NCBI RefSeq assembly: GCF_002934625.1
Contig: NZ_PTJD01000003.1
Coordinates: forward strand, 310,001-374,000
From: Kineococcus xinjiangensis
GTDB taxonomy: Bacteria > Actinomycetota > Actinomycetes > Actinomycetales > Kineococcaceae
Direction of reading: 5' to 3'
DNA length: 64,000 nucleotides
Shown here: positions 1-64,000 of the stretch, piece by piece
How positions within the stretch are numbered: position 1 is the first letter of the stretch
Layout: every line of letters starts with the position of its first letter
Position numbers and translations under genes: made by a program
The notes under the pieces: generated by a model
Seen by the model: only the letters and a program-made list of their open reading frames with translations
What the model was told of the DNA's origin: nothing
The model's database searches: none

Positions 1-1069
1 AGATCTTGCGGGCGATCAGCCCCGCCATCGGCACGACGACCACGCGGCCCGAGGGCCCGTCGATCGCGATGCGCGTGCGCGTGTTGTGCCCGGCACGGGA
101 GAACAGGGCCGGGGCGAAACCGCCCTCGACGAACTCCATCTCCGCCACCTTGCCCTCCACGGGGCTGCGGTTGACGTGGACGTTGTGCAGGTTGAGGAAC
201 GTGGCGATGCGCACGGCCCGCCCGCCCGGCAGCCACGGCTCGTCCACCGACTCGTCCACGCTGCGCACCACGCCGTCCGCGGCGGCGTAGACCACGCCCG
301 GCTCCGCGGTGAGCGGGCGCTCCGGGTCGCGGAAGAACGCGGTGAACCCGGCGGCCGCACCCAGCGCCAGCCAGCCGCTGCGCCGCCGCTTCAGCAGCAG
401 GGCCGCGCCCAGTGCCGCCGAGGGGACGATGTAGCGCCGCCCTTCCGACCACGTCCGGCGGGTGAGGGGCAGCAGGGAGCCGGTGGGCTCCTCCGCGCGC
501 ACCTCCGCACCCGCCGAGCACCCGAACAGGAACGCCGGCGGGAAGTTCAGCAGCGAGACCCGCCGCCGCACGTGCGGGAAGCGCCGGCGCAGCTCCGCCT
601 GCACGAAGGGGGAGTACTGCAGCACCAGCGCCACCCCGTGCAGCCGCAGCGCCCGGGGGATCTGGTCGAGGATGCGCTGGCGCAGCTCCGGCTCCAGCGA
701 GGTGTACGGCAGGCCGGAGACGACGATGTCGGCCCGCTCGCCGCGCAGGTGCTCGTGCAGGTTCTCCGCCGAGTCGCACACCACCTGCAGCCGGGGGTCG
801 TCGAAGCGCTGCGTGAGCAGCTCCGCGAGGTGGGGGTCGATCTCCAGGGCGAGCAGCCGGGCGTCCGGGCGCAGCCGCGCGAGGATCTCCCCGGTGTAGA
901 CGCCGGTGCCCGGGCCGAGCTCCACGACGAGGTCCGCGCCCGGCACGTCGGCCAGGTCGAGCATGTCCCGCACTGCCGTGCGGGACGTCGGGAGCACCGC
1001 CCCGACCCTCCTCGGGTGCGTCACGAAGGCCCTCAGGAAGCTCAACCGGTCAGCGAATTGCCGTCTCAT
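1..1069 (-). CDS. Fusion of PmtA-like phospholipid N-methyltransferase and phosphatidylserine decarboxylase (3' end outside window)
   Basis: No stop codon is reached before the window edge; 356 codons are visible. Residues about 10-200 look like a PmtA-type phospholipid N-methyltransferase: an amphipathic FLRAFVTHPRRVGAVLPTSR segment, the SAM-binding motif VVELGPGTG (48-56), an acidic EID (76-78), and VSGLPYTSL (117-125) where PmtA proteins have VSGLP. Residues about 207-356 look like the short (archaetidyl/PSD-A type) phosphatidylserine decarboxylase: a hydrophobic hairpin, FFRDPERPL, AADGVV and NLHNVHVNRSPVEGKV. The self-cleaving Gly-Ser site normally lies near the C-terminus and would be beyond the window. 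The inferred role is PS to PE decarboxylation followed by PE methylation toward phosphatidylcholine, at the membrane. The start is ATG at 1069, with GGAAGGGA six bases upstream. The two halves are in one frame with no stop or frameshift between them. Confidence 0.82.
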   Translation of the reverse strand, partial: MRRQFADRLSFLRAFVTHPRRVGAVLPTSRTAVRDMLDLADVPGADLVVELGPGTGVYTGEILARLRPDARLLALEIDPHLAELLTQRFDDPRLQVVCDSAENLHEHLRGERADIVVSGLPYTSLEPELRQRILDQIPRALRLHGVALVLQYSPFVQAELRRRFPHVRRRVSLLNFPPAFLFGCSAGAEVRAEEPTGSLLPLTRRTWSEGRRYIVPSAALGAALLLKRRRSGWLALGAAAGFTAFFRDPERPLTAEPGVVYAAADGVVRSVDESVDEPWLPGGRAVRIATFLNLHNVHVNRSPVEGKVAEMEFVEGGFAPALFSRAGHNTRTRIAIDGPSGRVVVVPMAGLIARKI

Positions 1070-1192
1070 TCGTTCCCTTCCAGGACCGGCGCGGGCCGTC
1101 GAGGCCCGGTGCGCCGGTGCAGCGTGGCGTGAATCAGCACCATGGCATGCCCGCGCGCCCTCCGTGAACCCTTCCGGCGCTGGGCGAGAGCG

Positions 1193-1231
1193 GCCGGCGG
1201 GCAGTGGACCGGGCCACTGCGGGCCCCGCCG
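1193..1231. terminator. Possible terminator hairpin
   Basis: A perfect 7-bp stem GCAGTGG/CCACTGC (1201-1207 with 1214-1220) has a 6-base loop and is flanked by further G/C-rich pairing. It lies just after the minus-strand gene that ends at 1250 and upstream of the fusion gene. There is no T-tract. Confidence 0.4.
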
Positions 1232-1249
1232 GGCTCCTCGGGCGGGCCC

Positions 1250-2740
1250 TCACCGCCGCACGAACTCCCGCACCGTCCAGTCCGCCAGGTCCACCCGGTC
1301 GACCTGGCGGTACCGCCGCGCCAGCAGTTCCAGCTTCCGCCGATCGCCCGGCTCCGCCGCGATCATCGCTCCCGGGCGGCCGATCACCCACACCCGCTCC
1401 ACGTCCGCCATGGCGCGGGAGATCCCCTCCGGGCCGTGCTCCACGCCGACGAGGGTCGCCGACTCCTCCGGGCCGCGGGCCAGCGCCACGTCCGCCAGGC
1501 CGGCGAACGCCTCCGGGTGCGACTGCACGACGACCCGGTAGCGGTACTCCCCGTTCGGGACGAACAGCACCGCATCGCCGGGGCGCGCCCGCTCCGCCAC
1601 CAGCGCCGCCACGCCCCGCACGTCCTCCGCGTGGCCGACCGGCCCGCGCAGCGCCAGCTGACGGGGCAGGCCGGTCGCCGCCAGCGCCGCCACCAGCGCC
1701 ACCGCCGGCAGCAGCCGCCACCCGCCCCGGGCGCGCGCGCCGGGAGCCGGGCCCCGCCGCGCGAGCAGGCTCCCCGCGCCGAGGGCCGCCACACCCGCCA
1801 GCAGCAGGCACAGCCCCGGCAGCGTCGGCACCAGGTAGCGCGTCGTCCACAGCGGGTGCACCTGCGCCAGCGCCCACAGCAGCGGAACCGGCAGCGCCCC
1901 CCACGCCGCACCGAGCAGCGCCAGGCGCCGGTGCCGCCCCGCGGCGAGGACGAGCGCGGCGGCGCCCACGAGCAGCAGCGCGCCCGGGCGCGAGCCGGCC
2001 GTCGCCACGACGTGCCCGGTCAGGTCGCGCAGGGCGGGTGGCTGCAGGAACGCCACCTGCCCCGCCTGCCGCTGCGCCGCCAGCACCAGCGGGGCCGCGA
2101 GCAGCAGCCCCGCCGCCGCCGCCGCGCCGCCGCGGCGCAGCAGCACGACCCGGCCCGGCCGTGCTGCTGCGCTGGGCCCGCCGGCCGCACCGGGTGCGGT
2201 CAGCAGCCAGGCCGCGTGCCCCAGCAGCACCAGCCCCGCCAGCGTGTTCACCGCGAGGACCACGGGGAGCGACAGGGCGTACAGCACCCACCCGCGCCGC
2301 GCACCCGGCCGGGCGCACGCCCGCAGCAGCAGGTACGAGGACAGGGCGGCGAGCAGCGCCGCGAGCGCGTACGGACGGGCCTCCTGTGCGTAGCGGGAGA
2401 CCAGCGGCAGCGCGAGCCACAGCGCCACCGCGGTGCAGCCCACCGCGCGGTCGGCGGCGCGGCGGGCGGTGCCGTAGAGGACGGGGCCCGTCAGCGCCGC
2501 CGCCACCACGGACACCCACCGCGCGGCGGTCAGGGAGGGGTCGGAGCCGAACAGGGCGTGCACCAGCAGGTAGTACGGGGTGTGGACCAGGTCCACCGAG
2601 CGGGCCAGGGCCAGGATGTCGCCGACGCTGCGGGAGGCGACGGCGAGCGTCACCGCCTCGTCCCGCCACGCGCTCGGCATGCCCGCGCCCCAGCCGAACA
2701 CCACCAGGCCGGCCGCCGCGGCAAGGCACCCCAGCAGCAC
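1250..2740 (-). CDS. GT-C fold membrane glycosyltransferase (GT39/ArnT-like)
   Basis: A polytopic membrane protein of about 495 residues with roughly ten hydrophobic segments. The first extracytoplasmic loop has the acidic motif SAWRDEAVT, typical of GT-C enzymes that take sugars from polyprenyl-phosphate donors. This is followed by AQEARPYAL, a region often seen in GT39-like proteins. The soluble C-terminal part is short. The gene lies directly downstream of dprE1-dprE2, which make decaprenyl-phospho-arabinose, so an arabinosyl- or mannosyltransferase acting on the cell envelope is plausible; the substrate cannot be read from the sequence. The start is uncertain. GTG at 2740 falls just before the first membrane helix, and an upstream start overlapping dprE2 would add a basic N-terminal tail. 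Confidence 0.75.
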   Translation of the reverse strand: MLLGCLAAAAGLVVFGWGAGMPSAWRDEAVTLAVASRSVGDILALARSVDLVHTPYYLLVHALFGSDPSLTAARWVSVVAAALTGPVLYGTARRAADRAVGCTAVALWLALPLVSRYAQEARPYALAALLAALSSYLLLRACARPGARRGWVLYALSLPVVLAVNTLAGLVLLGHAAWLLTAPGAAGGPSAAARPGRVVLLRRGGAAAAAGLLLAAPLVLAAQRQAGQVAFLQPPALRDLTGHVVATAGSRPGALLLVGAAALVLAAGRHRRLALLGAAWGALPVPLLWALAQVHPLWTTRYLVPTLPGLCLLLAGVAALGAGSLLARRGPAPGARARGGWRLLPAVALVAALAATGLPRQLALRGPVGHAEDVRGVAALVAERARPGDAVLFVPNGEYRYRVVVQSHPEAFAGLADVALARGPEESATLVGVEHGPEGISRAMADVERVWVIGRPGAMIAAEPGDRRKLELLARRYRQVDRVDLADWTVREFVRR

Positions 2741-2802
2741 GTCCAGCCGGGCGCGGCGACGGCCCGGCCCCGGGCGTGCGGGCCGGGCCGGCAGCGCGGA
2801 CC

Positions 2803-3558
2803 TCAGATCGGCAGGCGGCGGAACACCGGCGCCGGGACGTGCCGCAGCCCCGACATGACCCAGCGCATCGGACCCGGCGCCCACACGGTCTCCCGGCCGC
2901 GGCGCACCGCGTCCACCGCCACCGCCGCGACCTGCTCCGGCGTCACGGCCAGCGGGGCCTCCTTCATGCCCTCGGTCATCTTCGACTTCACGAAGCCCGG
3001 GCGGACGACGACGACGCGCACGCCCGAGGGGCGCAGCGCCTCCCGCAGGCCCGTGTAGAAGGCGTCGAAGCCGGCCTTGGTGGAGCCGTAGACGAAGTTC
3101 GAGCGGCGCGCCCGCTCCCCGGCCACCGACGACAGCGCCACGATCGTCCCGTGGCCCTGCTCCTGCAGCCGCCCGGCCAGGCGCACCCCGAGGGCCACCG
3201 GCGCGGTGTAGTTCACCGTGGCCAGCCGCACCGCCGCGTCGGGGTCCTGCCACAGCTGCTCGGCGTCGCCGAGCTGACCGAACGCGACGACGGAGACGTC
3301 GAGGTCGCCCTCGGCGAAGCACTCCGCGACGACCTTCTCGTGGGAGGCGAGGTCCTCCGCGTCGAAGTCCACCGCCCGCACCGCGTGGCCGGCCGCCACG
3401 AGGCGCTGCACCGCGGCGTCGCGGCGCTCGCTGGGGCGCGCGGCCAGCACCACGCGCAGGGTGCGGCCGTCGGCGAGACCCTCCACGGTGGCCAGGCCGA
3501 TGTCGGACGTGCCGCCGAGCAGCAGCACGGACTGGGGGTTGCCCAGGGCGTCGATCAC
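2803..3558 (-). CDS. dprE2: Decaprenylphospho-beta-D-ribose 2'-epimerase subunit DprE2 (keto-reductase)
   Basis: A 251-residue short-chain dehydrogenase. It has a nucleotide-binding motif LLLGGTSDIGLA near residues 12-23, a catalytic Ser in ALSSVAGER, and the YGSTK pair (Tyr and Lys spaced YxxxK) near 160. Together with DprE1 it converts decaprenylphosphoryl-ribose into decaprenylphosphoryl-arabinose, the only arabinose donor for wall arabinan; DprE2 does the NADH-dependent reduction of the 2-keto intermediate. The length matches the family. It starts at GTG 3558, which overlaps the dprE1 stop by four bases (GTGA), so the pair is translationally coupled. Confidence 0.93.
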   Translation of the reverse strand: MIDALGNPQSVLLLGGTSDIGLATVEGLADGRTLRVVLAARPSERRDAAVQRLVAAGHAVRAVDFDAEDLASHEKVVAECFAEGDLDVSVVAFGQLGDAEQLWQDPDAAVRLATVNYTAPVALGVRLAGRLQEQGHGTIVALSSVAGERARRSNFVYGSTKAGFDAFYTGLREALRPSGVRVVVVRPGFVKSKMTEGMKEAPLAVTPEQVAAVAVDAVRRGRETVWAPGPMRWVMSGLRHVPAPVFRRLPI

Positions 3559-4946
3559 AGGGCCAGCCTCCTCGCGAGGTCAGAGGTGAACACGTGGTTG
3601 GGGTCGACGGCCTCGCGCACGGCGCGCCACTCGTCGATGCGGGGGTACATGGCCCGCAGGCGCTCCGGGGTGACCCGGGAGTCCTTGGCCAGGTAGAGCC
3701 GCCCGCCGGCCTCCACGACGAGGTCGTCGAGGCGGTCCAGCAGCTTGGACAGCTCCTGCCGGTCGGCGGCCACCGGGATGTCCAGGGCCAGCGTCCAGCC
3801 GGGGGAGGGGAACGACAGCGGGCCGTCGTTGCCCGGGCCGAAGCGCTTGAGGACGGCGAGGAAGGAGGCCTGCCCCGCGGCGGCGAGGGCCTCGATGCAG
3901 GCGCGCATCGTCTCCTCGGCACCGAAGGGCACCACGAACTGCCACTGGAGGAAGCCGCGCGGGCCGTAGATGCGGTTCCACTCGTGCACCCCGTCGAGGG
4001 GGTGGAAGAACGGGTGGATGCCCTGCACCTCGCCGCGCCGCTCCCGAGGGGCCTTGCGGAACCAGACCTCGTTGAAGGCCATGACGGTCGCCCGGTTGAG
4101 CAGGCCCGAGGGGAAGACCGGCGGCGCGGTGAACAGCGACCGCGGGTTGAAGGTCAGCGGGTCCCGCTGCAGCTTGCGCGGCAGGTCGGCGCGCTTGGCG
4201 GACCAGCCCCGCGTCAGCACCGAGCGGCCCATGGTCGCCCCGCGGGCCAGGCAGTCGATCCACGCCACCGAGTACGTGTAGAGGTGGTCGGTGGAGGACA
4301 GCTTGTCCATGAGGTCGTCGAGGTTCTCGGCGCGCTCGGTGTCGACGAGGCAGTAGGCGCTCTCGACGCGCTTCATGCGGATCGTGGCGCGCAGGATGAT
4401 GCCCGTCAGGCCCATGCCGCCCGCGGTGGCCCAGAAGAGGTCGTGGTCGGTCTCCGGCGTGATGGTGCGCACGGAGCCGTCGGCCATGAGCAGGTCCATG
4501 CTCGCCACGTGCTGGGTGAAGGTGCCCGCGACGTGGTGGTTCTTGCCGTGGATGTCGGCGGCGATCGCCCCGCCCACCGTGACCTGCCGGGTGCCCGGGG
4601 TGACGGGCACCCACAGGCCCAGGGGCAGGAGCCGGCGCATCATCGTGTCGAGGGAGACACCCGCCTCCACGACGACCGTGGCGCTGGGGACGTCGACGGA
4701 GAGGATGCGGTCCATGCCGGTCGCGTCGAGGACGAGGCCGCCGCTGTTCTGCGCCGCGTCGCCGTAGCTGCGGGCGAGTCCGCGCGCGAGCACCCCGCGA
4801 CCGTCGGCCCCGCGCACGGCGGCGACGGCGGCCTCCTCGCCCGTCGTCTCCAGGAGCGTGGCCACGGTCGGGGCCGTGCCTCCCCATCCGGTCAGCGCCC
4901 GGCTCTGCCCGGGTGCCTCTCCGCGGTCCAGACCGAGGCTCTGCAC
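3555..4946 (-). CDS. dprE1: Decaprenylphospho-beta-D-ribose oxidase DprE1
   Basis: A 463-residue FAD-dependent oxidase that makes the 2-keto form of decaprenylphosphoryl-ribose. Visible family features are LTGWGGTAPT at the N-terminus, ARGLARSYGDAAQN (FAD site), PGTRQVTVGGAIAADIHGKNHH (FAD and substrate site), FWATAGGMGLTGII, and LYLAKDSR with the catalytic Lys near the C-terminus. Oddly, where mycobacterial enzymes have GWNICVDF, whose Cys is attacked by benzothiazinones, this protein reads GWTLALDI, so Cys is Ala. The start GTG 4946 is preceded by GGAGGGG. Upstream lies a 168-base divergent region shared with the plus-strand gene at 5115. Confidence 0.95.
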   Translation of the reverse strand: MQSLGLDRGEAPGQSRALTGWGGTAPTVATLLETTGEEAAVAAVRGADGRGVLARGLARSYGDAAQNSGGLVLDATGMDRILSVDVPSATVVVEAGVSLDTMMRRLLPLGLWVPVTPGTRQVTVGGAIAADIHGKNHHVAGTFTQHVASMDLLMADGSVRTITPETDHDLFWATAGGMGLTGIILRATIRMKRVESAYCLVDTERAENLDDLMDKLSSTDHLYTYSVAWIDCLARGATMGRSVLTRGWSAKRADLPRKLQRDPLTFNPRSLFTAPPVFPSGLLNRATVMAFNEVWFRKAPRERRGEVQGIHPFFHPLDGVHEWNRIYGPRGFLQWQFVVPFGAEETMRACIEALAAAGQASFLAVLKRFGPGNDGPLSFPSPGWTLALDIPVAADRQELSKLLDRLDDLVVEAGGRLYLAKDSRVTPERLRAMYPRIDEWRAVREAVDPNHVFTSDLARRLAL

Positions 4947-5102
4947 GAGTCCGCCGTCCCCTCCGGGCCCGGGGCGCCCGGGCCTCCTGCTGCTGCGTGC
5001 GTGACCGGCCGACCTTAGCAACCGGTGCGGCGGCGCCGGCCGCGCCGGATGTGGAGGCTCTGCGCCCTCCCGGATCTCCACCACGGAACGGGTTCTGCTG
5101 CT

Positions 5103-5108
5103 TACTAT
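5103..5108 (+). promoter_or_regulatory. -10 box, leaderless start of the SpoIID/LGFP gene
   Basis: TACTAT lies six bases before the GTG at 5115, so transcription would begin at or next to the start codon. No ribosome-binding site precedes that GTG, which fits a leaderless mRNA. A -35 box is not clear. Confidence 0.5.
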
Positions 5109-5114
5109 TCGTGA

Positions 5115-6959
5115 GTGAACCTCCGTCGCGCCGTCGCGCTCGCCGCCGCGGCGGCCTCCACCCTCGTCGTCCTCCCCGCCGCCTCCGCCTCCGCGGCCGA
5201 GGTCTGGCCCGCGCCCGCCTCCGGAGCCTGGACCGTCACCGGGCGCGGCTACGGCCACGGGGCGGGGATGTCGCAGTGGGGGGCGCAGTCGCGGGCGCTG
5301 GCCGGGCAGGACTACCGGCGCATCCTCGCCGACTACTACCCCGGCACCGTCGTCGCCCACCGCCCCAACCGGCCGCTGCGCGTGCAGCTGTCCCGCCTGT
5401 CCGGCCCCGAGGTGTTCCTCGAGAGCCCCTCCCAGGCGCCGCTGGCGATCAGCACCTCCGGGCGCACCGTCGCCCCGGGGCAGCGGCTGCGGGTCACGTT
5501 CGAGAACGGCACCCTCGTCGGCGCCGCCCTCGACGGCACGACGGAGCTGTGGCGCGAGACGTGGACGTCGGTGCCGACCGTCTCCTCCCCCGACGGGGTG
5601 TGGGTGACGCGGGCGGACGGCTCGGGCAACCGGTTCCGCGGCACGATCAGCTTCCCCGTGACCACCCCCGTCACCCCGGTCAACAACACCTGGCTGGAGG
5701 ACTACCTCCTCGGCGTGGTGCCGCGGGAGTCGCCGTCCTGGTTCGCCCAGCAGGCGCTGCGCGCGCAGTCCGTCGCCGCCCGCAGCTACGCCCTGTCCAC
5801 CCTGCGCCCGCAGGCGGCCTGGGACATCTGCGACACCGAGGCGTGCCAGGTGTACGGCGGCAGCGCGGTCCGCGACGCGCGGCGCAGCGTCAGCTCGCTG
5901 GAGTCGCCGTCCACGAGCGAGGCCGTGCGTGCCACCGACGGGGAGATCCGCGAGCACCAGGGCCAGCCCGCCTTCACCCAGTTCTCCTCCAGCAACGGCG
6001 GCTGGTCGACGGTCGGCAGCAAGCCGTACCTGCAGGCCCACGAGGACTTCTGGTCCAGCCCGGCCGGGCGCGCGCCGCAGGACACCGTGGCCTCCTGGAC
6101 CGCGCAGCTGCCGGTGGCCGCGGTCGCCCGCTCCTGCCCCAACGGCGGGCAGCCGCGCTTCCTGGAGCTCGTCGCCCGCGACGGGCGGGGGGAGTGGGGC
6201 GGGCGCATCACCTCCCTGCGGGTGCGCTGCACCACCGGCGACGCCACCCTCACCAGCGCGGCCGCCGCGCGCTTCGCCGGCACCCTGCGCTCGAGCTGGT
6301 GGGTGCCGCAGCCCGGCGGCACGGGCGCCGTCACCGACCGCTGGCGCGCCCTGGGCGGTGACGCGGGGGTCCTCGGGCGGCCCACCGGCCCGCACCGCGC
6401 GCTCTCGCACGTGGAGGGGACCTACCAGCTCTTCGAGCGCGGCTCGGTGTACTGGTCCCCGGCCAGCGGCGCCGCGTCCGTGCGCGGGGCGATCCGGGAC
6501 AAGTGGGGCGCGATGGGCTGGGAGAACTCGCTGCTGCGCTTCCCGACGAGCGACGAGTTCGGCGTCCGCGGCGGCGCGGGGCAGCACTTCCAGGGGGGCT
6601 CGGTGTACTGGTCCCCGGCCACCGGCGCGCGCGAGGTGCACGGGGCGATCCGCGACGCGTGGGCCCGGCAGGGCTGGGAGCTCGGCCCCCTCGGCTTCCC
6701 GGTCACCGACGAGGTCCGCCTGGCCGGCGGGGCGGTGAGCCACTTCCAGGGCGGGTCGGTCTACTGGTCGCCGGCGACGGGGGCGCAGGCGGTGCGCGGG
6801 GCGATCCGGGACGCGTGGGCCCGGCAGGGCTGGGAGAACGGCCGCCTGGGCTACCCGACGTCCGACGAGTACGGGGTGCCCGGCGGGCGGCGCAGCGACT
6901 TCCAGGGCGGCAGCATCACGTGGACCCCGGCCGGCGGGGCGGTCGTCACCTACCGGTGA
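5115..6959 (+). CDS. Secreted SpoIID/LytB-domain protein with four LGFP repeats
   Basis: A 614-residue exported protein. A signal peptide (MNLRRAVALAAAAAST, with Ala-rich cleavage near residue 28) is followed by the SpoIID-type segment GRGYGHGAGMSQWGAQ, then LEDYLLGVVPRESPSW and ALRAQSVAARSYAL, the family core around the catalytic Glu. SpoIID proteins are peptidoglycan lytic transglycosylases acting on denuded glycan. From about residue 400 come four LGFP repeats of about 53 residues, each containing FQGGSVYWSPATGA-like and GAIRDAWARQGWE-like blocks. LGFP repeats are thought to attach proteins to the actinobacterial wall. It is divergent from dprE1. The inferred role is wall remodelling in an arabinogalactan-containing wall. 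Confidence 0.88.
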   Translation: MNLRRAVALAAAAASTLVVLPAASASAAEVWPAPASGAWTVTGRGYGHGAGMSQWGAQSRALAGQDYRRILADYYPGTVVAHRPNRPLRVQLSRLSGPEVFLESPSQAPLAISTSGRTVAPGQRLRVTFENGTLVGAALDGTTELWRETWTSVPTVSSPDGVWVTRADGSGNRFRGTISFPVTTPVTPVNNTWLEDYLLGVVPRESPSWFAQQALRAQSVAARSYALSTLRPQAAWDICDTEACQVYGGSAVRDARRSVSSLESPSTSEAVRATDGEIREHQGQPAFTQFSSSNGGWSTVGSKPYLQAHEDFWSSPAGRAPQDTVASWTAQLPVAAVARSCPNGGQPRFLELVARDGRGEWGGRITSLRVRCTTGDATLTSAAAARFAGTLRSSWWVPQPGGTGAVTDRWRALGGDAGVLGRPTGPHRALSHVEGTYQLFERGSVYWSPASGAASVRGAIRDKWGAMGWENSLLRFPTSDEFGVRGGAGQHFQGGSVYWSPATGAREVHGAIRDAWARQGWELGPLGFPVTDEVRLAGGAVSHFQGGSVYWSPATGAQAVRGAIRDAWARQGWENGRLGYPTSDEYGVPGGRRSDFQGGSITWTPAGGAVVTYR

Positions 6960-6962
6960 GCC

Positions 6963-7010
6963 CGCGAGGTCCCCGCCCCCCGGGTGCGTCCGGGGGGCGG
7001 GGACCTCGCG
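6963..7010. terminator. Strong hairpin terminator after the SpoIID/LGFP gene
   Basis: Two perfect 21-base arms (6963-6983 and 6990-7010) with a 6-base loop start four bases after the stop codon. There is no T-tract, which is usual for hairpin terminators in very GC-rich actinobacteria. Confidence 0.8.
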
Positions 7011-7072
7011 CGTCCGCCGCCGCGCCCGGGGCCTCCCGCCCCGGGCGCCGGGCGAGCGGCCCACTTCGGGAC

Positions 7073-7171
7073 AAGCGCTTTCCGAAAGTGCCCCAGAAGC
7101 CTTGACCCTGCCTGAGGCCCCCCGGTAGGAAGAGTGCACCGAAGCGTCCCCGCCCCAGATGGAACGTTCCA
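7073..7171 (+). promoter_or_regulatory. Promoter and two palindromic operator candidates for the pectinase gene
   Basis: A promoter fits TTGACC (7102-7107), an 18-base gap and TAGGAA (7126-7131). Upstream of the -35 box is the palindrome AAGCGCTT (7073-7080), the core typical of LacI-family operators. Downstream of the expected start is the perfect 12-base palindrome TGGAACGTTCCA (7160-7171), followed at once by GACGGAACGTC, a half-site echo. This arrangement suggests substrate-dependent repression of the 7265 gene. No regulator gene is adjacent. The rest of the 305-base gap holds only the terminator above and GC-rich sequence without a recognisable gene. Confidence 0.5.
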
Positions 7172-7264
7172 TGACGGAACGTCTCCTCGGCGTGCGCCCG
7201 GTGTCCCCGACGGGTCCAGAACGGCCCGCCGCAGTGCTCAGCGCCGAGACGAAGGCATCCCCCC

Positions 7265-10200
7265 ATGACCCCACCGCTCCCCGGTACGCGCCGCACGCGT
7301 TCCCTCCTGGCAGGGACGACCGTCCTGTCCCTCACCCTCGTCGGAACGCCCGGCTACGCCGCCGCCGAGACACCGACGTGGTCGTTCGACTTCGGCACCG
7401 CCACCAGCCCGGTGGGCAGCGGCTGGACGGCGGTTCCCGAGACCAACCGCTACACCGCCACCTCCGGCTTCGGCATCGTGCCGGTCGAGGGGATCGCCCC
7501 CGTCTCCCGCCACCGCACCAGCGACACCCCCGACCCGGTCGGCGACGACTTCGTGCTCGCGACCTCCTGGGGCTTCGCCCTCGACGTGCCCGCGGGCAGC
7601 TACGACGTCCGCGTCCTCTCCGGCGACCGGCTGGCCGGGACGAGCACGACGAAGACGCACATCGACCTCGAGGGCACCCGCGCCGGCACCCTGCAGGCCC
7701 GGCAGGGCGTGAGCGAGCAGACCTGGCGGACCACCGTCGACGACGGGCAGCTCACCGTCGGCGTCACCGGCGAGGGCGCCGGCGGCTACGTCAACGGCAT
7801 CGTCGTCACGAAGGCCGCGGAGGAGCCGCAGCCGGAGCCCGAGCCGGAGCCGGAGCCGCCGGCGTCGGCCCTCGCCGCGCCGACCTCGGTGCGCATGGCC
7901 CGCGTCACCGACGGCGCCGTCACCCTGCGCTGGAACGCGGTCCCCGACGCGACCGGCTACGTCGTCACCCGCTCCGACACCGTCGGCGGCACCTACACCC
8001 CGGTGGCCGAGACCACCGGCGACGTGTTCGCCACCGACGCCGTCGACACCACCCGGCCGCACTACTACCGGGTGCGCGCCCGCGGGGCCGACGGGCTCTC
8101 CGCCCCCTCCGCCGCAGCGGTCTCCGCCCGGACCGCGCCCGCGCCGGAGCTGCCCGCGGGCAGCTCCCTCAGCTTCGACCTCGGCAGCGGCGCCCTCGCA
8201 CCCGGCGCCACCCGCCTCGACGCCACCAGCGCCTACACCGCCGAGGAGCGCGCCGGCTTCGTCGACGTGCGCGACGTGACCGCCACCGACCGCAAGACCT
8301 CCGACCCGCTCCGGTCCGACTTCGTGACGGTCGGCGACACCGAGCTCGTCGTCGACCTGCCCAACGGCGACTACACCGTCTCGCTCGTCGCCGGGGACCC
8401 CTCGGGCGCCACGGACATCGCCCTCACCGCCGAGCAGATGGCGAAGGTCCAGCAGACGGCCAAGACCGCGGGTGAGTTCCTGGAGATGTCCTTCGACATC
8501 GCCCTCGTCGACGGCCAGCTCAACCTGGAGTTCGCCGGCACCGCCGCGAACCTCGCCTCCCTCGTCATCACCCGCAAGGCCGAGGACCAGGCCGGCGACG
8601 AGCCGACGGTCTGGGTGACCGGCGACTCCACCGTGCAGACCTACACCGCCGACTACGCCCCGCAGGCCGGCTGGGGCCAGATGATCGGGCGCTTCCTCTC
8701 CGACGACGTCACCGTCACCAACAAGGCCATCGGGGGGCGCAGCTCGAAGAACTTCATCAGCCAGGGCCGCCTCGACGAGGTCCTGCTCAACGTCCGCCCC
8801 GGCGACTACCTGTTCGCGCAGTTCGGGCACAACGACAACACCAAGGGCGTCGACGACCGCTACGCCGCCCCCGCCGACTACGCCGAGTACCTGCGCACGT
8901 TCGTCGAGGGCGCCCGTCAGCGCGGAGCCACCCCCGTCCTCGTGACGCCCGTCTCGCGCCGCTCCTTCGACGCGACCACCGGCAAGGCCAACGTCTCCTT
9001 CCCCGCCTACGTGGAGGCCGCCGCCGCCCTCGCCGCGGAGACCGGCACCCCGCTGGTCGACCTGTCCGCGTCCAGCCGCGCCTACCTCGACGAGATCGGC
9101 GCCGAGGCGGCGAAGTCCGTCTTCCTGCACGTCCCGGCGGGCGTCTACCCCAACCGCCCCAACGGGACCAGCGACGACACCCACTTCCAGGAGTACGGCG
9201 CCATCCAGATGGCCCGCCTCGTGGCCCGCGACGTCGCCGAGCTCGACGTCCCCCTCGCCGCGCAGGTCGTCGAGGCGGAACCCCCCGCCGCGGTCCCCGC
9301 CGCCCCCGCCGACGTGGTCGCCGGCGGCGTCTCCAACGCAGGGGTGAACCTCACCTGGTCCGCGGTGCAGGGCGCCGACATCTACAAGGTGTTCCGCAAG
9401 GAGGCCGAGCAGGCCGAGGACGCCTACGCCCTCGTGACGACCTCCACGCTGCCGCAGGCCGCGGTCAGCGGACTGCGGGAGGGCACCGCCTACGACCTGC
9501 GCGTCGTCGCCGTCAACGGCCGCGGTGACTCCGCCCCCTCCGCGGCGGTGCGCGTCAGCACCAAGGCCCCGCTGCACAAGTTCGACGTCCAGCCCGCAGG
9601 CAGCCCCCTGATGCCCGGCTACACCGAGGTCAGCGAGAAGTCCCAGTACACGGCCGAGAAGGGCTGGGGCTGGATCTCCGCCGACGGGATCGGCGGGCGC
9701 GACCGCGGGACGGCCTTCACCCCGCCGCCGAACGACCTGGAACGCGACTTCCTGCTGCCCTCTCCCGCCCACGAGTTCGTGGTCGACCTGCCCAACGGCA
9801 GCTACGCCGTGAAGACCTACCACGGCGACTGGATCGGGACGAGCCGCTCCAACGTCCAGCTGGAGGGCAAGGACTTCGGCGCCGGCAACGCCGGGCGCGG
9901 GTCGGTGGCGCAGAAGATGAGCCAGCCCGTCCTCGTCACCGACGGCCGTCTCAACCTCGTGATGACCGGTTCCTCCTCCCGGCTCAACGGCATCGAGATC
10001 ACCCCGCTGCTCGTGGCGCCCACCGACCTCGCCCTGGCCGACGTCTCCATCAGCGGCACGGCCGTCGAGGTCGACCTGACGTGGAACGCCACCGACGGCG
10101 CCGCCGGGTACCGCGTGCTGCGCCAGGCCGCCGGCGCGCCGGCCGCCGAGGCGATCGGGGACGTGGCGGGGCCCGCCTTCACCGACACCACCGCCGACGT

Positions 10201-13012
10201 CGGGCTCGACTACACCTACACCGTGGTGGCCCTCGACGCGGCCGGCACCCAGTCCGTCCCGTCCAACCCGCTGAAGGTCACCACCGCCGACCCGGACGTG
10301 GCGAAGGCGCCGGTGCCCACCGGCCTGAAGCTCGGGACGGTCGGCAAGAACGAGGTCGCCCTCTCCTGGAACGCCTCCGACGGCGCCCTCTTCTACCGGG
10401 TGTACCGCGCCGACCCGAAGCCGGACGGCACGCCGGGCCCCATGGAGGTCGTCGGGCGCGCCGACGGCACGAGCTTCACCGACACCGGCGTGCTCACCAC
10501 CGTGGAGTACGTCTACGCCGTCGCCGCCGTCAACGCCGGCGGGGTCTCCGACCGCTCCGCGACGGTGACGTCCCCGGCCGTGACGAAGCTGGTCCGGCAG
10601 GCCGAGCGCCTCGACCGCTCGCCCGTCGCGGTGGCCACCGACGGCGGCGTCTACGTGGGCTGGCGCATGCTCGGCCTCGACCCCGACTCCATCGCGTTCC
10701 ACGTCTACCGCGACGGCAAGCGCATCACCGACAAGCCCGTCACGGACAGCACGAACCTGCTGGACGCCGCCGGGCGCTCCGGGGCGAAGTACCGGATCAG
10801 CACGGTCGTCAACGGCATCGAGCGCTGGGCGACCGGCGACTTCGCGGTGTGGGACTCCCAGACCCTCGACGTGCCCCTCGACAAGCCCGCCGACGGCGTC
10901 ACCAAGGACGGGCAGCCGTACTCCTACCGCGCCAACGACGCCTCCATCGGCGACCTCGACGGTGACGGGCAGTACGAGATCGTCCTGAAGTGGGACCCGA
11001 CCAACTCCCAGGACAACTCCAAGAGCGGCTACACCGGAACGGTCTACCTCGACGCCTACGAGCTCGACGGCACCCGGCTGTGGCGCATCGACATGGGGCG
11101 CAACATCCGCGCCGGCGCCCACTACACCCAGTTCCAGGTCTTCGACCTCGACGGGGACGGCCGCTCCGAGGTCACCGTGAAGACCGCCGACGGCACCGTC
11201 GACGGCCAGGGCACGGCGATCGGCAACGCGAACGCCGACCACCGCAACTCCAGCGGCTACGTGCTGACCGGGCCCGAGTTCCTCACCGTCTTCGACGGCC
11301 GGACGGGCGCGGCGATCGACACCGTCGACTACGCCCCGCCGCGCGGTGACGTCGGCGCCTGGGGCGACGGCTACGGCAACCGCGTCGACCGGTTCCTCGC
11401 CGGCGTCGCCTACCTCGACGGGGAGCGGCCCAGCGTCGTCTTCAGCCGCGGCTACTACACCCGCACGGTGGTCGTCGCCTACGACTTCGACGGCTCGAAG
11501 CTGACGAAGCGCTGGACCTTCGACTCCGACGTGGAGGGCGACGAGTACCGCGGCCAGGGCAACCACCAGTTCTCCGTGGCCGACGTCGACGGCGACCAGA
11601 AGGACGAGATCCTCTTCGGCGCCATGACCATCGACGACGACGGCACGCCGCTGTACAGCACCGACCTGTACCACGGTGACGCCCAGCACGTGTCCGACCT
11701 CGACCCGGCCCGTCCCGGCCTGGAGGTCTTCGGGCCCCACGAGGACCCCGGCCACAACGGGGGCGTCATCGCCTCCTACCGCGACGCCGCCACCGGGGAG
11801 GTCCTGTGGTCGGTGCCGGGGAGCAGGGACACCGGGCGCGGCGCGGCGGGGGACATCGACCCCGAGCACGCCGGCGCCGAGGCGTGGGTGATCAGCGACG
11901 GCGGGGCGTGGAACGACCGCAACGGCACGCTGCGCACCGCCAAGGGCGAGGAGATCTCCGACCGGATCCCCGCCGCCAACTTCCTCACCTGGTGGGACGG
12001 CGACCTCCTCCGCGAGATCACCGACCACGACTGGGACGCCACGACCCGCACGGGCGTGCCGACCATCTCGAAGTGGGACCCCGACACCCGCACCTCGACG
12101 GTGGTCCACCGGGCCGAGGGCACCCTGACCAACAACGACACCAAGGGCACCCCCACCCTGCAGGCGGACCTCTTCGGCGACTGGCGCGAGGAGCTCGTCA
12201 CCCGTGTCGCCGACTCCTCCGCCCTGCGGATCGCCACCACCGTGGACGTCACCGAGCACCGGCTGCGCACCCTGCAGTCGGACCCGGTGTACCGCCTGGG
12301 CGTCTCGTGGCAGAACACCGGCTACAACCAGCCGCCGCACACGTCCTACTTCCTCGGCCACGGCATGACCACCCCGGCCGCGCCGCGGATCGCCTACACC
12401 GGCGCCCCCGCCGAGCCCGCGCCGCGGGTCGACGGCCCGGCGACGGCCGCCCCCGGCAGGGCGGACCTCTCGGACGACAACTGGGACAAGGACGGCACCT
12501 TCCTCGTCACGATGAACCTCTGGCACGGCCAGAACGCCCAGAGCGTGACGTTCCTGGAGAACGGCCGGCCGATCGCGACCCAGGAGCTCGTCGACGCGAC
12601 GCCGGGCGCGCAGACCGCCGCCGTGCAGATCGCGGGGCTGCCCAACGGGACCTACGAGTACACGGCGGTGCTGACCAACCAGCACGGCAGCACCACCTCG
12701 AAGAAGGTGACCGTCAAGGTGACCAGGGCGGCCCCGGCCAAGCCGGCGCTGTCCGACGACAACCACGACGGCGACGGCACGTACACCCTCACGACCAACC
12801 TGTGGTGGGGCACGAACGCCACCGAGTACCGCCTCTACGAGAACGGTGAGCTGATCGACACCCAGGCGCTCACCGCCAACGGGCGGGAGGCGCAGCAGGC
12901 CAGCACCACCGTCACCGGGCGCCCCGTCGGCGAGCACACCTACCGCGCGGAGCTGTCCAACGCCCAGGGCACGACGAGCAGCAAGGAGATCACCGTCAAG
13001 GTGAAGCGCTGA
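7265..13012 (+). CDS. Giant secreted rhamnogalacturonan-degrading enzyme: CE12 acetylesterase plus PL11 lyase
   Basis: A 1915-residue secreted protein. Order of parts: a signal peptide (to about 34); a beta-sandwich module starting FDFGTATSP (about 38-180); a PEPEPEPEP linker; FN3; a second similar module starting FDLGSGALAP (about 305-445); an SGNH esterase with GDSTVQ (about 451), GHNDN (about 521) and DDTHFQEYG (about 638), matching CE12 rhamnogalacturonan acetylesterases; FN3; a third module starting FDVQPAGSP; two more FN3; a PL11 rhamnogalacturonan lyase (about 1109-1716) with its calcium-type loops GDLDGDGQYE and FDLDGDGRSE; and two C-terminal Ig-like repeats starting LSDDN. It would deacetylate and then cleave the rhamnogalacturonan-I backbone of plant pectin outside the cell. 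The gene stands alone between two terminators and is in the middle of the arabinogalactan genes. Confidence 0.9.
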   Translation: MTPPLPGTRRTRSLLAGTTVLSLTLVGTPGYAAAETPTWSFDFGTATSPVGSGWTAVPETNRYTATSGFGIVPVEGIAPVSRHRTSDTPDPVGDDFVLATSWGFALDVPAGSYDVRVLSGDRLAGTSTTKTHIDLEGTRAGTLQARQGVSEQTWRTTVDDGQLTVGVTGEGAGGYVNGIVVTKAAEEPQPEPEPEPEPPASALAAPTSVRMARVTDGAVTLRWNAVPDATGYVVTRSDTVGGTYTPVAETTGDVFATDAVDTTRPHYYRVRARGADGLSAPSAAAVSARTAPAPELPAGSSLSFDLGSGALAPGATRLDATSAYTAEERAGFVDVRDVTATDRKTSDPLRSDFVTVGDTELVVDLPNGDYTVSLVAGDPSGATDIALTAEQMAKVQQTAKTAGEFLEMSFDIALVDGQLNLEFAGTAANLASLVITRKAEDQAGDEPTVWVTGDSTVQTYTADYAPQAGWGQMIGRFLSDDVTVTNKAIGGRSSKNFISQGRLDEVLLNVRPGDYLFAQFGHNDNTKGVDDRYAAPADYAEYLRTFVEGARQRGATPVLVTPVSRRSFDATTGKANVSFPAYVEAAAALAAETGTPLVDLSASSRAYLDEIGAEAAKSVFLHVPAGVYPNRPNGTSDDTHFQEYGAIQMARLVARDVAELDVPLAAQVVEAEPPAAVPAAPADVVAGGVSNAGVNLTWSAVQGADIYKVFRKEAEQAEDAYALVTTSTLPQAAVSGLREGTAYDLRVVAVNGRGDSAPSAAVRVSTKAPLHKFDVQPAGSPLMPGYTEVSEKSQYTAEKGWGWISADGIGGRDRGTAFTPPPNDLERDFLLPSPAHEFVVDLPNGSYAVKTYHGDWIGTSRSNVQLEGKDFGAGNAGRGSVAQKMSQPVLVTDGRLNLVMTGSSSRLNGIEITPLLVAPTDLALADVSISGTAVEVDLTWNATDGAAGYRVLRQAAGAPAAEAIGDVAGPAFTDTTADVGLDYTYTVVALDAAGTQSVPSNPLKVTTADPDVAKAPVPTGLKLGTVGKNEVALSWNASDGALFYRVYRADPKPDGTPGPMEVVGRADGTSFTDTGVLTTVEYVYAVAAVNAGGVSDRSATVTSPAVTKLVRQAERLDRSPVAVATDGGVYVGWRMLGLDPDSIAFHVYRDGKRITDKPVTDSTNLLDAAGRSGAKYRISTVVNGIERWATGDFAVWDSQTLDVPLDKPADGVTKDGQPYSYRANDASIGDLDGDGQYEIVLKWDPTNSQDNSKSGYTGTVYLDAYELDGTRLWRIDMGRNIRAGAHYTQFQVFDLDGDGRSEVTVKTADGTVDGQGTAIGNANADHRNSSGYVLTGPEFLTVFDGRTGAAIDTVDYAPPRGDVGAWGDGYGNRVDRFLAGVAYLDGERPSVVFSRGYYTRTVVVAYDFDGSKLTKRWTFDSDVEGDEYRGQGNHQFSVADVDGDQKDEILFGAMTIDDDGTPLYSTDLYHGDAQHVSDLDPARPGLEVFGPHEDPGHNGGVIASYRDAATGEVLWSVPGSRDTGRGAAGDIDPEHAGAEAWVISDGGAWNDRNGTLRTAKGEEISDRIPAANFLTWWDGDLLREITDHDWDATTRTGVPTISKWDPDTRTSTVVHRAEGTLTNNDTKGTPTLQADLFGDWREELVTRVADSSALRIATTVDVTEHRLRTLQSDPVYRLGVSWQNTGYNQPPHTSYFLGHGMTTPAAPRIAYTGAPAEPAPRVDGPATAAPGRADLSDDNWDKDGTFLVTMNLWHGQNAQSVTFLENGRPIATQELVDATPGAQTAAVQIAGLPNGTYEYTAVLTNQHGSTTSKKVTVKVTRAAPAKPALSDDNHDGDGTYTLTTNLWWGTNATEYRLYENGELIDTQALTANGREAQQASTTVTGRPVGEHTYRAELSNAQGTTSSKEITVKVKR

Positions 13013-13025
13013 CCCAGCGGCCGGC

Positions 13026-13062
13026 GGGGCCCGGGAGACGGACCGTCCGTCTCCCGGGCCCC
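13026..13062. terminator. Hairpin terminator after the pectinase gene
   Basis: Perfect 17-base arms (13026-13042 and 13046-13062) with a 3-base loop lie 13 bases after the stop codon. Confidence 0.8.
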
Positions 13063-13168
13063 ACCCGTGCCGGTACCACGGGGGGCGGCCGCGCTGGCCT
13101 ACCCTCGGCATCGGCCGGGTGCGGGATCGTCCCGACCCCGGTGCGGACGCTGAGGGTAGGCCGAGACG

Positions 13169-15181
13169 ATGGGAAGTTCCGTGACGAGCGCGCGATCAAC
13201 GGCGGCGGAGGTGCCCGCGGGCGCCTCCCGGGACGGACGGCAGCAGCACCTCGGCACCCGGGCGGCGGCGGAGCCCGTCCTGCCCGGTGGGGCCGCGCGC
13301 CTCGGCCTGGAGCTCGTGATCGGGGGCGTGCTGGCGATCGCGGTCAGCGCGCTCACCCAGGCGGTCGTGAACCGGGTGCCGGTGCCGCTGCCCTCGCACG
13401 TGCCCACCGCCCTGGCCACCTTCGGCGTCGTCGTGGTCACCGCGGCCGTCGTCCTGGCCGTGACCGCGCGCCGGCTGCCGCGCGCGACCCGCGCCCTCGG
13501 CGTCGTGGGCATCTCCGGCCTGGCCACCGCCCTGCTGGCCCTGCCGCTGAAGGGCACGTCCTTCTACCTCGGCGGCAACAGCGGGGACCAGACGTTCCGG
13601 ATGCAGTTCCTCGGCCGCCTCGCCGACGACTGGCGCCTCGCGGACCTCAACTACGCCGACCTCCCGCCGTTCTACCCCTCGGGCTGGTTCTGGCTCGCCG
13701 GCCGCTACGCCGACCTGACCGGCACCCCCGCATGGGAGGCGTTCAAGCCGGCGGGGATCACGACGGCCGCGGTGGTGCCGTGCCTGGCGCTGCTGGTCTG
13801 GTGGCGCCTGGCGGGGCCGCGGCGGGCCCTGCTCATCGCGCTGGCCACCACCGCCGTCGGCGTCCACCCGGCGCTCGCGGGCCCGTTCGTCGACGAGCCG
13901 TACTCCTGGTGCGTGGCGGCGCTGCTGCCCGCCGCGGTCGTCCTCGCCTGGCGCGCGTTCGGCGCGGTGCCCGCCCGGGAGCGCACCGGCGCGGCCCTGG
14001 CGCTCGGCGTGTTCCTGGGGCTGGCGGCGATGACGTACACGCTCTACGCGGGCTTCGGGGCGCTGCTGGTCACCGCGGCCTGCGCGGCCGGCGTGCTGCG
14101 GGCGCGCGCAGCGGAGGGGACGGGCGCAGCGCTGCGCACGCGGGTGCCGGCCCTCGTCCTGGCCGGGGTCGTCTCGGCGGCGCTGGCGCTGCTGGTGTGG
14201 GCGCCCTTCGTGGTGGCGAAGCTGCGCGGGGCCTCCGGCACCGCCGCGGCGCAGCACTTCCTGCCGCAGATCAGCACCCAGCTGCCGGCTCCGATGGTCG
14301 CGCCCACCCCGTGGGGCGCGCTCCTCCTCCTCGGGTGCGCCTGGCTGGTGCTGAGGGCGCGGCGGGACGGCACCGCCGCGGCCCTCCTGCTCGTGGTCGT
14401 CGCCGCCTACGCCTGGTACCTCCTGCAGACCTTCGTGCTGGCCGCCGGCACGACGCTGCTGGCGTTCCGGATGGAGGCCGTGCTGGTGCAGACCACCGCC
14501 GTGGCCGGCTGCCTGGCCGCGGCCGCCCTCTGGCGCGCGCTGCCCGCGCTCGCTCGCCGGGCCGGGGGACCGGTCGCGGGCTACCTGCGGGAGCTGCGGC
14601 TGCTGGCCGCGCTCGCCCTCGGGGCCGTCTTCGTCGTCGCGCTGCAGAGCGCCCCGCAGTCGTTGGCCCACCCGGTGGAGGCCGCCCACGACGCCTACGG
14701 GGCCGGGGGGCGCACCGCCGCGGGCGAGCGCGACCCCGAACAGGGCGGCGCCTGGATCCCCGACGTGCTGCGCGCCGTGGAGGACGTGACGCAGCGGCCC
14801 GCGAGCGAGCTGGTGGTGTTCTCGTCGCTGTACGAGCTGGCCACGTTCGCCCCCTACACCGGCTACCAGCAGATGACCGCGCACTACGCCAACCCGTTGT
14901 CGCGCTTCGACGAGCGCCGCGCCGAGATCGAGAGCTGGGCGCAGGCCAGCGGACCGGACGACCTCGTGCGACGCCTCGACTCCGGCCCCTTCCGCGCACC
15001 GGACGTCTTCGTCCTGCACCGCACGCCCGAGGGGTACCAGGCCGGGGTGACGCACGACCTCTTCCCCCGGGAGCCGAACGTGGGCTGGACGACGGTGACG
15101 TTCGACCCCGAGCTGTTCTCCCCCGAGCACTTCGAGGTGCGTGAGGTCGGCCCGTTCGCCGTTCTCGCGCGGCGCTCCTGA
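13169..15181 (+). CDS. aftA: Galactan 5-O-arabinofuranosyltransferase AftA
   Basis: A 670-residue polytopic membrane glycosyltransferase (GT85 family), close to the usual length of about 640. Diagnostic stretches are GGNSGDQTFRMQFLGRLADD in the first long loop, LNYADLPPFYPSGWFWLAGR, and FVDEPYSWC. About eleven hydrophobic segments precede a soluble C-terminal tail. AftA adds the first arabinofuranose to the galactan chain, using decaprenyl-phospho-arabinose made by DprE1/E2. It starts at ATG 13169, with GAG four bases away. The emb gene follows after 11 bases, so the two form an operon. In mycobacteria dprE1, dprE2, aftA and emb are contiguous; here the two halves are separated by about 8 kb and are divergent. 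Confidence 0.92.
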   Translation: MGSSVTSARSTAAEVPAGASRDGRQQHLGTRAAAEPVLPGGAARLGLELVIGGVLAIAVSALTQAVVNRVPVPLPSHVPTALATFGVVVVTAAVVLAVTARRLPRATRALGVVGISGLATALLALPLKGTSFYLGGNSGDQTFRMQFLGRLADDWRLADLNYADLPPFYPSGWFWLAGRYADLTGTPAWEAFKPAGITTAAVVPCLALLVWWRLAGPRRALLIALATTAVGVHPALAGPFVDEPYSWCVAALLPAAVVLAWRAFGAVPARERTGAALALGVFLGLAAMTYTLYAGFGALLVTAACAAGVLRARAAEGTGAALRTRVPALVLAGVVSAALALLVWAPFVVAKLRGASGTAAAQHFLPQISTQLPAPMVAPTPWGALLLLGCAWLVLRARRDGTAAALLLVVVAAYAWYLLQTFVLAAGTTLLAFRMEAVLVQTTAVAGCLAAAALWRALPALARRAGGPVAGYLRELRLLAALALGAVFVVALQSAPQSLAHPVEAAHDAYGAGGRTAAGERDPEQGGAWIPDVLRAVEDVTQRPASELVVFSSLYELATFAPYTGYQQMTAHYANPLSRFDERRAEIESWAQASGPDDLVRRLDSGPFRAPDVFVLHRTPEGYQAGVTHDLFPREPNVGWTTVTFDPELFSPEHFEVREVGPFAVLARRS

Positions 15182-15192
15182 GCCGCCGGCCC

Positions 15193-18183
15193 GTGCTGCG
15201 AGCCCGCGCTGCCGGCGTCCTGCCCCTCGCCGGCGTCCTGCCCCTGGCCGTCGCCGTCCTGACGGCCCTGCTGTCCGTCCTCGTCCCGCTCGCCCCGGTC
15301 ACCGTGCAGACGCCGGAGGTGCGCTGGCCGCAGGCCGCCGCGCCGGGGGGTCCCGCGGCGCAGTCCACGGTGGCGCTGTTCATGCCCTACCGGCCGCTGG
15401 ACGTCACCGCCGAGGTGCCCTGCCGGGCCCTGACCGAGGCCGCTGAGCGCACTCCGGCGGGGGAGCGGACCGTGGCGGTGGCCACGGCCGTGCCGGGGGA
15501 GCCGCGCGGGGTGGAGCGTGCCCTGGAGGTCGCGGTGTCGGGCGGGCGCCTGGAGGTCCGCTCCTCCGGCCGGGCGCTGGTCGCCGCCCCGCTGGCGGAG
15601 GCCGGCATCACGGGCGGGTGCACCCTGCGCGTCGTCGCCGACGCCGCCGGCACGAGGGTGGTCACGACCGGGGACGGCGGTGCGGAGCTGGCCGACGTGC
15701 CCGCGCTGCCGGTCCCGGAGGTCACGGCCTTCGTCTCCGAGCTGACCGGCGCGGACGTGGCCGAAGGCTCCGGCCCCACGGTGGTGGCGCACCCCGACGC
15801 GCGCTTCGAGAGCACCCCCACCCCGCTGAAGCTGGCGGTGCTGGGTGCCCACGGCCTCCTCGTCGCCGCCTGCCTGCTCCTCCTCGCCCTCTCCGACCGG
15901 GCGGCGCCCCGTCCGTCGCGGCCGGTGCGGGTGCGGCCCGCCCGCCGGGCGCGGCTCGTCGCGGCGGCCGCCGACCTCGCCGTGGTGGGGACCCTCCTCG
16001 GCTGGGCCGTCGCCGGGCCGCTGCAGACGGACGACTTCTACTACTCCCTCGAGGCGCGCACGATCGGCGACGCCGGCTACGTGGGCAACCAGGTCCGCTA
16101 CTTCAACGTGCCGGAGATCCCCTTCACCCTCCAGCAGTACGTCCTCGCGGCCGCGGCCGCGATCTCACCCGCCCCGGTGGTGCTGCGCCTGCCCGCCGTG
16201 CTGGCCGGGGTGGGCACGTGGCTGCTGCTGACGCGCTGCGTGCTGCCGCGGCTGGTGGAGCGGCCCCCGCTGTGGGCCCGGCCGCTGGCCGCCGCCGCCC
16301 TGCTCGCCTGGTTCCTGCCCTTCGCGGTGGGCGGGCGCCCCGAGGCCCTCGTCGCGCTGGTGACGACGGCCACCCTGGCCCTGGTGCTGGAGGCCCTCGC
16401 CCGCCGGCGGCTGCTGCCGCTGGGGCTCGCGGCGATGCTGGCCGGCGGGGCCGTGGCGATCACCGCCTCCGGCGCGCTGGCCGCCGCGATCGGCCTGGTG
16501 CTGGCGCCGCGCTGGTGGCCCCTGCTGCGCGCGAGCCGCTACGGCCCGTGGGCCGCCCTCGCGCTCCTGGTGGCCTGCGCCAGCGTGGCGTCGCCGCTGG
16601 TGTTCGCCGACGCCACCGCCGCCGCCGCCCGCACGGCGCTGCGCGTGCACGACGAGGTCGGCCCGAACCTGAGCTGGTGGATGGAGCCGCAGCGGTACTG
16701 GTACCTCACGCAGGGCCCGGACCCGAACCAGCGGCTGTACTCCCGCCAGCTCGTCGTGCTCGTCACGGCGGTGCTGCTGGTGGGGACGAGCGTCGCGCTG
16801 CTGCGCTCGCGCCGGCCCGCCCCGCCGCAGCGCACCTCCTGGGTGGTGCCCGCGGCGGTGGCCCTGGCCGGGTACGCGGTCCTGGCGATCGCCCCGACGA
16901 AGTGGTCGCACCACTTCGCGGCCCTCGCCGGGGTGGGGACCCTCGCGGTGGTCGTCGGCTGCGTGGCGCTGGTGCGGCGCCGCCCCACCCGCTGGGCGTG
17001 CCTGGGGCTGGCGGCCGCGGTCGCCGTCCTCGCGGGGCTGGCGCTGCACGGCCCCGACGCGCAGGTGGAGCACTCCGCCTACGGCACGGTGCCCGACCTG
17101 CCCGGCTGGCTGGGGCTGCCGCCGCTGTGGCTGGCGCTCGGCGGTGCCGCGGCCGCGGTGGTGGCGCTGGTGCGCCGCCGCCGCGGGGAGGACGCCGACG
17201 CGTGGCCGGAGCTGGTGGTGCTCACGACCGCGGGGGTGCTGGTGGCCTCGCTGGGGCTGCAGGTGCTCAGCGTCGCGCGGGCGACCTCCGCCCTGCGCGG
17301 CACGTGGTCGATGGCGGGCTCCAGCGTGGCGGCGCTGCAGGGGGACTCGTGCGGCTTCGCCGACCACGCCGCGGCCCTCACGGGCGCACGGGCGTTGCCC
17401 GCGGCCGTGGGCCCGGCGGGGGCGGGTGAGCCGGTCGAGGCTCCCGCGAGCGCCCCCGCCGGCGCCTGGTCCGCACCGGAGGGCGCGCCGGAGACCGCGG
17501 GCGGCTGGCGCGAGCTCGGGGCGCCCTCCCCGGCCGACGTGCTGACCGTGGCGGTGCGCGGCCCCGGTGCCGGGGTCGTGGTCGACGTCGCCGACGCCGA
17601 CGGGGTGGTCCTGCGGACCCTGGACGTCGCGGCGGCACCCACCGCCGAGGCGGACGAGTGGCGGCCGGTGCGCCTGGCACCGCTGGACGCCCTCGCCCCC
17701 GGAGCGGACCGGGTGCGGACCCGGCTGCTGCCCGGCGCCACCGCGGGCACGGCCGTCACGGACCCCTACCGCGCGACGGGGGAGGTGCTCTCCGCCGTCC
17801 TGCCCCGCGACGAGCCGGTGCTGGTGGACTGGCCCATCGGCTTCGACCTGCCCTGCCTGCAGCCGCCGCGGGTGGCCGGGGGGATGGTCGAGCCCGTCGA
17901 CTGGTTCGTGGAGAGCGCCACGTTCGAGCACGCCCCGCCGCTGACGATGATCGACGGTGGCGGGTCGTACGCGACGCTGCCGACAGTGGCCACCCTCACC
18001 CGGCACCGGGGGTTCCTGCCTGGCGCGCCGTACCGGGAGTGGGGCAGCCTGGTGAGCGTGGAGTACGAGCTGCCCCGCGGCGGCTACGAGGTGGTGGCCG
18101 GGCAGCGCGACGTTCCCGGCTGGCGCTGGTGGGAGGGCGCCGGGCCCGGCCCGAGCCCGCAGCAGTTCCTGCCGGTGCCCTGA
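15193..18183 (+). CDS. emb: Arabinosyltransferase of the Emb family (GT53)
   Basis: A 996-residue membrane protein, slightly shorter than mycobacterial EmbA/B/C (about 1,070-1,100). A first membrane helix is followed by a lectin-like extracytoplasmic domain (about 40-215). A multi-span core carries the conserved acidic motif LQTDDFYYSLEART and NQVRYFNVPEIPF, and the C-terminal part is a large beta-rich carbohydrate-binding domain containing LVDWPIGFDLPC. Emb enzymes extend the arabinan of arabinogalactan from decaprenyl-phospho-arabinose. Only one copy is seen here, so it cannot be named embA, B or C. It starts at GTG 15193. Confidence 0.9.
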   Translation: MLRARAAGVLPLAGVLPLAVAVLTALLSVLVPLAPVTVQTPEVRWPQAAAPGGPAAQSTVALFMPYRPLDVTAEVPCRALTEAAERTPAGERTVAVATAVPGEPRGVERALEVAVSGGRLEVRSSGRALVAAPLAEAGITGGCTLRVVADAAGTRVVTTGDGGAELADVPALPVPEVTAFVSELTGADVAEGSGPTVVAHPDARFESTPTPLKLAVLGAHGLLVAACLLLLALSDRAAPRPSRPVRVRPARRARLVAAAADLAVVGTLLGWAVAGPLQTDDFYYSLEARTIGDAGYVGNQVRYFNVPEIPFTLQQYVLAAAAAISPAPVVLRLPAVLAGVGTWLLLTRCVLPRLVERPPLWARPLAAAALLAWFLPFAVGGRPEALVALVTTATLALVLEALARRRLLPLGLAAMLAGGAVAITASGALAAAIGLVLAPRWWPLLRASRYGPWAALALLVACASVASPLVFADATAAAARTALRVHDEVGPNLSWWMEPQRYWYLTQGPDPNQRLYSRQLVVLVTAVLLVGTSVALLRSRRPAPPQRTSWVVPAAVALAGYAVLAIAPTKWSHHFAALAGVGTLAVVVGCVALVRRRPTRWACLGLAAAVAVLAGLALHGPDAQVEHSAYGTVPDLPGWLGLPPLWLALGGAAAAVVALVRRRRGEDADAWPELVVLTTAGVLVASLGLQVLSVARATSALRGTWSMAGSSVAALQGDSCGFADHAAALTGARALPAAVGPAGAGEPVEAPASAPAGAWSAPEGAPETAGGWRELGAPSPADVLTVAVRGPGAGVVVDVADADGVVLRTLDVAAAPTAEADEWRPVRLAPLDALAPGADRVRTRLLPGATAGTAVTDPYRATGEVLSAVLPRDEPVLVDWPIGFDLPCLQPPRVAGGMVEPVDWFVESATFEHAPPLTMIDGGGSYATLPTVATLTRHRGFLPGAPYREWGSLVSVEYELPRGGYEVVAGQRDVPGWRWWEGAGPGPSPQQFLPVP

Positions 18184-18187
18184 CCCA

Positions 18188-18254
18188 CCCGGGGGCGGGG
18201 ACGTTCCGCGCACGACACGCGGGCGTGTCGTGGCGGAACGTCCCCGCCCCCGGG
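18188..18254. repeat. Long palindromic element, copy 1, between converging genes
   Basis: Perfect 22-base outer arms (18188-18209 and 18233-18254) enclose a second 10-base stem (18211-18220 with 18223-18232). The outer arms carry GGCGGGGACGTTC and its complement, also found at 52167 and 52239. It lies between the emb stop and the stop of the opposing gene, so it probably also ends transcription in both directions. Confidence 0.85.
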
Positions 18255-18280
18255 CAGGTCAGCGGGTGGTCAGCGGGTGC

Positions 18281-20122
18281 TCACCAGGTGCGGACGACCG
18301 CCCCGGTCGCGGGGGTCCAGGTGATCTCCCCGCGCTGGAACCAGCTCCGCCGGCCGCCGGGCACGTCGTGCTCCTCCGAGGTCGGGAAGCCGAGGCGGCC
18401 GGCCTCCCAGCCCTGGCGGGCCCACGCGTCGCGGATCGCACCGCGGACGGAGTGGGCGCCGGTGGTGGGCGACCAGTAGACGGAGCCGCCCTGGAAGTGG
18501 TTGAAGGCTCCGCCGCGGACGGGGACCTCGCCGGTCGTGGGGTAGCCGAGCCAGCCGCCCTCCCAGCCCTGGTTCGCCCAGCGCTCGCGGATGACGCCCC
18601 TGACGACCTGCGCTCCGGTGGCCGCGGACCAGTAGACCGAGCCGCCCTGGAAGTGGTTGTACGCGCCGCGCGGCAGCATCGCCTCGTCGTTCACCGGGAA
18701 GCCGAGGGGGGAGTTCTCCCACCCGGTCGACGCCCACCTGTCCCGGATGGCGCCCTTGACGAGGTGGCTGCCGGTGGTCGGGGACCAGTACAGCGACCCG
18801 CGCTGGAAGTGCTGGTACGCGCCGTGCTTGGCCGGCGTGGGCAGCTCGGCGCTCGTGGCCGCACCGAGGGTGCCGGACGTCCCGCCGAGCGCCAGCCACT
18901 TCGAGCGGATCTCGGAGCCGCCGGTGGCGGCGCCCTCGACCCGAAGCGTGCGGTCGGCGTTCTGCACGAGGGTGGCGATGCCCATGCGGCGCGGGTGCGG
19001 GTGCGAGCCGCCGATGTTCTCCCCGAGGAAGAAGGACGCGTAGGCCATGCGCAGCTTGCCGTGGTGGTCGACGAAGCCGGAGGAGCCGCCGGGGCCCTGC
19101 ATGGTGCCGGAGCTGCTCAGCAGCGGCACCCGGGCCGGCGCGCGGTGGCACGGGCCGATGGGGCCGGCGCAGATAGCGTAGCCGCTGGCGTAGTTGGAGT
19201 GGCCCTGGGCGTCCAGCACCTCGGAGAGGTTGCCCGAGTAGAAGAGGTACCAGGTGCCGTTGTACTGGGCCATCGACGGGTTCTCGATGCGGTTGCCCTC
19301 CCACGGCGAGCCCGGGTCGGTCTCCAGCAGCTTCAGCCACGGGGCGCCGGGCACGGGGAGGCCGTTGGCCCCGAGCTCGACGACCTGGAGGGAGGAGGGG
19401 TGGGAGCCGACCTTGCCGGAGGCGCTCCACAGCAGGTAGTTGCGGCCGGTGGCGGGGTCGCGGAAGGGGAACGGGTCGATCGAGCCGCCCGGGTCGGCCT
19501 GCAGCGGCGCGCACTGGATCGGGCCGGCGCCGGAGACGTCGCGGAACGGGCCGGTCGGGGAGGGTGCGGTCGCGACGGTCAGGCAGAAGCGGCCGGGGGC
19601 GACGCGCACGGGGGAGTATGCGTACCAGGTGGCGCCGATGTTGAAGACGCCCGGCGCCCAGTAGTCGCGGGTGATCCAGGGGCCCTGGGGGCTGTGCGCG
19701 CCCCAGGAGGGGAACCGGACGAGGGCGTCGTTGTGGTCGTACTTGCCCCAGTCGCCCATCGACGACTGCCGGATCTCCAGCGGGATCTTCGGGTCGGTGT
19801 TGACGTTGTAGCCGGCGCGGCCGGGCGGGCCGTCGTTGGAGTACCGGCCCCGCACCCGCCAGGTCACGGTGTCGGTGCTGGTCAGCACGGGCAGCACGCG
19901 GCCGCCGACGGGGGAGGCGTAGGCGTAGTAGGTGCTGCCGTCGCGGACGACGGTGGGGTCGCCGAAGTCGCCGGTCCACACGGTGCCGGGGGCGAACCAC
20001 GCCGGCAGCGGCGGCGGCGTCGAGGCGGCCGCGGTGACCGGGGCGACCAGGGCCGCGGTCAGGGCCGCACCGAGGGCGGCGACGAGGGTAGCTGTGCGAC
20101 GGCGGAGGGCGAGGTGGCGCAA
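18281..20122 (-). CDS. Secreted GH43-fold glycosidase with C-terminal LGFP repeats
   Basis: A 613-residue exported protein. After a signal peptide (LRHLALRRRTATLVAALG onward), a five-bladed propeller of GH43 type covers about 45-370. It shows GDFGDPTVVRDG (catalytic Asp), GSIDPFPFRDPATG (second Asp) and NRIENPSMAQYNGTWYLFYS (general-acid Glu). The rest is four LGFP repeats like those of the neighbours. GH43 enzymes usually hydrolyse arabinan or xylan. Beside arabinogalactan genes and with a wall-binding tail, a role in trimming the organism's own arabinan is an inference; plant arabinan is the alternative, given the pectinase nearby. The chosen start is TTG 20122, preceded by AGGAGAG; GTG 20149 is the alternative. 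Confidence 0.8.
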   Translation of the reverse strand: MRHLALRRRTATLVAALGAALTAALVAPVTAAASTPPPLPAWFAPGTVWTGDFGDPTVVRDGSTYYAYASPVGGRVLPVLTSTDTVTWRVRGRYSNDGPPGRAGYNVNTDPKIPLEIRQSSMGDWGKYDHNDALVRFPSWGAHSPQGPWITRDYWAPGVFNIGATWYAYSPVRVAPGRFCLTVATAPSPTGPFRDVSGAGPIQCAPLQADPGGSIDPFPFRDPATGRNYLLWSASGKVGSHPSSLQVVELGANGLPVPGAPWLKLLETDPGSPWEGNRIENPSMAQYNGTWYLFYSGNLSEVLDAQGHSNYASGYAICAGPIGPCHRAPARVPLLSSSGTMQGPGGSSGFVDHHGKLRMAYASFFLGENIGGSHPHPRRMGIATLVQNADRTLRVEGAATGGSEIRSKWLALGGTSGTLGAATSAELPTPAKHGAYQHFQRGSLYWSPTTGSHLVKGAIRDRWASTGWENSPLGFPVNDEAMLPRGAYNHFQGGSVYWSAATGAQVVRGVIRERWANQGWEGGWLGYPTTGEVPVRGGAFNHFQGGSVYWSPTTGAHSVRGAIRDAWARQGWEAGRLGFPTSEEHDVPGGRRSWFQRGEITWTPATGAVVRTW

Positions 20123-20248
20123 GGTCTCTCCTGCTGACCGGAGGGGCACCGCGCGGCCGGGGCCGCGGAGGTTCGTCGCGTCCTCATCGGCAGGAGCGCG
20201 ACAGAACTTTAACCCTCACCTACCACCCGGAGAGAGCACTCGTCACGA

Positions 20249-21385
20249 TCAGTGACGAGTGGTCGTCACCTGACCGGTCGCCCAGGAGAACACCAGCGAA
20301 CCGCCCTCGAAGTGCGAGCGGCGCCCGCCCTCGACCTCGTGCTCGTCGGACGTCGGGAAGCCCAGCGGGCCGTTCTCCCAGCCCTGCGCGGCCCACGCGT
20401 CGCGGATCGCACCCCGCACCGACCACGCCCCCGTGCCCGGCGACCAGTAGATCGAGCCGGCCTGGAAGTGGTTGTACCGACCGAAGCGGCGCGGCGTCGG
20501 CAGCTCGTCCGTCAGCGGCATGCCGAGCGTGCGCGCGGTGTCGCCGCTGAAGTAGCGCGCCGCGATGGCCCCGCGCACCTCCTGGGCCAGCGTGCCCCGG
20601 GACTGCAGGACGCTGCCGTGGCGGAAGTCCATGCGCTGGCCGCCGTTGAAGGTCCGCGTCGCGCTCACCGCGGCGCCCAGGGCGGAGCGCTCCCCGCCCA
20701 GGCGCACCCAGTGCCCCAGCAGGGGCGAGGTGGTCCCCGTCCACCACGACGTCTCCGCGCGGCCGCCGCGGCGGCTCAGCGAGATGTGGACGTGGTCGGT
20801 GTGCGGGTGGGGGCCCACGTAGGGCTGCCAGCCCAGGTCGGGGCGGTACGCCTTCCAGACCTGCGTGTTCCAGATGACGTACATCACGCCGAGGCGGCGT
20901 GCCACCGCGGCGGGGCGCCCGGCGGCGTCCGGGGCGACCAGCCACGCCAGGAACGTGTCGGCCAGGAGGCGCTGCACCGGGTCGGCGGCGTTCAGCGCCC
21001 AGTCCAGCGCGCGCCCGTCGTGGTGCTCGCTCGTGGCGCGCCCGTCGATCGGGCAGGCCCGGTGGGTGCTGATGACCTGCCGGCCGTAGGTGGCGTTGAT
21101 GAGGTCCTGCAGCAGCTTCGTACCCGGCTGCACCGGACCGCAGACGGTCGGCCCCTCGAAGCCGGGGAGGTCGTCGAGGTCGCCGGGCAGGCTGCGCGGC
21201 AGGGCCGGCACCCGCGGCGGCGTCAGCGTCGGCGTCGGAGTGGGCGTCGGAGTGGGCGTCGGCGTCACCGCGGCCGCGGGGAGCACCGGGATCGCGCCGG
21301 TGGCGGTGGCCGCACCGACCGCACCCAGGAGCAGCACCCTGCGCCGGGCCGGCGACTGCACCGGCCCGGCCGGGGTGGACCTCAC
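20249..21385 (-). CDS. Secreted M15-like (D-Ala-D-Ala peptidase fold) protein with LGFP repeats
   Basis: A 378-residue protein with a twin-arginine-like N-terminus (ARRRVLLLGAVG), a Thr-Pro repeat linker (TPTPTPTPT) and a catalytic domain at about 75-215. The domain has SEHHDGRALDWAL and HPHTDHVHISL, which supply the His/Asp and His-x-His zinc ligands of the M15/VanY-like fold. About three LGFP repeats follow. Predicted role: an extracytoplasmic zinc peptidase acting on peptidoglycan stem peptides. It starts at GTG 21385, overlapping the amidase stop by four bases (GTGA), so amidase and peptidase are made together. Confidence 0.8.
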   Translation of the reverse strand: MRSTPAGPVQSPARRRVLLLGAVGAATATGAIPVLPAAAVTPTPTPTPTPTPTLTPPRVPALPRSLPGDLDDLPGFEGPTVCGPVQPGTKLLQDLINATYGRQVISTHRACPIDGRATSEHHDGRALDWALNAADPVQRLLADTFLAWLVAPDAAGRPAAVARRLGVMYVIWNTQVWKAYRPDLGWQPYVGPHPHTDHVHISLSRRGGRAETSWWTGTTSPLLGHWVRLGGERSALGAAVSATRTFNGGQRMDFRHGSVLQSRGTLAQEVRGAIAARYFSGDTARTLGMPLTDELPTPRRFGRYNHFQAGSIYWSPGTGAWSVRGAIRDAWAAQGWENGPLGFPTSDEHEVEGGRRSHFEGGSLVFSWATGQVTTTRH

Positions 21386-23427
21386 TTCAGGGCCTTCGTC
21401 ACCGCACCGGTGGCCGCGTGCCAGGTGAGCGAGCCGCCCTGGAAGTCGCTGCGCCTGCCGCCCGAGACGTCGTACTCGTCGGAGGTCGGGTAGCCGAGGC
21501 GGCCGTTCTCCCAGCCCTGCGCGGCCCACGCGTCGCGGATCGCGCCGCGCACCGACTTCGCCCCCGTCGCGGCGGACCAGTAGATCGAGCCGCCCTGGAA
21601 GTGGTTGAACGCCCCGCGGGGCAGGGGGATCTCGCTGGTGGTGGGGAACCCGAGGAAGGACCGCTCCCAGCCCAGCGCGCTCCACTTGTCGCGGATCGCC
21701 CCGCGCACCACGTGGGCGCCCGTCGCGGGGGACCAGTAGATCGAGCCGCCCTGGAAGTGGCTGTACGCGCCGCCGGCCGCGGCGGGGCCCTCGTCGCGGG
21801 TGGGGAAGCCGAGGTAGCCGTTCTCCGAGCCGAAGGAGGCCCAGCGGTCCCGGATCGCGCCCTTGACGATCTGCGCGCCCGTGGCCTGCGACCAGTAGAT
21901 CGAGCCGCCCTGGAAGTGCTGGTAGGCGCCGGGGCGTCCCGGGGTCTTCGTCTCCGGGCCGGAGGAGCCGCCGAGGGAACCCGCACGCCCGCCGCTCTGG
22001 GCGTACTTGGCGGCGATCGGGGAGGTCGGCGCGCCCTGGAGGAGCTGGTCGACCCGGTTGCGGATCCAGCCCATCTTCGTGATGCCGGTGTTGCCGGGGC
22101 AGGCCGTGAAGCCGACGTCGCGGTGGGCCATGACGACCGGCATCGTCACGGCCGTGCCCGCCTTGTACCGGGAGGTGCCACCGCCCGCCGACAGCAGCTG
22201 GGCGCTGCCGCCGGACTTCACGTTGTACAGGGACAGCTTCCACGCGATGACCTGCGCCACCGACTCCAGCATCGCCTGCGTCGGCGCGGTGGAGGTGAAG
22301 TCGCCCATCATCGACACGCCGAAGGTGTCGGTGTTGAAGCCACCGGCGTGCGCGCCGATCACGGCCTGGGTGATGCCGCCTGCGCGGCCCTCCCAGATCC
22401 CGCCGAAGCGGTCGACGACGAAGTTGTAGCCGAGGTCGCTCCAGCCCTGGCTGACCGTGTGGTAGCGGTACATGCCGCGGATCACGGCGGGCACGTCCCC
22501 CTGGCTGTAGCTGCCCTTGTCCGCGGTGTGGTGGACGACCGCCGCCTTGATGGTCGTGCTGTAGGCCGCCGCGGCGCGACGCAGCGTCTCGTCCGCGCCC
22601 CACGCCTCGCGCGAACCGATCCGCGGCTGCGCCAGCGCCTTCGACACGGGCTCCTCGGCCACGGGGGCCGGCTCGGGCGCGGTCGGTGCGAGCGGTGCCG
22701 GCACGGGCAGGACGGGGTCCGGGACGACGGGGGCCACCGGCTCCTCGCCGGTGTCGAGCGACAGCTCCTGCGGGGTGGCGGCTGCGGCGGGCGCGGCGGC
22801 GCGGCGGGAGTGCACGAGCCGCACGGCCCGCGCGTCACCGGCGGCGACGCCGGGGTCCACCACGTGCAGCCTCGCGGTCGCCACGTCCGCGCGCGGCAGG
22901 CGCACCTGGACCTGGGCGCCGGCGCCGAGGTGGCCCACCCACAGCGGGTCGGAGGCGGTCACGGTGCGGCGGGCCTCGGCGGAGCCCGCATCGGGTTCGT
23001 TGTCGCTGAGCGGGAGGGCCGTCCAGGCGTCCCAGGTGCGGCCGTCGCCGGTGCGGACCTCGACCTCGGAGGCGCGGGTGCCCCGCGGGAAGGTGACGCC
23101 CAGCATGCGGCCGCCGTCGACGGCGATCGTCACGGTCACGGTGTCCTCCGCCAGCCCGGCGGGTGCGGCGGCTCCGTCGGTGCCCGCCAGGCGGACCGCG
23201 GCGTCGGCGAGGGAGTACGCCTGGGTCGTGCCGCTGCTCGTGACGGCGCCCGGGCCGAGGGCGGAGCCGGTTGCGGTGGCGGCGCGGCTGTGGAGGGGGG
23301 AGAGTAGCGACAGCACCCCTGCAGACCCGCCGGCCGCGAGGGCGAGGCGTCGGCTGACCCCTCGCACGGCGGCCGCCTGCCCTGCGGGCTCGGTGGTCGT
23401 GCGGGAGTCGTTCCGTGTCCAGCGCAT
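21382..23427 (-). CDS. N-acetylmuramoyl-L-alanine amidase (amidase_2/PGRP) with LGFP repeats
   Basis: A 681-residue exported protein. A twin-arginine-type signal (VSRRLALAAGG) leads to a beta-rich N-terminal region of about 200 residues, then a Pro/Ala linker. The type-2 amidase domain begins at about 270: IGSREAWGAD, AAVVHHTAD (first zinc His), YNFVVDRFGGIWEGRAGG, and MAHRDVGFTACPG (His and Cys zinc ligands). Four to five LGFP repeats fill the C-terminus. It cleaves the bond between muramic acid and the stem peptide. The preferred start is ATG 23427 with GAGCGAGG upstream; GTG 23496 is possible but gives a long non-signal N-terminus. It is first in a two-gene operon with the M15-like gene. 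Confidence 0.87.
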   Translation of the reverse strand: MRWTRNDSRTTTEPAGQAAAVRGVSRRLALAAGGSAGVLSLLSPLHSRAATATGSALGPGAVTSSGTTQAYSLADAAVRLAGTDGAAAPAGLAEDTVTVTIAVDGGRMLGVTFPRGTRASEVEVRTGDGRTWDAWTALPLSDNEPDAGSAEARRTVTASDPLWVGHLGAGAQVQVRLPRADVATARLHVVDPGVAAGDARAVRLVHSRRAAAPAAAATPQELSLDTGEEPVAPVVPDPVLPVPAPLAPTAPEPAPVAEEPVSKALAQPRIGSREAWGADETLRRAAAAYSTTIKAAVVHHTADKGSYSQGDVPAVIRGMYRYHTVSQGWSDLGYNFVVDRFGGIWEGRAGGITQAVIGAHAGGFNTDTFGVSMMGDFTSTAPTQAMLESVAQVIAWKLSLYNVKSGGSAQLLSAGGGTSRYKAGTAVTMPVVMAHRDVGFTACPGNTGITKMGWIRNRVDQLLQGAPTSPIAAKYAQSGGRAGSLGGSSGPETKTPGRPGAYQHFQGGSIYWSQATGAQIVKGAIRDRWASFGSENGYLGFPTRDEGPAAAGGAYSHFQGGSIYWSPATGAHVVRGAIRDKWSALGWERSFLGFPTTSEIPLPRGAFNHFQGGSIYWSAATGAKSVRGAIRDAWAAQGWENGRLGYPTSDEYDVSGGRRSDFQGGSLTWHAATGAVTKALK

Positions 23428-23740
23428 GCCAAGCCTCGCTCTTCGTCCGACTGCAGGGCGCCGTCCACCCACTCGGGTCAACGCTCGTCCGTGCATCGGC
23501 GAGTGTGGGCTGGACCTTGAGCGGGCGGCGGACCGGGACGCAACCTAGGAGACGCTGCGTGCCCCGTCCAGCGACCCCGCTCGGGAGTGCCTACGACTTG
23601 TCGTGCTCATGCCAGTACGGACAGTACGTGAGCCGGTGGGAGGTCTGTGGGAGGTTCGTGCTCTCCGCGTGTCGCGGCGGTGCCGCCGGGATCCGGCAGC
23701 ACCGCCGCGAGACCGCGGGGAGCGGGTGGTTCCGGCGGGC
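23428..23740 (-). other. Intergenic region: galE terminator and amidase promoter area
   Basis: This 313-base gap holds no convincing gene. A hairpin (arms 23673-23683 and 23699-23709, with an inner TGCCG/CGGCA stem) lies after galE and can end its transcription. Nearer the amidase, CAGTACGGA is followed by CAGTACG (23612-23627), a 9-base-period direct repeat that could bind a regulator. A CCTAGG segment near 23544 resembles a minus-strand -10 region. Confidence 0.45.
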
Positions 23741-24709
23741 TCAGCGGGTCGTGCGCCAGGCCTCCCAGGCGGAGCCGACGATGGAGGTCAGGTCCTCCGA
23801 CGCCTCCCAGCCCAGCACGTCGCGGACGCGGGAGACGTCCGCCACCAGCTTCGGCGGGTCGCCCGGGCGGCGCGGGTTCACGACCGGCTCCACCTCGCGT
23901 CCCGACGCGCGGCGGACCTCGTCGATCACCTGCCGCACCGACGCGCCGGTGCCGGTGCCGACGTTGAAGACGTCGAAGGGCCGCTCGTCGGTGGCGAGGT
24001 GGTCCAGCGCCGCGAGGTGGGCGCGCGCCAGGTCCAGGACGTGGACGTAGTCGCGGATGCACGTGCCGTCCGGCGTGGGGTAGTCGTCGCCGAAGATGGC
24101 GGGGGCCTCGCCCCGCTCCAGGCGGTCGAACACCATCGGGATCAGGTTCATGGCCGCCGGGTCGCCCAGGTCCGGCCAGCCCGCACCCGCGACGTTGAAG
24201 TAGCGCAGGTTCGCCGCGCGCAGGCCCCACGCCACCGCCGCGCCCTGCGTCATCCACTCGCCGACGAGCTTCGTCTGCCCGTAGGGGTTGATCGGCTCGG
24301 CCGGGCCGTCCTCCCGCACCAGCTCCGTGGCCGGGGCGCCGTAGGTCGCCGCCGAGGAGGAGAACACCAGCTGCGAGACGCCCGCCTCCTCCATCGCCAG
24401 GAGGAGGTTCGCGGTGCCGCCGACGTTCTGCTTCCAGTACCAGGCGGGCTTCGCGACGGACTCGCCGACCTGCTTGCGCGCCGCGAAGTGGATGACCGAG
24501 CTCACGTCGTGCTCGCGCATCGCCTCCACCAGCCGGGCGGGGGCCGCGTCGACGGCCAGGTCCACCTGGACGATCGGCGCACCGCCCGTGCGGCTCGCGG
24601 ACCCGTTCGACAGGTCGTCGACGACCACCACGTCCTGACCGCGCTCCTGCAGCAGCCGTACGACGTGGGAGCCGATGTAGCCGGCACCTCCGGTGACCAG
24701 AACGCTCAT
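23741..24709 (-). CDS. galE: UDP-glucose 4-epimerase
   Basis: A 322-residue extended short-chain dehydrogenase. It has GGAGYIGSH (NAD binding) at residues 7-15, SSSAATYG (catalytic Ser region), YGQTK (catalytic Tyr/Lys), LRYFNVAGA and CIRDYVHVLDLA, all hallmarks of GalE. It interconverts UDP-glucose and UDP-galactose in the cytosol, supplying galactose for wall galactan, which fits the neighbouring arabinogalactan genes. The length is normal. It starts at ATG 24709; the ribosome-binding site is weak. Confidence 0.93.
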   Translation of the reverse strand: MSVLVTGGAGYIGSHVVRLLQERGQDVVVVDDLSNGSASRTGGAPIVQVDLAVDAAPARLVEAMREHDVSSVIHFAARKQVGESVAKPAWYWKQNVGGTANLLLAMEEAGVSQLVFSSSAATYGAPATELVREDGPAEPINPYGQTKLVGEWMTQGAAVAWGLRAANLRYFNVAGAGWPDLGDPAAMNLIPMVFDRLERGEAPAIFGDDYPTPDGTCIRDYVHVLDLARAHLAALDHLATDERPFDVFNVGTGTGASVRQVIDEVRRASGREVEPVVNPRRPGDPPKLVADVSRVRDVLGWEASEDLTSIVGSAWEAWRTTR

Positions 24710-24790
24710 GACCGCAGACCCTAGCCGCAGGCCCGCGACGCGGACGGCCCGCTCACGGGGCGGGGGCGGCGTCCGGGCTACGGTGGGCGG

Positions 24791-26401
24791 GTGGGCCCGA
24801 GGACGACAGCCGCGCTGGAGCCGGTCGGGGAGTTCGGCCCCTTCGACGTCCTCGCCACCTGGGCCTACGAGCTCTACTACGAGGGCCGCTGGGACGAGGC
24901 GCTGCGCGACTGCGCCGCCGGCCTCACCTGGTGCGACGCCGTCGGCGACGAGCAGACGTCCCGCTACCTCCTCTTCATCACCGGCGTCGCGTGCCTGGAG
25001 ACCGGGCGGCACGACGCCGCGGCCGGCGCGGCGCGCACCCTGCTGGCCCGGCTGCCCGACGACGGGGAGGGCACCGGCGCGGCGGCCTGGTGGCGGGCGA
25101 AGGGCCTGGCGCTGCTCGCGGACGCGCTCGGCTACGCGGGCCACTACGGGGAGGCGATGGACGTCCTCGCCGAGGCGCAGGGCATCGTCGCCGTGCCCGG
25201 CGCCTCCTACAACCACCTGTCCGCCACGGTCTCCGTCGCGATGGCGTTCCGCTCGATGCTGCTCTTCGAGCACTGCGACGACCTGCTCGCGCAGGCGCTG
25301 CACTCCCCCCGGGCCGGCCCCGGCATCGTCGACGTGGTCCTGCGCAACAGCTGCCTCAACCGGCTGCTGTGGGGGGCGTTCCTGGAGCTCACCGGCGACC
25401 TCGCCGGGGCCCGGCGGCAGTACCTGCGGACCCTGAGCCGGACGGCGGCCCTGGCGTCCTGGGCCGAGCGCTCCGTCCACCCCGCGGTCGCCGCGCTGGC
25501 GCTGGCCCTCGAGGGCGCCGCGTGGCAGCGGCTGGGGGAACCGGCGCTGGCGGAGGCGCGCATCCGCGAGGCGCTCGCCACCCCGCAGCTGCTGCCGGAG
25601 TTCCCCGAGACCCGGGCGTCGCGGCTGTCCCTGGCCCTGCTGCTCGCGGGGAGGGGTGAGCCGGCCGCCGCCCGGGAGCAGCTCTCGGCCGTCCGCGCGG
25701 CCCGCTGCACCGAGGACCGCGAGCTGTGGCAGGTGCTGGAGCTGGCGGCCGTCGCCGAGGTGGAGAGCGCCGGGGCGGGGCGGGAGGTGGTGGACGCCTG
25801 GCGCTCGCTGCTGGAGCTGACGATGCGCCGCTTGTGGCGCGACCGTGCGGCCCGCTTCGAGTCGCTGGAGCACCGCCTGCGGGTGCGGCTGCTCGCCGAG
25901 GAGGCGGAGCGGGCCACGGCGCAGGTGCTCACCGACGCGCTGACCGGCCTCGGCAGCCGCCGCCTGCTCCAGGTGCACCTGGAGCGGGCGGAGGGGACCG
26001 GCTCGGCGGCGGGGGAGGTGACGCTGGTCTTCGTCGACGTCGACGAGTTCAAGGCGGTCAACGACCTGCTCTCCCACGACGTGGGGGACCGGGTGCTGGC
26101 CCGCCTCGGCAGGGTGCTGGCCGCCCAGTGCCGCCGCGGGGACGTGCCGATCCGCTTCGGCGGCGACGAGTTCGTGGTGCTGCTCGCCCCGGGCAGCGAC
26201 CCCTCGGCGGGGCGGGCGCTGGGTGCGCGGATCCTGGACGCGGTGCGGCAGGAGGAGTGGGAGCGCATCGACCCGAGGCTGCAGGTGAGCGTCTCGGTCG
26301 GGGCGGCGACAGCGCCGACGCTGCGGGAGGCGCTGGGCTCCGCCGACACGGCGATGCTCTCCGCCAAGCGCGCGGGCCGGGACCGCCTGACCCTGGCGTG
26401 A
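24791..26401 (+). CDS. Diguanylate cyclase with N-terminal TPR-like repeats
   Basis: A 536-residue soluble protein. Residues about 20-345 are helical repeats of TPR type (for example YYEGRWDEALRDCAAG). A short helix leads into a GGDEF domain at about 380-536: DALTGLGSRR, FVDVDEFKAVND, and an intact RFGGDEF near 455. RRGD five residues before GGDEF fits the RxxD product-inhibition site. It should therefore make cyclic di-GMP from GTP and be feedback-inhibited. The TPR part probably senses a protein or ligand; related TPR-GGDEF proteins are common in actinobacteria. It starts at GTG 24791, which is leaderless-like (GGCTACGGTGGGCGGGTG). It is divergent from galE. Confidence 0.88.
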   Translation: MGPRTTAALEPVGEFGPFDVLATWAYELYYEGRWDEALRDCAAGLTWCDAVGDEQTSRYLLFITGVACLETGRHDAAAGAARTLLARLPDDGEGTGAAAWWRAKGLALLADALGYAGHYGEAMDVLAEAQGIVAVPGASYNHLSATVSVAMAFRSMLLFEHCDDLLAQALHSPRAGPGIVDVVLRNSCLNRLLWGAFLELTGDLAGARRQYLRTLSRTAALASWAERSVHPAVAALALALEGAAWQRLGEPALAEARIREALATPQLLPEFPETRASRLSLALLLAGRGEPAAAREQLSAVRAARCTEDRELWQVLELAAVAEVESAGAGREVVDAWRSLLELTMRRLWRDRAARFESLEHRLRVRLLAEEAERATAQVLTDALTGLGSRRLLQVHLERAEGTGSAAGEVTLVFVDVDEFKAVNDLLSHDVGDRVLARLGRVLAAQCRRGDVPIRFGGDEFVVLLAPGSDPSAGRALGARILDAVRQEEWERIDPRLQVSVSVGAATAPTLREALGSADTAMLSAKRAGRDRLTLA

Positions 26402-26433
26402 GGCGGCGCGGCCCCGCGGTGGCGGAGGGCGGC

Positions 26434-28047
26434 TCAGAAGGAGAAGCGCCCCACGAGCTGCTGCAGGCCGGCCGCCATGCTGGACAGCTCGTCGGCGGCC
26501 CGGGCGGTCTGCCCGGCCCCGTGCGTGGTGTCCTCCGCCGCCGAGGCGACCCGGTCCACGTTGCGCGCGATCTCGTCGGCGCCGCCCGCGGCCTCGGCGA
26601 CGTTGCGGCTCATCTCCTTGGTGGTGGCCGCCTGCTCCTCCACGGCGGAGGCGATCGTCATCTGGCTGGCGTTGATCCGGCCGATGATCTCCGCGATCTC
26701 CCCGATGGCGGCGACGGCCGCGCTCGTGTCGCCCTGGATGACCCCGACGCGGCGGGTGATGTCCTCGGTGGCGCGGGCGGTCTGCTGGGCCAGTTCCTTG
26801 ACCTCGCCGGCGACGACGGCGAAGCCCTTGCCGGCCTCCCCGGCGCGGGCGGCCTCGATGGTGGCGTTGAGGGCGAGCAGGTTGGTCTGCTCTGCGATGG
26901 AGGTGATGGCCTTGACCACGTCGCCGATCTCCGCCGACGACTCGCCGAGGCGGGCGATGGTGCTGCTGGTGCTGTCCACGACGGTCACGGCCTGGGAGGC
27001 GATGCCGGTGGCGTCGGTGGCGTTGTGGGCGATCTCCTGGATGGAGGAGCCCATCTGCTCGGTGCCCGCGGCGACGGTCTGGATGCTGGTGGAGACGGAG
27101 CCCGCGGCGCCGGAGACGAGGCGGGACTGCGCCGCGGACTCCGCCGCCGCACCGGAGAGCTGCGTGGAGGTGGCGGACAGCTGCGTGGAGGCGGCGGCCA
27201 GGACGTGCGCGTCGCCGGCGATGGTGGACATCGCCTCGCGCAGCGAGCCCAGCGCGCTGGTCAGGGCGCCGGCCATGTCGGCGACCTCGTCGCCGCCCTG
27301 CACGGTCAGCGGTGTGGCGAGGTCGCCGGCGGCGAGGCGGGTGAGGCGGTCGCGCACGGCGCCGACGGGGCGGGTGATGGAGCGCGTGACCGCGGCGGCG
27401 AGGGCGGTCGCCGCGACGACGGCGATCGCGCCGAGCGTCCACATCAGCTGCCGGCCCTTGCGCGCGGCCTCCGCGGCCCCGGCCTTGGCGGCCTCCGACT
27501 CGCCGGCGGCGTCACCGGCCAGTTCCGCCAGCAGCTCCGACATGGCGTTGAAGAGCTCGATCTCCTTGCCCAGCACCAGCGCGGTGGCCTCCTCCGCCTG
27601 GGCCGGGTCGCCGGAGCGGTAGGCCTCGGCGATGCGGGAGTCGACCGCCATGAACTCCTCGAGCAGCGCCCGCGTCTGCGCGAGGTCGTCGTCCGTCTCG
27701 GCGTTCGTGCTGAACGACTGCACGGTGTCGAGGGTCCCCTCGAAGCGCGCGACGGCGGCGAGGAAGGCCGCCCGGGACGGGGCGTCGTCGGCCGCCTGCG
27801 CGGCACCCTCGCGCACCGCGTCGAAGGCGTAGGCGGTCTGCCAGCCGTTGAGGTCGGCCGTGTCGTACTTCGCCTCCATCGCGGCGGTCAGGAACTGCTC
27901 CGTGCGGTCCATCTCCTCCGCGGCGGCGCTCTGCGTCGAGGCAGTGCGCAGCCCGACCGCGAGGACCGCCAGCATCAGCAGGACGACGACGGCGAACGAC
28001 GCGCCGAGGCGGTGCCCGAGGCGCAGGCGGGACAGGGAGGAGGTCAC
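26434..28047 (-). CDS. Methyl-accepting chemotaxis protein
   Basis: A 537-residue transducer. It has TM1 (about 15-37), an extracytoplasmic four-helix-bundle sensor (about 38-195), TM2 (about 200-222), HAMP, and a long signalling coiled coil. The hairpin tip EQTNLLALNATIEAARAGE is canonical for binding CheA and CheW. There are no che genes in the window, and no C-terminal CheR pentapeptide is seen. The ligand is unknown. It implies a motile or surface-sensing organism. The start is GTG 28047 with GAGG close by. Confidence 0.9.
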   Translation of the reverse strand: MTSSLSRLRLGHRLGASFAVVVLLMLAVLAVGLRTASTQSAAAEEMDRTEQFLTAAMEAKYDTADLNGWQTAYAFDAVREGAAQAADDAPSRAAFLAAVARFEGTLDTVQSFSTNAETDDDLAQTRALLEEFMAVDSRIAEAYRSGDPAQAEEATALVLGKEIELFNAMSELLAELAGDAAGESEAAKAGAAEAARKGRQLMWTLGAIAVVAATALAAAVTRSITRPVGAVRDRLTRLAAGDLATPLTVQGGDEVADMAGALTSALGSLREAMSTIAGDAHVLAAASTQLSATSTQLSGAAAESAAQSRLVSGAAGSVSTSIQTVAAGTEQMGSSIQEIAHNATDATGIASQAVTVVDSTSSTIARLGESSAEIGDVVKAITSIAEQTNLLALNATIEAARAGEAGKGFAVVAGEVKELAQQTARATEDITRRVGVIQGDTSAAVAAIGEIAEIIGRINASQMTIASAVEEQAATTKEMSRNVAEAAGGADEIARNVDRVASAAEDTTHGAGQTARAADELSSMAAGLQQLVGRFSF

Positions 28048-28127
28048 GTCCTCACGTCGGCACCACGGGCCGCGGCCTTGAGCCGTTGGGAGTAGCCGGA
28101 ACGGGCCGGACCCGCCGGGTCCCGTGC

Positions 28128-28889
28128 TCAGGTCCCCGTGCTCAGGACCTCCGTGACCAGCTCCTGCTCGCGGGCCCGGTCCGGCAGCTCCGCCAGCCCC
28201 GGGGCGAGCACGACCGAGCCGCCCCGCACGTAGGGGGCCAGCAGCCCGCGCACCGCATCGGCGGGCCCGGCGTCCGTCAGCAGCCGCACGCCCACGCCCC
28301 AGGCCGAGCCCGCCGCCAGGGCCTGCGGCAGCAGGTCGCCGAAGGTGGTGGCGCCCCCCGCGGCGCGCAGCGCGGGCGCGTCCGGCGCCGGCTCCTCCAG
28401 CGGGCGGAACACGTCGCCGTAGCCGGTGATCACCCGCGCGTAGTCCAGCGCCCCGGCCGGTGCGCCACCGGGGAAGGACGTCGCCAGCGGCGCGAGGGCC
28501 ACGGCCACCGCGTCCCCGCCGGCCTCCTCCGCGGCCGCCGCCTCCGACGTCACGAGCAGGTCCACGTCCGCGGCGTCCGCGGGAGCGACGGCGACGCCCG
28601 CGCCCACCGACCAGGCCGCGAGCTGCCAGACCGCGCTGCGCCAGTGCGCCGGCAGGTCGAGGCCCACGGTGGTGCCCGGACCGGCGTCGAACTCCTCCAC
28701 CAGCAGGTTCGCCGTCTTCGACACCCACGTGTCCAGCACCCGCGCGGACAGCTCGATGCGCTCGCCGTCCTCCGCCCAGCGGGGCCCGTAGAACGTCAGC
28801 CGCGGCCGGGTGGGGTCGTCGGTGACCATGCGGCGCAGCAGCTCCGGCACCGACGGCGGCAGGGACGGCGGCAGGGTCGCATCGGGCAT
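28128..28889 (-). CDS. TIGR03089 family protein (truncated AMP-ligase-like)
   Basis: A 253-residue actinobacterial protein. It resembles the N-terminal part of AMP-forming ligases (PRLTFYGPRWAEDGERIELS, VSKTANLLVEE, TTVGLDLPAHWRSAVWQLAAW) but stops before the phosphate-binding and catalytic lysine motifs. Enzymatic ligase activity is therefore not expected. Members of this family are conserved next to cell-envelope genes in actinobacteria; the function is unknown. It starts at ATG 28889. Confidence 0.8.
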   Translation of the reverse strand: MPDATLPPSLPPSVPELLRRMVTDDPTRPRLTFYGPRWAEDGERIELSARVLDTWVSKTANLLVEEFDAGPGTTVGLDLPAHWRSAVWQLAAWSVGAGVAVAPADAADVDLLVTSEAAAAEEAGGDAVAVALAPLATSFPGGAPAGALDYARVITGYGDVFRPLEEPAPDAPALRAAGGATTFGDLLPQALAAGSAWGVGVRLLTDAGPADAVRGLLAPYVRGGSVVLAPGLAELPDRAREQELVTEVLSTGT

Positions 28890-28996
28890 CCGGCCAGCGT
28901 AGGGGCCGTGATCCGCACCGGCCCGGCGGATGCGGCGGTGCGGTGCCGCATCCGTCCAGCGCGAGGGGATCACCGGCGTTGTTACCGTCTGGGCCC

Positions 28997-31141
28997 GTGC
29001 CCGACGCCGCCGCCCGCCCCGCGCCCACCCGCCCGCCGGGGGCCCTCTGGGGAGACCTGCTCGGGCGGCTGCCGGTCGCGCTCGCCGCCGCCGTGGCCGC
29101 GGTCTGCGCGCTGGCCGTCCCGCTGGTCCTCCTCGACGCCTGGCGGCCCTGGACGGCCGTGCCCGTGGTGCTCGTCCTCGGGGCCCTCGCCGCGCGGATC
29201 GGCTGGCAGGTCCCCGCGCCCGCCGCACCCCGCTGGGCGGTGCTTCTCACGCTCGGCGTGGCCGCCGGGCACGCGCTGTGGGCGGGCGCCACCCGCGCCG
29301 AGCACCTCGTCCTGCGCCGCGACGCCGGCTCGCTGGCCAACTACGCCCACCACCTCAGCGTCCACGGCGGGCTGCCCGTCGACCCGTCGCTGCGGGCCCT
29401 GGGAGGGCCCGAGGCGCTGGCGGACCCGAACGTCACCGTGGCCAGCCCCGCCTTCTACGAGGTGGGCACCGGAGCCGACGTCACCGTCGTGCCGCAGTTC
29501 CTGCTGGGGGCGCCGGCCCTGTTCAGCCTGGGCGAGTGGGCCGGTGGCTGGACGGGCCTGCTGCTCGTGCCCGCCCTGCTGTCCGGGGCCGCCGTGCTGG
29601 CCGTGGCGGGGCTGGCGGGACGCCTCGTCGGAGTGCGCTGGGCGCCGCTGGCCGCGGCCGTCACCGCCCTGGCCCAGCCCGTCCTGCACGCGGCCCGCTC
29701 CACGTACTCCGAGCCGCCCGCGCTGCTGCTGCTCGCGGCGGCCGCCGCCCTGCTCGCCGCGGCGTGCGCGAGCCGGGGCACGACGGCGGCCCGGCTCGGC
29801 GGCGGTGCCGGGCTGCTGTTCGGCGGCGCCGGCTTCGTCCGGGTGGACGCGCTGCGCGAGGTGCTGCTGCTGCTGCCGGTGGTGGCGGTGCTGCTCGTGC
29901 GCCGGCACCCCGCCGCGCGGGCGCTGCTGGCGGGCGCGGTCGCCACGACGGTGCTCTCCGGGGCCGCGGCGGTGGCGCTGTCGAGGCCGTACCTGGCGAC
30001 CATCTGGGGGTCGCTGCTGCCGCTGCTGGCGCTGACGGTGCTCGTCGCGCTGGGCTGCGCGGTGGCGGTGCGCCTGGCCCGCGGGGGGTTCCTCGCGCGG
30101 GTGGGCGTGCTGCGGTCGCCGCGCCTGCCGGACGTGGTGGCGGGGCTGCTGGCGGTCGTGCTGCTGGGCCTGGCGAGCCGCCCGCTGTGGCTGGTGGTGC
30201 GCCAGGACCCCGAGGACCCCGGCGCGAAGCTCGTGGCGGGGCTGCAGCAGCGGCAGGACCTGCCGGTGGACGGGGGCCGCACGTACGCGGAGCACTCGGT
30301 GGACTGGGTGGCCTGGTACCTCGGCTGGCCGGCGGTGGTGGTGGCCGCGGTGGTGGCGGTCGTGCTGCTGCGGCGGCTGGTGGCGGCGCTGCGGTCCGGG
30401 GCGGAGCTGCCGGCGTGGAGCGGCCCGTTCGCGGTGGCGCTGGGCTCGGTGCTGCTGACGCTGTACCGGCCCGGCATCACCCCGGACCACCCGTGGGCGG
30501 ACCGCCGCCTCGTGCCGGTGGTGCTGCCCGCGGTGGTGCTGCTGTCCGTGGCGGGCCTGGCGGCGGCGCTCCGGTGGGTGGGGGCGTGGAGGGCGGGGGA
30601 GCTGCGGGCGGGACGGGTTCCGGCGCGGCTCGTGCCGGTCGTGGCAGGGGTGGGTGCGGTGCTGCTGCTGGCCCCCGCCGCGGCGGCGACGGCGCCCGTG
30701 GCGGGGCTGCGCACCGAGCGCGGGCAGGTGGCGGCGGTGCGCACGGCGTGCCGGGCCTTCTCCCCGGGGGACGTGGCGCTGGCGGTGGACTCGCGGGCGC
30801 GCAACGAGTGGCCGCAGGTGCTGCGGGGGGTGTGCGGGGTGCCGGCCGCGTCGATCGTGGTGCCCTCCCGGTTGGGGCGGCCCGGTTCCCCGGCGGTGGT
30901 GCAGGCGCAGCGCGCGGCGATCGACCGGGCGGCGCGCCGCGTCCGGGAGGCCGGGGGGCGGCCGGTTCTGGTGGCGGCGGACGACCCCGCGTCGCTGGTG
31001 CGGCTGGGGGTGCCCGAGCGGGCGGTGCGGCAAGCGGTGCGGATCTCCACGACGGAGGACGAGCGGGTGCTGGAGGAGCGCCCGGACGGCGCCCAGCGCA
31101 TCCACGTCGGCCTCTGGCTGGCCGAGGCACCCGGGGGCTGA
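28997..31141 (+). CDS. Polytopic membrane protein, probable GT-C type glycosyltransferase
   Basis: About 714 residues with a dozen or more hydrophobic segments. It has acidic and aromatic loops typical of GT-C enzymes (LRRDAGSLANYAHHLSVHGG, GPEALADPNVTVASPAFYEVG, ARSTYSEPPALLLL) and a C-terminal soluble domain (ISTTEDERVLEERPDG). The exact donor and acceptor cannot be assigned. The start is taken as GTG 28997 because GTTACCGT lies just before it, the pattern of a leaderless actinobacterial mRNA. An upstream ATG at 28943 would add an untypical 18-residue tail. It is divergent from the TIGR03089 gene, a frequent arrangement for envelope genes. Confidence 0.75.
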   Translation: MPDAAARPAPTRPPGALWGDLLGRLPVALAAAVAAVCALAVPLVLLDAWRPWTAVPVVLVLGALAARIGWQVPAPAAPRWAVLLTLGVAAGHALWAGATRAEHLVLRRDAGSLANYAHHLSVHGGLPVDPSLRALGGPEALADPNVTVASPAFYEVGTGADVTVVPQFLLGAPALFSLGEWAGGWTGLLLVPALLSGAAVLAVAGLAGRLVGVRWAPLAAAVTALAQPVLHAARSTYSEPPALLLLAAAAALLAAACASRGTTAARLGGGAGLLFGGAGFVRVDALREVLLLLPVVAVLLVRRHPAARALLAGAVATTVLSGAAAVALSRPYLATIWGSLLPLLALTVLVALGCAVAVRLARGGFLARVGVLRSPRLPDVVAGLLAVVLLGLASRPLWLVVRQDPEDPGAKLVAGLQQRQDLPVDGGRTYAEHSVDWVAWYLGWPAVVVAAVVAVVLLRRLVAALRSGAELPAWSGPFAVALGSVLLTLYRPGITPDHPWADRRLVPVVLPAVVLLSVAGLAAALRWVGAWRAGELRAGRVPARLVPVVAGVGAVLLLAPAAAATAPVAGLRTERGQVAAVRTACRAFSPGDVALAVDSRARNEWPQVLRGVCGVPAASIVVPSRLGRPGSPAVVQAQRAAIDRAARRVREAGGRPVLVAADDPASLVRLGVPERAVRQAVRISTTEDERVLEERPDGAQRIHVGLWLAEAPGG

Positions 31142-31150
31142 GCCCGGGCC

Positions 31151-31192
31151 CGTCCCCTTCTCCCCGTCCCCTTCTCCCCGTCCCCTTCTCCC
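31151..31192. repeat. Tandem repeat, 3 x 14 bases
   Basis: The unit CGTCCCCTTCTCCC occurs three times without change (31151-31164, 31165-31178, 31179-31192), ten bases after a stop codon and touching the inverted repeat that follows. Confidence 0.95.
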
Positions 31193-31252
31193 GGAAAGGA
31201 CCCTTTCCGGGGTCGCACGACGGGGCCGGACCCCGGAAAGGGTCCTTTCCGG
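31191..31252. repeat. Perfect 24-base inverted repeat, each arm itself palindromic
   Basis: Arms at 31191-31214 and 31229-31252 are exact complements around a 14-base loop. Each arm also contains its own near-perfect palindrome built on GGAAAGG and CCTTTCC. It follows the 28997 gene and precedes the regulator at 31334, so it can be a terminator, a dual operator, or both. Confidence 0.85.
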
Positions 31253-31333
31253 GGACGGGGTCGCGCGGGGGAGGGCGCACGCTGTGAGCGAACGGCCGGG
31301 GCGCGCCCGCCGCGCGGCGCCTACCGTCGGTCC

Positions 31334-31768
31334 ATGGTGCTCCTGCGATCCCTCCTCGGCGCCGCGCTGCGCAGCGCCCGGCGCGACCGGCGGCGGACCC
31401 TGCGGGACGTCGCCGCGAGCGCCGGGGTGTCCCTCGGCTACCTCTCCGAGGTGGAGCGCGGGCAGAAGGAACCCTCCAGCGAGGTGCTGGCCGCCATCTG
31501 CGCCGCGCTCGGCCTGCGGCTGTCGGACCTGCTGCTCGCCGCGCAGGTGGAGCTGGAGGCGGAGGAGCTGCTGCGCCGGGAACAGCGCCGCCGCGAGCTC
31601 GTGGTGCACCAGCTCGCCGGGGTGCAGCCCGCCTCGGTGACCCGGCACCGCCTGGCCCGCACCCAGCTCAGTCCCGCCGCCCGCCCCAGCGCCCGGCAGG
31701 GCGCGGCTCCGGCCCGGTCGGTGCGCGAGGTCGCGGACAGCGCTCCCGTGGTGCGGCTGGCCGCGTGA
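31334..31768 (+). CDS. clgR: XRE-family regulator, ClgR-like
   Basis: A 144-residue helix-turn-helix protein. Its DNA-binding part, RTLRDVAASAGVSLGYLSEVER then GQKEPSSEVLAAICAALGL (residues about 21-63), closely matches ClgR, the actinobacterial activator of clp protease genes. The C-terminus ends in VVRLAA, the kind of apolar tail through which ClgR is itself degraded by Clp. It is a monocistronic gene, preceded by CGCCTACCGTCGGTCC, which fits a leaderless or near-leaderless start at ATG 31334. The paralogue choice (ClgR versus another XRE protein) is good but not certain. Confidence 0.78.
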   Translation: MVLLRSLLGAALRSARRDRRRTLRDVAASAGVSLGYLSEVERGQKEPSSEVLAAICAALGLRLSDLLLAAQVELEAEELLRREQRRRELVVHQLAGVQPASVTRHRLARTQLSPAARPSARQGAAPARSVREVADSAPVVRLAA

Positions 31769-31828
31769 GGAGGAGCCGCCGCGCGGCGCCCGGCGGGGGC
31801 GGGCCCGGCGGCTAAGCTCGCCCCCGCC

Positions 31829-32878
31829 ATGGCACCCGAACTTCCCGCCCAGAGCGCGCCCGCCCCCGCGGCGGCCGGACCCCTGCCCGCCGTCCGGGAC
31901 ACCGCTGCCCGCGACACCACTGCGGAGATCGCGGCCGCCGCCGAGCCGACGGGGTCCCTGCAGGCCGCCGCGGCGGCCGGTGACGGCCCCGCGCCCGTCG
32001 CCACGATCGTGCTGCCCTGCTTCAACGAGGAGCAGAACGTCCTCGCGGAGCTGCGGCGCATCACCGCGGCGATGGACGCGGACGGCATGCCCTACGAGCT
32101 CCTCGCGATCGACGACGCCTCCACCGACTCCACCCTGGCGGTGCTGCGGGAGGCGGAGCGGGTGATGGCGCACGTGAAGGTCGTGGCCTTCCGCCGCAAC
32201 GGCGGTTCGGGCACGGTCCGGCGCATCGGCACGCAGATGGCGCGCGGGCAGGTGGTGGTGTGGACGGACGCCGACCTGACCTACCCGAACGAGCGCATCC
32301 CCGAACTGGTGCGGATGCTGCTGGAGGACGACTCCTACGACCAGGTCGTGGGAGCGCGCACCAGCGAGGAGGGCTCGCACAAGGTGCTGCGGGTGCCGGC
32401 GAAGTGGGTGATCCGCAAGGTGGCGGAGACCCTGACGAACGAGCGCATCCCCGACCTGAACTCCGGCCTGCGCGCGTTCCGCCGCTCGGTGGCGCTGCCG
32501 TACCTGCGGCTGCTGCCGGCGGGGTTCAGCTGCGTCACGACGATCACGTTGTCGTTCCTGTCGAACCAGCACGACATCAAGTACGTGCCGATCGAGTACG
32601 CCAAGCGCTCGGGCCGCTCGAAGTTCCACTTCGTCAAGGACGCCTACCGCTACATCCTGCAGGTGCTGCGGATGGTCATGTACTTCGAGCCGCTGCGGGT
32701 GCTCATGCCGCTGGCGCTGTTCCTGTTCGGCACCGGGTTCCTCAAGGCGGTCGTCGACATGGTGCGGCACCCGTTCTACTTCCCCGCGAACACGGTGCTG
32801 CTGCTGGTGTCCGGGTTGCTGATCGGCTCGGTGGCGCTGCTGGCCGACCTCGTCGTCCGCTCCCGGGACGGCGCGTGA
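31829..32878 (+). CDS. Family 2 glycosyltransferase (polyprenyl-phosphate sugar synthase type)
   Basis: 349 residues. After a low-complexity Ala/Pro N-terminus, a GT2 domain begins at about 53: VLPCFNEEQNV, AIDDASTDST, and VVWTDADLTYP (DxD metal site). It ends with two membrane helices (about 292-340). This layout matches DPM/GtrB-like enzymes, which load a sugar from a nucleotide donor onto a polyprenyl phosphate at the cytosolic face. It is first of a three-gene operon with a GT4-methyltransferase fusion and a flippase-like membrane protein. Confidence 0.85.
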   Translation: MAPELPAQSAPAPAAAGPLPAVRDTAARDTTAEIAAAAEPTGSLQAAAAAGDGPAPVATIVLPCFNEEQNVLAELRRITAAMDADGMPYELLAIDDASTDSTLAVLREAERVMAHVKVVAFRRNGGSGTVRRIGTQMARGQVVVWTDADLTYPNERIPELVRMLLEDDSYDQVVGARTSEEGSHKVLRVPAKWVIRKVAETLTNERIPDLNSGLRAFRRSVALPYLRLLPAGFSCVTTITLSFLSNQHDIKYVPIEYAKRSGRSKFHFVKDAYRYILQVLRMVMYFEPLRVLMPLALFLFGTGFLKAVVDMVRHPFYFPANTVLLLVSGLLIGSVALLADLVVRSRDGA

Positions 32879-34848
32879 GCGGCGAGCGGGGCGCGCGGGT
32901 GCGCACGGCGCTGGTGGGCCCGGCCCACCCGGCCAAGGGCGGCGTCGTCGCCCACACCACGGAGCTGGCGCACCGGCTGGAGGCCCGCGAACGCGGCACC
33001 GTCGAGGTGGTGTCCTGGTCGAAGCTGTACCCGGCGCTGCTGTACCCGGGGGAGCTGGCGGTGCCCGGCGGAACCCCCGACGTGCCGCTGTTCCCGCGCA
33101 CGTCCTACCCGCTGCGGTGGGACCGGCCGGACTCCTGGTGGCGCGCGGGGCGGCGCGTGGCGGGGCGGGACGTCCTGCTCCTCGCGCACGTGGTGCCGTT
33201 GCAGGTGCCGGCGCTGCTGGCGGTGCTGGCGGGGGCGCGCTCGGGTGGCGGGCCGTCGCCGCGCACGGTGGTCGTGGCGCACAACGTGCTGCCGCACGAG
33301 CCGGGACCGGCCGACGCCGTCCTGGTGCGGCGGTTGCTGTCGGCGGTGGACGGCGTGGTCGTGCACTCGCAGGAGCAGGCGGAGCTGGCGCGGGCCCACG
33401 GCGCCCGCCGCGTGGAGGTGGCGCCGCTGCCGCCGCACCTGCCGGGGGGCGCACCCGCGCCGCGGCAGCCGCACGGGACGGCCCCGCACGACGGTGACCT
33501 GCGGCTGCTGAGCCTCGGGGTGGTGCGCGACTACAAGGGCCTGGACCTGCTGCTGGAGGCGATGGGCCACGTCCCGGGCGTGCGGCTGACGATCGCGGGG
33601 GAGTTCTGGGGGGCGGCGGGCCAGCGGGTGGCGGGGCTGGCGGCGCAGCTCGGCCCGCGGGTGGAGCTGCGCGCGGGGTACGTGCCCGCTCCGGAGCTGC
33701 CGGAGCTGCTCGCCGCGCACGACGTGCTCGCCCTGCCCTACCGCAGCGGCACGGCGTCGCAGAACGCGCTGCTGGCGTTCGCGCACGGCCTGCCGGTCCT
33801 GGCGAGCCGCACGGGCAGCTTCGGCGAGCAGGTGCGCGACGGCGTGGACGGCCTGCTCGTGCCGCCGGGGGACGTGGCGGCGCTGGTGGCCGCGCTGCGG
33901 CGCCTCACCGACCCGGCGGAGCGGGAGCGGCTGCGCGCGGGGGTGCGGGTGCCGGACCTGGACTCCCCCTGGGAGCGCTACCTCGCCGCGGTGGACGCCG
34001 CCGCGGACGGCGGGACGGCCGCGGCGCCGCCGGGCGGGCGGCTGCTGGAGGTCGCCAAGCGCGGCGCCGAGCACGCCCTGTGGGGCCGGGTCTCGGTCCA
34101 GCGCAGGGTGTCGGAGCGGCTGGGGTCGGCGCCGTACCGGCCGGTGCCCAGCGGGGTTCCCCGCACGGGGGTGCTGCACGACGCCGCGGAGGTCGCCGAC
34201 GCCGTGGCGCAGGCGAAGCGGCTGCGGCTGCCCGCCCACGTCGACGCCCCGAAGAACTGGGACGCCCTCGGCGCGGTGGCGGCGGTGCTCACCCTGGCCG
34301 ACGACGGCTCCCGCAGCGCGCGGGTCCTCGACGCCGGCAGCGCCCGCTACTCGCCGGTGCTGCCGTGGCTGCGGCTGTACGGCCTCGGCGCCGAGCGCGG
34401 GTCCCTGGCGGGCATCAACCTGGAGTTCGGGGCGCCGGTGCACCGCGACGGCGTGGAGTTCCGCCACGGCGACGTGACCCGCACGGGCCTGCCGGACGGC
34501 AGCCTGGACGCCGTGACGTGCATGTCCGTTCTCGAGCACGGCGTCCCGGTGCGGGAGTTCCTCGCCGAGACGGCGCGGATCCTGCGCCCGGGCGGGATCC
34601 TCGTGGTGTCCACCGACTACGACCAGGACCCGCCGGACACCACGGGCGTCACCGCCTACGGGGTGCCGGTGCGGATCTTCTCCCCGGCCGACGTGCGGGA
34701 GCTGGTCGCGCAGGCCGCGGCGGCGGGGCTGGAGCTGGTGGGGGAGCTGGACGACGGGGTCCTCGCGCACCCGGAGCGGCCGGTGCACTGGAAGCGCACG
34801 GGGCTGGACTACACGTTCGTGCTGCTGACGTTCCGCCGCCGGGGCTGA
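32875..34848 (+). CDS. GT4 glycosyltransferase fused to a SAM-dependent methyltransferase
   Basis: 657 residues. The N-terminal half (about 8-375) is a GT-B fold: VGPAHPAKGGVVAHTTELA, HSQEQAELA, SLGVVRDYKGLDLLLEA, and the donor-site region PYRSGTASQNALLAFAHG. The C-terminal part (about 440-657) is a class I methyltransferase: ARVLDAGSARYSP, SLDAVTCMSVLEH, ILRPGGILVVSTDYD. A segment with KRLRLPAHVDAPKNWD joins them. Predicted role: transfer a sugar and methylate the sugar or chain end during glycan assembly in the cytosol. The GTG start at 32875 overlaps the previous stop by four bases. No internal restart is obvious. Confidence 0.85.
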   Translation: MSGERGARVRTALVGPAHPAKGGVVAHTTELAHRLEARERGTVEVVSWSKLYPALLYPGELAVPGGTPDVPLFPRTSYPLRWDRPDSWWRAGRRVAGRDVLLLAHVVPLQVPALLAVLAGARSGGGPSPRTVVVAHNVLPHEPGPADAVLVRRLLSAVDGVVVHSQEQAELARAHGARRVEVAPLPPHLPGGAPAPRQPHGTAPHDGDLRLLSLGVVRDYKGLDLLLEAMGHVPGVRLTIAGEFWGAAGQRVAGLAAQLGPRVELRAGYVPAPELPELLAAHDVLALPYRSGTASQNALLAFAHGLPVLASRTGSFGEQVRDGVDGLLVPPGDVAALVAALRRLTDPAERERLRAGVRVPDLDSPWERYLAAVDAAADGGTAAAPPGGRLLEVAKRGAEHALWGRVSVQRRVSERLGSAPYRPVPSGVPRTGVLHDAAEVADAVAQAKRLRLPAHVDAPKNWDALGAVAAVLTLADDGSRSARVLDAGSARYSPVLPWLRLYGLGAERGSLAGINLEFGAPVHRDGVEFRHGDVTRTGLPDGSLDAVTCMSVLEHGVPVREFLAETARILRPGGILVVSTDYDQDPPDTTGVTAYGVPVRIFSPADVRELVAQAAAAGLELVGELDDGVLAHPERPVHWKRTGLDYTFVLLTFRRRG

Positions 34849-34849
34849 G

Positions 34850-35845
34850 GTGCTGCAGCGGCTGCTGCGCCTGACCCGCTCGCGGGGCGTCCGCGGGGGG
34901 TTCCTCGTCCTGGCGCTGGGGTTCGCGGTGGCGGCGGTGCTGAGCGAGCGGGCCGCGGTCTCGGCTGCGCTGGCGCGCCTGGACGCGGGAGCAGCGCTGC
35001 TGGCGCTGCTGCTGTCGGCGGCGAACGTGGCCCTGACGGGGGCGGCGTGGCGGGCGGTGGTGGCGGACCTGGGGTCCCCGCTGCCGTGGCGCCCGGCGGC
35101 GCGGGTGTTCCTCGTGGGGCAGCTCGGCCGCTACGTGCCGGGCACCGTGTGGCAGTTCCTCGCCCAGGCCGAGCTGGGTCGCGACCACGGGGTGCCGCGT
35201 CGGCGCACGGCCTCGGCGCTGGGGGTGTCGCTGCTGGTGTCGATGACGACGGCGGCGCTGCTGGTGGTGGCGGTGCTGCCGCTGGCGCTCGGCTGGGGGG
35301 CGGGCGGGTTCGCGTGGACGCGGTGGCTGCCGTGGGCGGTGCCGGTGCTGGCCCTGCTGCTGGTGCCGCGCGTGCTGAACCCGCTGCTGGGCCTGCTGCT
35401 GCGTGCGGCCCGGCAGCCGCCGCTGGAGCAGGGGCTCTCGGCGCGTGGGCTGCTGGCCGCGGCGGGGTGGTCGCTGGCGTCGTGGCTGGCGGTAGGGGGG
35501 CAGGTCTTCGTGCTGGTCTCCTCGGTCGCTGCGGCGGTCGCTGCGGCGGGGCCGTCCGCGGGGACCGGTGCGCACCTGCTGGCGCTGTCGGTGGGCGGCT
35601 ACGCCCTCGCCTGGGTGGTGGGCTTCCTGGTGCTGATCGCCCCTGCCGGGGCGGGAGCGCGGGAAGCGGCTCTCGTGGCGGTGCTGACGGCCGGGGCGGC
35701 GGGCGCGCTGGGCGGTGGCGGCGCGCTGGTCGTGGCGCTGCTGTCGCGGGTGCTGCTCACCGTGGCGGACCTGCTGCTGGCGGGCGCGGCGCTGCTGGGA
35801 GCCCGGGGGAACGCGGTGGAGGAGCGGGCGGTGCCGGGGGAGTAG
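34850..35845 (+). CDS. Lysylphosphatidylglycerol synthase-like transmembrane protein (UPF0104/AglD-type)
   Basis: A 331-residue protein, almost entirely membrane helices (about eight). The family motif FLVGQLGRYVPGTVWQFLAQAE is split over residues about 85-107 and is the usual signature of the membrane part of MprF/AglD-like proteins. There is no catalytic domain. Such proteins accompany glycan operons and may flip or extend lipid-linked products. The GTG start lies one base after the previous stop, so it is translationally coupled to the GT4-methyltransferase gene. Confidence 0.8.
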   Translation: MLQRLLRLTRSRGVRGGFLVLALGFAVAAVLSERAAVSAALARLDAGAALLALLLSAANVALTGAAWRAVVADLGSPLPWRPAARVFLVGQLGRYVPGTVWQFLAQAELGRDHGVPRRRTASALGVSLLVSMTTAALLVVAVLPLALGWGAGGFAWTRWLPWAVPVLALLLVPRVLNPLLGLLLRAARQPPLEQGLSARGLLAAAGWSLASWLAVGGQVFVLVSSVAAAVAAAGPSAGTGAHLLALSVGGYALAWVVGFLVLIAPAGAGAREAALVAVLTAGAAGALGGGGALVVALLSRVLLTVADLLLAGAALLGARGNAVEERAVPGE

Positions 35846-35878
35846 GCGGTGCCAGGGGAGTGGGATCCCCGGCCGCGC

Positions 35879-37117
35879 TCAGGGCAGGCCGGCGCCGGTG
35901 GTGACCGCGGCGGTGATGGCGGCGCCGAGGAGGCGGGAGGGACCGCGGCGGGGCAGGGCGGCGATGCGGTCCGCGAGCCCCGGCAACCGGTGCACGGTCC
36001 CGGCGGCGGCCGCGCCGGCGACGTGCAGGGCGGCGAGCCGGTGGGTGTCGAGTGCGCTGTGCCCGGTCGCGGCCAGCGGGACGAGCACCCCGCCGGGGGC
36101 GAGCCCGGCGACGCGCTCGGCCACGGGCCGGGGGGTGCGCAGGTCGCGCTCGCCGGAGAGGACGACCGTGGGCCAGGTGAACCCCGGCAGCTCCGCGGGC
36201 AGGTCGAAGGGCTCACCGGCGTAGGCGGGTCGGTGCGCGGCGACCTCGGCGAAGGGGAGCTGGGGGTCCAGGGGCCCGCCGTCGGGCGGCAGGCCGAAGC
36301 CGAGCTGGCCGTAGGCGATGCCGGCGACAAGGTCGGGCTCCATGAAGTAGGGGGCGCCGGGGCCGTCGAGCTCGGCGAGGCCGAGGCGGCTGATCCGCCG
36401 CCAGGTGCGCTGCAGGCGACCGCGGCGGCGGGCCAGCAGCAGCCGGTGCAGCACCTCGGGGCCGGCGAACTCGTGCACCACCTGCACGACCTGGCTGAGC
36501 TCGGCCATCGGCACCCCGTCGGCGGCCAGCGCGCGCACGGTGGCGGCCACGGGCGCCAGGGTGGGGTCCTCGCCGTGCCAGAACAGCCGCCGGCGGTGGG
36601 CGCGGACGATGGCCAGGTCCTGCACCGACAGCATGGGCGAGTCCAGCACCATCGCCTCGACGGCCCCGGGGTGGCGGGCGCCGAACGCCTGCGCCAGGTA
36701 GGTGCCGTAGGAGGAGCCGTAGACGACGACGCGGGGGACGCCGGCGTGCTCCAGCACCGCGGCGAGGTCCTCGACGACGTGCTCGACGGTGACGGCCTCC
36801 CGGGGCAGGTCGTCGCCGTGCTCGTCGCGGCGGGACAGGCCGATGCCGCGGTGCTCGACCATGAGGACGTCCAGTCCGCGCCTGCTCGCCAGCGCGCGGA
36901 AGCGGACGTACGGGGCGGCCGAGGCGAGGCCCGGTCCGCCGGGCAGGACCAGCACCGGCACCCGCCCGGCCGCGGCCCCCGCTGCGGTGCGGGGCCGGGC
37001 GCGGACGTAGGTCAGCGGGAACCGCCCGGGTGCGCCCGGCAGCACCGGGCGCAGCACGACGTGCTCGTCCTGGTCCGCGCCCCGACGGGCGATCGCGTCC
37101 TCCCGCTGCGCGCGCAT
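35879..37117 (-). CDS. Alpha/beta hydrolase, proline iminopeptidase-like (S33)
   Basis: 412 residues. The oxyanion region PVLVLPGGPGLASA, DVLMVEHRGIGLS, the nucleophile elbow YGSSYGTYLAQA, a helical lid (about 190-290), GERDLRTP (Asp) and ATGHSALD (His) complete the triad. This matches S33 peptidases that release N-terminal proline or small residues. No signal peptide is seen, so it is probably cytosolic. It converges with the plus-strand operon and is divergent from the methyltransferase at 37221. Confidence 0.85.
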   Translation of the reverse strand: MRAQREDAIARRGADQDEHVVLRPVLPGAPGRFPLTYVRARPRTAAGAAAGRVPVLVLPGGPGLASAAPYVRFRALASRRGLDVLMVEHRGIGLSRRDEHGDDLPREAVTVEHVVEDLAAVLEHAGVPRVVVYGSSYGTYLAQAFGARHPGAVEAMVLDSPMLSVQDLAIVRAHRRRLFWHGEDPTLAPVAATVRALAADGVPMAELSQVVQVVHEFAGPEVLHRLLLARRRGRLQRTWRRISRLGLAELDGPGAPYFMEPDLVAGIAYGQLGFGLPPDGGPLDPQLPFAEVAAHRPAYAGEPFDLPAELPGFTWPTVVLSGERDLRTPRPVAERVAGLAPGGVLVPLAATGHSALDTHRLAALHVAGAAAAGTVHRLPGLADRIAALPRRGPSRLLGAAITAAVTTGAGLP

Positions 37118-37220
37118 GCCCGGCCAACGGGCCGCGCCGGGCGGGGGTTCCGGCGAGTGCCCCGCCGCGCGCCGCGTGCGACGGTCAAACCGTTGGACGG
37201 GCCGTGCGCCGCGAACGATC

Positions 37221-37970
37221 GTGGAACGCGTGCAGCAGATCTGGGACGCCGAGGCCGCCCGCAGCTACGACACCCCGGGGACCGGCATGTTCGCGCCGGA
37301 GGTCCTCGGGCCGACGGTCGAGCGCCTGGCCGGGCTGGCCGGCGACGGCCGGGCGCTGGAGTTCGCCGTCGGAACCGGCAGGGTCGCCGTTCCCCTCGCC
37401 GAACGGGGAGTGCCCGTCGCCGGCATCGAGCTGTCGCCGCCCATGGTCGAGCGGTTGCGGACGAAGGTGGACGAGGCGGCGATCCCCGTGGTCGTCGGGG
37501 ACATGGCGAGCGCCCGCGTCCCGGGGGAGTTCACCCTCGTCTACCTCGTCTTCAACACGATCTCCAACCTCCTGGAGCAGGCCGAGCAGGTCGCCTGCTT
37601 CCGCAACGCCGCCCGCCACCTCGTGCCGGGGGGCCGGTTCCTCGTCGAACTGTGGGTTCCCGAGCTGCGTGCGCTCCCACCCGGCCGGCAGGCCACCGTG
37701 TGGCACTGCGAGCCCGGCTCCATCGGCCTGGACACCTACGACGTCCTGCGCCAGCGCGTCGTCTCGCACCACGTCCGCTTCGGCGAGGGCCGGCAGGCGG
37801 AGCTGTTCCGCAGCCCCCACCGCTACGTGTGGCCGGCGGAGCTCGACCTGATGGCCCAGCTGGCAGGCTTCGAGCTGGAGAGCAGGTGCGCCGACTTCTC
37901 CGGGGCCGAGTTCACCGCCGAGTCGCGGTCGCACGTGTCCGTCTACCGGCTCCCGCCGCCCCGCGTCTGA
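37221..37970 (+). CDS. Class I SAM-dependent methyltransferase
   Basis: A 249-residue methyltransferase. It has ALEFAVGTGRVAVPLAERG (SAM motif I), GIELSPPMVERLR (motif II acidic residue), VVVGDMASARVPGEF, and YLVFNTISNLLEQ. The motif-I glycines are G-x-G as usual (VGTGR). The substrate is unknown. GTG 37221 begins the conserved IWDAEAARSYDTPGTGMF segment; the longer upstream reading has no domain content. Confidence 0.8.
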   Translation: MERVQQIWDAEAARSYDTPGTGMFAPEVLGPTVERLAGLAGDGRALEFAVGTGRVAVPLAERGVPVAGIELSPPMVERLRTKVDEAAIPVVVGDMASARVPGEFTLVYLVFNTISNLLEQAEQVACFRNAARHLVPGGRFLVELWVPELRALPPGRQATVWHCEPGSIGLDTYDVLRQRVVSHHVRFGEGRQAELFRSPHRYVWPAELDLMAQLAGFELESRCADFSGAEFTAESRSHVSVYRLPPPRV

Positions 37971-38059
37971 GCCGGCGAAATCCCGTTGCCCGGCAAGCCG
38001 TGCCCGGGCACCCTCTGGAGGCGGCGACGCGCCTGCGCCGGGCGGCGGCGCCGCGCTGA

Positions 38060-38142
38060 CGTGGTGCAGTGGAACTGGCGGCGGCACGGGGACGCACGGG
38101 CCCTGTGCCGCCGGTAGGCGGGTTCGACTCCCGCCACCACGA
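38060..38142 (+). ncRNA. tRNA-like RNA with non-standard D and anticodon arms
   Basis: The acceptor stem is seven perfect pairs (38060-38066 with 38135-38141), followed by A38142 as a discriminator-like base. The T-arm is canonical: a 5-bp stem (38118-38122 with 38130-38134) and loop TTCGACT. The remainder is not tRNA-like. The D position holds a tiny hairpin CAGT-GGA-ACTG (38067-38077). The anticodon arm is replaced by a 12-bp stem (38080-38091 with 38101-38112, one G-T pair) and a 9-base loop ACGCACGGG without the conserved T33. A strong terminator follows within 7 bases, which argues for a transcribed small RNA rather than a decayed tRNA. No CCA is encoded. A degenerate tRNA pseudogene is the alternative. 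Confidence 0.6.
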
Positions 38143-38148
38143 CCGGAG

Positions 38149-38179
38149 CGGGCCGGGGTTCTGGGGGAACCCCGGCCCG
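38149..38179. terminator. Hairpin terminator after the tRNA-like RNA
   Basis: Perfect 13-base arms (38149-38161 and 38167-38179) with loop TGGGG. It serves the tRNA-like RNA and possibly the opposing TenA gene. Confidence 0.78.
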
Positions 38180-38205
38180 GGGTGCCGCCGGGCAGCGACG
38201 GGTCC

Positions 38206-38823
38206 CTACCGGGCGGGGACCGCCGGCAGGGCCATCGACCAGAAGTCCACCTCGTGCCGCAGCACGGTCTCCACCGTCCGCACCGCCTCGTCCGCGGACA
38301 GGCGCGTCACGGCCGCGGCCGCCACCGCCTCGAGCTCCGCGACGTACGCGGCGAACCCCGGGGTGGTCCAGTGCTCGACGAACGGGCCGTAGGCCGTGCT
38401 CGGCGAGGCGTGCGTCCACGCCTCGAGGTAGACGCGCTCCAGCGCCCACAGCGCCAGCAGTGCCTCGTCGGGACCGGCGGCGTCCAGCCCCTGCAGCAGC
38501 ACCGCGTACGCGCTCGTCGCCGGCAGCGGTGCGGCGGCCAGGTCGAGGGAGCGGGAGCCGGCCTGCTCCTCGAACCAGGCCAGCTCCTCCACCACCGCGA
38601 CGCAGCCGGCGGCCAGCACGGCGCGGGCCTCCCGCGGTGCGCGGGCGAGCAGCCGGGCCTGGAAGTGCAGCAGGTCCGTGACGAAGAGGTGGTCCTGCAC
38701 GAGCCAGGTGTCGAACGCAGCCGCGGGCAGGTCCCCCTCGCGCACGGCGTCGAGGAAGGGGTGCTGGGTCGCCGCGGCCCAGGAGGGGGCGGTGCGGGAC
38801 AGGATCTCGGGGAGGGTCGTCAC
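38206..38823 (-). CDS. TenA family protein (thiaminase II-like)
   Basis: 205 residues, all helical. Family features are QHPFLDAVREGDLPAAAFDTW, VQDHLFVTDLLHF (helix 2-3 residues) and YGPFVEHWTTPGF near the C-terminus. TenA enzymes hydrolyse aminopyrimidine breakdown products of thiamin. The usual active-site Cys context (LPCxWxY-like) is not clear here; AAGCVAVVEELAWFEE occupies the place. It may belong to the TenA_E-like subgroup, and catalysis is not assured. It lies 32 bases downstream of the PP2C gene on the same strand. The start is GTG 38823. Confidence 0.72.
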   Translation of the reverse strand: MTTLPEILSRTAPSWAAATQHPFLDAVREGDLPAAAFDTWLVQDHLFVTDLLHFQARLLARAPREARAVLAAGCVAVVEELAWFEEQAGSRSLDLAAAPLPATSAYAVLLQGLDAAGPDEALLALWALERVYLEAWTHASPSTAYGPFVEHWTTPGFAAYVAELEAVAAAAVTRLSADEAVRTVETVLRHEVDFWSMALPAVPAR

Positions 38824-38855
38824 GTCCGCCGACCCTAGCGAGCCCCCGGCGCCCG

Positions 38856-41477
38856 TCAGCGCTGCGGTCGGGGAGTGCGCGGCACCCGCCGCGGTCCCGC
38901 CTCCGGGGGCCGGGGCCGGTCCTGCAGGTGCAGCCGCACGGCGACCAGCGCCACGTCGTCCTCGGGCTGCTCCGGCAGCAGCCGGTCGAGGATGCCGTCG
39001 CAGAGCTCGTCCAGGGGGGTGCCGGCCAGGTCCGCGACGGCCTTGCGCAGCAGTTCCAGGCCCTCGTCGACGCTCTGGTGGCGTCGCTCGATGAGGCCGT
39101 CGGTGTAGAGCAGGACCGTGGACCCGCGCTCCACGGTCCGCTCGGCGTCCTCCCGGGCGGTGCTGGGGTCGATGCCCAGCAGCAGGGTGGACCTGCCGTC
39201 GAGGGTGGTGACCGTGCCGTCGGGCTGGAGCAGCAGCGGCGGGGGGTGCCCGGCGTTGGCCCAGCGGAGCACGGTCGTGCCCTGCTCCTTCTGCTCCGGC
39301 GTCTGCTCCAGGCGCGCGACGACGGCGGTGGCGGTGGTCTCGACGTCGAGGCCCTGCATGGTGGCGTCGAGACCGGTGAGGATGGCGGCCGGGCCCGCGC
39401 CGCTGTAGTAGGCGATGCCGCGCAGCAGGGAGCGGATCTGGCCCATCGCCGCGGCGGCGTTGACGTCGTGGCCCATGACGTCGCCGATGACGAGGACGGT
39501 GCTGCCGTCCGGTTGCAGGAACGCGTCGTACCAGTCCCCGCCGACCTGCGCGGCCCGGGCGGCCGGGCGGTAGCGGACCACGATCTGGAGGTGGTCCGGC
39601 TCCGGCGGCGACGTCAGCATGCTGCGCTGCAGCCCCTCCGCGAGGCGCTGCTGCTGGGTGTAGAGGCGGGCGTTGTCCAGCGCCAGGCCGGCCCGGTCGC
39701 AGATCTCCTCCAGGGTGAGGAGGTCCTCGCGCTGCGGTGCCGGGCGCTTCACCCCGCGCAGCACCGTGAGCAGGCCCACGGTCCGGCCCCTGGCCCGCAG
39801 CGGCATCACCACGGCGGACTCGGGGGCGAGCTGCTCGATCATCTGCCGGGCGGCGTCGTCGCGCAGGATGGACGTGATCCGCTCGGTGGCCCGGTCGGGG
39901 AAGACGTAGGGCCGGGAGGTGCGCACCGTCTGCAGCACCGGCGCGTCCGGCGGCAGGTCCCGCAGCCGCACGTGGCGGTAGCGCTCCAGCAGGGGGCGCA
40001 GCTCCTCGTCCACGTGCCAGGAGGCGACGTCGCGCAGGCCGCCCTGCTCGTCCACGAGGCTGACGATGCAGGCGTCGGCGAGGGTCGGCACCACGTACGT
40101 CGAGAGCCGGCTGAGGGCGGAGTCCAGGTCGAGGGCGGCGGCGAGGTCGGCGCTGACCGCCGCGACCAGCCGCAGCCGCTGCGCGGCCCGCTCGGCGGCG
40201 CGCTGCGCCCGCTGCGCGGCCTCCTGCGCGTCGCGGCGGGCGGTGATGTCGAGGAAGTACACCGACAGCCCGTCCGGGGTGGGCCACGCCCGCAGCTCGT
40301 ACCAGCCGTCCAGGGGCGGGGGGTAGTAGGCCTCGAACGTGGTCGGCTGGCCCGACTCGACCGCGGCGCGGTAGTGCACCTCGAAGTCGGAGCCGGCGGC
40401 GGCGGGGAACAGCTCCCACAGGTTGCCGCCGAGCAGCTCCTCGCGGACCTTGCCGAGCAGGCGCTCCGCCTCCGCGTTGACGTAGGTGAAGCACCACTCC
40501 CGGTCCAGGGAGTAGAAGGCCGCCGACATGCTCTCCAGGACGCGCGCCAGACGGGCGTCGGCCTCCCGCCCGGCCGTCGTGTCGTAGGCGGCGCCGAGCA
40601 CCCGGACGGCGTCGCCCGCCGGCCCGCTCAGGGCCTTGCCCCGCGCCTGGATCCAGCGCATCGTGCCGTCGGGCAGGACGGTGCGGTACTCCAGGTCCAC
40701 GGTGCCGCAGCACTCGATGGCCTCGGAGAGCGCCTGGCCCACGCGGGCCAGGTCGTCGGGGTGCACGCGGGCGTTGAAGGACTCGATGGTGCCGTCGAAG
40801 TCGGCCGCGCCGAGGCCGAACAGCTCCAGCAGGCGCTCGTCCCACGTCAACCGGCCCGTGCGGAGGTCCCAGTCCCAGCTGCCGATGCCCGCGGCGTCGA
40901 TGGCGAGCTGCCAGCGCAGCTCCCCCGAGGCGTAGTCCACCGACAGCGCCGACAGCTCCAGCTCCCGCGCGGCGGCCGAGGCCAGCTCGCTGAGCAGGGT
41001 CACGTCCGCCGGCGACCAGGTGCGCGGCTCGGGACCGAAGACGCACAGGGCACCGACGACGTGGCCGCCGCGCCCCGTCAGCGGCACGCCGAGGTAGGCG
41101 CCGACCGCCCCGGAGGTCACCGGCGGCAGGCCGGAGACGCGCTCGTCGGAGGTCGCGTCGGTCACGACGAGGGGTGCGCCGCTGGCCGCGGTCACGGTGC
41201 ACAGCGAGTCCGCCAGGGACCCCGTGCTGCCGGGCTGCGCGTCCGACACCCCCGTGATGGCGCCGATGGTCTGCACGTCGCTGAGCAGGGAGAGCTGCGC
41301 CGCGGGGGTCGCCAGCAGGCGGGCGGCGAGGTCGGTGAGGCGGTCCACGGCCGATCCCTGGCTGGTCGCCACCAGCCGCTGGGCGGCGCGCTGGCGCTCC
41401 TGCCCCCCGGCCAGCGCCCCGGCCGGGTCCGCCCCCGCGCCCTCGGGGGCGGGCGTAGGCCCAGGAACCACGTGCAC
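38856..41477 (-). CDS. Multi-sensor PP2C (SpoIIE-type) serine phosphatase: GAF-PAS-PAS-GAF
   Basis: About 873 residues. A GAF domain (about 50-185) is followed by PAS (about 205-310, with GSWDWDLRTGRLTWDERLLELFG), a second PAS (about 320-425, with FTYVNAEAERLLGK), a short coiled coil rich in Ala/Gln/Arg, a second GAF (about 455-605), and a SpoIIE/PP2C phosphatase (about 625-845). The phosphatase has VGGDWYDAF, GDVMGHDVNAAAAMGQ and LYTDGLIERR, which hold its metal-binding Asp residues. Such enzymes dephosphorylate anti-anti-sigma factors (RsbU-like) in general stress circuits. The HATPase gene diverging from it at 41676 is a natural partner. The start is GTG 41477 with GAGGCGGGG upstream. Confidence 0.88.
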   Translation of the reverse strand: MHVVPGPTPAPEGAGADPAGALAGGQERQRAAQRLVATSQGSAVDRLTDLAARLLATPAAQLSLLSDVQTIGAITGVSDAQPGSTGSLADSLCTVTAASGAPLVVTDATSDERVSGLPPVTSGAVGAYLGVPLTGRGGHVVGALCVFGPEPRTWSPADVTLLSELASAAARELELSALSVDYASGELRWQLAIDAAGIGSWDWDLRTGRLTWDERLLELFGLGAADFDGTIESFNARVHPDDLARVGQALSEAIECCGTVDLEYRTVLPDGTMRWIQARGKALSGPAGDAVRVLGAAYDTTAGREADARLARVLESMSAAFYSLDREWCFTYVNAEAERLLGKVREELLGGNLWELFPAAAGSDFEVHYRAAVESGQPTTFEAYYPPPLDGWYELRAWPTPDGLSVYFLDITARRDAQEAAQRAQRAAERAAQRLRLVAAVSADLAAALDLDSALSRLSTYVVPTLADACIVSLVDEQGGLRDVASWHVDEELRPLLERYRHVRLRDLPPDAPVLQTVRTSRPYVFPDRATERITSILRDDAARQMIEQLAPESAVVMPLRARGRTVGLLTVLRGVKRPAPQREDLLTLEEICDRAGLALDNARLYTQQQRLAEGLQRSMLTSPPEPDHLQIVVRYRPAARAAQVGGDWYDAFLQPDGSTVLVIGDVMGHDVNAAAAMGQIRSLLRGIAYYSGAGPAAILTGLDATMQGLDVETTATAVVARLEQTPEQKEQGTTVLRWANAGHPPPLLLQPDGTVTTLDGRSTLLLGIDPSTAREDAERTVERGSTVLLYTDGLIERRHQSVDEGLELLRKAVADLAGTPLDELCDGILDRLLPEQPEDDVALVAVRLHLQDRPRPPEAGPRRVPRTPRPQR

Positions 41478-41675
41478 CCCCGCCTCGGTCAGTGCGCCCC
41501 GACCGGCGGGGCCCTGCCCGCCACGATAGGCGACCCGTCCGAGCGGGTGCCGCACCCGGGGTGCCGGTCGCACGCCCGTCTCGGGTTGCCGGAGCGGAGG
41601 GTGGCGGTCACAGTGGCTCAGGACACGACCGTCGCCGCCGGGTCAGCCGGAGGGGACAGGACCCGAAGGGATGGG

Positions 41676-42116
41676 ATGAGCCGGCTCCGGGTGGATGCGA
41701 AGCCGTCCGCCGTCCCCACCGCCCGGCACTGGGTCGTCGACACGTGCACCTCCTCCTCCGCGGAGGTGGACTTCGGGATCCTCGAGCTCCTCACCACCGA
41801 GGTCGTCGCCAACGCCGTCCTGCACGGCAGCGGCCCGGTCTGCATCGACCTCACGTGCGACAACGGGTGCGTCCGCGTCGCCGTCGCGGACGCGAACCCC
41901 CGACCGCCGGTCGTCAAGCACGTGGGCACCGGCGCCACCGGCGGGCGCGGCATGGCCCTCGTCGACGCGCTGGCCGACCGGTGGGGCTCCAGTTCGTCCC
42001 CCGGCAACGGCAAGACCGTCTGGTTCGAGCTCGAGGCCAACGGCTGCCAGGACGCCCTGCGGGTCGACGGCCACGAGGACACCTCGTCGGCCGACGGCCG
42101 CGAGGACGCGTCGTAG
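41676..42116 (+). CDS. Anti-sigma-factor-type ATP-binding protein (HATPase_c, RsbW-like)
   Basis: 146 residues. Its single GHKL ATPase domain shows the N-box LTTEVVANAVLHG, the G1 Asp in VAVADANPRPP, and the G2 GGRGMALVDALADRWG. Proteins of this size act as serine kinases and sigma-binding switches in partner-switching systems. The divergent multi-sensor PP2C suggests it is the opposing kinase; no anti-anti-sigma gene is adjacent. ATG 41676 is preceded by CCGAAGGG. The C-terminus has a repeated acidic tail (DGHEDTSSADGREDAS). Confidence 0.82.
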   Translation: MSRLRVDAKPSAVPTARHWVVDTCTSSSAEVDFGILELLTTEVVANAVLHGSGPVCIDLTCDNGCVRVAVADANPRPPVVKHVGTGATGGRGMALVDALADRWGSSSSPGNGKTVWFELEANGCQDALRVDGHEDTSSADGREDAS

Positions 42117-42147
42117 GGCGCTGCCCGCGACGACCGCAGCAGCCCGT

Positions 42148-42825
42148 TCAGCCGCGCCGCTCCTCCCGCAGCGGCTTCACCGCCGGGGGCACCGCCTCCC
42201 CGACCACCTCGGGGAACTCGCAGGTGAACGTCCCGGCGTACCCCGCCAGCGGCCCGAACCGGCGGTTGGTCACCCGCACGTCGATCGTGTAGCAGCCCCG
42301 GACCTCGTCGTAGCCCTCCCGCAGCAGCGCCGTCCCCGACAGCAGCAGCGGGAAGTCGAAGCTCACCGGTCCCTCGTGGAAGCGCTGCGCCCCCGAGCGG
42401 ATCTGCAGGCTGCCGTCGGGCAGCACGGACGGCTCGAGGTCCACCGCGAGGTGCTGGTGGGTGCCCAGGTAGTCGACGATGCGCCCCGGGCCGCCGTGCA
42501 CCAGCGTCGCGTCGAAGCGGCGCCGCCGCCCGGGGGCGATCTCGAAGGTGCGCACGACGGTCACCGTCTCGCGGCCGAAGGAGTCGACGTAGGCGTAGTT
42601 CTCCACCGTGAAGGGCACGCCGGTGCCGCTGTCCGGCACCAGGATGTTGCGCCACGCGCCGAGGTGCAGGAACGGCAGCGTCCACGCCGGGCCGTGCCAG
42701 ACGCGGTCCATCACGCCCCGGCCCACGCAGGAGTAGCCGGCCGCCGTGGACACCCCGAAACGGCGGCGCAGCATCGGGTGCAGCCGCTGCGCCTCCTCGC
42801 CCAGGGCGTCGAGGACGACGCTCAC
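42148..42825 (-). CDS. DUF4166 domain protein
   Basis: 225 residues. The sequence RLHPMLRRRFGVS near the start, the repeated beta strands PFLHLGAWRNILVPDSG and PFTVENYAYVDSFGRETVTVVRTF, and a C-terminal YDEVRGCYTIDVRVTNRRFGPLAGYAGTF-type region (positions about 180-210) match the DUF4166 family, which lacks a known function. No signal or membrane segment is seen. It starts at GTG 42825, overlapping the upstream SRPBCC gene by four bases, so the two are coupled. Confidence 0.8.
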   Translation of the reverse strand: MSVVLDALGEEAQRLHPMLRRRFGVSTAAGYSCVGRGVMDRVWHGPAWTLPFLHLGAWRNILVPDSGTGVPFTVENYAYVDSFGRETVTVVRTFEIAPGRRRRFDATLVHGGPGRIVDYLGTHQHLAVDLEPSVLPDGSLQIRSGAQRFHEGPVSFDFPLLLSGTALLREGYDEVRGCYTIDVRVTNRRFGPLAGYAGTFTCEFPEVVGEAVPPAVKPLREERRG

Positions 42826-43616
42826 GCCGGCCCGCCCGCGCGCCCGCCGCCCGCGGGGGCCGGTGCCGGCTCCGGCAGCCCGGCCAGCGACGCGGGCGCC
42901 CGCCCCGCCCGCGGGTCCGGCGGGCGGCGCAGGCAGCGGCGCCCCGACGGCACCGACGGCGGCACCGGAGCCAGCAGCGCCAGTCCCGCCACCCCCACGG
43001 CGGCCCACGACGAGCGCCGGGCCAGCGCCGCGGCACCGGCGACCCCCAGCGCGCGCAGCGCCGTCCACGCCAGCGCCCGGTCGCGGGCCAGCGCCGGGTC
43101 GAGCCCCTCGTCCACCCACAGCCGCAGCCGGTCGAAGCTCCACGCCGTCGCCCAGCCCACCGCCGGACGCGTCAGCCACGGGTCCAGCAGCGCCCCGACC
43201 CGGCCCCAGCCCGGCTCGTAGTCGTAGCCGGTGAGGAACCGCATCCGGCCGTCGCCCACCGGCACGTACCGCCAGTACCCCGACCCCTCGCCCAGCGGCG
43301 AGAGGCGGTCGTCGGTGCGGAAGCGCAGCGCCGACGTCCCGCGGCCGGAGCCGTCGCGGCGGTGGCCGACCGAGGTGCCCGTGCCCGTGACGGTGCGCAG
43401 CGGCAGCCGCGGGAACGGCAGCGCCAGGGCGTAGGTGAAGTGCCGGTTGCCCCGCCCGTCCACCGACGTCGGGGTGATGGAGGAGAAGCGCAGGTCCCAG
43501 CGCGGGTGGACCTGCGGGTCCTGCGTCAGGAACCACAGCCGCTCCGCGTCGGCCGGGCCCGCGCAGCGCACGGAGGTCTCCACGTACACGGGGGCACGGC
43601 CCGCGGCGGTTCGCAC
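42822..43616 (-). CDS. SRPBCC-like ligand-binding protein with C-terminal hydrophobic region
   Basis: 264 residues. Residues about 10-165 have the START/SRPBCC-like pattern (YVETSVRCAGPADAERLWFL, GSGYWRYVPVGDGRMRFLTG). The C-terminal third holds hydrophobic stretches (AVGVAGLALLAP) and a Pro-rich end, suggesting membrane contact. The ligand is unknown. GTG 43616 is chosen because the conserved domain starts shortly after and CGGTTCCCGG precedes it; longer readings lack domain content. First gene of a pair with DUF4166. Confidence 0.65.
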   Translation of the reverse strand: MRTAAGRAPVYVETSVRCAGPADAERLWFLTQDPQVHPRWDLRFSSITPTSVDGRGNRHFTYALALPFPRLPLRTVTGTGTSVGHRRDGSGRGTSALRFRTDDRLSPLGEGSGYWRYVPVGDGRMRFLTGYDYEPGWGRVGALLDPWLTRPAVGWATAWSFDRLRLWVDEGLDPALARDRALAWTALRALGVAGAAALARRSSWAAVGVAGLALLAPVPPSVPSGRRCLRRPPDPRAGRAPASLAGLPEPAPAPAGGGRAGGPA

Positions 43617-43796
43617 CCGGGAACCGTACCGGCGCGACGAGCCGCGAGGTTGCGATCCGATCACATCTGCGGCCCCCTGGCGGGCTCCGCTGGACCGCGC
43701 CACTCAGCGTGACAGGGTGACGACCTGAGGCATCGAGCAGGCGGCGCGCCGAGCCGTGGCAGCGTCGGACACGAGTGCGTCGAACAGGGGAGCCCC

Positions 43797-45335
43797 ATGC
43801 GTGCACTACCCGCCATCGCAGCCCTGACGGCCGCGGCCCTCGGACTCGCCGGGTGCGGCGCCGGGGAGGGCGTCGACACCGGCCAGGGCTCGGGAGGTTC
43901 TCCCGGAGAGGGCGGCGGCGCCCTCGTCGCAGCCATCAGCGCCCAGCCCGACCAGCTCGACCCGCACAAGACCACCGCCTACGCCAGCTTCCAGGTGCTG
44001 GAGAACGTCTACGACACCCTCACCGTCCCCTCCGCCGAGGACCAGACGATGCAGCCGAGCCTGGCGGAGTCCTGGGAGACCAGCGACGACGGCCTGACCT
44101 GGACGTTCACCCTGCGCGAGGGGGTGGAGTTCCACGACGGCTCCGAGCTCGACGCCGCCGACGTCGTGTACTCCTTCAACCGCATCATCGACGAGGAGCT
44201 CGCGAACTCCTACCGGTTCACCTCCGTGGCCGACATCACCGCGAAGGACGACCGCACCGTCGTCTTCCAGCTGAAGGAGCCCATGCCGAACCTGCTGTCG
44301 CAGGTCGGGGAGTTCAAGGGCATGGCGATCCTGCCCGAGGGGGCCGCCGAGGAGCACGACCTGGCGACCGAGGCCGTCGGCACCGGCCCCTTCACCCTCC
44401 AGGGCAGCACGGCGAGCGCTGTGGAGCTGAAGGCCTTCGAGGACCACTGGGGCGGCGAGCCCACCGTTCCCGCCGTCGAGTTCCGCTTCGTCTCCGAGCC
44501 CACCGCCGCGCTGACCGCCCTGCGGAGCGGGCAGGTGCACTGGACGGACAACGTGCCGGCGCAGCAGATCGAGGCTCTCGCCTCCGACGACTCCGTCGAG
44601 CTCGGGCAGACGCCCAGCGTCGACTACTGGTACATGGCGATGAACCTCGAGAAGCCGCCGTTCGACAAGCGCGAGGTCCGCCGCGCCATCGCCACCGCCA
44701 TCGACCGCGAGGCGGTGACGCAGGCGGCCAAGTTCGACGCCGCCCGCCCGAACCAGACGGCGATCCCCGAGGGCAGCTTCTGGCACACCGACTACGAGCC
44801 CTTCGAGCCCGACATCGCGGCCGCGAAGAAGATGCTCGCCGACGCCGGGGTGAGCACCCCGCTGCGGATGGGGCTCATGGTCACCTCCGAGTACCCCGAG
44901 ACCGTCACCGCCGCGCAGGTCATCGCCAGCCAGCTGGAACCCCTCGGGATCACCGTGGACATCCAGACGGAGGAGTTCGCCACCTGGCTCGCGCGGCAGG
45001 GCGAGGGCGACTTCGACGCCTTCCTCCTCGGCTGGGTGGGCAACGTCGACCCGTACGGCTTCTACCACTCCCAGCACCGCACGGGGGCATCGAACAACTA
45101 CCAGGGCTACTCCAACCCCGTCACCGACGAGCTCCTGGACGGCGCCGCCGTGGAGCGCGACCAGGACGCCCGCAAGAAGCTCTACGACGAGGCCGCCAAG
45201 ACCATCGTCGACGACGTCTCCTACCTCTACCTCTACAACCCCGACGTCGTGCAGGCGTGGAAGCCGGGCCTGCAGGGGTACACCATCCGCGCCGACAAGG
45301 CGGTGAACTTCGAGAACGTCGAGCTCCCGGAGTGA
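43797..45335 (+). CDS. ABC transporter substrate-binding lipoprotein (family 5, peptide/nickel type)
   Basis: 512 residues. A lipoprotein signal with lipobox LAGC (Cys at about 19) precedes a Gly-rich linker. The SBP_bac_5 domain has ISAQPDQLDPHKTT, LAESWETSDDGLTWTFTLREG (positions 82-102), VEFHDGSELDAADVVYSFNR and AMNLEKPPFDKREVRRAIATAIDREAV-like segments. It is anchored outside the membrane and delivers peptides or similar solutes to the importer encoded next. GGGGAG lies 4 bases before the ATG. First of five overlapping genes. Confidence 0.92.
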   Translation: MRALPAIAALTAAALGLAGCGAGEGVDTGQGSGGSPGEGGGALVAAISAQPDQLDPHKTTAYASFQVLENVYDTLTVPSAEDQTMQPSLAESWETSDDGLTWTFTLREGVEFHDGSELDAADVVYSFNRIIDEELANSYRFTSVADITAKDDRTVVFQLKEPMPNLLSQVGEFKGMAILPEGAAEEHDLATEAVGTGPFTLQGSTASAVELKAFEDHWGGEPTVPAVEFRFVSEPTAALTALRSGQVHWTDNVPAQQIEALASDDSVELGQTPSVDYWYMAMNLEKPPFDKREVRRAIATAIDREAVTQAAKFDAARPNQTAIPEGSFWHTDYEPFEPDIAAAKKMLADAGVSTPLRMGLMVTSEYPETVTAAQVIASQLEPLGITVDIQTEEFATWLARQGEGDFDAFLLGWVGNVDPYGFYHSQHRTGASNNYQGYSNPVTDELLDGAAVERDQDARKKLYDEAAKTIVDDVSYLYLYNPDVVQAWKPGLQGYTIRADKAVNFENVELPE

Positions 45336-46273
45336 GCGGCTACCTCCTGCGGCGCGCGGGGCAGTCGGCCGTCGTCCTCCTGGGGGTGGCGATCGCGGTC
45401 TTCGCGCTCATGCACCTCGTCCCGGGCGACCCGGTCCGCCTGGCGCTCGGCACCCGCTTCGACCAGGCCGCCTACGACGCCCTGCGCGAACGCGCCGGCC
45501 TCGACGAGCCCCTGCCGGTCCAGTTCCTCGGCTGGATCGGCTCGGCGGTCACCGGCGACCTGGGGGTGAGCTTCCGCAGCGGTGAGCCGGTGACGATGCT
45601 CATCGTCGAACGGCTGCCCGCGACCGTGTCCCTGGCGGCCGCGTCGATCCTGGTGGCACTGCTCATCGCCGTGCCGCTGGGAACCCTGTCCGCGCTGCGG
45701 CCCCGCTCGTTCGTGGACTCCGCCGGCACCGTCGTCAGCCAGGTCGGCATCTCCGTGCCGGAGTTCTGGATGGGCATCCTGCTCATCCTGCTGTTCGCCG
45801 GCGTCCTCGACTGGTTCCCGCCCGGGGGCTACGTGCCGCTGTCGGAGGACCCGGTGGGCTGGCTGCGCAGCCTCGTGCTGCCGGCGCTGACGACCGGGCT
45901 GGTCTCCGGCAGCGTGCTGACCAGGTTCACCCGCTCCAGCGTCCTGGAGGCGCTGGGCGCCGACCACGTCCGCACCGCCCGCGCCAAGGGGCTGCCCGCA
46001 CGCGCCGTGCTGCGCTGGCACGTGCTGCGCAACGCCCTGCTGCCGCTCGTCACCGTCACGGGCGTGCAGTTGGCCTACCTGCTCTCGGGCGTGGTGGTCG
46101 TGGAGATCGTCTTCGCCTGGCCGGGTCTGGGGCTGCTCGCGCTGCAGGCCGTGCAGGACCGGGACTACCCCGTCCTGCAGGGCGCGGTGCTGCTCTTCGC
46201 GTTCGTGTTCCTGCTGCTCAACCTCGTCGTGGACCTGCTGTACTCCCGCCTCGACCCGCGGATCAGCGCGTGA
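45332..46273 (+). CDS. ABC transporter permease, DppB type
   Basis: 313 residues with six membrane helices. The N-terminus YLLRRAGQSAVVLLGVAIAVF, then LVPGDPVRLALG, and the EAA-type loop RTARAKGLPARAVLRWHVLRN match DppB/OppB permeases. It forms the channel with the next gene's product. GTG 45332 overlaps the previous stop by four bases. Confidence 0.92.
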   Translation: MSGYLLRRAGQSAVVLLGVAIAVFALMHLVPGDPVRLALGTRFDQAAYDALRERAGLDEPLPVQFLGWIGSAVTGDLGVSFRSGEPVTMLIVERLPATVSLAAASILVALLIAVPLGTLSALRPRSFVDSAGTVVSQVGISVPEFWMGILLILLFAGVLDWFPPGGYVPLSEDPVGWLRSLVLPALTTGLVSGSVLTRFTRSSVLEALGADHVRTARAKGLPARAVLRWHVLRNALLPLVTVTGVQLAYLLSGVVVVEIVFAWPGLGLLALQAVQDRDYPVLQGAVLLFAFVFLLLNLVVDLLYSRLDPRISA

Positions 46274-47231
46274 GCGCCGCGGCGGACGCACCCGCGCGGG
46301 GGCGGGCCCTCACCGCGGAGGTGCCGCGTTGGCGGGTCACCCTCGGCCTGCTCGCCCGCACCCCCACCGCGGCGGCGGCCGCCCTCGTGCTGCTCACGGT
46401 GGTGCTGGTCGCCCTGTTCGACGACCAGCTCGCGCCCGCGGGGCCGAACGACGTCGACGTGCAGGCGCGGCTGCAGGGGCCGAGCGCCGAGCACCCCTTC
46501 GGCACCGATGACCTCGGCCGCGACGTCCTGTCCCGCGTTCTCCTCGGCGCGCAGGTGTCGCTGCGGGTGGGGCTCGTCGCCGTGGGCATCTCGCTCGTGG
46601 TGGGCACCCTCGTCGGCACCCTGGCCGGTTTCTACGGCCGCTGGGTGGACTCGCTGCTGATGCGGCTGATGGACGTGCTGTTCGCGTTCCCGGCGCTGCT
46701 GCTGGCGATCGCCGTCCTCGCCGTCCTCGGCCCCGGCGCCACCAACGCGATGATCGCCATCGGCATCACGTACACCCCCGTGTTCGCCCGCGTGTCCCGC
46801 GCGGCGGTCCTCGGCGTGCGGGAGCAGGTCTACGTGCGCGCCTCCCGCTCGGTGGGGGCCTCGGACGCGCGGCTGCTGCTGCGCCACGTCCTGCCGAACG
46901 CGGCGCCCCCGATCCTCGTGCAGACGTCGGTGAGCCTGGCGTTCGCGGTGCTGGCGGAGGCCGCGCTGTCGTTCGCGGGCCTGGGCATCCAGCCGCCGGC
47001 CCCGTCGTGGGGCGGGATGCTCGCCTCCGGTCGCGGCTTCCTCGAGCAGGCGTGGTGGATGGCGGTGTTCCCCGGGCTGGCCATCTTCCTGCTGGTGCTG
47101 TCGTTCAACCTCCTCGGCGACGGGCTGCGCGACGTGCTCGACCCGCAGCAGCGCAGCGCGATGGAGGCGGGCAGACGGCGGATCCGCTCCCGTGGCAAGG
47201 CGGAGGCCGCTGCGGACGCGAGGGGGGCGGC

Positions 47232-47235
<4 letters not shown>
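46270..47235 (+). CDS. ABC transporter permease, DppC type
   Basis: 321 residues with an N-terminal cytosolic stretch and six helices. It has [20 protein letters not shown] (the DppC/OppC signature), the EAA loop [21 protein letters not shown], and [14 protein letters not shown]. It pairs with the DppB-type permease. The four-base GTGA overlap continues the coupling. Confidence 0.92.
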
Positions 47236-48298
<1,063 letters not shown>

Positions 48299-48302
<4 letters not shown>

Positions 48303-49348
48303 CCATCGAGAACGGCGGCGGGGACGTGCTCGTCTCCGCCCGGGGCCTGAAGGTCCACTTCCCCGTCCGCTCCAAGGGACTGCGACGCAGGCAGGTGGGT
48401 GCGGTGCGTGCCGTGGACGGGGTCGACCTCGACATCCGCCGCGGGGAGACCCTCGGCCTGGTGGGGGAGTCCGGCTGCGGCAAGTCCACCCTCGGCAACG
48501 CCCTGCTGCGGCTGGTGGAACCCACCGCCGGCACCGTCACCTTCGACGGGACGGACGTCACCGCCCTGGACCGGCGGGGGCTGCGCTCGCTGCGCCGGCG
48601 CGCGGTCATGGTGTTCCAGGACCCCTACGCCTCCCTCGACCCGCGCATCCCGGTGGGCCGCACGGTGGCCGAACCGCTGGAGGTGCACGGCCTGCACCCG
48701 GGCGCCCAGGCCCGGGCCGCCCGCGTCGCGGAACTGCTGGAGCTCGTCGGGCTGGACCCCGGCGTGGCCGGCCGCTACCCGCACGAGTTCTCCGGCGGGC
48801 AGCGCCAGCGCATCGGCATCGCCCGCGCCCTGGCGGGTGAACCCGACTTCGTGGTCTGCGACGAGGCCATCGCCTCCCTCGACGTCAGCGTGCAGGCGCA
48901 GGTGCTGAACCTGTTGCGCCGCCTGCAGCGGCAGCTGGGGCTGACGTACCTGTTCGTCTCCCACGACCTCGCCGCCGTCCGGCACGTCTCCGACCGCATC
49001 GCCGTCATGTACCTGGGCAGCGTCGTGGAGGTCGGCACCGCCGCGCAGGTCGCCGGCCGGCCCAGGCACCCGTACACGCGGGCCCTGCTGTCGGCGGTGC
49101 CGGTCCCCTCGCCCGGCGCCGAGCGCGGCCGCGAGCGGATCGTGCTGCGCGGCGACGTGCCCTCCGCGGCGGCCGTGCCGTCGGGCTGCCGCTTCCGCAC
49201 CCGCTGCCCCGACGTGTTCGAGCCGTGCCCGGTCGTGGCGCCGGCGCTGGCCGACCGGGGCGACGGGCAGCTCGCGGCCTGCCACCTGCACGGGGTGGTG
49301 GGGGAGCGGGTCCCGGCCGACGTCGCCGAGGCCGGGCGCCTTCCGTAG
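48299..49348 (+). CDS. ABC transporter ATP-binding protein, DppF type
   Basis: 349 residues. It has Walker [10 protein letters not shown]-loop [11 protein letters not shown], signature FSGGQRQR and Walker [12 protein letters not shown]; the usual Pro-Thr/Ser pair after DE is Ala-Ile, a small variation. The C-terminal extension has [15 protein letters not shown]. It is last of the operon and forms a heterodimer with the DppD-type ATPase. GTG 48299 overlaps the previous stop by four bases. Confidence 0.92.
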
Positions 49349-49445
49349 GGGGCGCGGCCGTGCCGGTGGCGGGACCGTCGGCACGACCGCGGCGTCGCCG
49401 AAGCGTCCGTCCGTCGACCGGTGTCCGACCAGCGGGGAGGCTGAC

Positions 49446-49943
49446 GTGGTCCACGTGGTGTTGCGGCCGATCGAGGACTCCGACCTCGACGCGCTGTTCG
49501 AGCAGATGCGGGATCCCGAGTCGGTGCGGATGGCTGCGTTCACCGTCCGGGATCCCGGCGACCGCGCCGCGTTCGACGCCCACATGGCGAGAGTGCGGAC
49601 GTCGCCCGGGGTGACCGCCCGCGCCGTCACCGCCGACGGACGGCTCGTCGGCAGCATCGCCGCCTTCGTGGTCGACGGGGACACCGAGGTCACGTACTGG
49701 ATCGACAGGTCCTGCTGGGGCCGCGGCATCGCCGGCCGGGCGCTCGAGCTGCTCCTGGAGGCGGTCCGCGTCCGGCCCGTGTTCGCCCGGGTCGCGAGCG
49801 ACAACGCTGCCTCGCTCGCGGTGCTGCGGAGAGCGGGCTTCGCGATCACGGGGACGGAGGTGTCCCACGCCAACGGCCGGGGAGCGGAGATCGAGGAGAC
49901 GATCCTGCGCCTCGACGAATCCGCGGGGACGGCGCACTCCTGA
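49446..49943 (+). CDS. GNAT family N-acetyltransferase
   Basis: 165 residues. VLRPIEDSDLDALFEQMRDPE, WIDRSCWGRGIAGRALELLL (acetyl-CoA pyrophosphate loop, R/G-x-x-G-x-A type) and ARVASDNAASLAVLRRAGF with a RimJ/RimL-like end indicate an acyl-CoA N-acyltransferase acting on a protein or small-molecule amine. It starts at GTG 49446, with GGGGAGG upstream. The Y-RNA region begins about 60 bases after it; a functional link is not shown. Confidence 0.85.
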   Translation: MVHVVLRPIEDSDLDALFEQMRDPESVRMAAFTVRDPGDRAAFDAHMARVRTSPGVTARAVTADGRLVGSIAAFVVDGDTEVTYWIDRSCWGRGIAGRALELLLEAVRVRPVFARVASDNAASLAVLRRAGFAITGTEVSHANGRGAEIEETILRLDESAGTAHS

Positions 49944-50004
49944 TCGGGGCCCAGCGGAAACTCGATTGCCCGGCGACGGTCCGCGCTGCCACAGTTCGCT
50001 CCTG

Positions 50005-50078
50005 CGACGCGGTGCGAAGGCCCGGGTTACTTCCCTGTCGAGGAAACACCCACCCGGGCCGGCTGGTCCTCGCGTCGT
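50005..50078 (+). ncRNA. Third Y-RNA-like hairpin RNA, without tRNA module
   Basis: The inner helix is nine perfect pairs (50019-50027 with 50052-50060), followed by TACTTCC and a TTCC/GGAA top stem around CTGTCGA. Outside, CGACGCG (50005-50011) can pair with CGCGTCG (50071-50077). Two motifs link it to the two RNAs downstream. GGTGCGAAGG at 50011-50020 compares with GATGCGCAGG. GGGTTACTTCC at 50024-50034 compares with GGGATACTTCC and GGGTTACTCC. Its 3' outer strand is also the first bases of the next RNA's closing helix, so the two foldings exclude each other. A decayed copy or a regulatory leader is possible. Confidence 0.45.
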
Positions 50079-50223
50079 CTGCGGGCTGCTCGATGCGCAG
50101 TCGCGGGATACTTCCTGGTCCTCGCGGGTTCGAATCCCGCCGGGCGCTCCCGTGCGCCCGGTAGCGCACCTCGGTGCGCGGTTCCCGTGGCGAGGGGTTC
50201 TCGAGCAGTTCGCAGACGACGCG
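50071..50223 (+). ncRNA. Y RNA (YrlA-like) with circularly permuted tRNA module, copy A
   Basis: The closing helix pairs 50071-50093 with 50201-50223: 23 continuous pairs including two G-T. An internal loop with CGATGCGCAG on the 5' strand follows, then TCG/CGA and CGGGA/TCCCG, then ATACTTCC. The head is a permuted tRNA: T-arm GCGGG-TTCGAAT-CCCGC (50124-50140), acceptor hairpin CGGGCGC/GCGCCCG (50141-50147 with 50154-50160, loop TCCCGT), then TA and D-arm GCGC-ACCTCGGT-GCGC (50164-50179). Stem plus acceptor total 12 pairs, as in tRNA. This order matches that reported for bacterial YrlA RNAs, and the rsr gene follows. Exact RNA ends are not known. Confidence 0.85.
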
Positions 50224-50240
50224 GTTTCCGGTGCACACCA

Positions 50241-50412
50241 CCGCGCCGGATGGTGCCGCACCGATGCGCAGGCGGGGGTTACTCCTTCCTCATACGTGTG
50301 TCGCTGGTTCGAGTCCAGCCCGGAGGGACCGGTTCCCCCCGGTAGCTCAGTCGGCAGAGCAACGTGCAGCCCCCCGCCGCCCCGGTCGACGGTACGGCTC
50401 CATCCGGCGCGG
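50241..50412 (+). ncRNA. Y RNA (YrlA-like) with circularly permuted tRNA module, copy B
   Basis: The closing helix has 13 perfect pairs (50241-50253 with 50400-50412), then GCCG/CGGC and ACCG/CGGT, an internal loop holding CCGATGCGCA, and the 8-bp helix GGCGGGGG/CCCCCGCC (50271-50278 with 50371-50378). After TTACTCC and ACGT/ACGT comes the permuted tRNA. The T-arm is GCTGG-TTCGAGT-CCAGC (50303-50319). The acceptor hairpin is 50320-50327 with 50335-50342, with one A-C mismatch. Then come TA and the textbook D-arm GCTC-AGTCGGCA-GAGC (50345-50360). It shares the internal-loop sequence with copy A although the helices differ, as expected for a bound motif. It ends 72 bases before rsr. Confidence 0.85.
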
Positions 50413-50484
50413 CAGCGCCGTGGCCGACACGACGTCCGGGGCACCGTGCCCCGGAGGATCCGGAAGGAGCACCAGGAGACGACC

Positions 50485-52131
50485 ATGGCACGGTTCAGCG
50501 GCATCCGGCAGCGCCTGCTCGGGCGCGCCCCCCAGCGCACCCTCGAGCGCACCACCACCCACGAGGGCGGTGCGGCGTTCGTGCGCGACGCGAGGAGCGA
50601 CCTGTTCCTCCTCGCCGCCGTGAACATGGTCGGGCAGGACTCCTTCTACGAGGGCGCGGGCGAGCGCGACGAGCGGTTCCGCCGCCTCGTCCACGCCGTC
50701 ACGGTGCAGGACCCCGACTGGGTCGCGCGCTTCGTCCCGTTCCTGCGCAACGAGATGAACATGCGCACCGCGGCCGTCGTGATGGCCGCGGAGTCGGCAC
50801 GGGCGCGCCGCGACCTCGCCGTCCTGCACTCCCGCCCGGACCCGGCGACCACCTCGATCCGCCGCATGGTGGACTCCGCGCTGCAGCGCGCGGACGAGCC
50901 CGCGGAGTTCCTCGGGTACTGGTGGTCGCGCTACGGCAAGGCGATGCCGAAGGGCGTCCAGCGCGGCCTGGCGGACGCGGTCACCCGGCTCTACGACGAG
51001 CGCGCCGTGCTGCGCTACGACGGGAACTCCCGCGCGATCCGGATGGCCGACGTCGTCGAGCTGGTCCACCCGACCCCGCGGGCGCCGTGGCAGTCGCAGC
51101 TGTTCCGCGCACTGCTCGACGAGCGCCACCACGGCGACCGCAGCGCGCCGCAGGAGGAGGTGCGTGCGCTGTCCGCGCGTGACCGTCTCGTGCGACTCGC
51201 ACCCGCCGAGCGGCACGCCCTCGCCCGCCTCGTGCGGGCCGGGGACGCCGCGGCGACGGCCGAGTTCGAGGCGGCCACGGCGGGGCAGTGGGAGTGGGTG
51301 CGCTCCTGGCTCGGCGAGGCGCCGCCTGCGGACGGGCTCACCCCCGCCGAGCAGTGGGAGCTGGTGATCCCCCTCATGGGCGTCATGGCGCTCGTGCGGA
51401 ACCTGCGCGGTTTCGACGAGGCGGGTGTGTCCGACGAGGTGGCGGCGACGGTCGCGGCGAAGCTCGCCGATCCCGACGTCGTCGCGCGCTCCCGGATGTT
51501 CCCGTACCGGTTCCTGTCCGCGGCGCTGGAGGCCCCGTCGCCGCGGTGGGCGTGGCCGCTGGAGCAGGCGGTGCGGGCCTCGACCGCTGCGGTCCCGGCC
51601 CTGGGCGGGCGGACGCTCGTCCTCTGCGACACCTCCGCGTCGATGTCCACGCCGGTGTCACAGCGCTCGAAGGTGCAGCACGTCGACGTCGGCGCGCTGT
51701 TCGCCGCGGTGCTGGCGTGCCGCGGCGAGCGGGTCGACCTCGTCGCCTTCGCCAGCGGGTGGGAGGGCGTGCCGGTCCGGCCGGCCGAGGGCGTGCTGCG
51801 CACCGTGCAGCGCGTCCGCGGGCGCATCGGCGCGGTCGGGCACGGCACGGAGACCGCGGCGGCGCTGCGGGCCTCCTACGCCGGGCACGACCGGGTGGTG
51901 ATCGTCTCGGACATGCAGGCGTTCGCGGACGCTCGGTGGGGCCGGGGCGCGAGCGTCTCGACGGCGGCGCCGGCGCACGTGCCGGTGTACGGCGTCAACA
52001 CCACCGGGTACGCGCCGGCGGCCCTGGACCTGTCGGAGCGCAACCGGTACGAGATCGGCGGGTTCAGCGACAAGCTGTTCTCGATGATCGCGATGGTGGA
52101 GGGGGGCCGGGACGCCGGCTGGCCCTTCTGA
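50485..52131 (+). CDS. rsr: Rsr, bacterial Ro60 orthologue (TROVE domain and vWFA domain)
   Basis: 548 residues, close to Ro60 and Deinococcus Rsr. The TROVE part, a ring of HEAT-like helices (about 15-350), shows NMVGQDSFYEGAGERDERF, VPFLRNEMNMRTAAVVMAAE and YWWSRYGKAMPKGVQRGLAD. The C-terminal von Willebrand A-type domain (about 370-548) has the metal site DTSASMS and VVIVSDMQAF. Ro proteins bind misfolded or structured RNAs in the ring and Y RNAs on its outer face; in bacteria, Y RNA can tether Rsr to exonucleases such as PNPase. The ATG has AGGAGA eight bases upstream. No rtcB or pnp gene is adjacent. Confidence 0.92.
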   Translation: MARFSGIRQRLLGRAPQRTLERTTTHEGGAAFVRDARSDLFLLAAVNMVGQDSFYEGAGERDERFRRLVHAVTVQDPDWVARFVPFLRNEMNMRTAAVVMAAESARARRDLAVLHSRPDPATTSIRRMVDSALQRADEPAEFLGYWWSRYGKAMPKGVQRGLADAVTRLYDERAVLRYDGNSRAIRMADVVELVHPTPRAPWQSQLFRALLDERHHGDRSAPQEEVRALSARDRLVRLAPAERHALARLVRAGDAAATAEFEAATAGQWEWVRSWLGEAPPADGLTPAEQWELVIPLMGVMALVRNLRGFDEAGVSDEVAATVAAKLADPDVVARSRMFPYRFLSAALEAPSPRWAWPLEQAVRASTAAVPALGGRTLVLCDTSASMSTPVSQRSKVQHVDVGALFAAVLACRGERVDLVAFASGWEGVPVRPAEGVLRTVQRVRGRIGAVGHGTETAAALRASYAGHDRVVIVSDMQAFADARWGRGASVSTAAPAHVPVYGVNTTGYAPAALDLSERNRYEIGGFSDKLFSMIAMVEGGRDAGWPF

Positions 52132-52166
52132 CCCGCCGGGTGTGCGCCTGGACGGGGCTCCGGGGT

Positions 52167-52221
52167 GGCGGGGACGTTCGGCAGGCGACACACCGGTGTC
52201 GCCCGGCCGAACGTCCCCGCC
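52167..52221. repeat. Long palindromic element, copy 2, after rsr
   Basis: Outer arms GGCGGGGACGTTCGG and its complement (52167-52181 with 52207-52221) enclose the stem GGCGACAC/GTGTCGCC (52184-52191 with 52196-52203). It has the same outer sequence as the element at 18188. It probably ends rsr transcription. Confidence 0.85.
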
Positions 52222-52238
52222 CCGCGGGGTGCTCGACC

Positions 52239-52297
52239 GGGGCGGGGACGTTGCGCAGGCGACGCGCCGGTGTCGCCCGGCCGAACGTCCCCGCCCC
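52239..52297. repeat. Long palindromic element, copy 3
   Basis: Outer arms GGGGCGGGGACGTT and AACGTCCCCGCCCC (52239-52252 with 52284-52297) surround GGCGAC/GTCGCC. It directly follows copy 2 in tandem and reaches the stop of the opposing gene at 52299. Confidence 0.85.
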
Positions 52298-52298
52298 G

Positions 52299-53270
52299 TC
52301 AGGGCGCCGCCACGTCCGGTCCGCGCAGCGTGACCTGGATGCTGCCGCCGATCACCAGGTCCACGCGGGTGCACGACGCGCCGGGATCGGGGATCGCGCT
52401 CAGCGGCCAGTGGTGCTCGACGCCCAGAGCCTCCTCCGCGATCGCCTCCGCCTCGCGCAGGCCCACGCACTGGTCGGCGATCCGCTCCCGGAGCGTGTCG
52501 CGCAGCGTCGCCAGGTCACCGCCCACCCCGTGCTCCTCCGCCGCGCGATGCGGCAGCACGTGGGCCTGGCGCGTCGCCGGATCCGCGTAGCCCACCGCGC
52601 AGGGGAGGCCGTCGTTCCCGCCGGGGTTGTCGGCGGGAACCACCGTCACGGTCCAGCCGCTCAGCCCGAGCCGCGCGAGTTCCCGCGAGGCGAACTCCGT
52701 CGTCTCCGCCTCGGAGAAGCACCGCGACTGCGGGCCGTCGACGTAGTCCTGCATGCTCGCCTCGAGCTCGAACGCCGCGTCGTCCTCGGGGGCGGGTGGC
52801 GCCAGCGGTTCGGCGCCCTCCGGCACCTCCGAGCGAGGCGCCACGTACAGGGTTCCTTGGTGGTGGAAGGCGACCGGATCCGGGATGGGCGGGCGCCCGA
52901 CCAGTTCCATGTACCGCCGGCAGTCGGCGAGCGGATCGCCGGTCAGCTCCGGGCCGCCGACGGTGTCGCGCATCGCAGTGGGATCGGCCCACTCCGTCCG
53001 GCAGTTCACCCCGTCGTGGCTCGCTCCGCCGCCGACGTACCACTGCTCGTATCCCGCGTACGCGACACCGCCGCCGAGGACGGCGATGCCCGTCACCGCG
53101 GTGGCGAACCCGCCGCGCCCCAGCCGCCGTCGCAGGCCCCGCCTCGTCGACCGCTCCGTCATGGTGACCCCTTCCCGCAGGGCGTCGAGCACCCCCCGGT
53201 CCATTCGGGCGAGGTCGGTCCCCGCGACGGGATCCGCCGCGCGCAGCCGCGCGAGCACGTCGTCCCTCAT
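52299..53270 (-). CDS. Single-pass membrane protein, probable ECF sigma partner
   Basis: 323 residues. A cytosolic N-terminus (MRDDVLARLRAADPVAGTDL) and a basic stretch precede one membrane helix (about 55-75, GFATAVTGIAVLGGGVAYAG). The rest is an extracytoplasmic domain with four or more cysteines (NCRTEW, DCRRYM, SRCFSE, LPCAVGY) that may form disulfides. The layout fits an anti-sigma factor, but there is no HxxxCxxC zinc motif. The ATG overlaps the sigma-factor stop (ATGA), so the two are made together. No family is recognised with certainty. Confidence 0.7.
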   Translation of the reverse strand: MRDDVLARLRAADPVAGTDLARMDRGVLDALREGVTMTERSTRRGLRRRLGRGGFATAVTGIAVLGGGVAYAGYEQWYVGGGASHDGVNCRTEWADPTAMRDTVGGPELTGDPLADCRRYMELVGRPPIPDPVAFHHQGTLYVAPRSEVPEGAEPLAPPAPEDDAAFELEASMQDYVDGPQSRCFSEAETTEFASRELARLGLSGWTVTVVPADNPGGNDGLPCAVGYADPATRQAHVLPHRAAEEHGVGGDLATLRDTLRERIADQCVGLREAEAIAEEALGVEHHWPLSAIPDPGASCTRVDLVIGGSIQVTLRGPDVAAP

Positions 53271-53848
53271 CGGATCTCCTCCAGCCCGGGACGGGCGTCC
53301 GCCCATCCCGCCACCACGTGTCCGGCCCGGCTCTCCCGTTGCGGCCCGGAGAACCCGATGTGCTCGACCGCAGCCAGTTCCCGCAGCAGCCGCTTGCGGG
53401 CCCGGTGCAGCCGCACCCGGACCATCGCCCGCGACACCCCGAGGGCCACGGCGATCTCGTCCCGCGCCAGGTCCTCCCACGCCACCAGGCGCAGCACCTC
53501 GCGGTCGTCCTCGGGCAGCCGTCGCATCGCCTCGGCCAGGCCTGGATCGCTCACCTCCGGGGCGGGCGCCACGTGCGGCAGTTCCTGCCGGAGCCGGTCG
53601 GCGAGGGCGAGGCGCCGCCGCTCGCCGCGGTAGTGGTTGGCCAGCACGTTGCGTGCCACTCCGAACAGCCACGGGCGGGCGTCGTCGCCGGCCGGGACCT
53701 CGTCCAGCCGTCGCCAGGCCACGAGGAACGTCTCGGCGACGACGTCGGCAGCGTCGGCGGGGTCGGCCACGCGCCGCACGGCGTACGCCAGCAACGGCTG
53801 GTGTGTCCGGTCGAACAGCGCGGCGAACCGCTCCTGCGGTGAGCTCAC
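53267..53848 (-). CDS. ECF-type sigma-70 factor
   Basis: 193 residues. The sigma-2 region is LLAYAVRRVADPADAADVVAE then TFLVAWRRLDEVP and RPWLFGVARNVLANHYRGERR. The sigma-4 region is RRLPEDDREVLRLVAWEDLARDEIAVALGVS (split over about 115-145) with the helix-turn-helix ending VRVRLHRARKRL. It directs RNA polymerase to a small regulon, probably its own promoter included. GTG 53848 is preceded by GGAAGGGG. It is coupled to the membrane protein downstream and divergent from the AlkA-like gene. Confidence 0.9.
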   Translation of the reverse strand: MSSPQERFAALFDRTHQPLLAYAVRRVADPADAADVVAETFLVAWRRLDEVPAGDDARPWLFGVARNVLANHYRGERRRLALADRLRQELPHVAPAPEVSDPGLAEAMRRLPEDDREVLRLVAWEDLARDEIAVALGVSRAMVRVRLHRARKRLLRELAAVEHIGFSGPQRESRAGHVVAGWADARPGLEEIR

Positions 53849-53978
53849 GGGGCCCCTTCCACGGGCGGGAGTCTGACACCGCCCCTTGTCCGGGAGGGCC
53901 ACGAGCGTTGCACCCTCCGCCGCCCCGCGACGTCCCCACCCGCCCACGGGGCGCGCGACCGGCGCCTACCCTGGGCCC

Positions 53979-54959
53979 GTGACCGCGCTGCCCGCCGAGC
54001 CGCTCGACCCCCCGCGGGTCCTGCGCTGGCGCCCCGGCCGGCCGGTCGACGTCCCCCTGCACCTGTCGGCGCTGCGCCGCGGCGGGAGCGACCCCGCGTT
54101 CGCCTCCGCCGGGGGTGTCGTCTGGCGCGCCACCCGCACCCCCGAGGGCCCGGCGACGCTGCGGATCGTGGCCGTGCCGGGCGACGGCGAGGTCGAGGCC
54201 GCCGCCTGGGGCCCCGGAGCGGAGTGGGCCCTCGACGGGGTGCCCGGCCTCCTCGGGGCCTGCGACGACGACGCGGCGGAGTTCGTCCCCCGCCCCGAGC
54301 ACCGGGTCCTCGTCGAGGCGTGGCGCCGCCACCGGGACTGGCGCGTCCCTCGCAGCCGCGCCGTGTTCGAGTGCATCTCCGCCTCCGCCCTGGAGCAGGT
54401 CGTCTCCACCAGGGAGGCGTTCGCGTCGTGGCGCTGGCTGGTGCGCCGCTTCGGGGAGCCCGCCCCCGGCCCGGTGGACCTGTTCGTGCCGCCCGCCCCG
54501 GAGCAGTGGCGGCGCATCCCGTCCTGGGCGTGGCTGGAGGCGGGCGTGGAGCTGCGCCGCCGTCGCGTCACGCTCGCCGCCGCACCGTGCGCGGGGCGGC
54601 TGGAGCAGACGCTGGACCTCGCTCCCGCCGTCGCCGACCGGGCGCTGCGCACCATCCCCGGACTCGGGGTGTGGACGTCGGCGGAGGTGCGCTCGAAGGC
54701 CCACGGCCACGCCGACGCGTTCTCCTTCGGTGACCTGCACGTCGCCCGGGAGGTCTCCTACGCGCTGACCGGCGAGGTGCTGGACGACTACGGCTGCGCG
54801 GAGGTCATCGAGTGCTACCGCGGCCACCGCTACCGGGTGCAGCGGCTGGTGATGCTCAGCGGCGTGCGGCGCCCGCGCGCCGCGCCGCGGATGGCGTTCC
54901 CCACGCACACCCCCAGTCGCACCGTCCCCGGTGCGCGGGCCCGGCGGGGGCGCCCGTGA
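53979..54959 (+). CDS. DNA-3-methyladenine glycosylase 2 family protein (AlkA-like, HhH-GPD)
   Basis: 326 residues, all soluble. The C-terminal half has the helix-hairpin-helix RTIPGLGVWTSAEVRSKAHG followed by a catalytic-Asp segment DAFSFGDLHVAREV, the HhH-GPD layout of AlkA. The N-terminal part is the AlkA-like beta domain. It would remove alkylated bases from DNA. It is somewhat unusual in the DAFSFGDL wording (more often DAFPxxD). TACCCT lies 7 bases before GTG 53979, which fits a leaderless mRNA. Confidence 0.82.
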   Translation: MTALPAEPLDPPRVLRWRPGRPVDVPLHLSALRRGGSDPAFASAGGVVWRATRTPEGPATLRIVAVPGDGEVEAAAWGPGAEWALDGVPGLLGACDDDAAEFVPRPEHRVLVEAWRRHRDWRVPRSRAVFECISASALEQVVSTREAFASWRWLVRRFGEPAPGPVDLFVPPAPEQWRRIPSWAWLEAGVELRRRRVTLAAAPCAGRLEQTLDLAPAVADRALRTIPGLGVWTSAEVRSKAHGHADAFSFGDLHVAREVSYALTGEVLDDYGCAEVIECYRGHRYRVQRLVMLSGVRRPRAAPRMAFPTHTPSRTVPGARARRGRP

Positions 54960-55058
54960 GGGTTCTCGTCGCCGGGCGGTCCGGCGTCCTGCACGGGCAG
55001 CGGTGCGGGAGCTGCACGCCGCCCCGCTGACCGCCCCCGGCCGGTCACCCCTGGCCGG

Positions 55059-56111
55059 TCACCTCTGACGGGCCGTCTCCGCGCTGACCACCACCACGTC
55101 GCCGTCCCGCCGCAGCACCCCGCGCAGGTCCTCCGCCCACAGCGCCGCCAGCAGCCGCTGGACGAGCATCCCCAGGGCCACGCCGTCGCCACCGGCGAGC
55201 CGCACCTCGCGCCCGTGAGGCAGAGCCGTGCAGCCGCCACCGCCCGCGGCCAGCGCCACGGCCACCGCCCGCCGCACCCGCTCCCCGACGGGCCCGGGAG
55301 CCACCGGCGGCGGTGCGAGGTGGGCCGCGCCCAGGGCCGCGCGCACCGCCTCCACGTGCCCGAGGCGGAACCAGTCCTCGCCCGGGGCGCGCAGCAGCGA
55401 CGCCGCCCCGGGCCCGTCCTCCTCGCCGACCTCCGCCGCGAGGCCCCGCACCAGCGCGGCCGGCACCCGCAGCACCTTGCCCTTGACCAGGTCGGCGGCG
55501 GCGGCGACCTCGTCGGCCAGCGCCCGCACGGTCACCTCCAGGGGGCGGCCCTCGGCGTCGACGCCGCCGCGCAGGTCGTCGCCGACCCGCAGCCCCGCGC
55601 AACCCAGGGCGAAGTCCGTCTGCCCGACCCGCCACGGGCGGCCGGCGGTGTCGGTGAGGACGACGGCCAGGCGGACGCCGGTGAGTTCCCGCAGCCGCGC
55701 GCGCAGCCGCCGCGCCGCCTCGTCCGGGTCGGCGGGCAGCAGGAGCACCGTGCCGGCGGGGGTGTTGGAGGCGTCCACGCCGGCCGCGGCCATCACGGGA
55801 CCCGCCGCCGACTCCACGATCGCCGCCAGCCCGCGCGTGGTGCGCCGCGCGGCGACGGTGCGGCGCGACTGCTCCGCCACGGCGGCGTCCCGCTCGGCGG
55901 CCGGGCGCGTCAGCCCTTCCGCCTTCGACCACACCTTGCTGGAGACCGCCAGGACGTCGCCGTCGGCAGGCGGGCAGGGCAGCGCCGCCACCAGCAGCGC
56001 GGCCAGGTCGTCCCCGGCGCGGACCTCGCCCATCCCCGTCAGCGCCCGGACCTCCAGGACCGGAACGGCCGGCACGGGCGCCTCCGGCGTGCCGGGTTCG
56101 ACGGTGCTCAC
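55059..56111 (-). CDS. cofE: Coenzyme F420-0:L-glutamate ligase
   Basis: 350 residues. The CofE fold (about 15-245) has VLAVSSKVWSKAEGLTR, VVLTDTAGRPWRVGQTDFAL and LVKGKV. It adds L-glutamates to F420-0. A further C-terminal region of about 105 residues follows (about 245-350, FRLGHVEAVRAAL... VVVVSAETARQR). It is much shorter than the nitroreductase-like half of mycobacterial FbiB and has no recognisable flavin motif. The GTG start at 56111 overlaps the cofD stop (GTGA). Confidence 0.87.
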   Translation of the reverse strand: MSTVEPGTPEAPVPAVPVLEVRALTGMGEVRAGDDLAALLVAALPCPPADGDVLAVSSKVWSKAEGLTRPAAERDAAVAEQSRRTVAARRTTRGLAAIVESAAGPVMAAAGVDASNTPAGTVLLLPADPDEAARRLRARLRELTGVRLAVVLTDTAGRPWRVGQTDFALGCAGLRVGDDLRGGVDAEGRPLEVTVRALADEVAAAADLVKGKVLRVPAALVRGLAAEVGEEDGPGAASLLRAPGEDWFRLGHVEAVRAALGAAHLAPPPVAPGPVGERVRRAVAVALAAGGGGCTALPHGREVRLAGGDGVALGMLVQRLLAALWAEDLRGVLRRDGDVVVVSAETARQR

Positions 56112-57181
56112 GTCCGCGACGCCCCCGCCGGGCTCAGCGCCAGGCCCAGGTCCAGCGCGGCCCGCGCCAGGGCGGCCGTGGCGTCCGGGCCGCTCATCAG
56201 CAACGGCCGCGGCAGCACCCGCAACCGCCCGCCGTGGGCGCCGCCGGGCTCGAAGGCGTCGGCCTCGGCGACCAGCCAGCCGTCGAGGAAGTCGGCGTAG
56301 AGCCCCGCCACCGCCTCCGCCGTCGACGGCACCCCGAGCGCCGCGAGGCAGGCGTCGGCCATGCCGCGCACCGGCGCGCCGCCGATCACGGGGGAGACCC
56401 CCACGACGGGCGCGGTGGTGGCGCGCAGGGCGTCGCGGACGCCGGGCACCTGCAGGATCGTGCCGATCGAGACGACGGGGTTGCTCGGCGGCAGCACCAC
56501 CACGTCGGCGTCCGACAGCGCCTCCAGCACTCCGGGAGCCGGGCGCGCCGCGGCGGCGCCCAGGGGCTCGATGCGCAACGCCGGGACCTTCGCGTGCAGC
56601 CGCACCCACCACTCCTGGAAGTGCACGCGCCGGCCCCCCGCCTCCCCGGCGTGGGCGGCGGGGTCCACGGGTGCGAGGTCGACGTGGGTCTCGACGACGT
56701 CGTCGGTCATCGGCAGCAGCCGCACCCCCGGCCGCCAGCGCTCGCACAGCCGGGCGGTGACCTCCGACAGCGGCAGGCCCTCGCGCAGCAGCCTCGTGCG
56801 CACCAGGTGGGTGGCGATGTCCTTGTCGCCGAGGGTGAACCACGTCGGCTGCTGCCCGTAGGCGGCGAGCTCGTCGGCGACGCCGGAGGTCTCGTCGCTG
56901 CGTCCCCAGCCGCGCTCGTCGTCGATGCCGCCGCCGAGGGTGTACATCACCGAGTCCAGGTCGGGGCAGACCCGCAGACCGTGCAGGGTGATGTCGTCGG
57001 CGGTGTTGCCGACCACGGTGACCTCCGCCGCGCGCAGGTCGGGGGCGCTCGCCGAGCGCAGGGCCGCCAGGAGGCCGCGCAGGAAGCGGGCACCCCCCAC
57101 GCCCCCCGCGAGCGCGGTGACGCGCAGGCCGGCCGGGGGAGAGGGCGGGGCGGCGGGTGCGGGAGAGGCTGCCTCAGTCAC
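56108..57181 (-). CDS. cofD: 2-phospho-L-lactate (or phosphoenolpyruvyl) transferase CofD/FbiA
   Basis: 357 residues. It has ALAGGVGGARFLRGL (phosphate/GDP-binding loop), VGNTADDITLHGLRVCPDLD, WFTLGDKDIATHLVRT, and PPSNPVVSIGTILQVPG. It joins the phospho-lactyl/PEP group to Fo, making (dehydro)F420-0, the step before CofE. Order and coupling (cofD then cofE) match the fbiA-fbiB operon of mycobacteria, also located beside whiB2. GTG 57181 is used; the N-terminus before ALAGG is low-complexity. Confidence 0.92.
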   Translation of the reverse strand: MTEAASPAPAAPPSPPAGLRVTALAGGVGGARFLRGLLAALRSASAPDLRAAEVTVVGNTADDITLHGLRVCPDLDSVMYTLGGGIDDERGWGRSDETSGVADELAAYGQQPTWFTLGDKDIATHLVRTRLLREGLPLSEVTARLCERWRPGVRLLPMTDDVVETHVDLAPVDPAAHAGEAGGRRVHFQEWWVRLHAKVPALRIEPLGAAAARPAPGVLEALSDADVVVLPPSNPVVSIGTILQVPGVRDALRATTAPVVGVSPVIGGAPVRGMADACLAALGVPSTAEAVAGLYADFLDGWLVAEADAFEPGGAHGGRLRVLPRPLLMSGPDATAALARAALDLGLALSPAGASRT

Positions 57182-57385
57182 CGGGGCATCCTGCCGCGCC
57201 CGCCTGTGAACCCCCGTCCAGGGCAGCGCGAACTGCCGGACGCCGTTACCACGACGCCTCGCGCTGGGCTTGACTCTGCCAGATGACACGCGTGTAATTC
57301 CACCAGTGACATCTTCTGAGTGATCACGGCGTCACCCGGGGTAGCGGCCCAGTGGCGCAAGGGGCAGGCGGCACCAGGGGGCGCA

Positions 57386-57742
57386 ATGAACGGCATCGGC
57401 GTGGATGACATGGGCGACGGCACGGGGACCGAGAGCACGGCGACCGAGGGCGAGGGTGGCCGCGGGAGCGAGCGGATCCTGCACCTGGTGCAGATCACGC
57501 CCCAGCCCGCGCTGACCCCCGAGGACCCGGGCTGGCAGGAGGTGGCGCTCTGCGCGCAGACCGACCCCGAGGCCTTCTTCCCCGAGAAGGGCGGCTCCAC
57601 CCGCGAGGCCAAGCGCGTCTGCGGCTCCTGCGAGGTCCGCGTCGAGTGCCTGGAGTACGCCCTCGCCAACGACGAGCGGTTCGGCATCTGGGGCGGGCTG
57701 TCGGAGCGGGAGCGCCGCCGCCTCAAGCGCCGCGTCAGCTGA
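57386..57742 (+). CDS. whiB2: WhiB2/WhmD-type iron-sulfur transcription factor
   Basis: 118 residues. The cysteine pattern C-x(n)-C-x2-C-x5-C in ALCAQTDPEAFFPEKGGS and VCGSCEVRVECLEYAL holds a [4Fe-4S] cluster, and FGIWGGLSERERRRLKRR is the G(V/I)WGG turn with a basic DNA-contacting tail. The exact wording is that of WhiB2/WhmD, linked to cell division and septation. ATG 57386 is preceded by AGGGGGC; an upstream ATG at 57320 is less likely. It is divergent from cofD. Confidence 0.92.
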   Translation: MNGIGVDDMGDGTGTESTATEGEGGRGSERILHLVQITPQPALTPEDPGWQEVALCAQTDPEAFFPEKGGSTREAKRVCGSCEVRVECLEYALANDERFGIWGGLSERERRRLKRRVS

Positions 57743-57779
57743 GCACCGCCCCCGGGCGGGTGCTCGGGCGGGCGCCCGG

Positions 57780-58220
57780 TCAGTCGCCGCGGTAGCGCGG
57801 GTCGACCTCTTCGGGGGTCAGGTTCAGCAGGTGGGCCACCTGCTCCACGACCACGTCGGCGACCAGGTCCTCCAGCTCGCCCTCCTGGGCCCGCGTCTCC
57901 AGCGGGCGCCGGTAGACGACGACCCGCGGCGGCGAGGAGCCGTCGGCGGGGAACAACCGCCCCATCGGCACCCCGCCCTCCTCCCACGGCGCGGGGTCGG
58001 ACGGCGGCACGTCCTCCACGGCGAACTCCACGCCCGCCAGGTCCTCGGCCCAGCGCCGCTCCAGCAGCTCCACGGCGTCCAGCACCAGGTCGTCGAAGCG
58101 CTCCGCGCGGGTGCGCGCACCGGGGACGGTCGACGGCAGCAGCGGGCCGCGCAGGCCGCGGCCGTGCCGGTCCCTGCGCCGACGCCGCGGGCCGTCGATC
58201 GCGCGCCGGGTACCTGCCAC
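57780..58220 (-). CDS. Metallopeptidase-like family protein (zincin-like, degenerate motif)
   Basis: 146 residues. It resembles the minimal metalloprotease family found next to whiB2 and DUF3499 in actinobacteria (RFDDLVLDAVELLERRW, LVADVVVEQVAHLLNLTPEEVD). At the expected HExxH position it has EQVAH, so the first His is Glu and the second acid is Gln. Proteolysis is therefore unlikely unless another residue binds zinc. The basic N-terminus (RRRRRDRHGRG) is notable. It converges with whiB2 and is divergent from DUF3499. Confidence 0.75.
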   Translation of the reverse strand: MAGTRRAIDGPRRRRRDRHGRGLRGPLLPSTVPGARTRAERFDDLVLDAVELLERRWAEDLAGVEFAVEDVPPSDPAPWEEGGVPMGRLFPADGSSPPRVVVYRRPLETRAQEGELEDLVADVVVEQVAHLLNLTPEEVDPRYRGD

Positions 58221-58360
58221 GGGGGCAGGCTACTCGCGCCCGATCACCCGCGTGGCTCGCCGCGCCGATCCGTGGACGAGGGCGCCCGGACGGGCGAACC
58301 GGACGGGAAACACGGCGGAGGTGCTCGGAACCGGGCGCGGCCTCGGGTACCGTCGCGCTC

Positions 58361-58729
58361 GTGGCCGGAGGACGGAGGTGCACGCGCACCGCATGCGGGC
58401 AGGTGGCGGTCGCCACCCTGACCTACGTGTACTCCGACTCCACCGCGGTGCTCGGGCCGCTGGCCACCTACGCCGAGCCGCACTCCTACGACCTGTGCGG
58501 CGACCACGCGCGCCGCCTCACCGCCCCGCGCGGCTGGGAGGTCGTGCGGCTCGTCCCCGACGACGGGGGCCCGGGCCGCCGCCACGACGACTGGCTCGCC
58601 CTGGCCGACGCCGTCCGCGAGCCGGCGGCCGCGCCGGTCGAGGACCCGGCCGACACGCTCCGCCGCGGTCACCTGCGGGTGCTGCGCGACGGCGCGGGTC
58701 GTCGCCCCGGAGCCGGCCCCGCCGTCTGA
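58361..58729 (+). CDS. DUF3499 family protein, zinc-binding
   Basis: 122 residues. RRCTRTACGQVAVATLTYVY and YDLCGDHARRLTAPRGWEVVR supply Cys/Cys and Cys/His pairs that probably hold zinc; this is the DUF3499 signature. Function is unknown. It is conserved in actinobacteria between the metallopeptidase and manB genes. It starts at GTG 58361, 7 bases after a TACCGT box, so the mRNA is probably leaderless. Confidence 0.85.
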   Translation: MAGGRRCTRTACGQVAVATLTYVYSDSTAVLGPLATYAEPHSYDLCGDHARRLTAPRGWEVVRLVPDDGGPGRRHDDWLALADAVREPAAAPVEDPADTLRRGHLRVLRDGAGRRPGAGPAV

Positions 58730-58856
58730 CGCCGGCGCCTTCAGCCGCGCCCGCGGCGGCGCGATCCTCCCGCTGCGCCCGGTCGGGCGCTCAAGCCGAC
58801 GCCGGAACCTGCCGATGCAGGTGTCGCCTGTGAGCTGTCGACTCCGGAGGAGCCCC

Positions 58857-59165
58857 GTGCCCGCCACGCCCCGCACCAGCGCCAGCACCACCCGTCGTCC
58901 CCGGCGCACCCGCGCCCCCCGCATCGCGCCGCCCCTGGGCTCGCTGACGCAGCCGGAGCACCGCGACTCCTCCCTGGGGTGCGGGTCCTGCGGCAGTCCC
59001 CGCGTGACCCAGCTGTCCATGTCGCTCGCCGACGGCACACCCGTCGTGTTCGTCTCCTGCCACGTCTGCGAGGAGCGCAGCTGGCACGGCACCAGCGGCA
59101 CCATGAGCGTCGACTCCATCCTCGACCGCTCGCGCAAGTCGGACCCCAAGGCCGCCGACGCCTGA
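58857..59165 (+). CDS. Small zinc-ribbon protein
   Basis: 102 residues. A basic, Pro/Arg-rich N-terminus (about 40 residues) precedes a zinc ribbon with two Cys-x2-Cys knuckles: LGCGSCGSPRV and SCHVCEERSWH. It resembles short actinobacterial zinc-ribbon proteins that sit before manB; no function is known. The start GTG 58857 follows GGAGGAG by four bases and is preferred over the longer reading from 58815. Confidence 0.7.
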   Translation: MPATPRTSASTTRRPRRTRAPRIAPPLGSLTQPEHRDSSLGCGSCGSPRVTQLSMSLADGTPVVFVSCHVCEERSWHGTSGTMSVDSILDRSRKSDPKAADA

Positions 59166-59251
59166 GACGGGGCTCGGGGAGCGCAGCCGGGGCCCGGGGG
59201 CCGGTCGACGCCGGGAGGGCGCAAGCCAGGGCCCCGGCTAGGCTTCCGAGA

Positions 59252-60772
59252 GTGCCTCCTGCGCTGTCCTCCATCATCAAGGCCTACGACGTCCGGGGCA
59301 CGGTCCCCGACCAGCTCGACGCGGGCGTCGTGCGCGCCCTGGGTGCCGCCTTCGCCGACGTCGTCGTCCTGCCCGAGCAGGCGCCGGCCGCCTCCGGTGC
59401 GGCGCGCCACGTCGTCGTCGGCCACGACATGCGCCCCTCCTCCCCGGAGCTGTCCGCGGCCTTCGCCGAGGGGGTCGCCTCCCGCGGCATCGACGTCGTC
59501 CTCATCGGGCTGGCCTCCACCGACGGCCTCTACTACGCCAGCGGTGCCGCGAGCGTGCCGGGGGCGATGTTCACCGCCAGCCACAACCCGGCGCAGTACA
59601 ACGGCATCAAGCTCTGCCGCGCCGGCGCCCGGCCCGTCGGCCAGGACTCCGGCCTCTCCACGATCCGCGAGCTGGCGCAGTCCTGGCTCGACGCCGGTGA
59701 GGTGCCGCAGCCGCAGGGCGTCACCCCGGGCACCGTCACCGAGCAGGACGTCCTCGCCGACTACGCCGGTCACCTGCGCTCCCTCGTGGACCTCTCCGGC
59801 ATCCGGCCCCTGAAGGTCGTCGTCGACGCCGGCAACGGCATGGCCGGGCACACCGTGCCCGCCGTGCTCGGCACCGCCGCCGGGCTGCCCGCGCTGCCCC
59901 TGGACGTCGTGCCGCTGTACTTCGAGCTCGACGGCACCTTCCCCAACCACGAGGCCAACCCGCTGGAGCCCGCGAACCTGCGCGACCTGCAGGCCGCGGT
60001 GCGCGAGCACGGCGCCGACCTCGGCCTCGCCTTCGACGGGGACGCCGACCGCTGCTTCGTCGTCGACGAGCGCGGCGAGCCGGTCAGCCCCAGCGCCGTC
60101 ACCGCCCTCGTCGCCGAGCGCGAGATCGGCAAGGAGCGCGCCGCCGGCCGCGAGGCCGTGGTGATCCACAACCTCATCACCTCCCGGGCCGTGCCCGAGA
60201 TCGTCGCCGAGCAGGGCGGGATCCCCGTCCGCACCCGCGTCGGGCACTCCTTCATCAAGGAGCGGATGGCGGAGGAGGGTGCCGTCTTCGGCGGTGAGCA
60301 CTCCGCGCACTACTACTTCCGCGAGTTCTGGTCCGCCGACACCGGCATGCTGGCCGCGATGCACGTCCTCGCCGCCCTCGGCGAGGCCCCGCAGCCGCTG
60401 TCGCAGCTCGGCGCCCGCTACGAGCGCTACGTCGCCAGCGGCGAGATCAACTCCACGGTCGCCGACGCCGCCGCCGTGGCCGCGTTCGTCGAGCAGGTCG
60501 TCACCGCCGAGGCGCGCGCCCGCGGCGAGGACGTCGAGGTCGACCGTCTCGACGGGCTGACCGTGACCCACCCCGCCTCCGACGCCGAGCCGATGTGGTG
60601 GTTCAACCTCCGCGCCAGCAACACCGAACCGCTGCTGCGGCTCAACGCCGAGGGCGCCGACGCCGCCACCATGCAGCACGTCCGCGACCGGGTCCTCGGC
60701 CTGGTCCGCGGCGAGCACGGCGGGTCCCTGACCGTCCCCGCCGCACCCGCGAGCGCCGGCGAGCGCTCGTGA
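59252..60772 (+). CDS. manB: Phosphomannomutase/phosphoglucomutase
   Basis: 506 residues. It has KAYDVRGTVPDQL at the N-terminus, the phosphoserine loop TASHNPAQYNGIKL, the metal loop AFDGDADRCF, GGEHSAHYYF (sugar specificity) and RASNTEPLLRLN (phosphate binding). It interconverts mannose-6-P and mannose-1-P, feeding GDP-mannose for lipoglycans and wall glycans. TAGGCT lies seven bases before GTG 59252, so a leaderless start is likely. It is followed by overlapping Trm112-like and SIS genes. Confidence 0.92.
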   Translation: MPPALSSIIKAYDVRGTVPDQLDAGVVRALGAAFADVVVLPEQAPAASGAARHVVVGHDMRPSSPELSAAFAEGVASRGIDVVLIGLASTDGLYYASGAASVPGAMFTASHNPAQYNGIKLCRAGARPVGQDSGLSTIRELAQSWLDAGEVPQPQGVTPGTVTEQDVLADYAGHLRSLVDLSGIRPLKVVVDAGNGMAGHTVPAVLGTAAGLPALPLDVVPLYFELDGTFPNHEANPLEPANLRDLQAAVREHGADLGLAFDGDADRCFVVDERGEPVSPSAVTALVAEREIGKERAAGREAVVIHNLITSRAVPEIVAEQGGIPVRTRVGHSFIKERMAEEGAVFGGEHSAHYYFREFWSADTGMLAAMHVLAALGEAPQPLSQLGARYERYVASGEINSTVADAAAVAAFVEQVVTAEARARGEDVEVDRLDGLTVTHPASDAEPMWWFNLRASNTEPLLRLNAEGADAATMQHVRDRVLGLVRGEHGGSLTVPAAPASAGERS

Positions 60773-61005
60773 TGGAGCCGTGGCTGCGGGCGGCCCTGCG
60801 CTGCCCGCAGTGCCGGGGCGAGCTCGTGGACGTGGACCCCGTGCCCGCGGGTGCCACGACCGGCCCCGCGGCACTGGCCTGCACCGGAGCCTGCGCCTGC
60901 AGCTACCCGGTCGTCGACGGCATCCCCGTCCTCCTCACCGACGAGGCTCGGCCCGCCGGTGGGGCACCACACCCTGCGCCACCCGCTGGAGGGAGCACCC
61001 CGTGA
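60772..61005 (+). CDS. Trm112-like zinc-ribbon protein
   Basis: 77 residues. LRCPQCRGELV and the later CTGACACSYPVVDGIPVLLTDE match the Trm112p/UPF0434 zinc fold, in other systems an activator of methyltransferases. The C-terminus is low-complexity. The ATG shares one base with the manB stop (TGATG), so it is translated with manB. It is common between manB and the SIS gene in actinobacteria. Confidence 0.85.
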   Translation: MEPWLRAALRCPQCRGELVDVDPVPAGATTGPAALACTGACACSYPVVDGIPVLLTDEARPAGGAPHPAPPAGGSTP

Positions 61006-62186
61006 CCGTGGACGAAGCCCTGCTCGACGACCCCGAGGCGCTCGCCGCGGCGGACCACTCCGGCGTCCTGCGCACGCTGGCCACCGCCGGTGCCCAGGTC
61101 CGCGAGGCCGCGGCCCTGTCCGGCGAGGCGGGCGTCACCCGCCTCGCCGAGGAGCACCGCCCCCGCGCCGTCGTCGTGGCCTCCCTGGGCGGCTCGGCCG
61201 TCGTCTCCGACATCCTGCTGGCGCTGGCCGGGCGCGCCTGCCCGGTGCCCGTGCTCGTGCGCCGGGGCGGGCCGCTGCCCGCGTGGGTGGGACCCCTGGA
61301 CCTGGTGGTCGCCGTGTCCCTGTCCGGTCGGGCCGCGGGGCCGCTGGCGCTGGCCGCCGAGGCCGCCCGCCGCGGCGCGCGGGTCGTCACCGTGGCCGAC
61401 GAGGGCTCCCCCCTGGCGCAGGTCGGCGCCGGCCGCGGCAACGTGCAGGTGCCGCTGGCCCGCGGCAGCCGCGTCGAGGAGGGGCTGCGGGCCCGCTCCT
61501 CCCGCCTGTCGCTGTGGTCGCTGCTGGTGCCCGTGCTCTCCGCCGCCGACGCCCTCGGGCTCGTGCGCACGCCCCCGGAGGTGCTGGCGGAGGTGGCCGA
61601 CCGCCTGGACGCGGAGGCGGAGCAGTGCCGCCCGGCGTCGGAGGCGTTCCTCAACCCCGCCAAGACCCTCGCGCTGGACCTCGCGGGCAGCGTGCCGGTG
61701 ATCCTCGCCGACGGCGACGTGGCGGGGGCGGCCGCCGCCCGGGCCGCGTCCATGCTCGCCCGCACCGCCCGGGTGCCAGCCGTGCGCGGGGCGCTGCCCG
61801 ACGACGCCGGTGACGTGGTGGCGACCTTCGGCGGGCCGTTCGCGACCCGGCCCGACGACGTCTTCGCCGACCCCTTCCTCGACGACGCCGGGGCCGCGGC
61901 GCGCCTGCGCCTGCTGCTGCTGCGGGACGCGCCCACCGAGCCGGACGCCGCACCCGAGGTGGGCCCCACCGCACCCGCGGGTGCGGTGGTCGACGCCGTG
62001 GCCCAGACCGCGGCCGACGCCGGGGTGCGTGTCAGCGAGGTCGTTCCCGAGCCGGGCCCGCCGCTGGTGCGCCTGGCGCAGCTCGTGGCCCGCACGGACT
62101 TCGCCGCCACCTACCTGGCGCTCGCCGGCGGCATCGACCCCGCGGCCTCCCCGCACGTCGCCGACCTGCGGGACCGGCTCGGCTGA
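61002..62186 (+). CDS. SIS-domain protein, phosphoglucose/phosphomannose isomerase family
   Basis: 394 residues. Two SIS-type sugar-phosphate folds are present: ASLGGSAVVSDILLALAG and VVAVSLSGRAAGPLALAAEA. The C-terminal PGI/PMI-type domain has EAFLNPAKTLALDLAG and LAQLVARTDFAATYLALAGG. The family isomerises glucose-6-P or mannose-6-P to fructose-6-P. No separate manA follows in this window, so this protein could provide mannose-6-P for ManB (inference). GTG 61002 overlaps the previous stop by four bases. Confidence 0.83.
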   Translation: MTVDEALLDDPEALAAADHSGVLRTLATAGAQVREAAALSGEAGVTRLAEEHRPRAVVVASLGGSAVVSDILLALAGRACPVPVLVRRGGPLPAWVGPLDLVVAVSLSGRAAGPLALAAEAARRGARVVTVADEGSPLAQVGAGRGNVQVPLARGSRVEEGLRARSSRLSLWSLLVPVLSAADALGLVRTPPEVLAEVADRLDAEAEQCRPASEAFLNPAKTLALDLAGSVPVILADGDVAGAAAARAASMLARTARVPAVRGALPDDAGDVVATFGGPFATRPDDVFADPFLDDAGAAARLRLLLLRDAPTEPDAAPEVGPTAPAGAVVDAVAQTAADAGVRVSEVVPEPGPPLVRLAQLVARTDFAATYLALAGGIDPAASPHVADLRDRLG

Positions 62187-62236
62187 GCGGAGCGCCCGCG
62201 CGGGCCGCCCGGCGGGCGGGCGCGGGCCCGATGCAG

Positions 62237-62282
62237 GCCGACGGGCCCCCACCGACCGCGAGGTCGGTGGGGGCCCGTCGGC
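62237..62282. terminator. Strong bidirectional terminator
   Basis: Perfect 21-base arms (62237-62257 and 62262-62282) with loop GCGA lie between the SIS gene and the converging DUF808 gene. Confidence 0.85.
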
Positions 62283-62304
62283 GTCCGGACGTGGCGCCCC
62301 GCGG

Positions 62305-63267
62305 CTAGTGCGACCCGACGGCGTCGGCGTCGGCGCCGTGCTTCTTGTGCCGGTGCACGGTGAGGGCCATCACGACCGCCACGACCGCACCGACGACGAG
62401 CCCGAGGACGGCGCTCGCCAGCGTGTTGACGAGCCAGCCCACCAGGCCACCGAGGGACCCGGCCGCTGCGTGCGCCGCCTCCTCCGCGTGGTGCACGACG
62501 TCGTACAGGGGGTGGAAGCCCAGGTCGTGCATCCCCACGAGCAGGATGTGACCTCCGACCCACAGCATCGCGGCCGTCCCGACCACGGTGAGGAAGGTGA
62601 GGAGCTTCGGCATCCCCTTGACCAGGCCACGGCCGAGACCGGCCACCGCCTTCCGCGGCGACGTCGACAGGCGCAGTCCGGCGTCGTCCATCTTCACGAT
62701 CAGGCCGACGACGCCGTAGACCAGGACGGTGATCGCGATCGCGACGACGATGAGGATCACCATCCGCGACAGGAACGCCTCGGCGGCCACCTCGTTGAGG
62801 GAGATGACCATGATCTCCGCCGACAGGATGAAGTCGGTGCGCACGGCCCCGGCGACGACGGTGTCCTCGTCGGGCAGGGCCCCCTCCTCCGCGCCGTGGT
62901 GGCCGCCGTGCCCGCGGATCTTGTGCCAGACCTTCTCCGCGCCCTCGTAGCAGAGGTAGGCCCCGCCGATCATGAGGATCGGTGTGAGGAGGAACGGCAG
63001 GAACTGGCTGAGCAGCAGGATCGCGGGCAGGATCACGAGCAGCTTGTTGCGCAGCGATCCCAGGGCGATGCGCCAGATGATCGGGAGTTCGCGCTCGGCG
63101 GCCAGCCCGTGCACGTACTGCGGCGTGACGGCGGTGTCGTCGACGACGACGCCGGCGGCCTTCACACCGGCCCGCGCGGCGGCGACACCGACGTCGTCGA
63201 TGGAGGCGGCGGCGGCGCGCGCCAGCACTGCCACGTCGTCGAGCAGGGCCACGAGTCCACCGGGCAA
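62305..63267 (-). CDS. DUF808 family inner-membrane protein
   Basis: 320 residues. Its N-terminal soluble part is GLVALLDDVAVLARAAAASIDDV, a conserved DUF808 (YedI) opening. About five to six membrane helices follow, with PILMIGGAYLCYEGAEKVWHK and VRTDFILSAEIMVISLNEV between them, typical of the family. A His-rich loop (HGGHHGAEEG) could bind metal. The function is unknown. The start is TTG 63267 with AAGGGAG upstream. Confidence 0.88.
   Translation of the reverse strand: MPGGLVALLDDVAVLARAAAASIDDVGVAAARAGVKAAGVVVDDTAVTPQYVHGLAAERELPIIWRIALGSLRNKLLVILPAILLLSQFLPFLLTPILMIGGAYLCYEGAEKVWHKIRGHGGHHGAEEGALPDEDTVVAGAVRTDFILSAEIMVISLNEVAAEAFLSRMVILIVVAIAITVLVYGVVGLIVKMDDAGLRLSTSPRKAVAGLGRGLVKGMPKLLTFLTVVGTAAMLWVGGHILLVGMHDLGFHPLYDVVHHAEEAAHAAAGSLGGLVGWLVNTLASAVLGLVVGAVVAVVMALTVHRHKKHGADADAVGSH

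Positions 63268-64000
<733 letters not shown>

What the first reader, a model, noticed from the sequence alone, without database searches (positions are those of the whole stretch)
50005..50484. Y-RNA cluster with two circularly permuted tRNA mimics in front of rsr
Seen: each of two RNAs has a long closing helix, a shared internal-loop motif (CGATGCGCAG), and a head in the order T-arm (TTCGAAT or TTCGAGT), acceptor hairpin closed by a loop, TA, then D-arm (GCTC-AGTCGGCA-GAGC in copy B). The T stem plus acceptor gives 12 pairs, as in tRNA. Known: YrlA-type bacterial Y RNAs mimic tRNA this way and occur with Rsr. Inference: this actinobacterium has an Rsr ribonucleoprotein with at least two tRNA-mimicking Y RNAs of different closing helices, in a lineage where few examples are described.
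Basis: partly seen in the sequence, partly recalled or inferred. Interest (0 to 1): 0.88.

Follow-up and report, generated by a model that had tools for sequence, protein, structure and literature searches.

The report
Three tRNA-mimicking Y RNAs before rsr
An actinobacterium carries a row of three small Y RNAs in front of its Ro-protein gene, two of them built like a tRNA cut open and rejoined elsewhere; many relatives carry versions that imitate a whole tRNA, with an anticodon that changes from species to species, which points to a decoy or docking role that can now be tested.

Summary
Window 50005-50411 carries three tandem Y RNAs upstream of a Ro60/Rsr gene (50485-52131). Two have circularly permuted tRNA heads (A 50071-50223, B 50242-50411). 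Covariance models built only from relatives find B (E 2.6e-19), A (2e-16) and the head-less RNA (3.3e-11). Rfam YrlA/YrlB match only far below their gathering scores. The protein has the Ro60 fold. This is a divergent actinobacterial branch of a known kind.

New here: in 47 of 60 relatives' loci with a core-motif head, a head has a fourth arm. At the fixed spacing, 48 of 53 heads, found without looking at the arm, have an anticodon stem plus a 7-base loop with U33: a complete tRNA opened between positions 26 and 27. The anticodon changes between orthologues while the loop's frame stays. The window's copies lack this arm. I saw no description of it, but the key primary papers are not held. Expression is untested.

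The parts
50005..50078 (+). Head-less Y RNA (YrlB-like): closing helix, core GGTGCGAAG (50011-50019), second helix, GGTTACTTC, no tRNA module
   Evidence: R3 59.9 bits E 3.3e-11, next best in the window 20.3 bits; Rfam YrlB 20.5 bits E 0.2, below gathering 97; fold z -2.3; R1 does not find it at E up to 10
50071..50223 (+). Y RNA copy A, whole predicted RNA (about 153 nt), closing helix 50071-50093 with 50201-50223
   Evidence: R1 68.7 bits E 2e-16 for 50086-50209; R2 63.5 bits E 2.4e-13; fold z -8.5, 0 of 200 shuffles as stable
50091..50100 (+). Core internal-loop motif CGATGCGCAG of copy A
   Evidence: same place as the core of 60 relatives, whose columns G10 C11 G12 A14 G15 are invariant
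50124..50179 (+). Copy A permuted tRNA head: T-arm 50124-50140, acceptor hairpin 50141-50160, GTA 50161-50163, D-arm 50164-50179
   Evidence: descriptor, coordinates checked; Rfam YrlA 22.2 bits E 0.03 at 50117-50170
50242..50411 (+). Y RNA copy B, whole predicted RNA (about 170 nt), closing helix 50242-50253 with 50400-50411
   Evidence: R1 79.5 bits E 2.6e-19 for 50257-50397; R2 79.7 bits E 2.8e-17; Rfam YrlA 38.3 bits E 7.3e-7 at 50272-50380; fold z -2.8
50262..50271 (+). Core internal-loop motif CGATGCGCAG of copy B
50303..50360 (+). Copy B permuted tRNA head: T-arm 50303-50319, acceptor hairpin 50320-50342 (one A-C mismatch), TA 50343-50344, D-arm 50345-50360
   Evidence: descriptor, coordinates checked; aligned with 13 relatives
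50293..50297 (+). 5' strand of copy B's open anticodon stem (TACGT), pairs with 50362-50366
   Evidence: equivalent of columns 37-41 with 107-111, which covary in alignment A3
50362..50366 (+). 3' strand of copy B's open anticodon stem (ACGTG)
50485..52131 (+). rsr: Ro60/Rsr protein, 548 aa, TROVE ring plus vWA domain with DTSAS MIDAS motif (motif name recalled)
   Evidence: Pfam TROVE E 8.4e-13; AlphaFold model pLDDT 82; PDB matches at E 0.001 or better are all Ro60/Rsr/TROVE, including D. radiodurans 2nvo

Best explanation
The window carries an actinobacterial Ro ribonucleoprotein cassette: three small Y RNAs followed by rsr. Shown by sequence and comparison: each RNA has a closing helix, a GRUGCGMAG core loop and a second helix followed by GGxUAC(U)UC or close to it; two carry a tRNA-like head in circularly permuted order (T-arm, acceptor closed by a loop, D-arm). 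Inferred from studied relatives: the basal stem and core are held by the Rsr ring. The head folds into the tRNA elbow, is modified by tRNA enzymes, and docks a partner (PNPase in the studied case) to make an RNA-degrading or RNA-quality-control particle. The head-less RNA occupies Rsr without the docking module. In many relatives the head keeps a complete anticodon arm whose anticodon varies while U33, purine 37 and A38 stay; I infer that the arm engages proteins that read the anticodon loop's shape, as a decoy or docking surface, and not decoding.
For: Models built without the window hit A, B and the head-less RNA at E 2e-16, 2.6e-19 and 3.3e-11; next best hits 14.2 and 20.3 bits. In the whole own genome only A and B score above 36 bits with R1; six of the ten others were fetched and all six overlap or adjoin ordinary tRNA genes. 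Compensatory changes: 93.5% of cells paired, covariation 0.515 against 0.171 shuffled and at most 0.116 when slid. Tertiary signature in 83 relatives' heads: Y48 in 82, R15 in 80, A21 in 78, none of them used by the descriptor; A14 in 81 (rewarded by its score); the TTCRA loop and GG were required. Of the best 150 R1 matches, 147 lie upstream of rsr. Ro60 fold. A review (PMC8394870, passages) reports for YrlA: basal stem tethers Rsr, head binds PNPase, DusA and TruB modify it. Anticodon arm in relatives: 48 of 53; U36A37 or G36G37 in 40 of 58, 0 of 10000 permutations as high.
Against: No expression or binding data. Formal Rfam membership is not reached (38.3, 22.2 and 20.5 bits against 69, 69 and 97). 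Tandem tRNA genes alone can score well: RF02553 hits of 40.9-44.5 bits and R1 part-matches (positions 27-103) of 64.4-65.3 bits fall on tandem tRNA-Asn pairs in the three loci checked, so scores near copy B's Rfam score or copy A's 68.7 R1 bits are convincing only because the window matches are full length with Y stem and core, and ARAGORN sees no tRNA there. Copy A lacks a real anticodon stem, purine 15 and A21. The fourth arm is absent from both window copies. RNAalifold did not predict the anticodon hairpin unprompted; its outer pairs are mostly U-G or fixed C-G, and the UUC is conserved in Y RNAs without the arm too, so only the two inner pairs truly covary (326 of 500 shuffles also reach two such pairs, though 0 of 500 reach the covariation score). 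No sigma-70-type promoter or intrinsic terminator found, which says little for an actinobacterium.
Confidence: 0.87

Rival explanations
1. Remnants of tandem tRNA genes: the T-arm of one tRNA followed by the D-arm of the next mimics a permuted head.
For: This really happens: tandem tRNA-Asn pairs give RF02553 hits of 40.9-44.5 bits and R1 part-matches of 64.4-65.3 bits in three loci checked. RF02553 at E up to 1e-3 also rings in E. coli, B. subtilis and four other control genomes (cause there not checked). Six loci sit in or beside tRNA arrays.
Against: ARAGORN finds no tRNA at these places in the window; the tandem-tRNA matches cover only the tRNA part of R1 while A and B match positions 1-137 with closing helix and core; the acceptor covaries (six of seven pairs with double changes); no descriptor hit lies on the strand opposite to rsr in 84 loci.
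Confidence: 0.02
2. A cis-acting leader that controls rsr (for example by sensing tRNA enzymes or by Rsr feedback) and is not released as free RNA.
For: Same strand, directly upstream, no terminator-like site found between B and rsr; a strong GC hairpin at 50436-50454 before the ribosome site.
Against: Y RNA matches also lie downstream of rsr (L006, L120) or kilobases upstream of it (L103, L111); Y RNAs of studied bacteria are described as Rsr-bound noncoding RNAs (PMC7790460 and PMC8394870, passages).
Confidence: 0.1
3. For the fourth arm in relatives: a purely structural cap. U33, R37 and A38 are kept only because they stabilise a seven-base U-turn loop; the variable anticodon means nothing.
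For: Anticodons differ freely (6 among 14 orthologues); other Y RNAs do without the arm.
Against: The 36-37 coupling (U36A37, G36G37) is not obviously needed for a U-turn and copies the rule of tRNA modification sites (rule recalled).
Confidence: 0.4

Closest known systems
YrlA, Rfam RF02553
   Same: Permuted order T-arm, acceptor hairpin, TA, D-arm; head joined to the Y stem through an open anticodon stem; internal loop with AUGC (consensus printed); beside rsr. Copy B aligns over model positions 1-114.
   Different: Far below the gathering score; longer GC-rich closing helix; core GATGCGCAG. Many relatives add a closed anticodon arm that the Rfam consensus does not have. 0 of 396 genomes of the phylum searched reach Rfam's cut-off (run with stricter filters).
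YrlB, Rfam RF02565
   Same: Head-less Y RNA next to YrlA and rsr, GGxUUAC motif
   Different: 20.5 bits against a gathering score of 97; lies upstream of the head-bearing copies and of rsr
Salmonella rsr-yrlBA-rtcBA operon (PMC7790460, passages)
   Same: One Rsr with YrlB and YrlA
   Different: Y RNAs precede rsr here; two RtcB genes lie on other contigs; two head-bearing copies
D. radiodurans Rsr-Y RNA-PNPase particle (RYPER; PMC8394870, passages)
   Same: Rsr fold (2nvo among the 13 best matches); Y RNA with basal stem and effector head
   Different: PNPase binding not tested here
tmRNA tRNA-like domain (review passage)
   Same: RNA that imitates part of a tRNA and gets T-loop modifications
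   Different: No coding part; permuted; the relatives' four-armed heads copy the anticodon arm, which tmRNA lacks (recalled)

Membership tests
YrlA (RF02553) | Score at or above Rfam gathering threshold (69 bits) | tested here: not met
   38.3 bits (B) and 22.2 bits (A); none at gathering
YrlA (RF02553) | Permuted T-arm, acceptor hairpin, D-arm head | tested here: met
YrlA (RF02553) | Head joined to the Y stem through an open anticodon stem | tested here: inconclusive
   B: TACGT with ACGTG, covarying in relatives; A: barely paired there in the predicted fold
bacterial Y RNA | Encoded close to a Ro60/Rsr gene | tested here: met
   73 nt between the end of copy B (50411) and the rsr start codon (50485)
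bacterial Y RNA | Closing helix with compensatory changes among relatives | tested here: met
   columns 1-6 with 164-169: 7 to 22 of 60 sequences changed on both sides per pair; shown for relatives, the window helices have sequences of their own
bacterial Y RNA | Binds Rsr in the cell | not testable with these tools
   needs pull-down
YrlB (RF02565) | Score at or above gathering threshold (97 bits) | tested here: not met
   20.5 bits; but R3 59.9 bits
Ro60/Rsr protein | TROVE domain over Pfam cut-off | tested here: met
   48.7 bits against 23
Ro60/Rsr protein | Ring of helical repeats plus vWA domain fold | tested here: met
   Foldseek E 4.8e-17 to 1.1e-10 to 13 Ro60/Rsr/TROVE chains, TM 0.58-0.69 by query length
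complete permuted tRNA (four-armed variant) | Anticodon arm with 7-base loop and U33 | tested here: not met
   absent in both window copies (A shows only a chance pairing with two Watson-Crick pairs, B 3 of 5 pairs); present in 48 of 53 relatives' heads at the fixed spacing

The most novel reading that the evidence does not exclude
The commonest head of these actinobacterial Y RNAs is a complete, four-armed tRNA circularly permuted at the 26/27 junction and carried on a Y stem, with a changing anticodon in an otherwise fixed, modification-competent loop (U36A37 or G36G37). It would act as a decoy or bait for proteins that attack, modify or sense tRNA anticodon loops, held by Rsr. The window's copies would be three-armed derivatives: copy A reads like a head from which the anticodon loop was deleted (TACTTCC-TGG).
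Probability: 0.5. Interest if true: 0.82.

Novelty: new variant of a known kind. Interest (0 to 1): 0.62.

Why it matters
Bacterial Y RNAs are described, in the review passages I could read, as copying three tRNA arms (D, T, acceptor; PMC8394870). A large actinobacterial branch, unseen by Rfam at its own cut-off (0 of 396 genomes), appears often to copy all four, with an anticodon that differs between orthologues while the loop around it stays. That turns the open question of what the tRNA mimicry is for into a direct test: which anticodon-loop enzymes or nucleases bind it. A Salmonella study proposed that YrlA's tRNA-like domain might competitively inhibit an anticodon nuclease (PMC7790460, passages); the RNAs found here carry the very arm such a nuclease would cut. 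It also corrects annotation: two actinophage 'tRNA-Arg' genes next to Ro genes overlap Y RNAs.

Tried and rejected
Tandem-tRNA origin: rejected for the window, but it is a real trap: tandem tRNA-Asn pairs reach 44.5 bits with RF02553 and 65.3 bits with part of R1. For that reason the tallies of 105 of 396 phylum genomes with RF02553 at E up to 1e-3 and of 60 of 396 with R1 at E up to 1e-8 are not used as counts of Y RNA; full-length R1 matches of 64 bits or more occur in nine genomes, the window's included. Reading the 721-aa open frame 49966-52131 as a longer protein: rejected; the homologues' alignment starts near the ATG at 50485 and the extra part is the Y RNA segment in GC-rich DNA. ARAGORN on artificially un-permuted heads: 77 of 88 called tRNA, but 63.2 of 88 on average when the anticodon part was shuffled, so this test does not discriminate and is not used. 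In the same call ARAGORN called 24 of the 88 permuted sequences tRNA as they stand (two of these, in L076, are true tRNAs).

First count of anticodon arms (69 of 88) chose the best of three registers by pairing, and contained two true tRNAs (L076) and window copy A by chance; replaced by the fixed-register count selected by spacing alone (duplicate locus L094 dropped, 87 heads left, 53 at spacing 42). The looser count of 80 of 150 tried three registers and is not used as evidence. Rows of A2: 60 of the 64 heads typed as four-armed (window A, L094, one true tRNA in L076 and L109 without a motif match left out). Rows of A3: all 14 heads at spacing 37-40.

Shared strand between the head-less RNA and copy A (mutually exclusive closing helices) looked like a switch, but only the window and possibly L109 of 17 loci tested show it: not conserved.

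Literature: the searches showed me listings only; I read passages of PMC8394870, PMC9569102, PMC7790460, PMC9176250, PMC8190616, PMC4726728 and PMC7824862. None of what I saw mentions an anticodon arm in a Y RNA. The primary papers PMC4201824, PMC6281776, PMC6047535 and the review PMC10870794 are not held, so 'not described' is not established.

Full report
What is in the window. On the + strand, between a GNAT acetyltransferase gene (49446-49943) and a Ro60/Rsr gene (50485-52131), lie three small-RNA genes. Rfam at its own cut-offs sees nothing in the whole window. With permissive settings on 49900-50520 it gives YrlA at 50272-50380 (38.3 bits, E 7.3e-7), YrlA at 50117-50170 (22.2 bits, E 0.03) and YrlB at 50006-50079 (20.5 bits, E 0.2); the gathering scores are 69, 69 and 97. 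A match to Rfam VA (RF00102, 22.1 bits, E 0.3) over copy A is at chance level and reflects, I think, only the long helix.

Chance. The descriptor used asks for a T-arm, a self-closing acceptor hairpin, a linker ending in T, TA or TG, and a D-arm with GG. It gives two hits on the + strand of the window and none on the minus strand. In the 84 loci around relatives of rsr it gives hits in 66 on the rsr strand (some of them tRNA pairs, as in L076) and none on the other strand. For independent significance I built covariance models from relatives only. R1 comes from 60 RNAs and R2 from 13; neither contains the window. R1 finds copy B at 79.5 bits (E 2.6e-19) and copy A at 68.7 bits (E 2e-16); the next hit in the window has 14.2 bits. 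R2 gives 79.7 and 63.5 bits. R3, from 29 head-less Y RNAs, finds 50005-50078 at 59.9 bits, E 3.3e-11; the next has 20.3 bits. These E-values are rough by the tool's own statement. In the whole genome R1 gives 12 matches at E 1e-3 or better; A and B lead, the other ten have 28.5-35.9 bits, and the six of them that were fetched overlap or adjoin ordinary tRNA genes.

A control against. Tandem tRNA genes imitate a permuted head. So neither copy B's 38.3 Rfam bits nor a bare R1 score in the sixties proves a Y RNA. What decides here is that A and B match R1 over all 137 positions, with core and closing helix, and that ARAGORN finds no tRNA at them. Of the 157 R1 matches at E 1e-8 or better in the rsr loci, 156 are full length.

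Anatomy. Each RNA has a closing helix, a core internal loop (GATGCGCAG in A and B, GGTGCGAAG in the head-less RNA), a second helix and the sequence GG(A/T)TAC(T)TC or close to it. A and B carry the head. U8, A9, A14, GG in the D-loop, Y48 and the T-loop letters are tRNA-like in both; B also has R15 and A21, A has neither. B's head joins the Y stem through an open anticodon stem, TACGT with ACGTG, which covaries in relatives (columns 37-41 with 107-111; the 14 rows are all descriptor heads at spacing 37-40). In A this stem is almost gone and the place reads TACTTCC-TGG, as if the loop had been lost (inference). RNAfold: A -104.5 kcal/mol, z -8.5; B -88.0, z -2.8; head-less -36.1, z -2.3.

The protein. 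Pfam TROVE 48.7 bits (cut-off 23) and a weak vWA match below its cut-off. An AlphaFold model from 18 sequences has pLDDT 82.3, pTM 0.80. All 13 PDB matches at E 0.001 or better are Ro60, Rsr or TROVE structures, among them phage phiLo Ro60, human Ro60 and D. radiodurans Rsr. rsr is rare in the window's order (5 of 297 genomes searched including its own; none of the 11 other listed genomes of its family), while the 80 kept relatives, of Streptomyces and other actinobacteria, are 45-57% identical over the best segment. Horizontal gain of the cassette is likely (inference, no tree made).

Relatives. One scan of named genomes found 425 stretches encoding a relative of Rsr and kept 80 loci. I searched 90 sources with R1: the window, 83 distinct cellular loci (duplicate L094 left out) and 6 phage loci; 157 matches reach E 1e-8. 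Of the 83 cellular loci, 77 have such a match; L047 and L082 have weaker ones, L102 only marginal ones among tRNA genes, and L005, L060 and L106 none (L106 has almost no upstream sequence). Of the best 150 matches, 147 lie upstream of the rsr of their locus; among 83 sources in that list (window and phages included), 32 show one, 35 two, 9 three and 2 four head-bearing copies within 1.5 kb upstream, 5 none. Head-less copies are frequent beside them. So an array like the window's is the usual actinobacterial arrangement.

Covariation. On the 60-sequence alignment A2 the tested structure has 93.5% of cells paired (shuffled 73.2%), 309 cells with changes on both sides (shuffled 98) and covariation 0.515 (shuffled 0.171; slid partners 0.071 to 0.116); 20 of 29 pairs have double changes, a count that 12 of 500 shuffles also reach. 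The T, acceptor and D arms had been required by the descriptor, and membership of A2 had required at least four of five anticodon-stem pairs and U33, so the percentage paired is biased for these; double changes are less so. The second helix was required by nothing and has double changes in seven of eight pairs; the closing helix covaries strongly in RNAalifold's own consensus.

The fourth arm. Looking upstream of the T-arm in relatives I saw five bases like a variable loop (AGGTC, TGGTT), then a five-base strand, a seven-base loop and its complement: an anticodon arm. Less biased test: take the 87 descriptor heads (the descriptor does not look there; duplicate L094 dropped), keep those whose core motif lies exactly 42 bases before the T-arm (53), read the arm in one fixed register. 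At least four of five pairs: 49 of 53. U33: 49. Purine 37: 50. A38: 51. Both pairs and U33: 48. Sliding the register by 1 to 6 bases gives at most 23 with pairs and at most 9 with both. Two of the five exceptions (L056, L073) fit with a one-base shift; L077 has the stem but not U33; L111 and L114 fail. The 48 lie in 47 of the 60 loci that have a core-motif head. Numbered as tRNA, the RNA enters at 27 and leaves after the D-arm at 25 or 26: a complete tRNA opened at the 26/27 junction. Weak points: the outer pairs are mostly U-G or a fixed C-G, the UUC strand is conserved in Y RNAs without the arm, only pairs 30-40 and 31-39 show double changes, and RNAalifold left the region unpaired.

The anticodon. 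In 58 R1 matches at the standard spacing (R1 itself favours the arm; one phage RNA included) 50 have at least four pairs, against 34.5 on average and 41 at most when 3' strands are swapped among them; U36A37 occurs 30 times and G36G37 10 times, and 0 of 10000 permutations of base 37 reach 40. From recall, U36A37 is the t6A and G36G37 the m1G site of tRNAs. Among 14 orthologous copies (13 Lentzea records and one named Nocardia sp. NRRL S-836), six anticodons occur (GTT 7, TTT 3, CCT, GCA, GTA, TGG). Bases 27-31, 33 and 38-42 do not vary, and positions 34-36 have entropies of 1.20, 0.95 and 0.95 bits; positions 44, 48 and 59 are also variable (0.95, 0.86, 0.99). Constant stems with changing anticodons argue against copying whole arms from different tRNAs (inference).

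Phages. 65 of 50,697 phage records hold a relative of Rsr. I read six. In Gordonia phage VanLee the annotated tRNA-Arg(tct) next to the Ro gene (L118 2704-2775) is the 5' half of a four-armed Y RNA (R1 112.5 bits, 2703-2841; sequence). In Streptomyces phage GiJojo an annotated tRNA-Arg(cct) (L119 2769-2843) overlaps an R1 match of 58.3 bits (2764-2911). ARAGORN makes the same calls, and also calls Y RNAs tRNA in L062, L091 and L096 (five of nine loci scanned). In several loci rsr sits in or beside tRNA arrays.

How it works. Shown: three conserved RNAs beside a Ro60-fold protein, two with permuted tRNA heads of a kind under pairing constraint in relatives. From the literature (PMC8394870, passages read): in studied bacteria the basal stem holds Rsr, the head binds PNPase and is a substrate of DusA and TruB. 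Inferred here: the same for A and B; the head-less RNA as a version without docking head. For the four-armed form I put recognition by anticodon-loop proteins (decoy or bait) at about 0.5, a passive cap at about 0.4. A Salmonella study saw no cleavage of YrlA by its anticodon nuclease and suggested competitive inhibition (PMC7790460, passages).

Novelty. The window's copies are three-armed and of the known topology, though formally outside Rfam's families. The four-armed variant in relatives is not described in anything I saw; the decisive primary papers are not held, so priority is open.

Noticed in passing
window 50005-50011, 50071-50077 and 50217-50223: The 3' closing strand of the head-less RNA is also the start of copy A's 5' closing strand, so the two closing helices exclude each other. 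Only the window and perhaps L109 of 17 loci show it.
   Followed up: yes
L118 2704-2775 and L119 2769-2843: Annotated phage tRNA-Arg(tct) and tRNA-Arg(cct) genes beside Ro genes overlap R1 matches and are better read as Y RNAs.
   Followed up: partly
L014 1475-1626, L019 1486-1637, L026 1486-1638: Tandem identical-anticodon tRNA-Asn genes imitate a permuted head well enough to give RF02553 and R1 hits: a trap for Y RNA searches.
   Followed up: yes
L054 3754-3839, L049 3756-3839, L050 3763-3847, L061 3733-3820: Streptomyces mini Y RNAs whose only tRNA feature is a T-arm hairpin CAGGTTCGAATCCTG: a step between head-less and head-bearing forms.
   Followed up: no
L006, L076, L096, L097, L102, L103: rsr in or beside chromosomal tRNA arrays (5 to 30 tRNA genes per locus), as in phages, which suggests mobile tRNA-array elements as carriers.
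   Followed up: partly
window 50436-50454: Strong GC-rich hairpin CCGGGGCA-CCG-TGCCCCGG shortly before the ribosome site of rsr, without a T run.
   Followed up: no
G000 contigs C15 46841-47935 and C10 56877-57983: Two RtcB RNA ligase genes in the same genome, neither beside rsr.
   Followed up: no
window 52170-52223 and 52244-52297: Two 54-base direct copies, 50 of 54 identical, each largely self-complementary, directly after rsr.
   Followed up: partly
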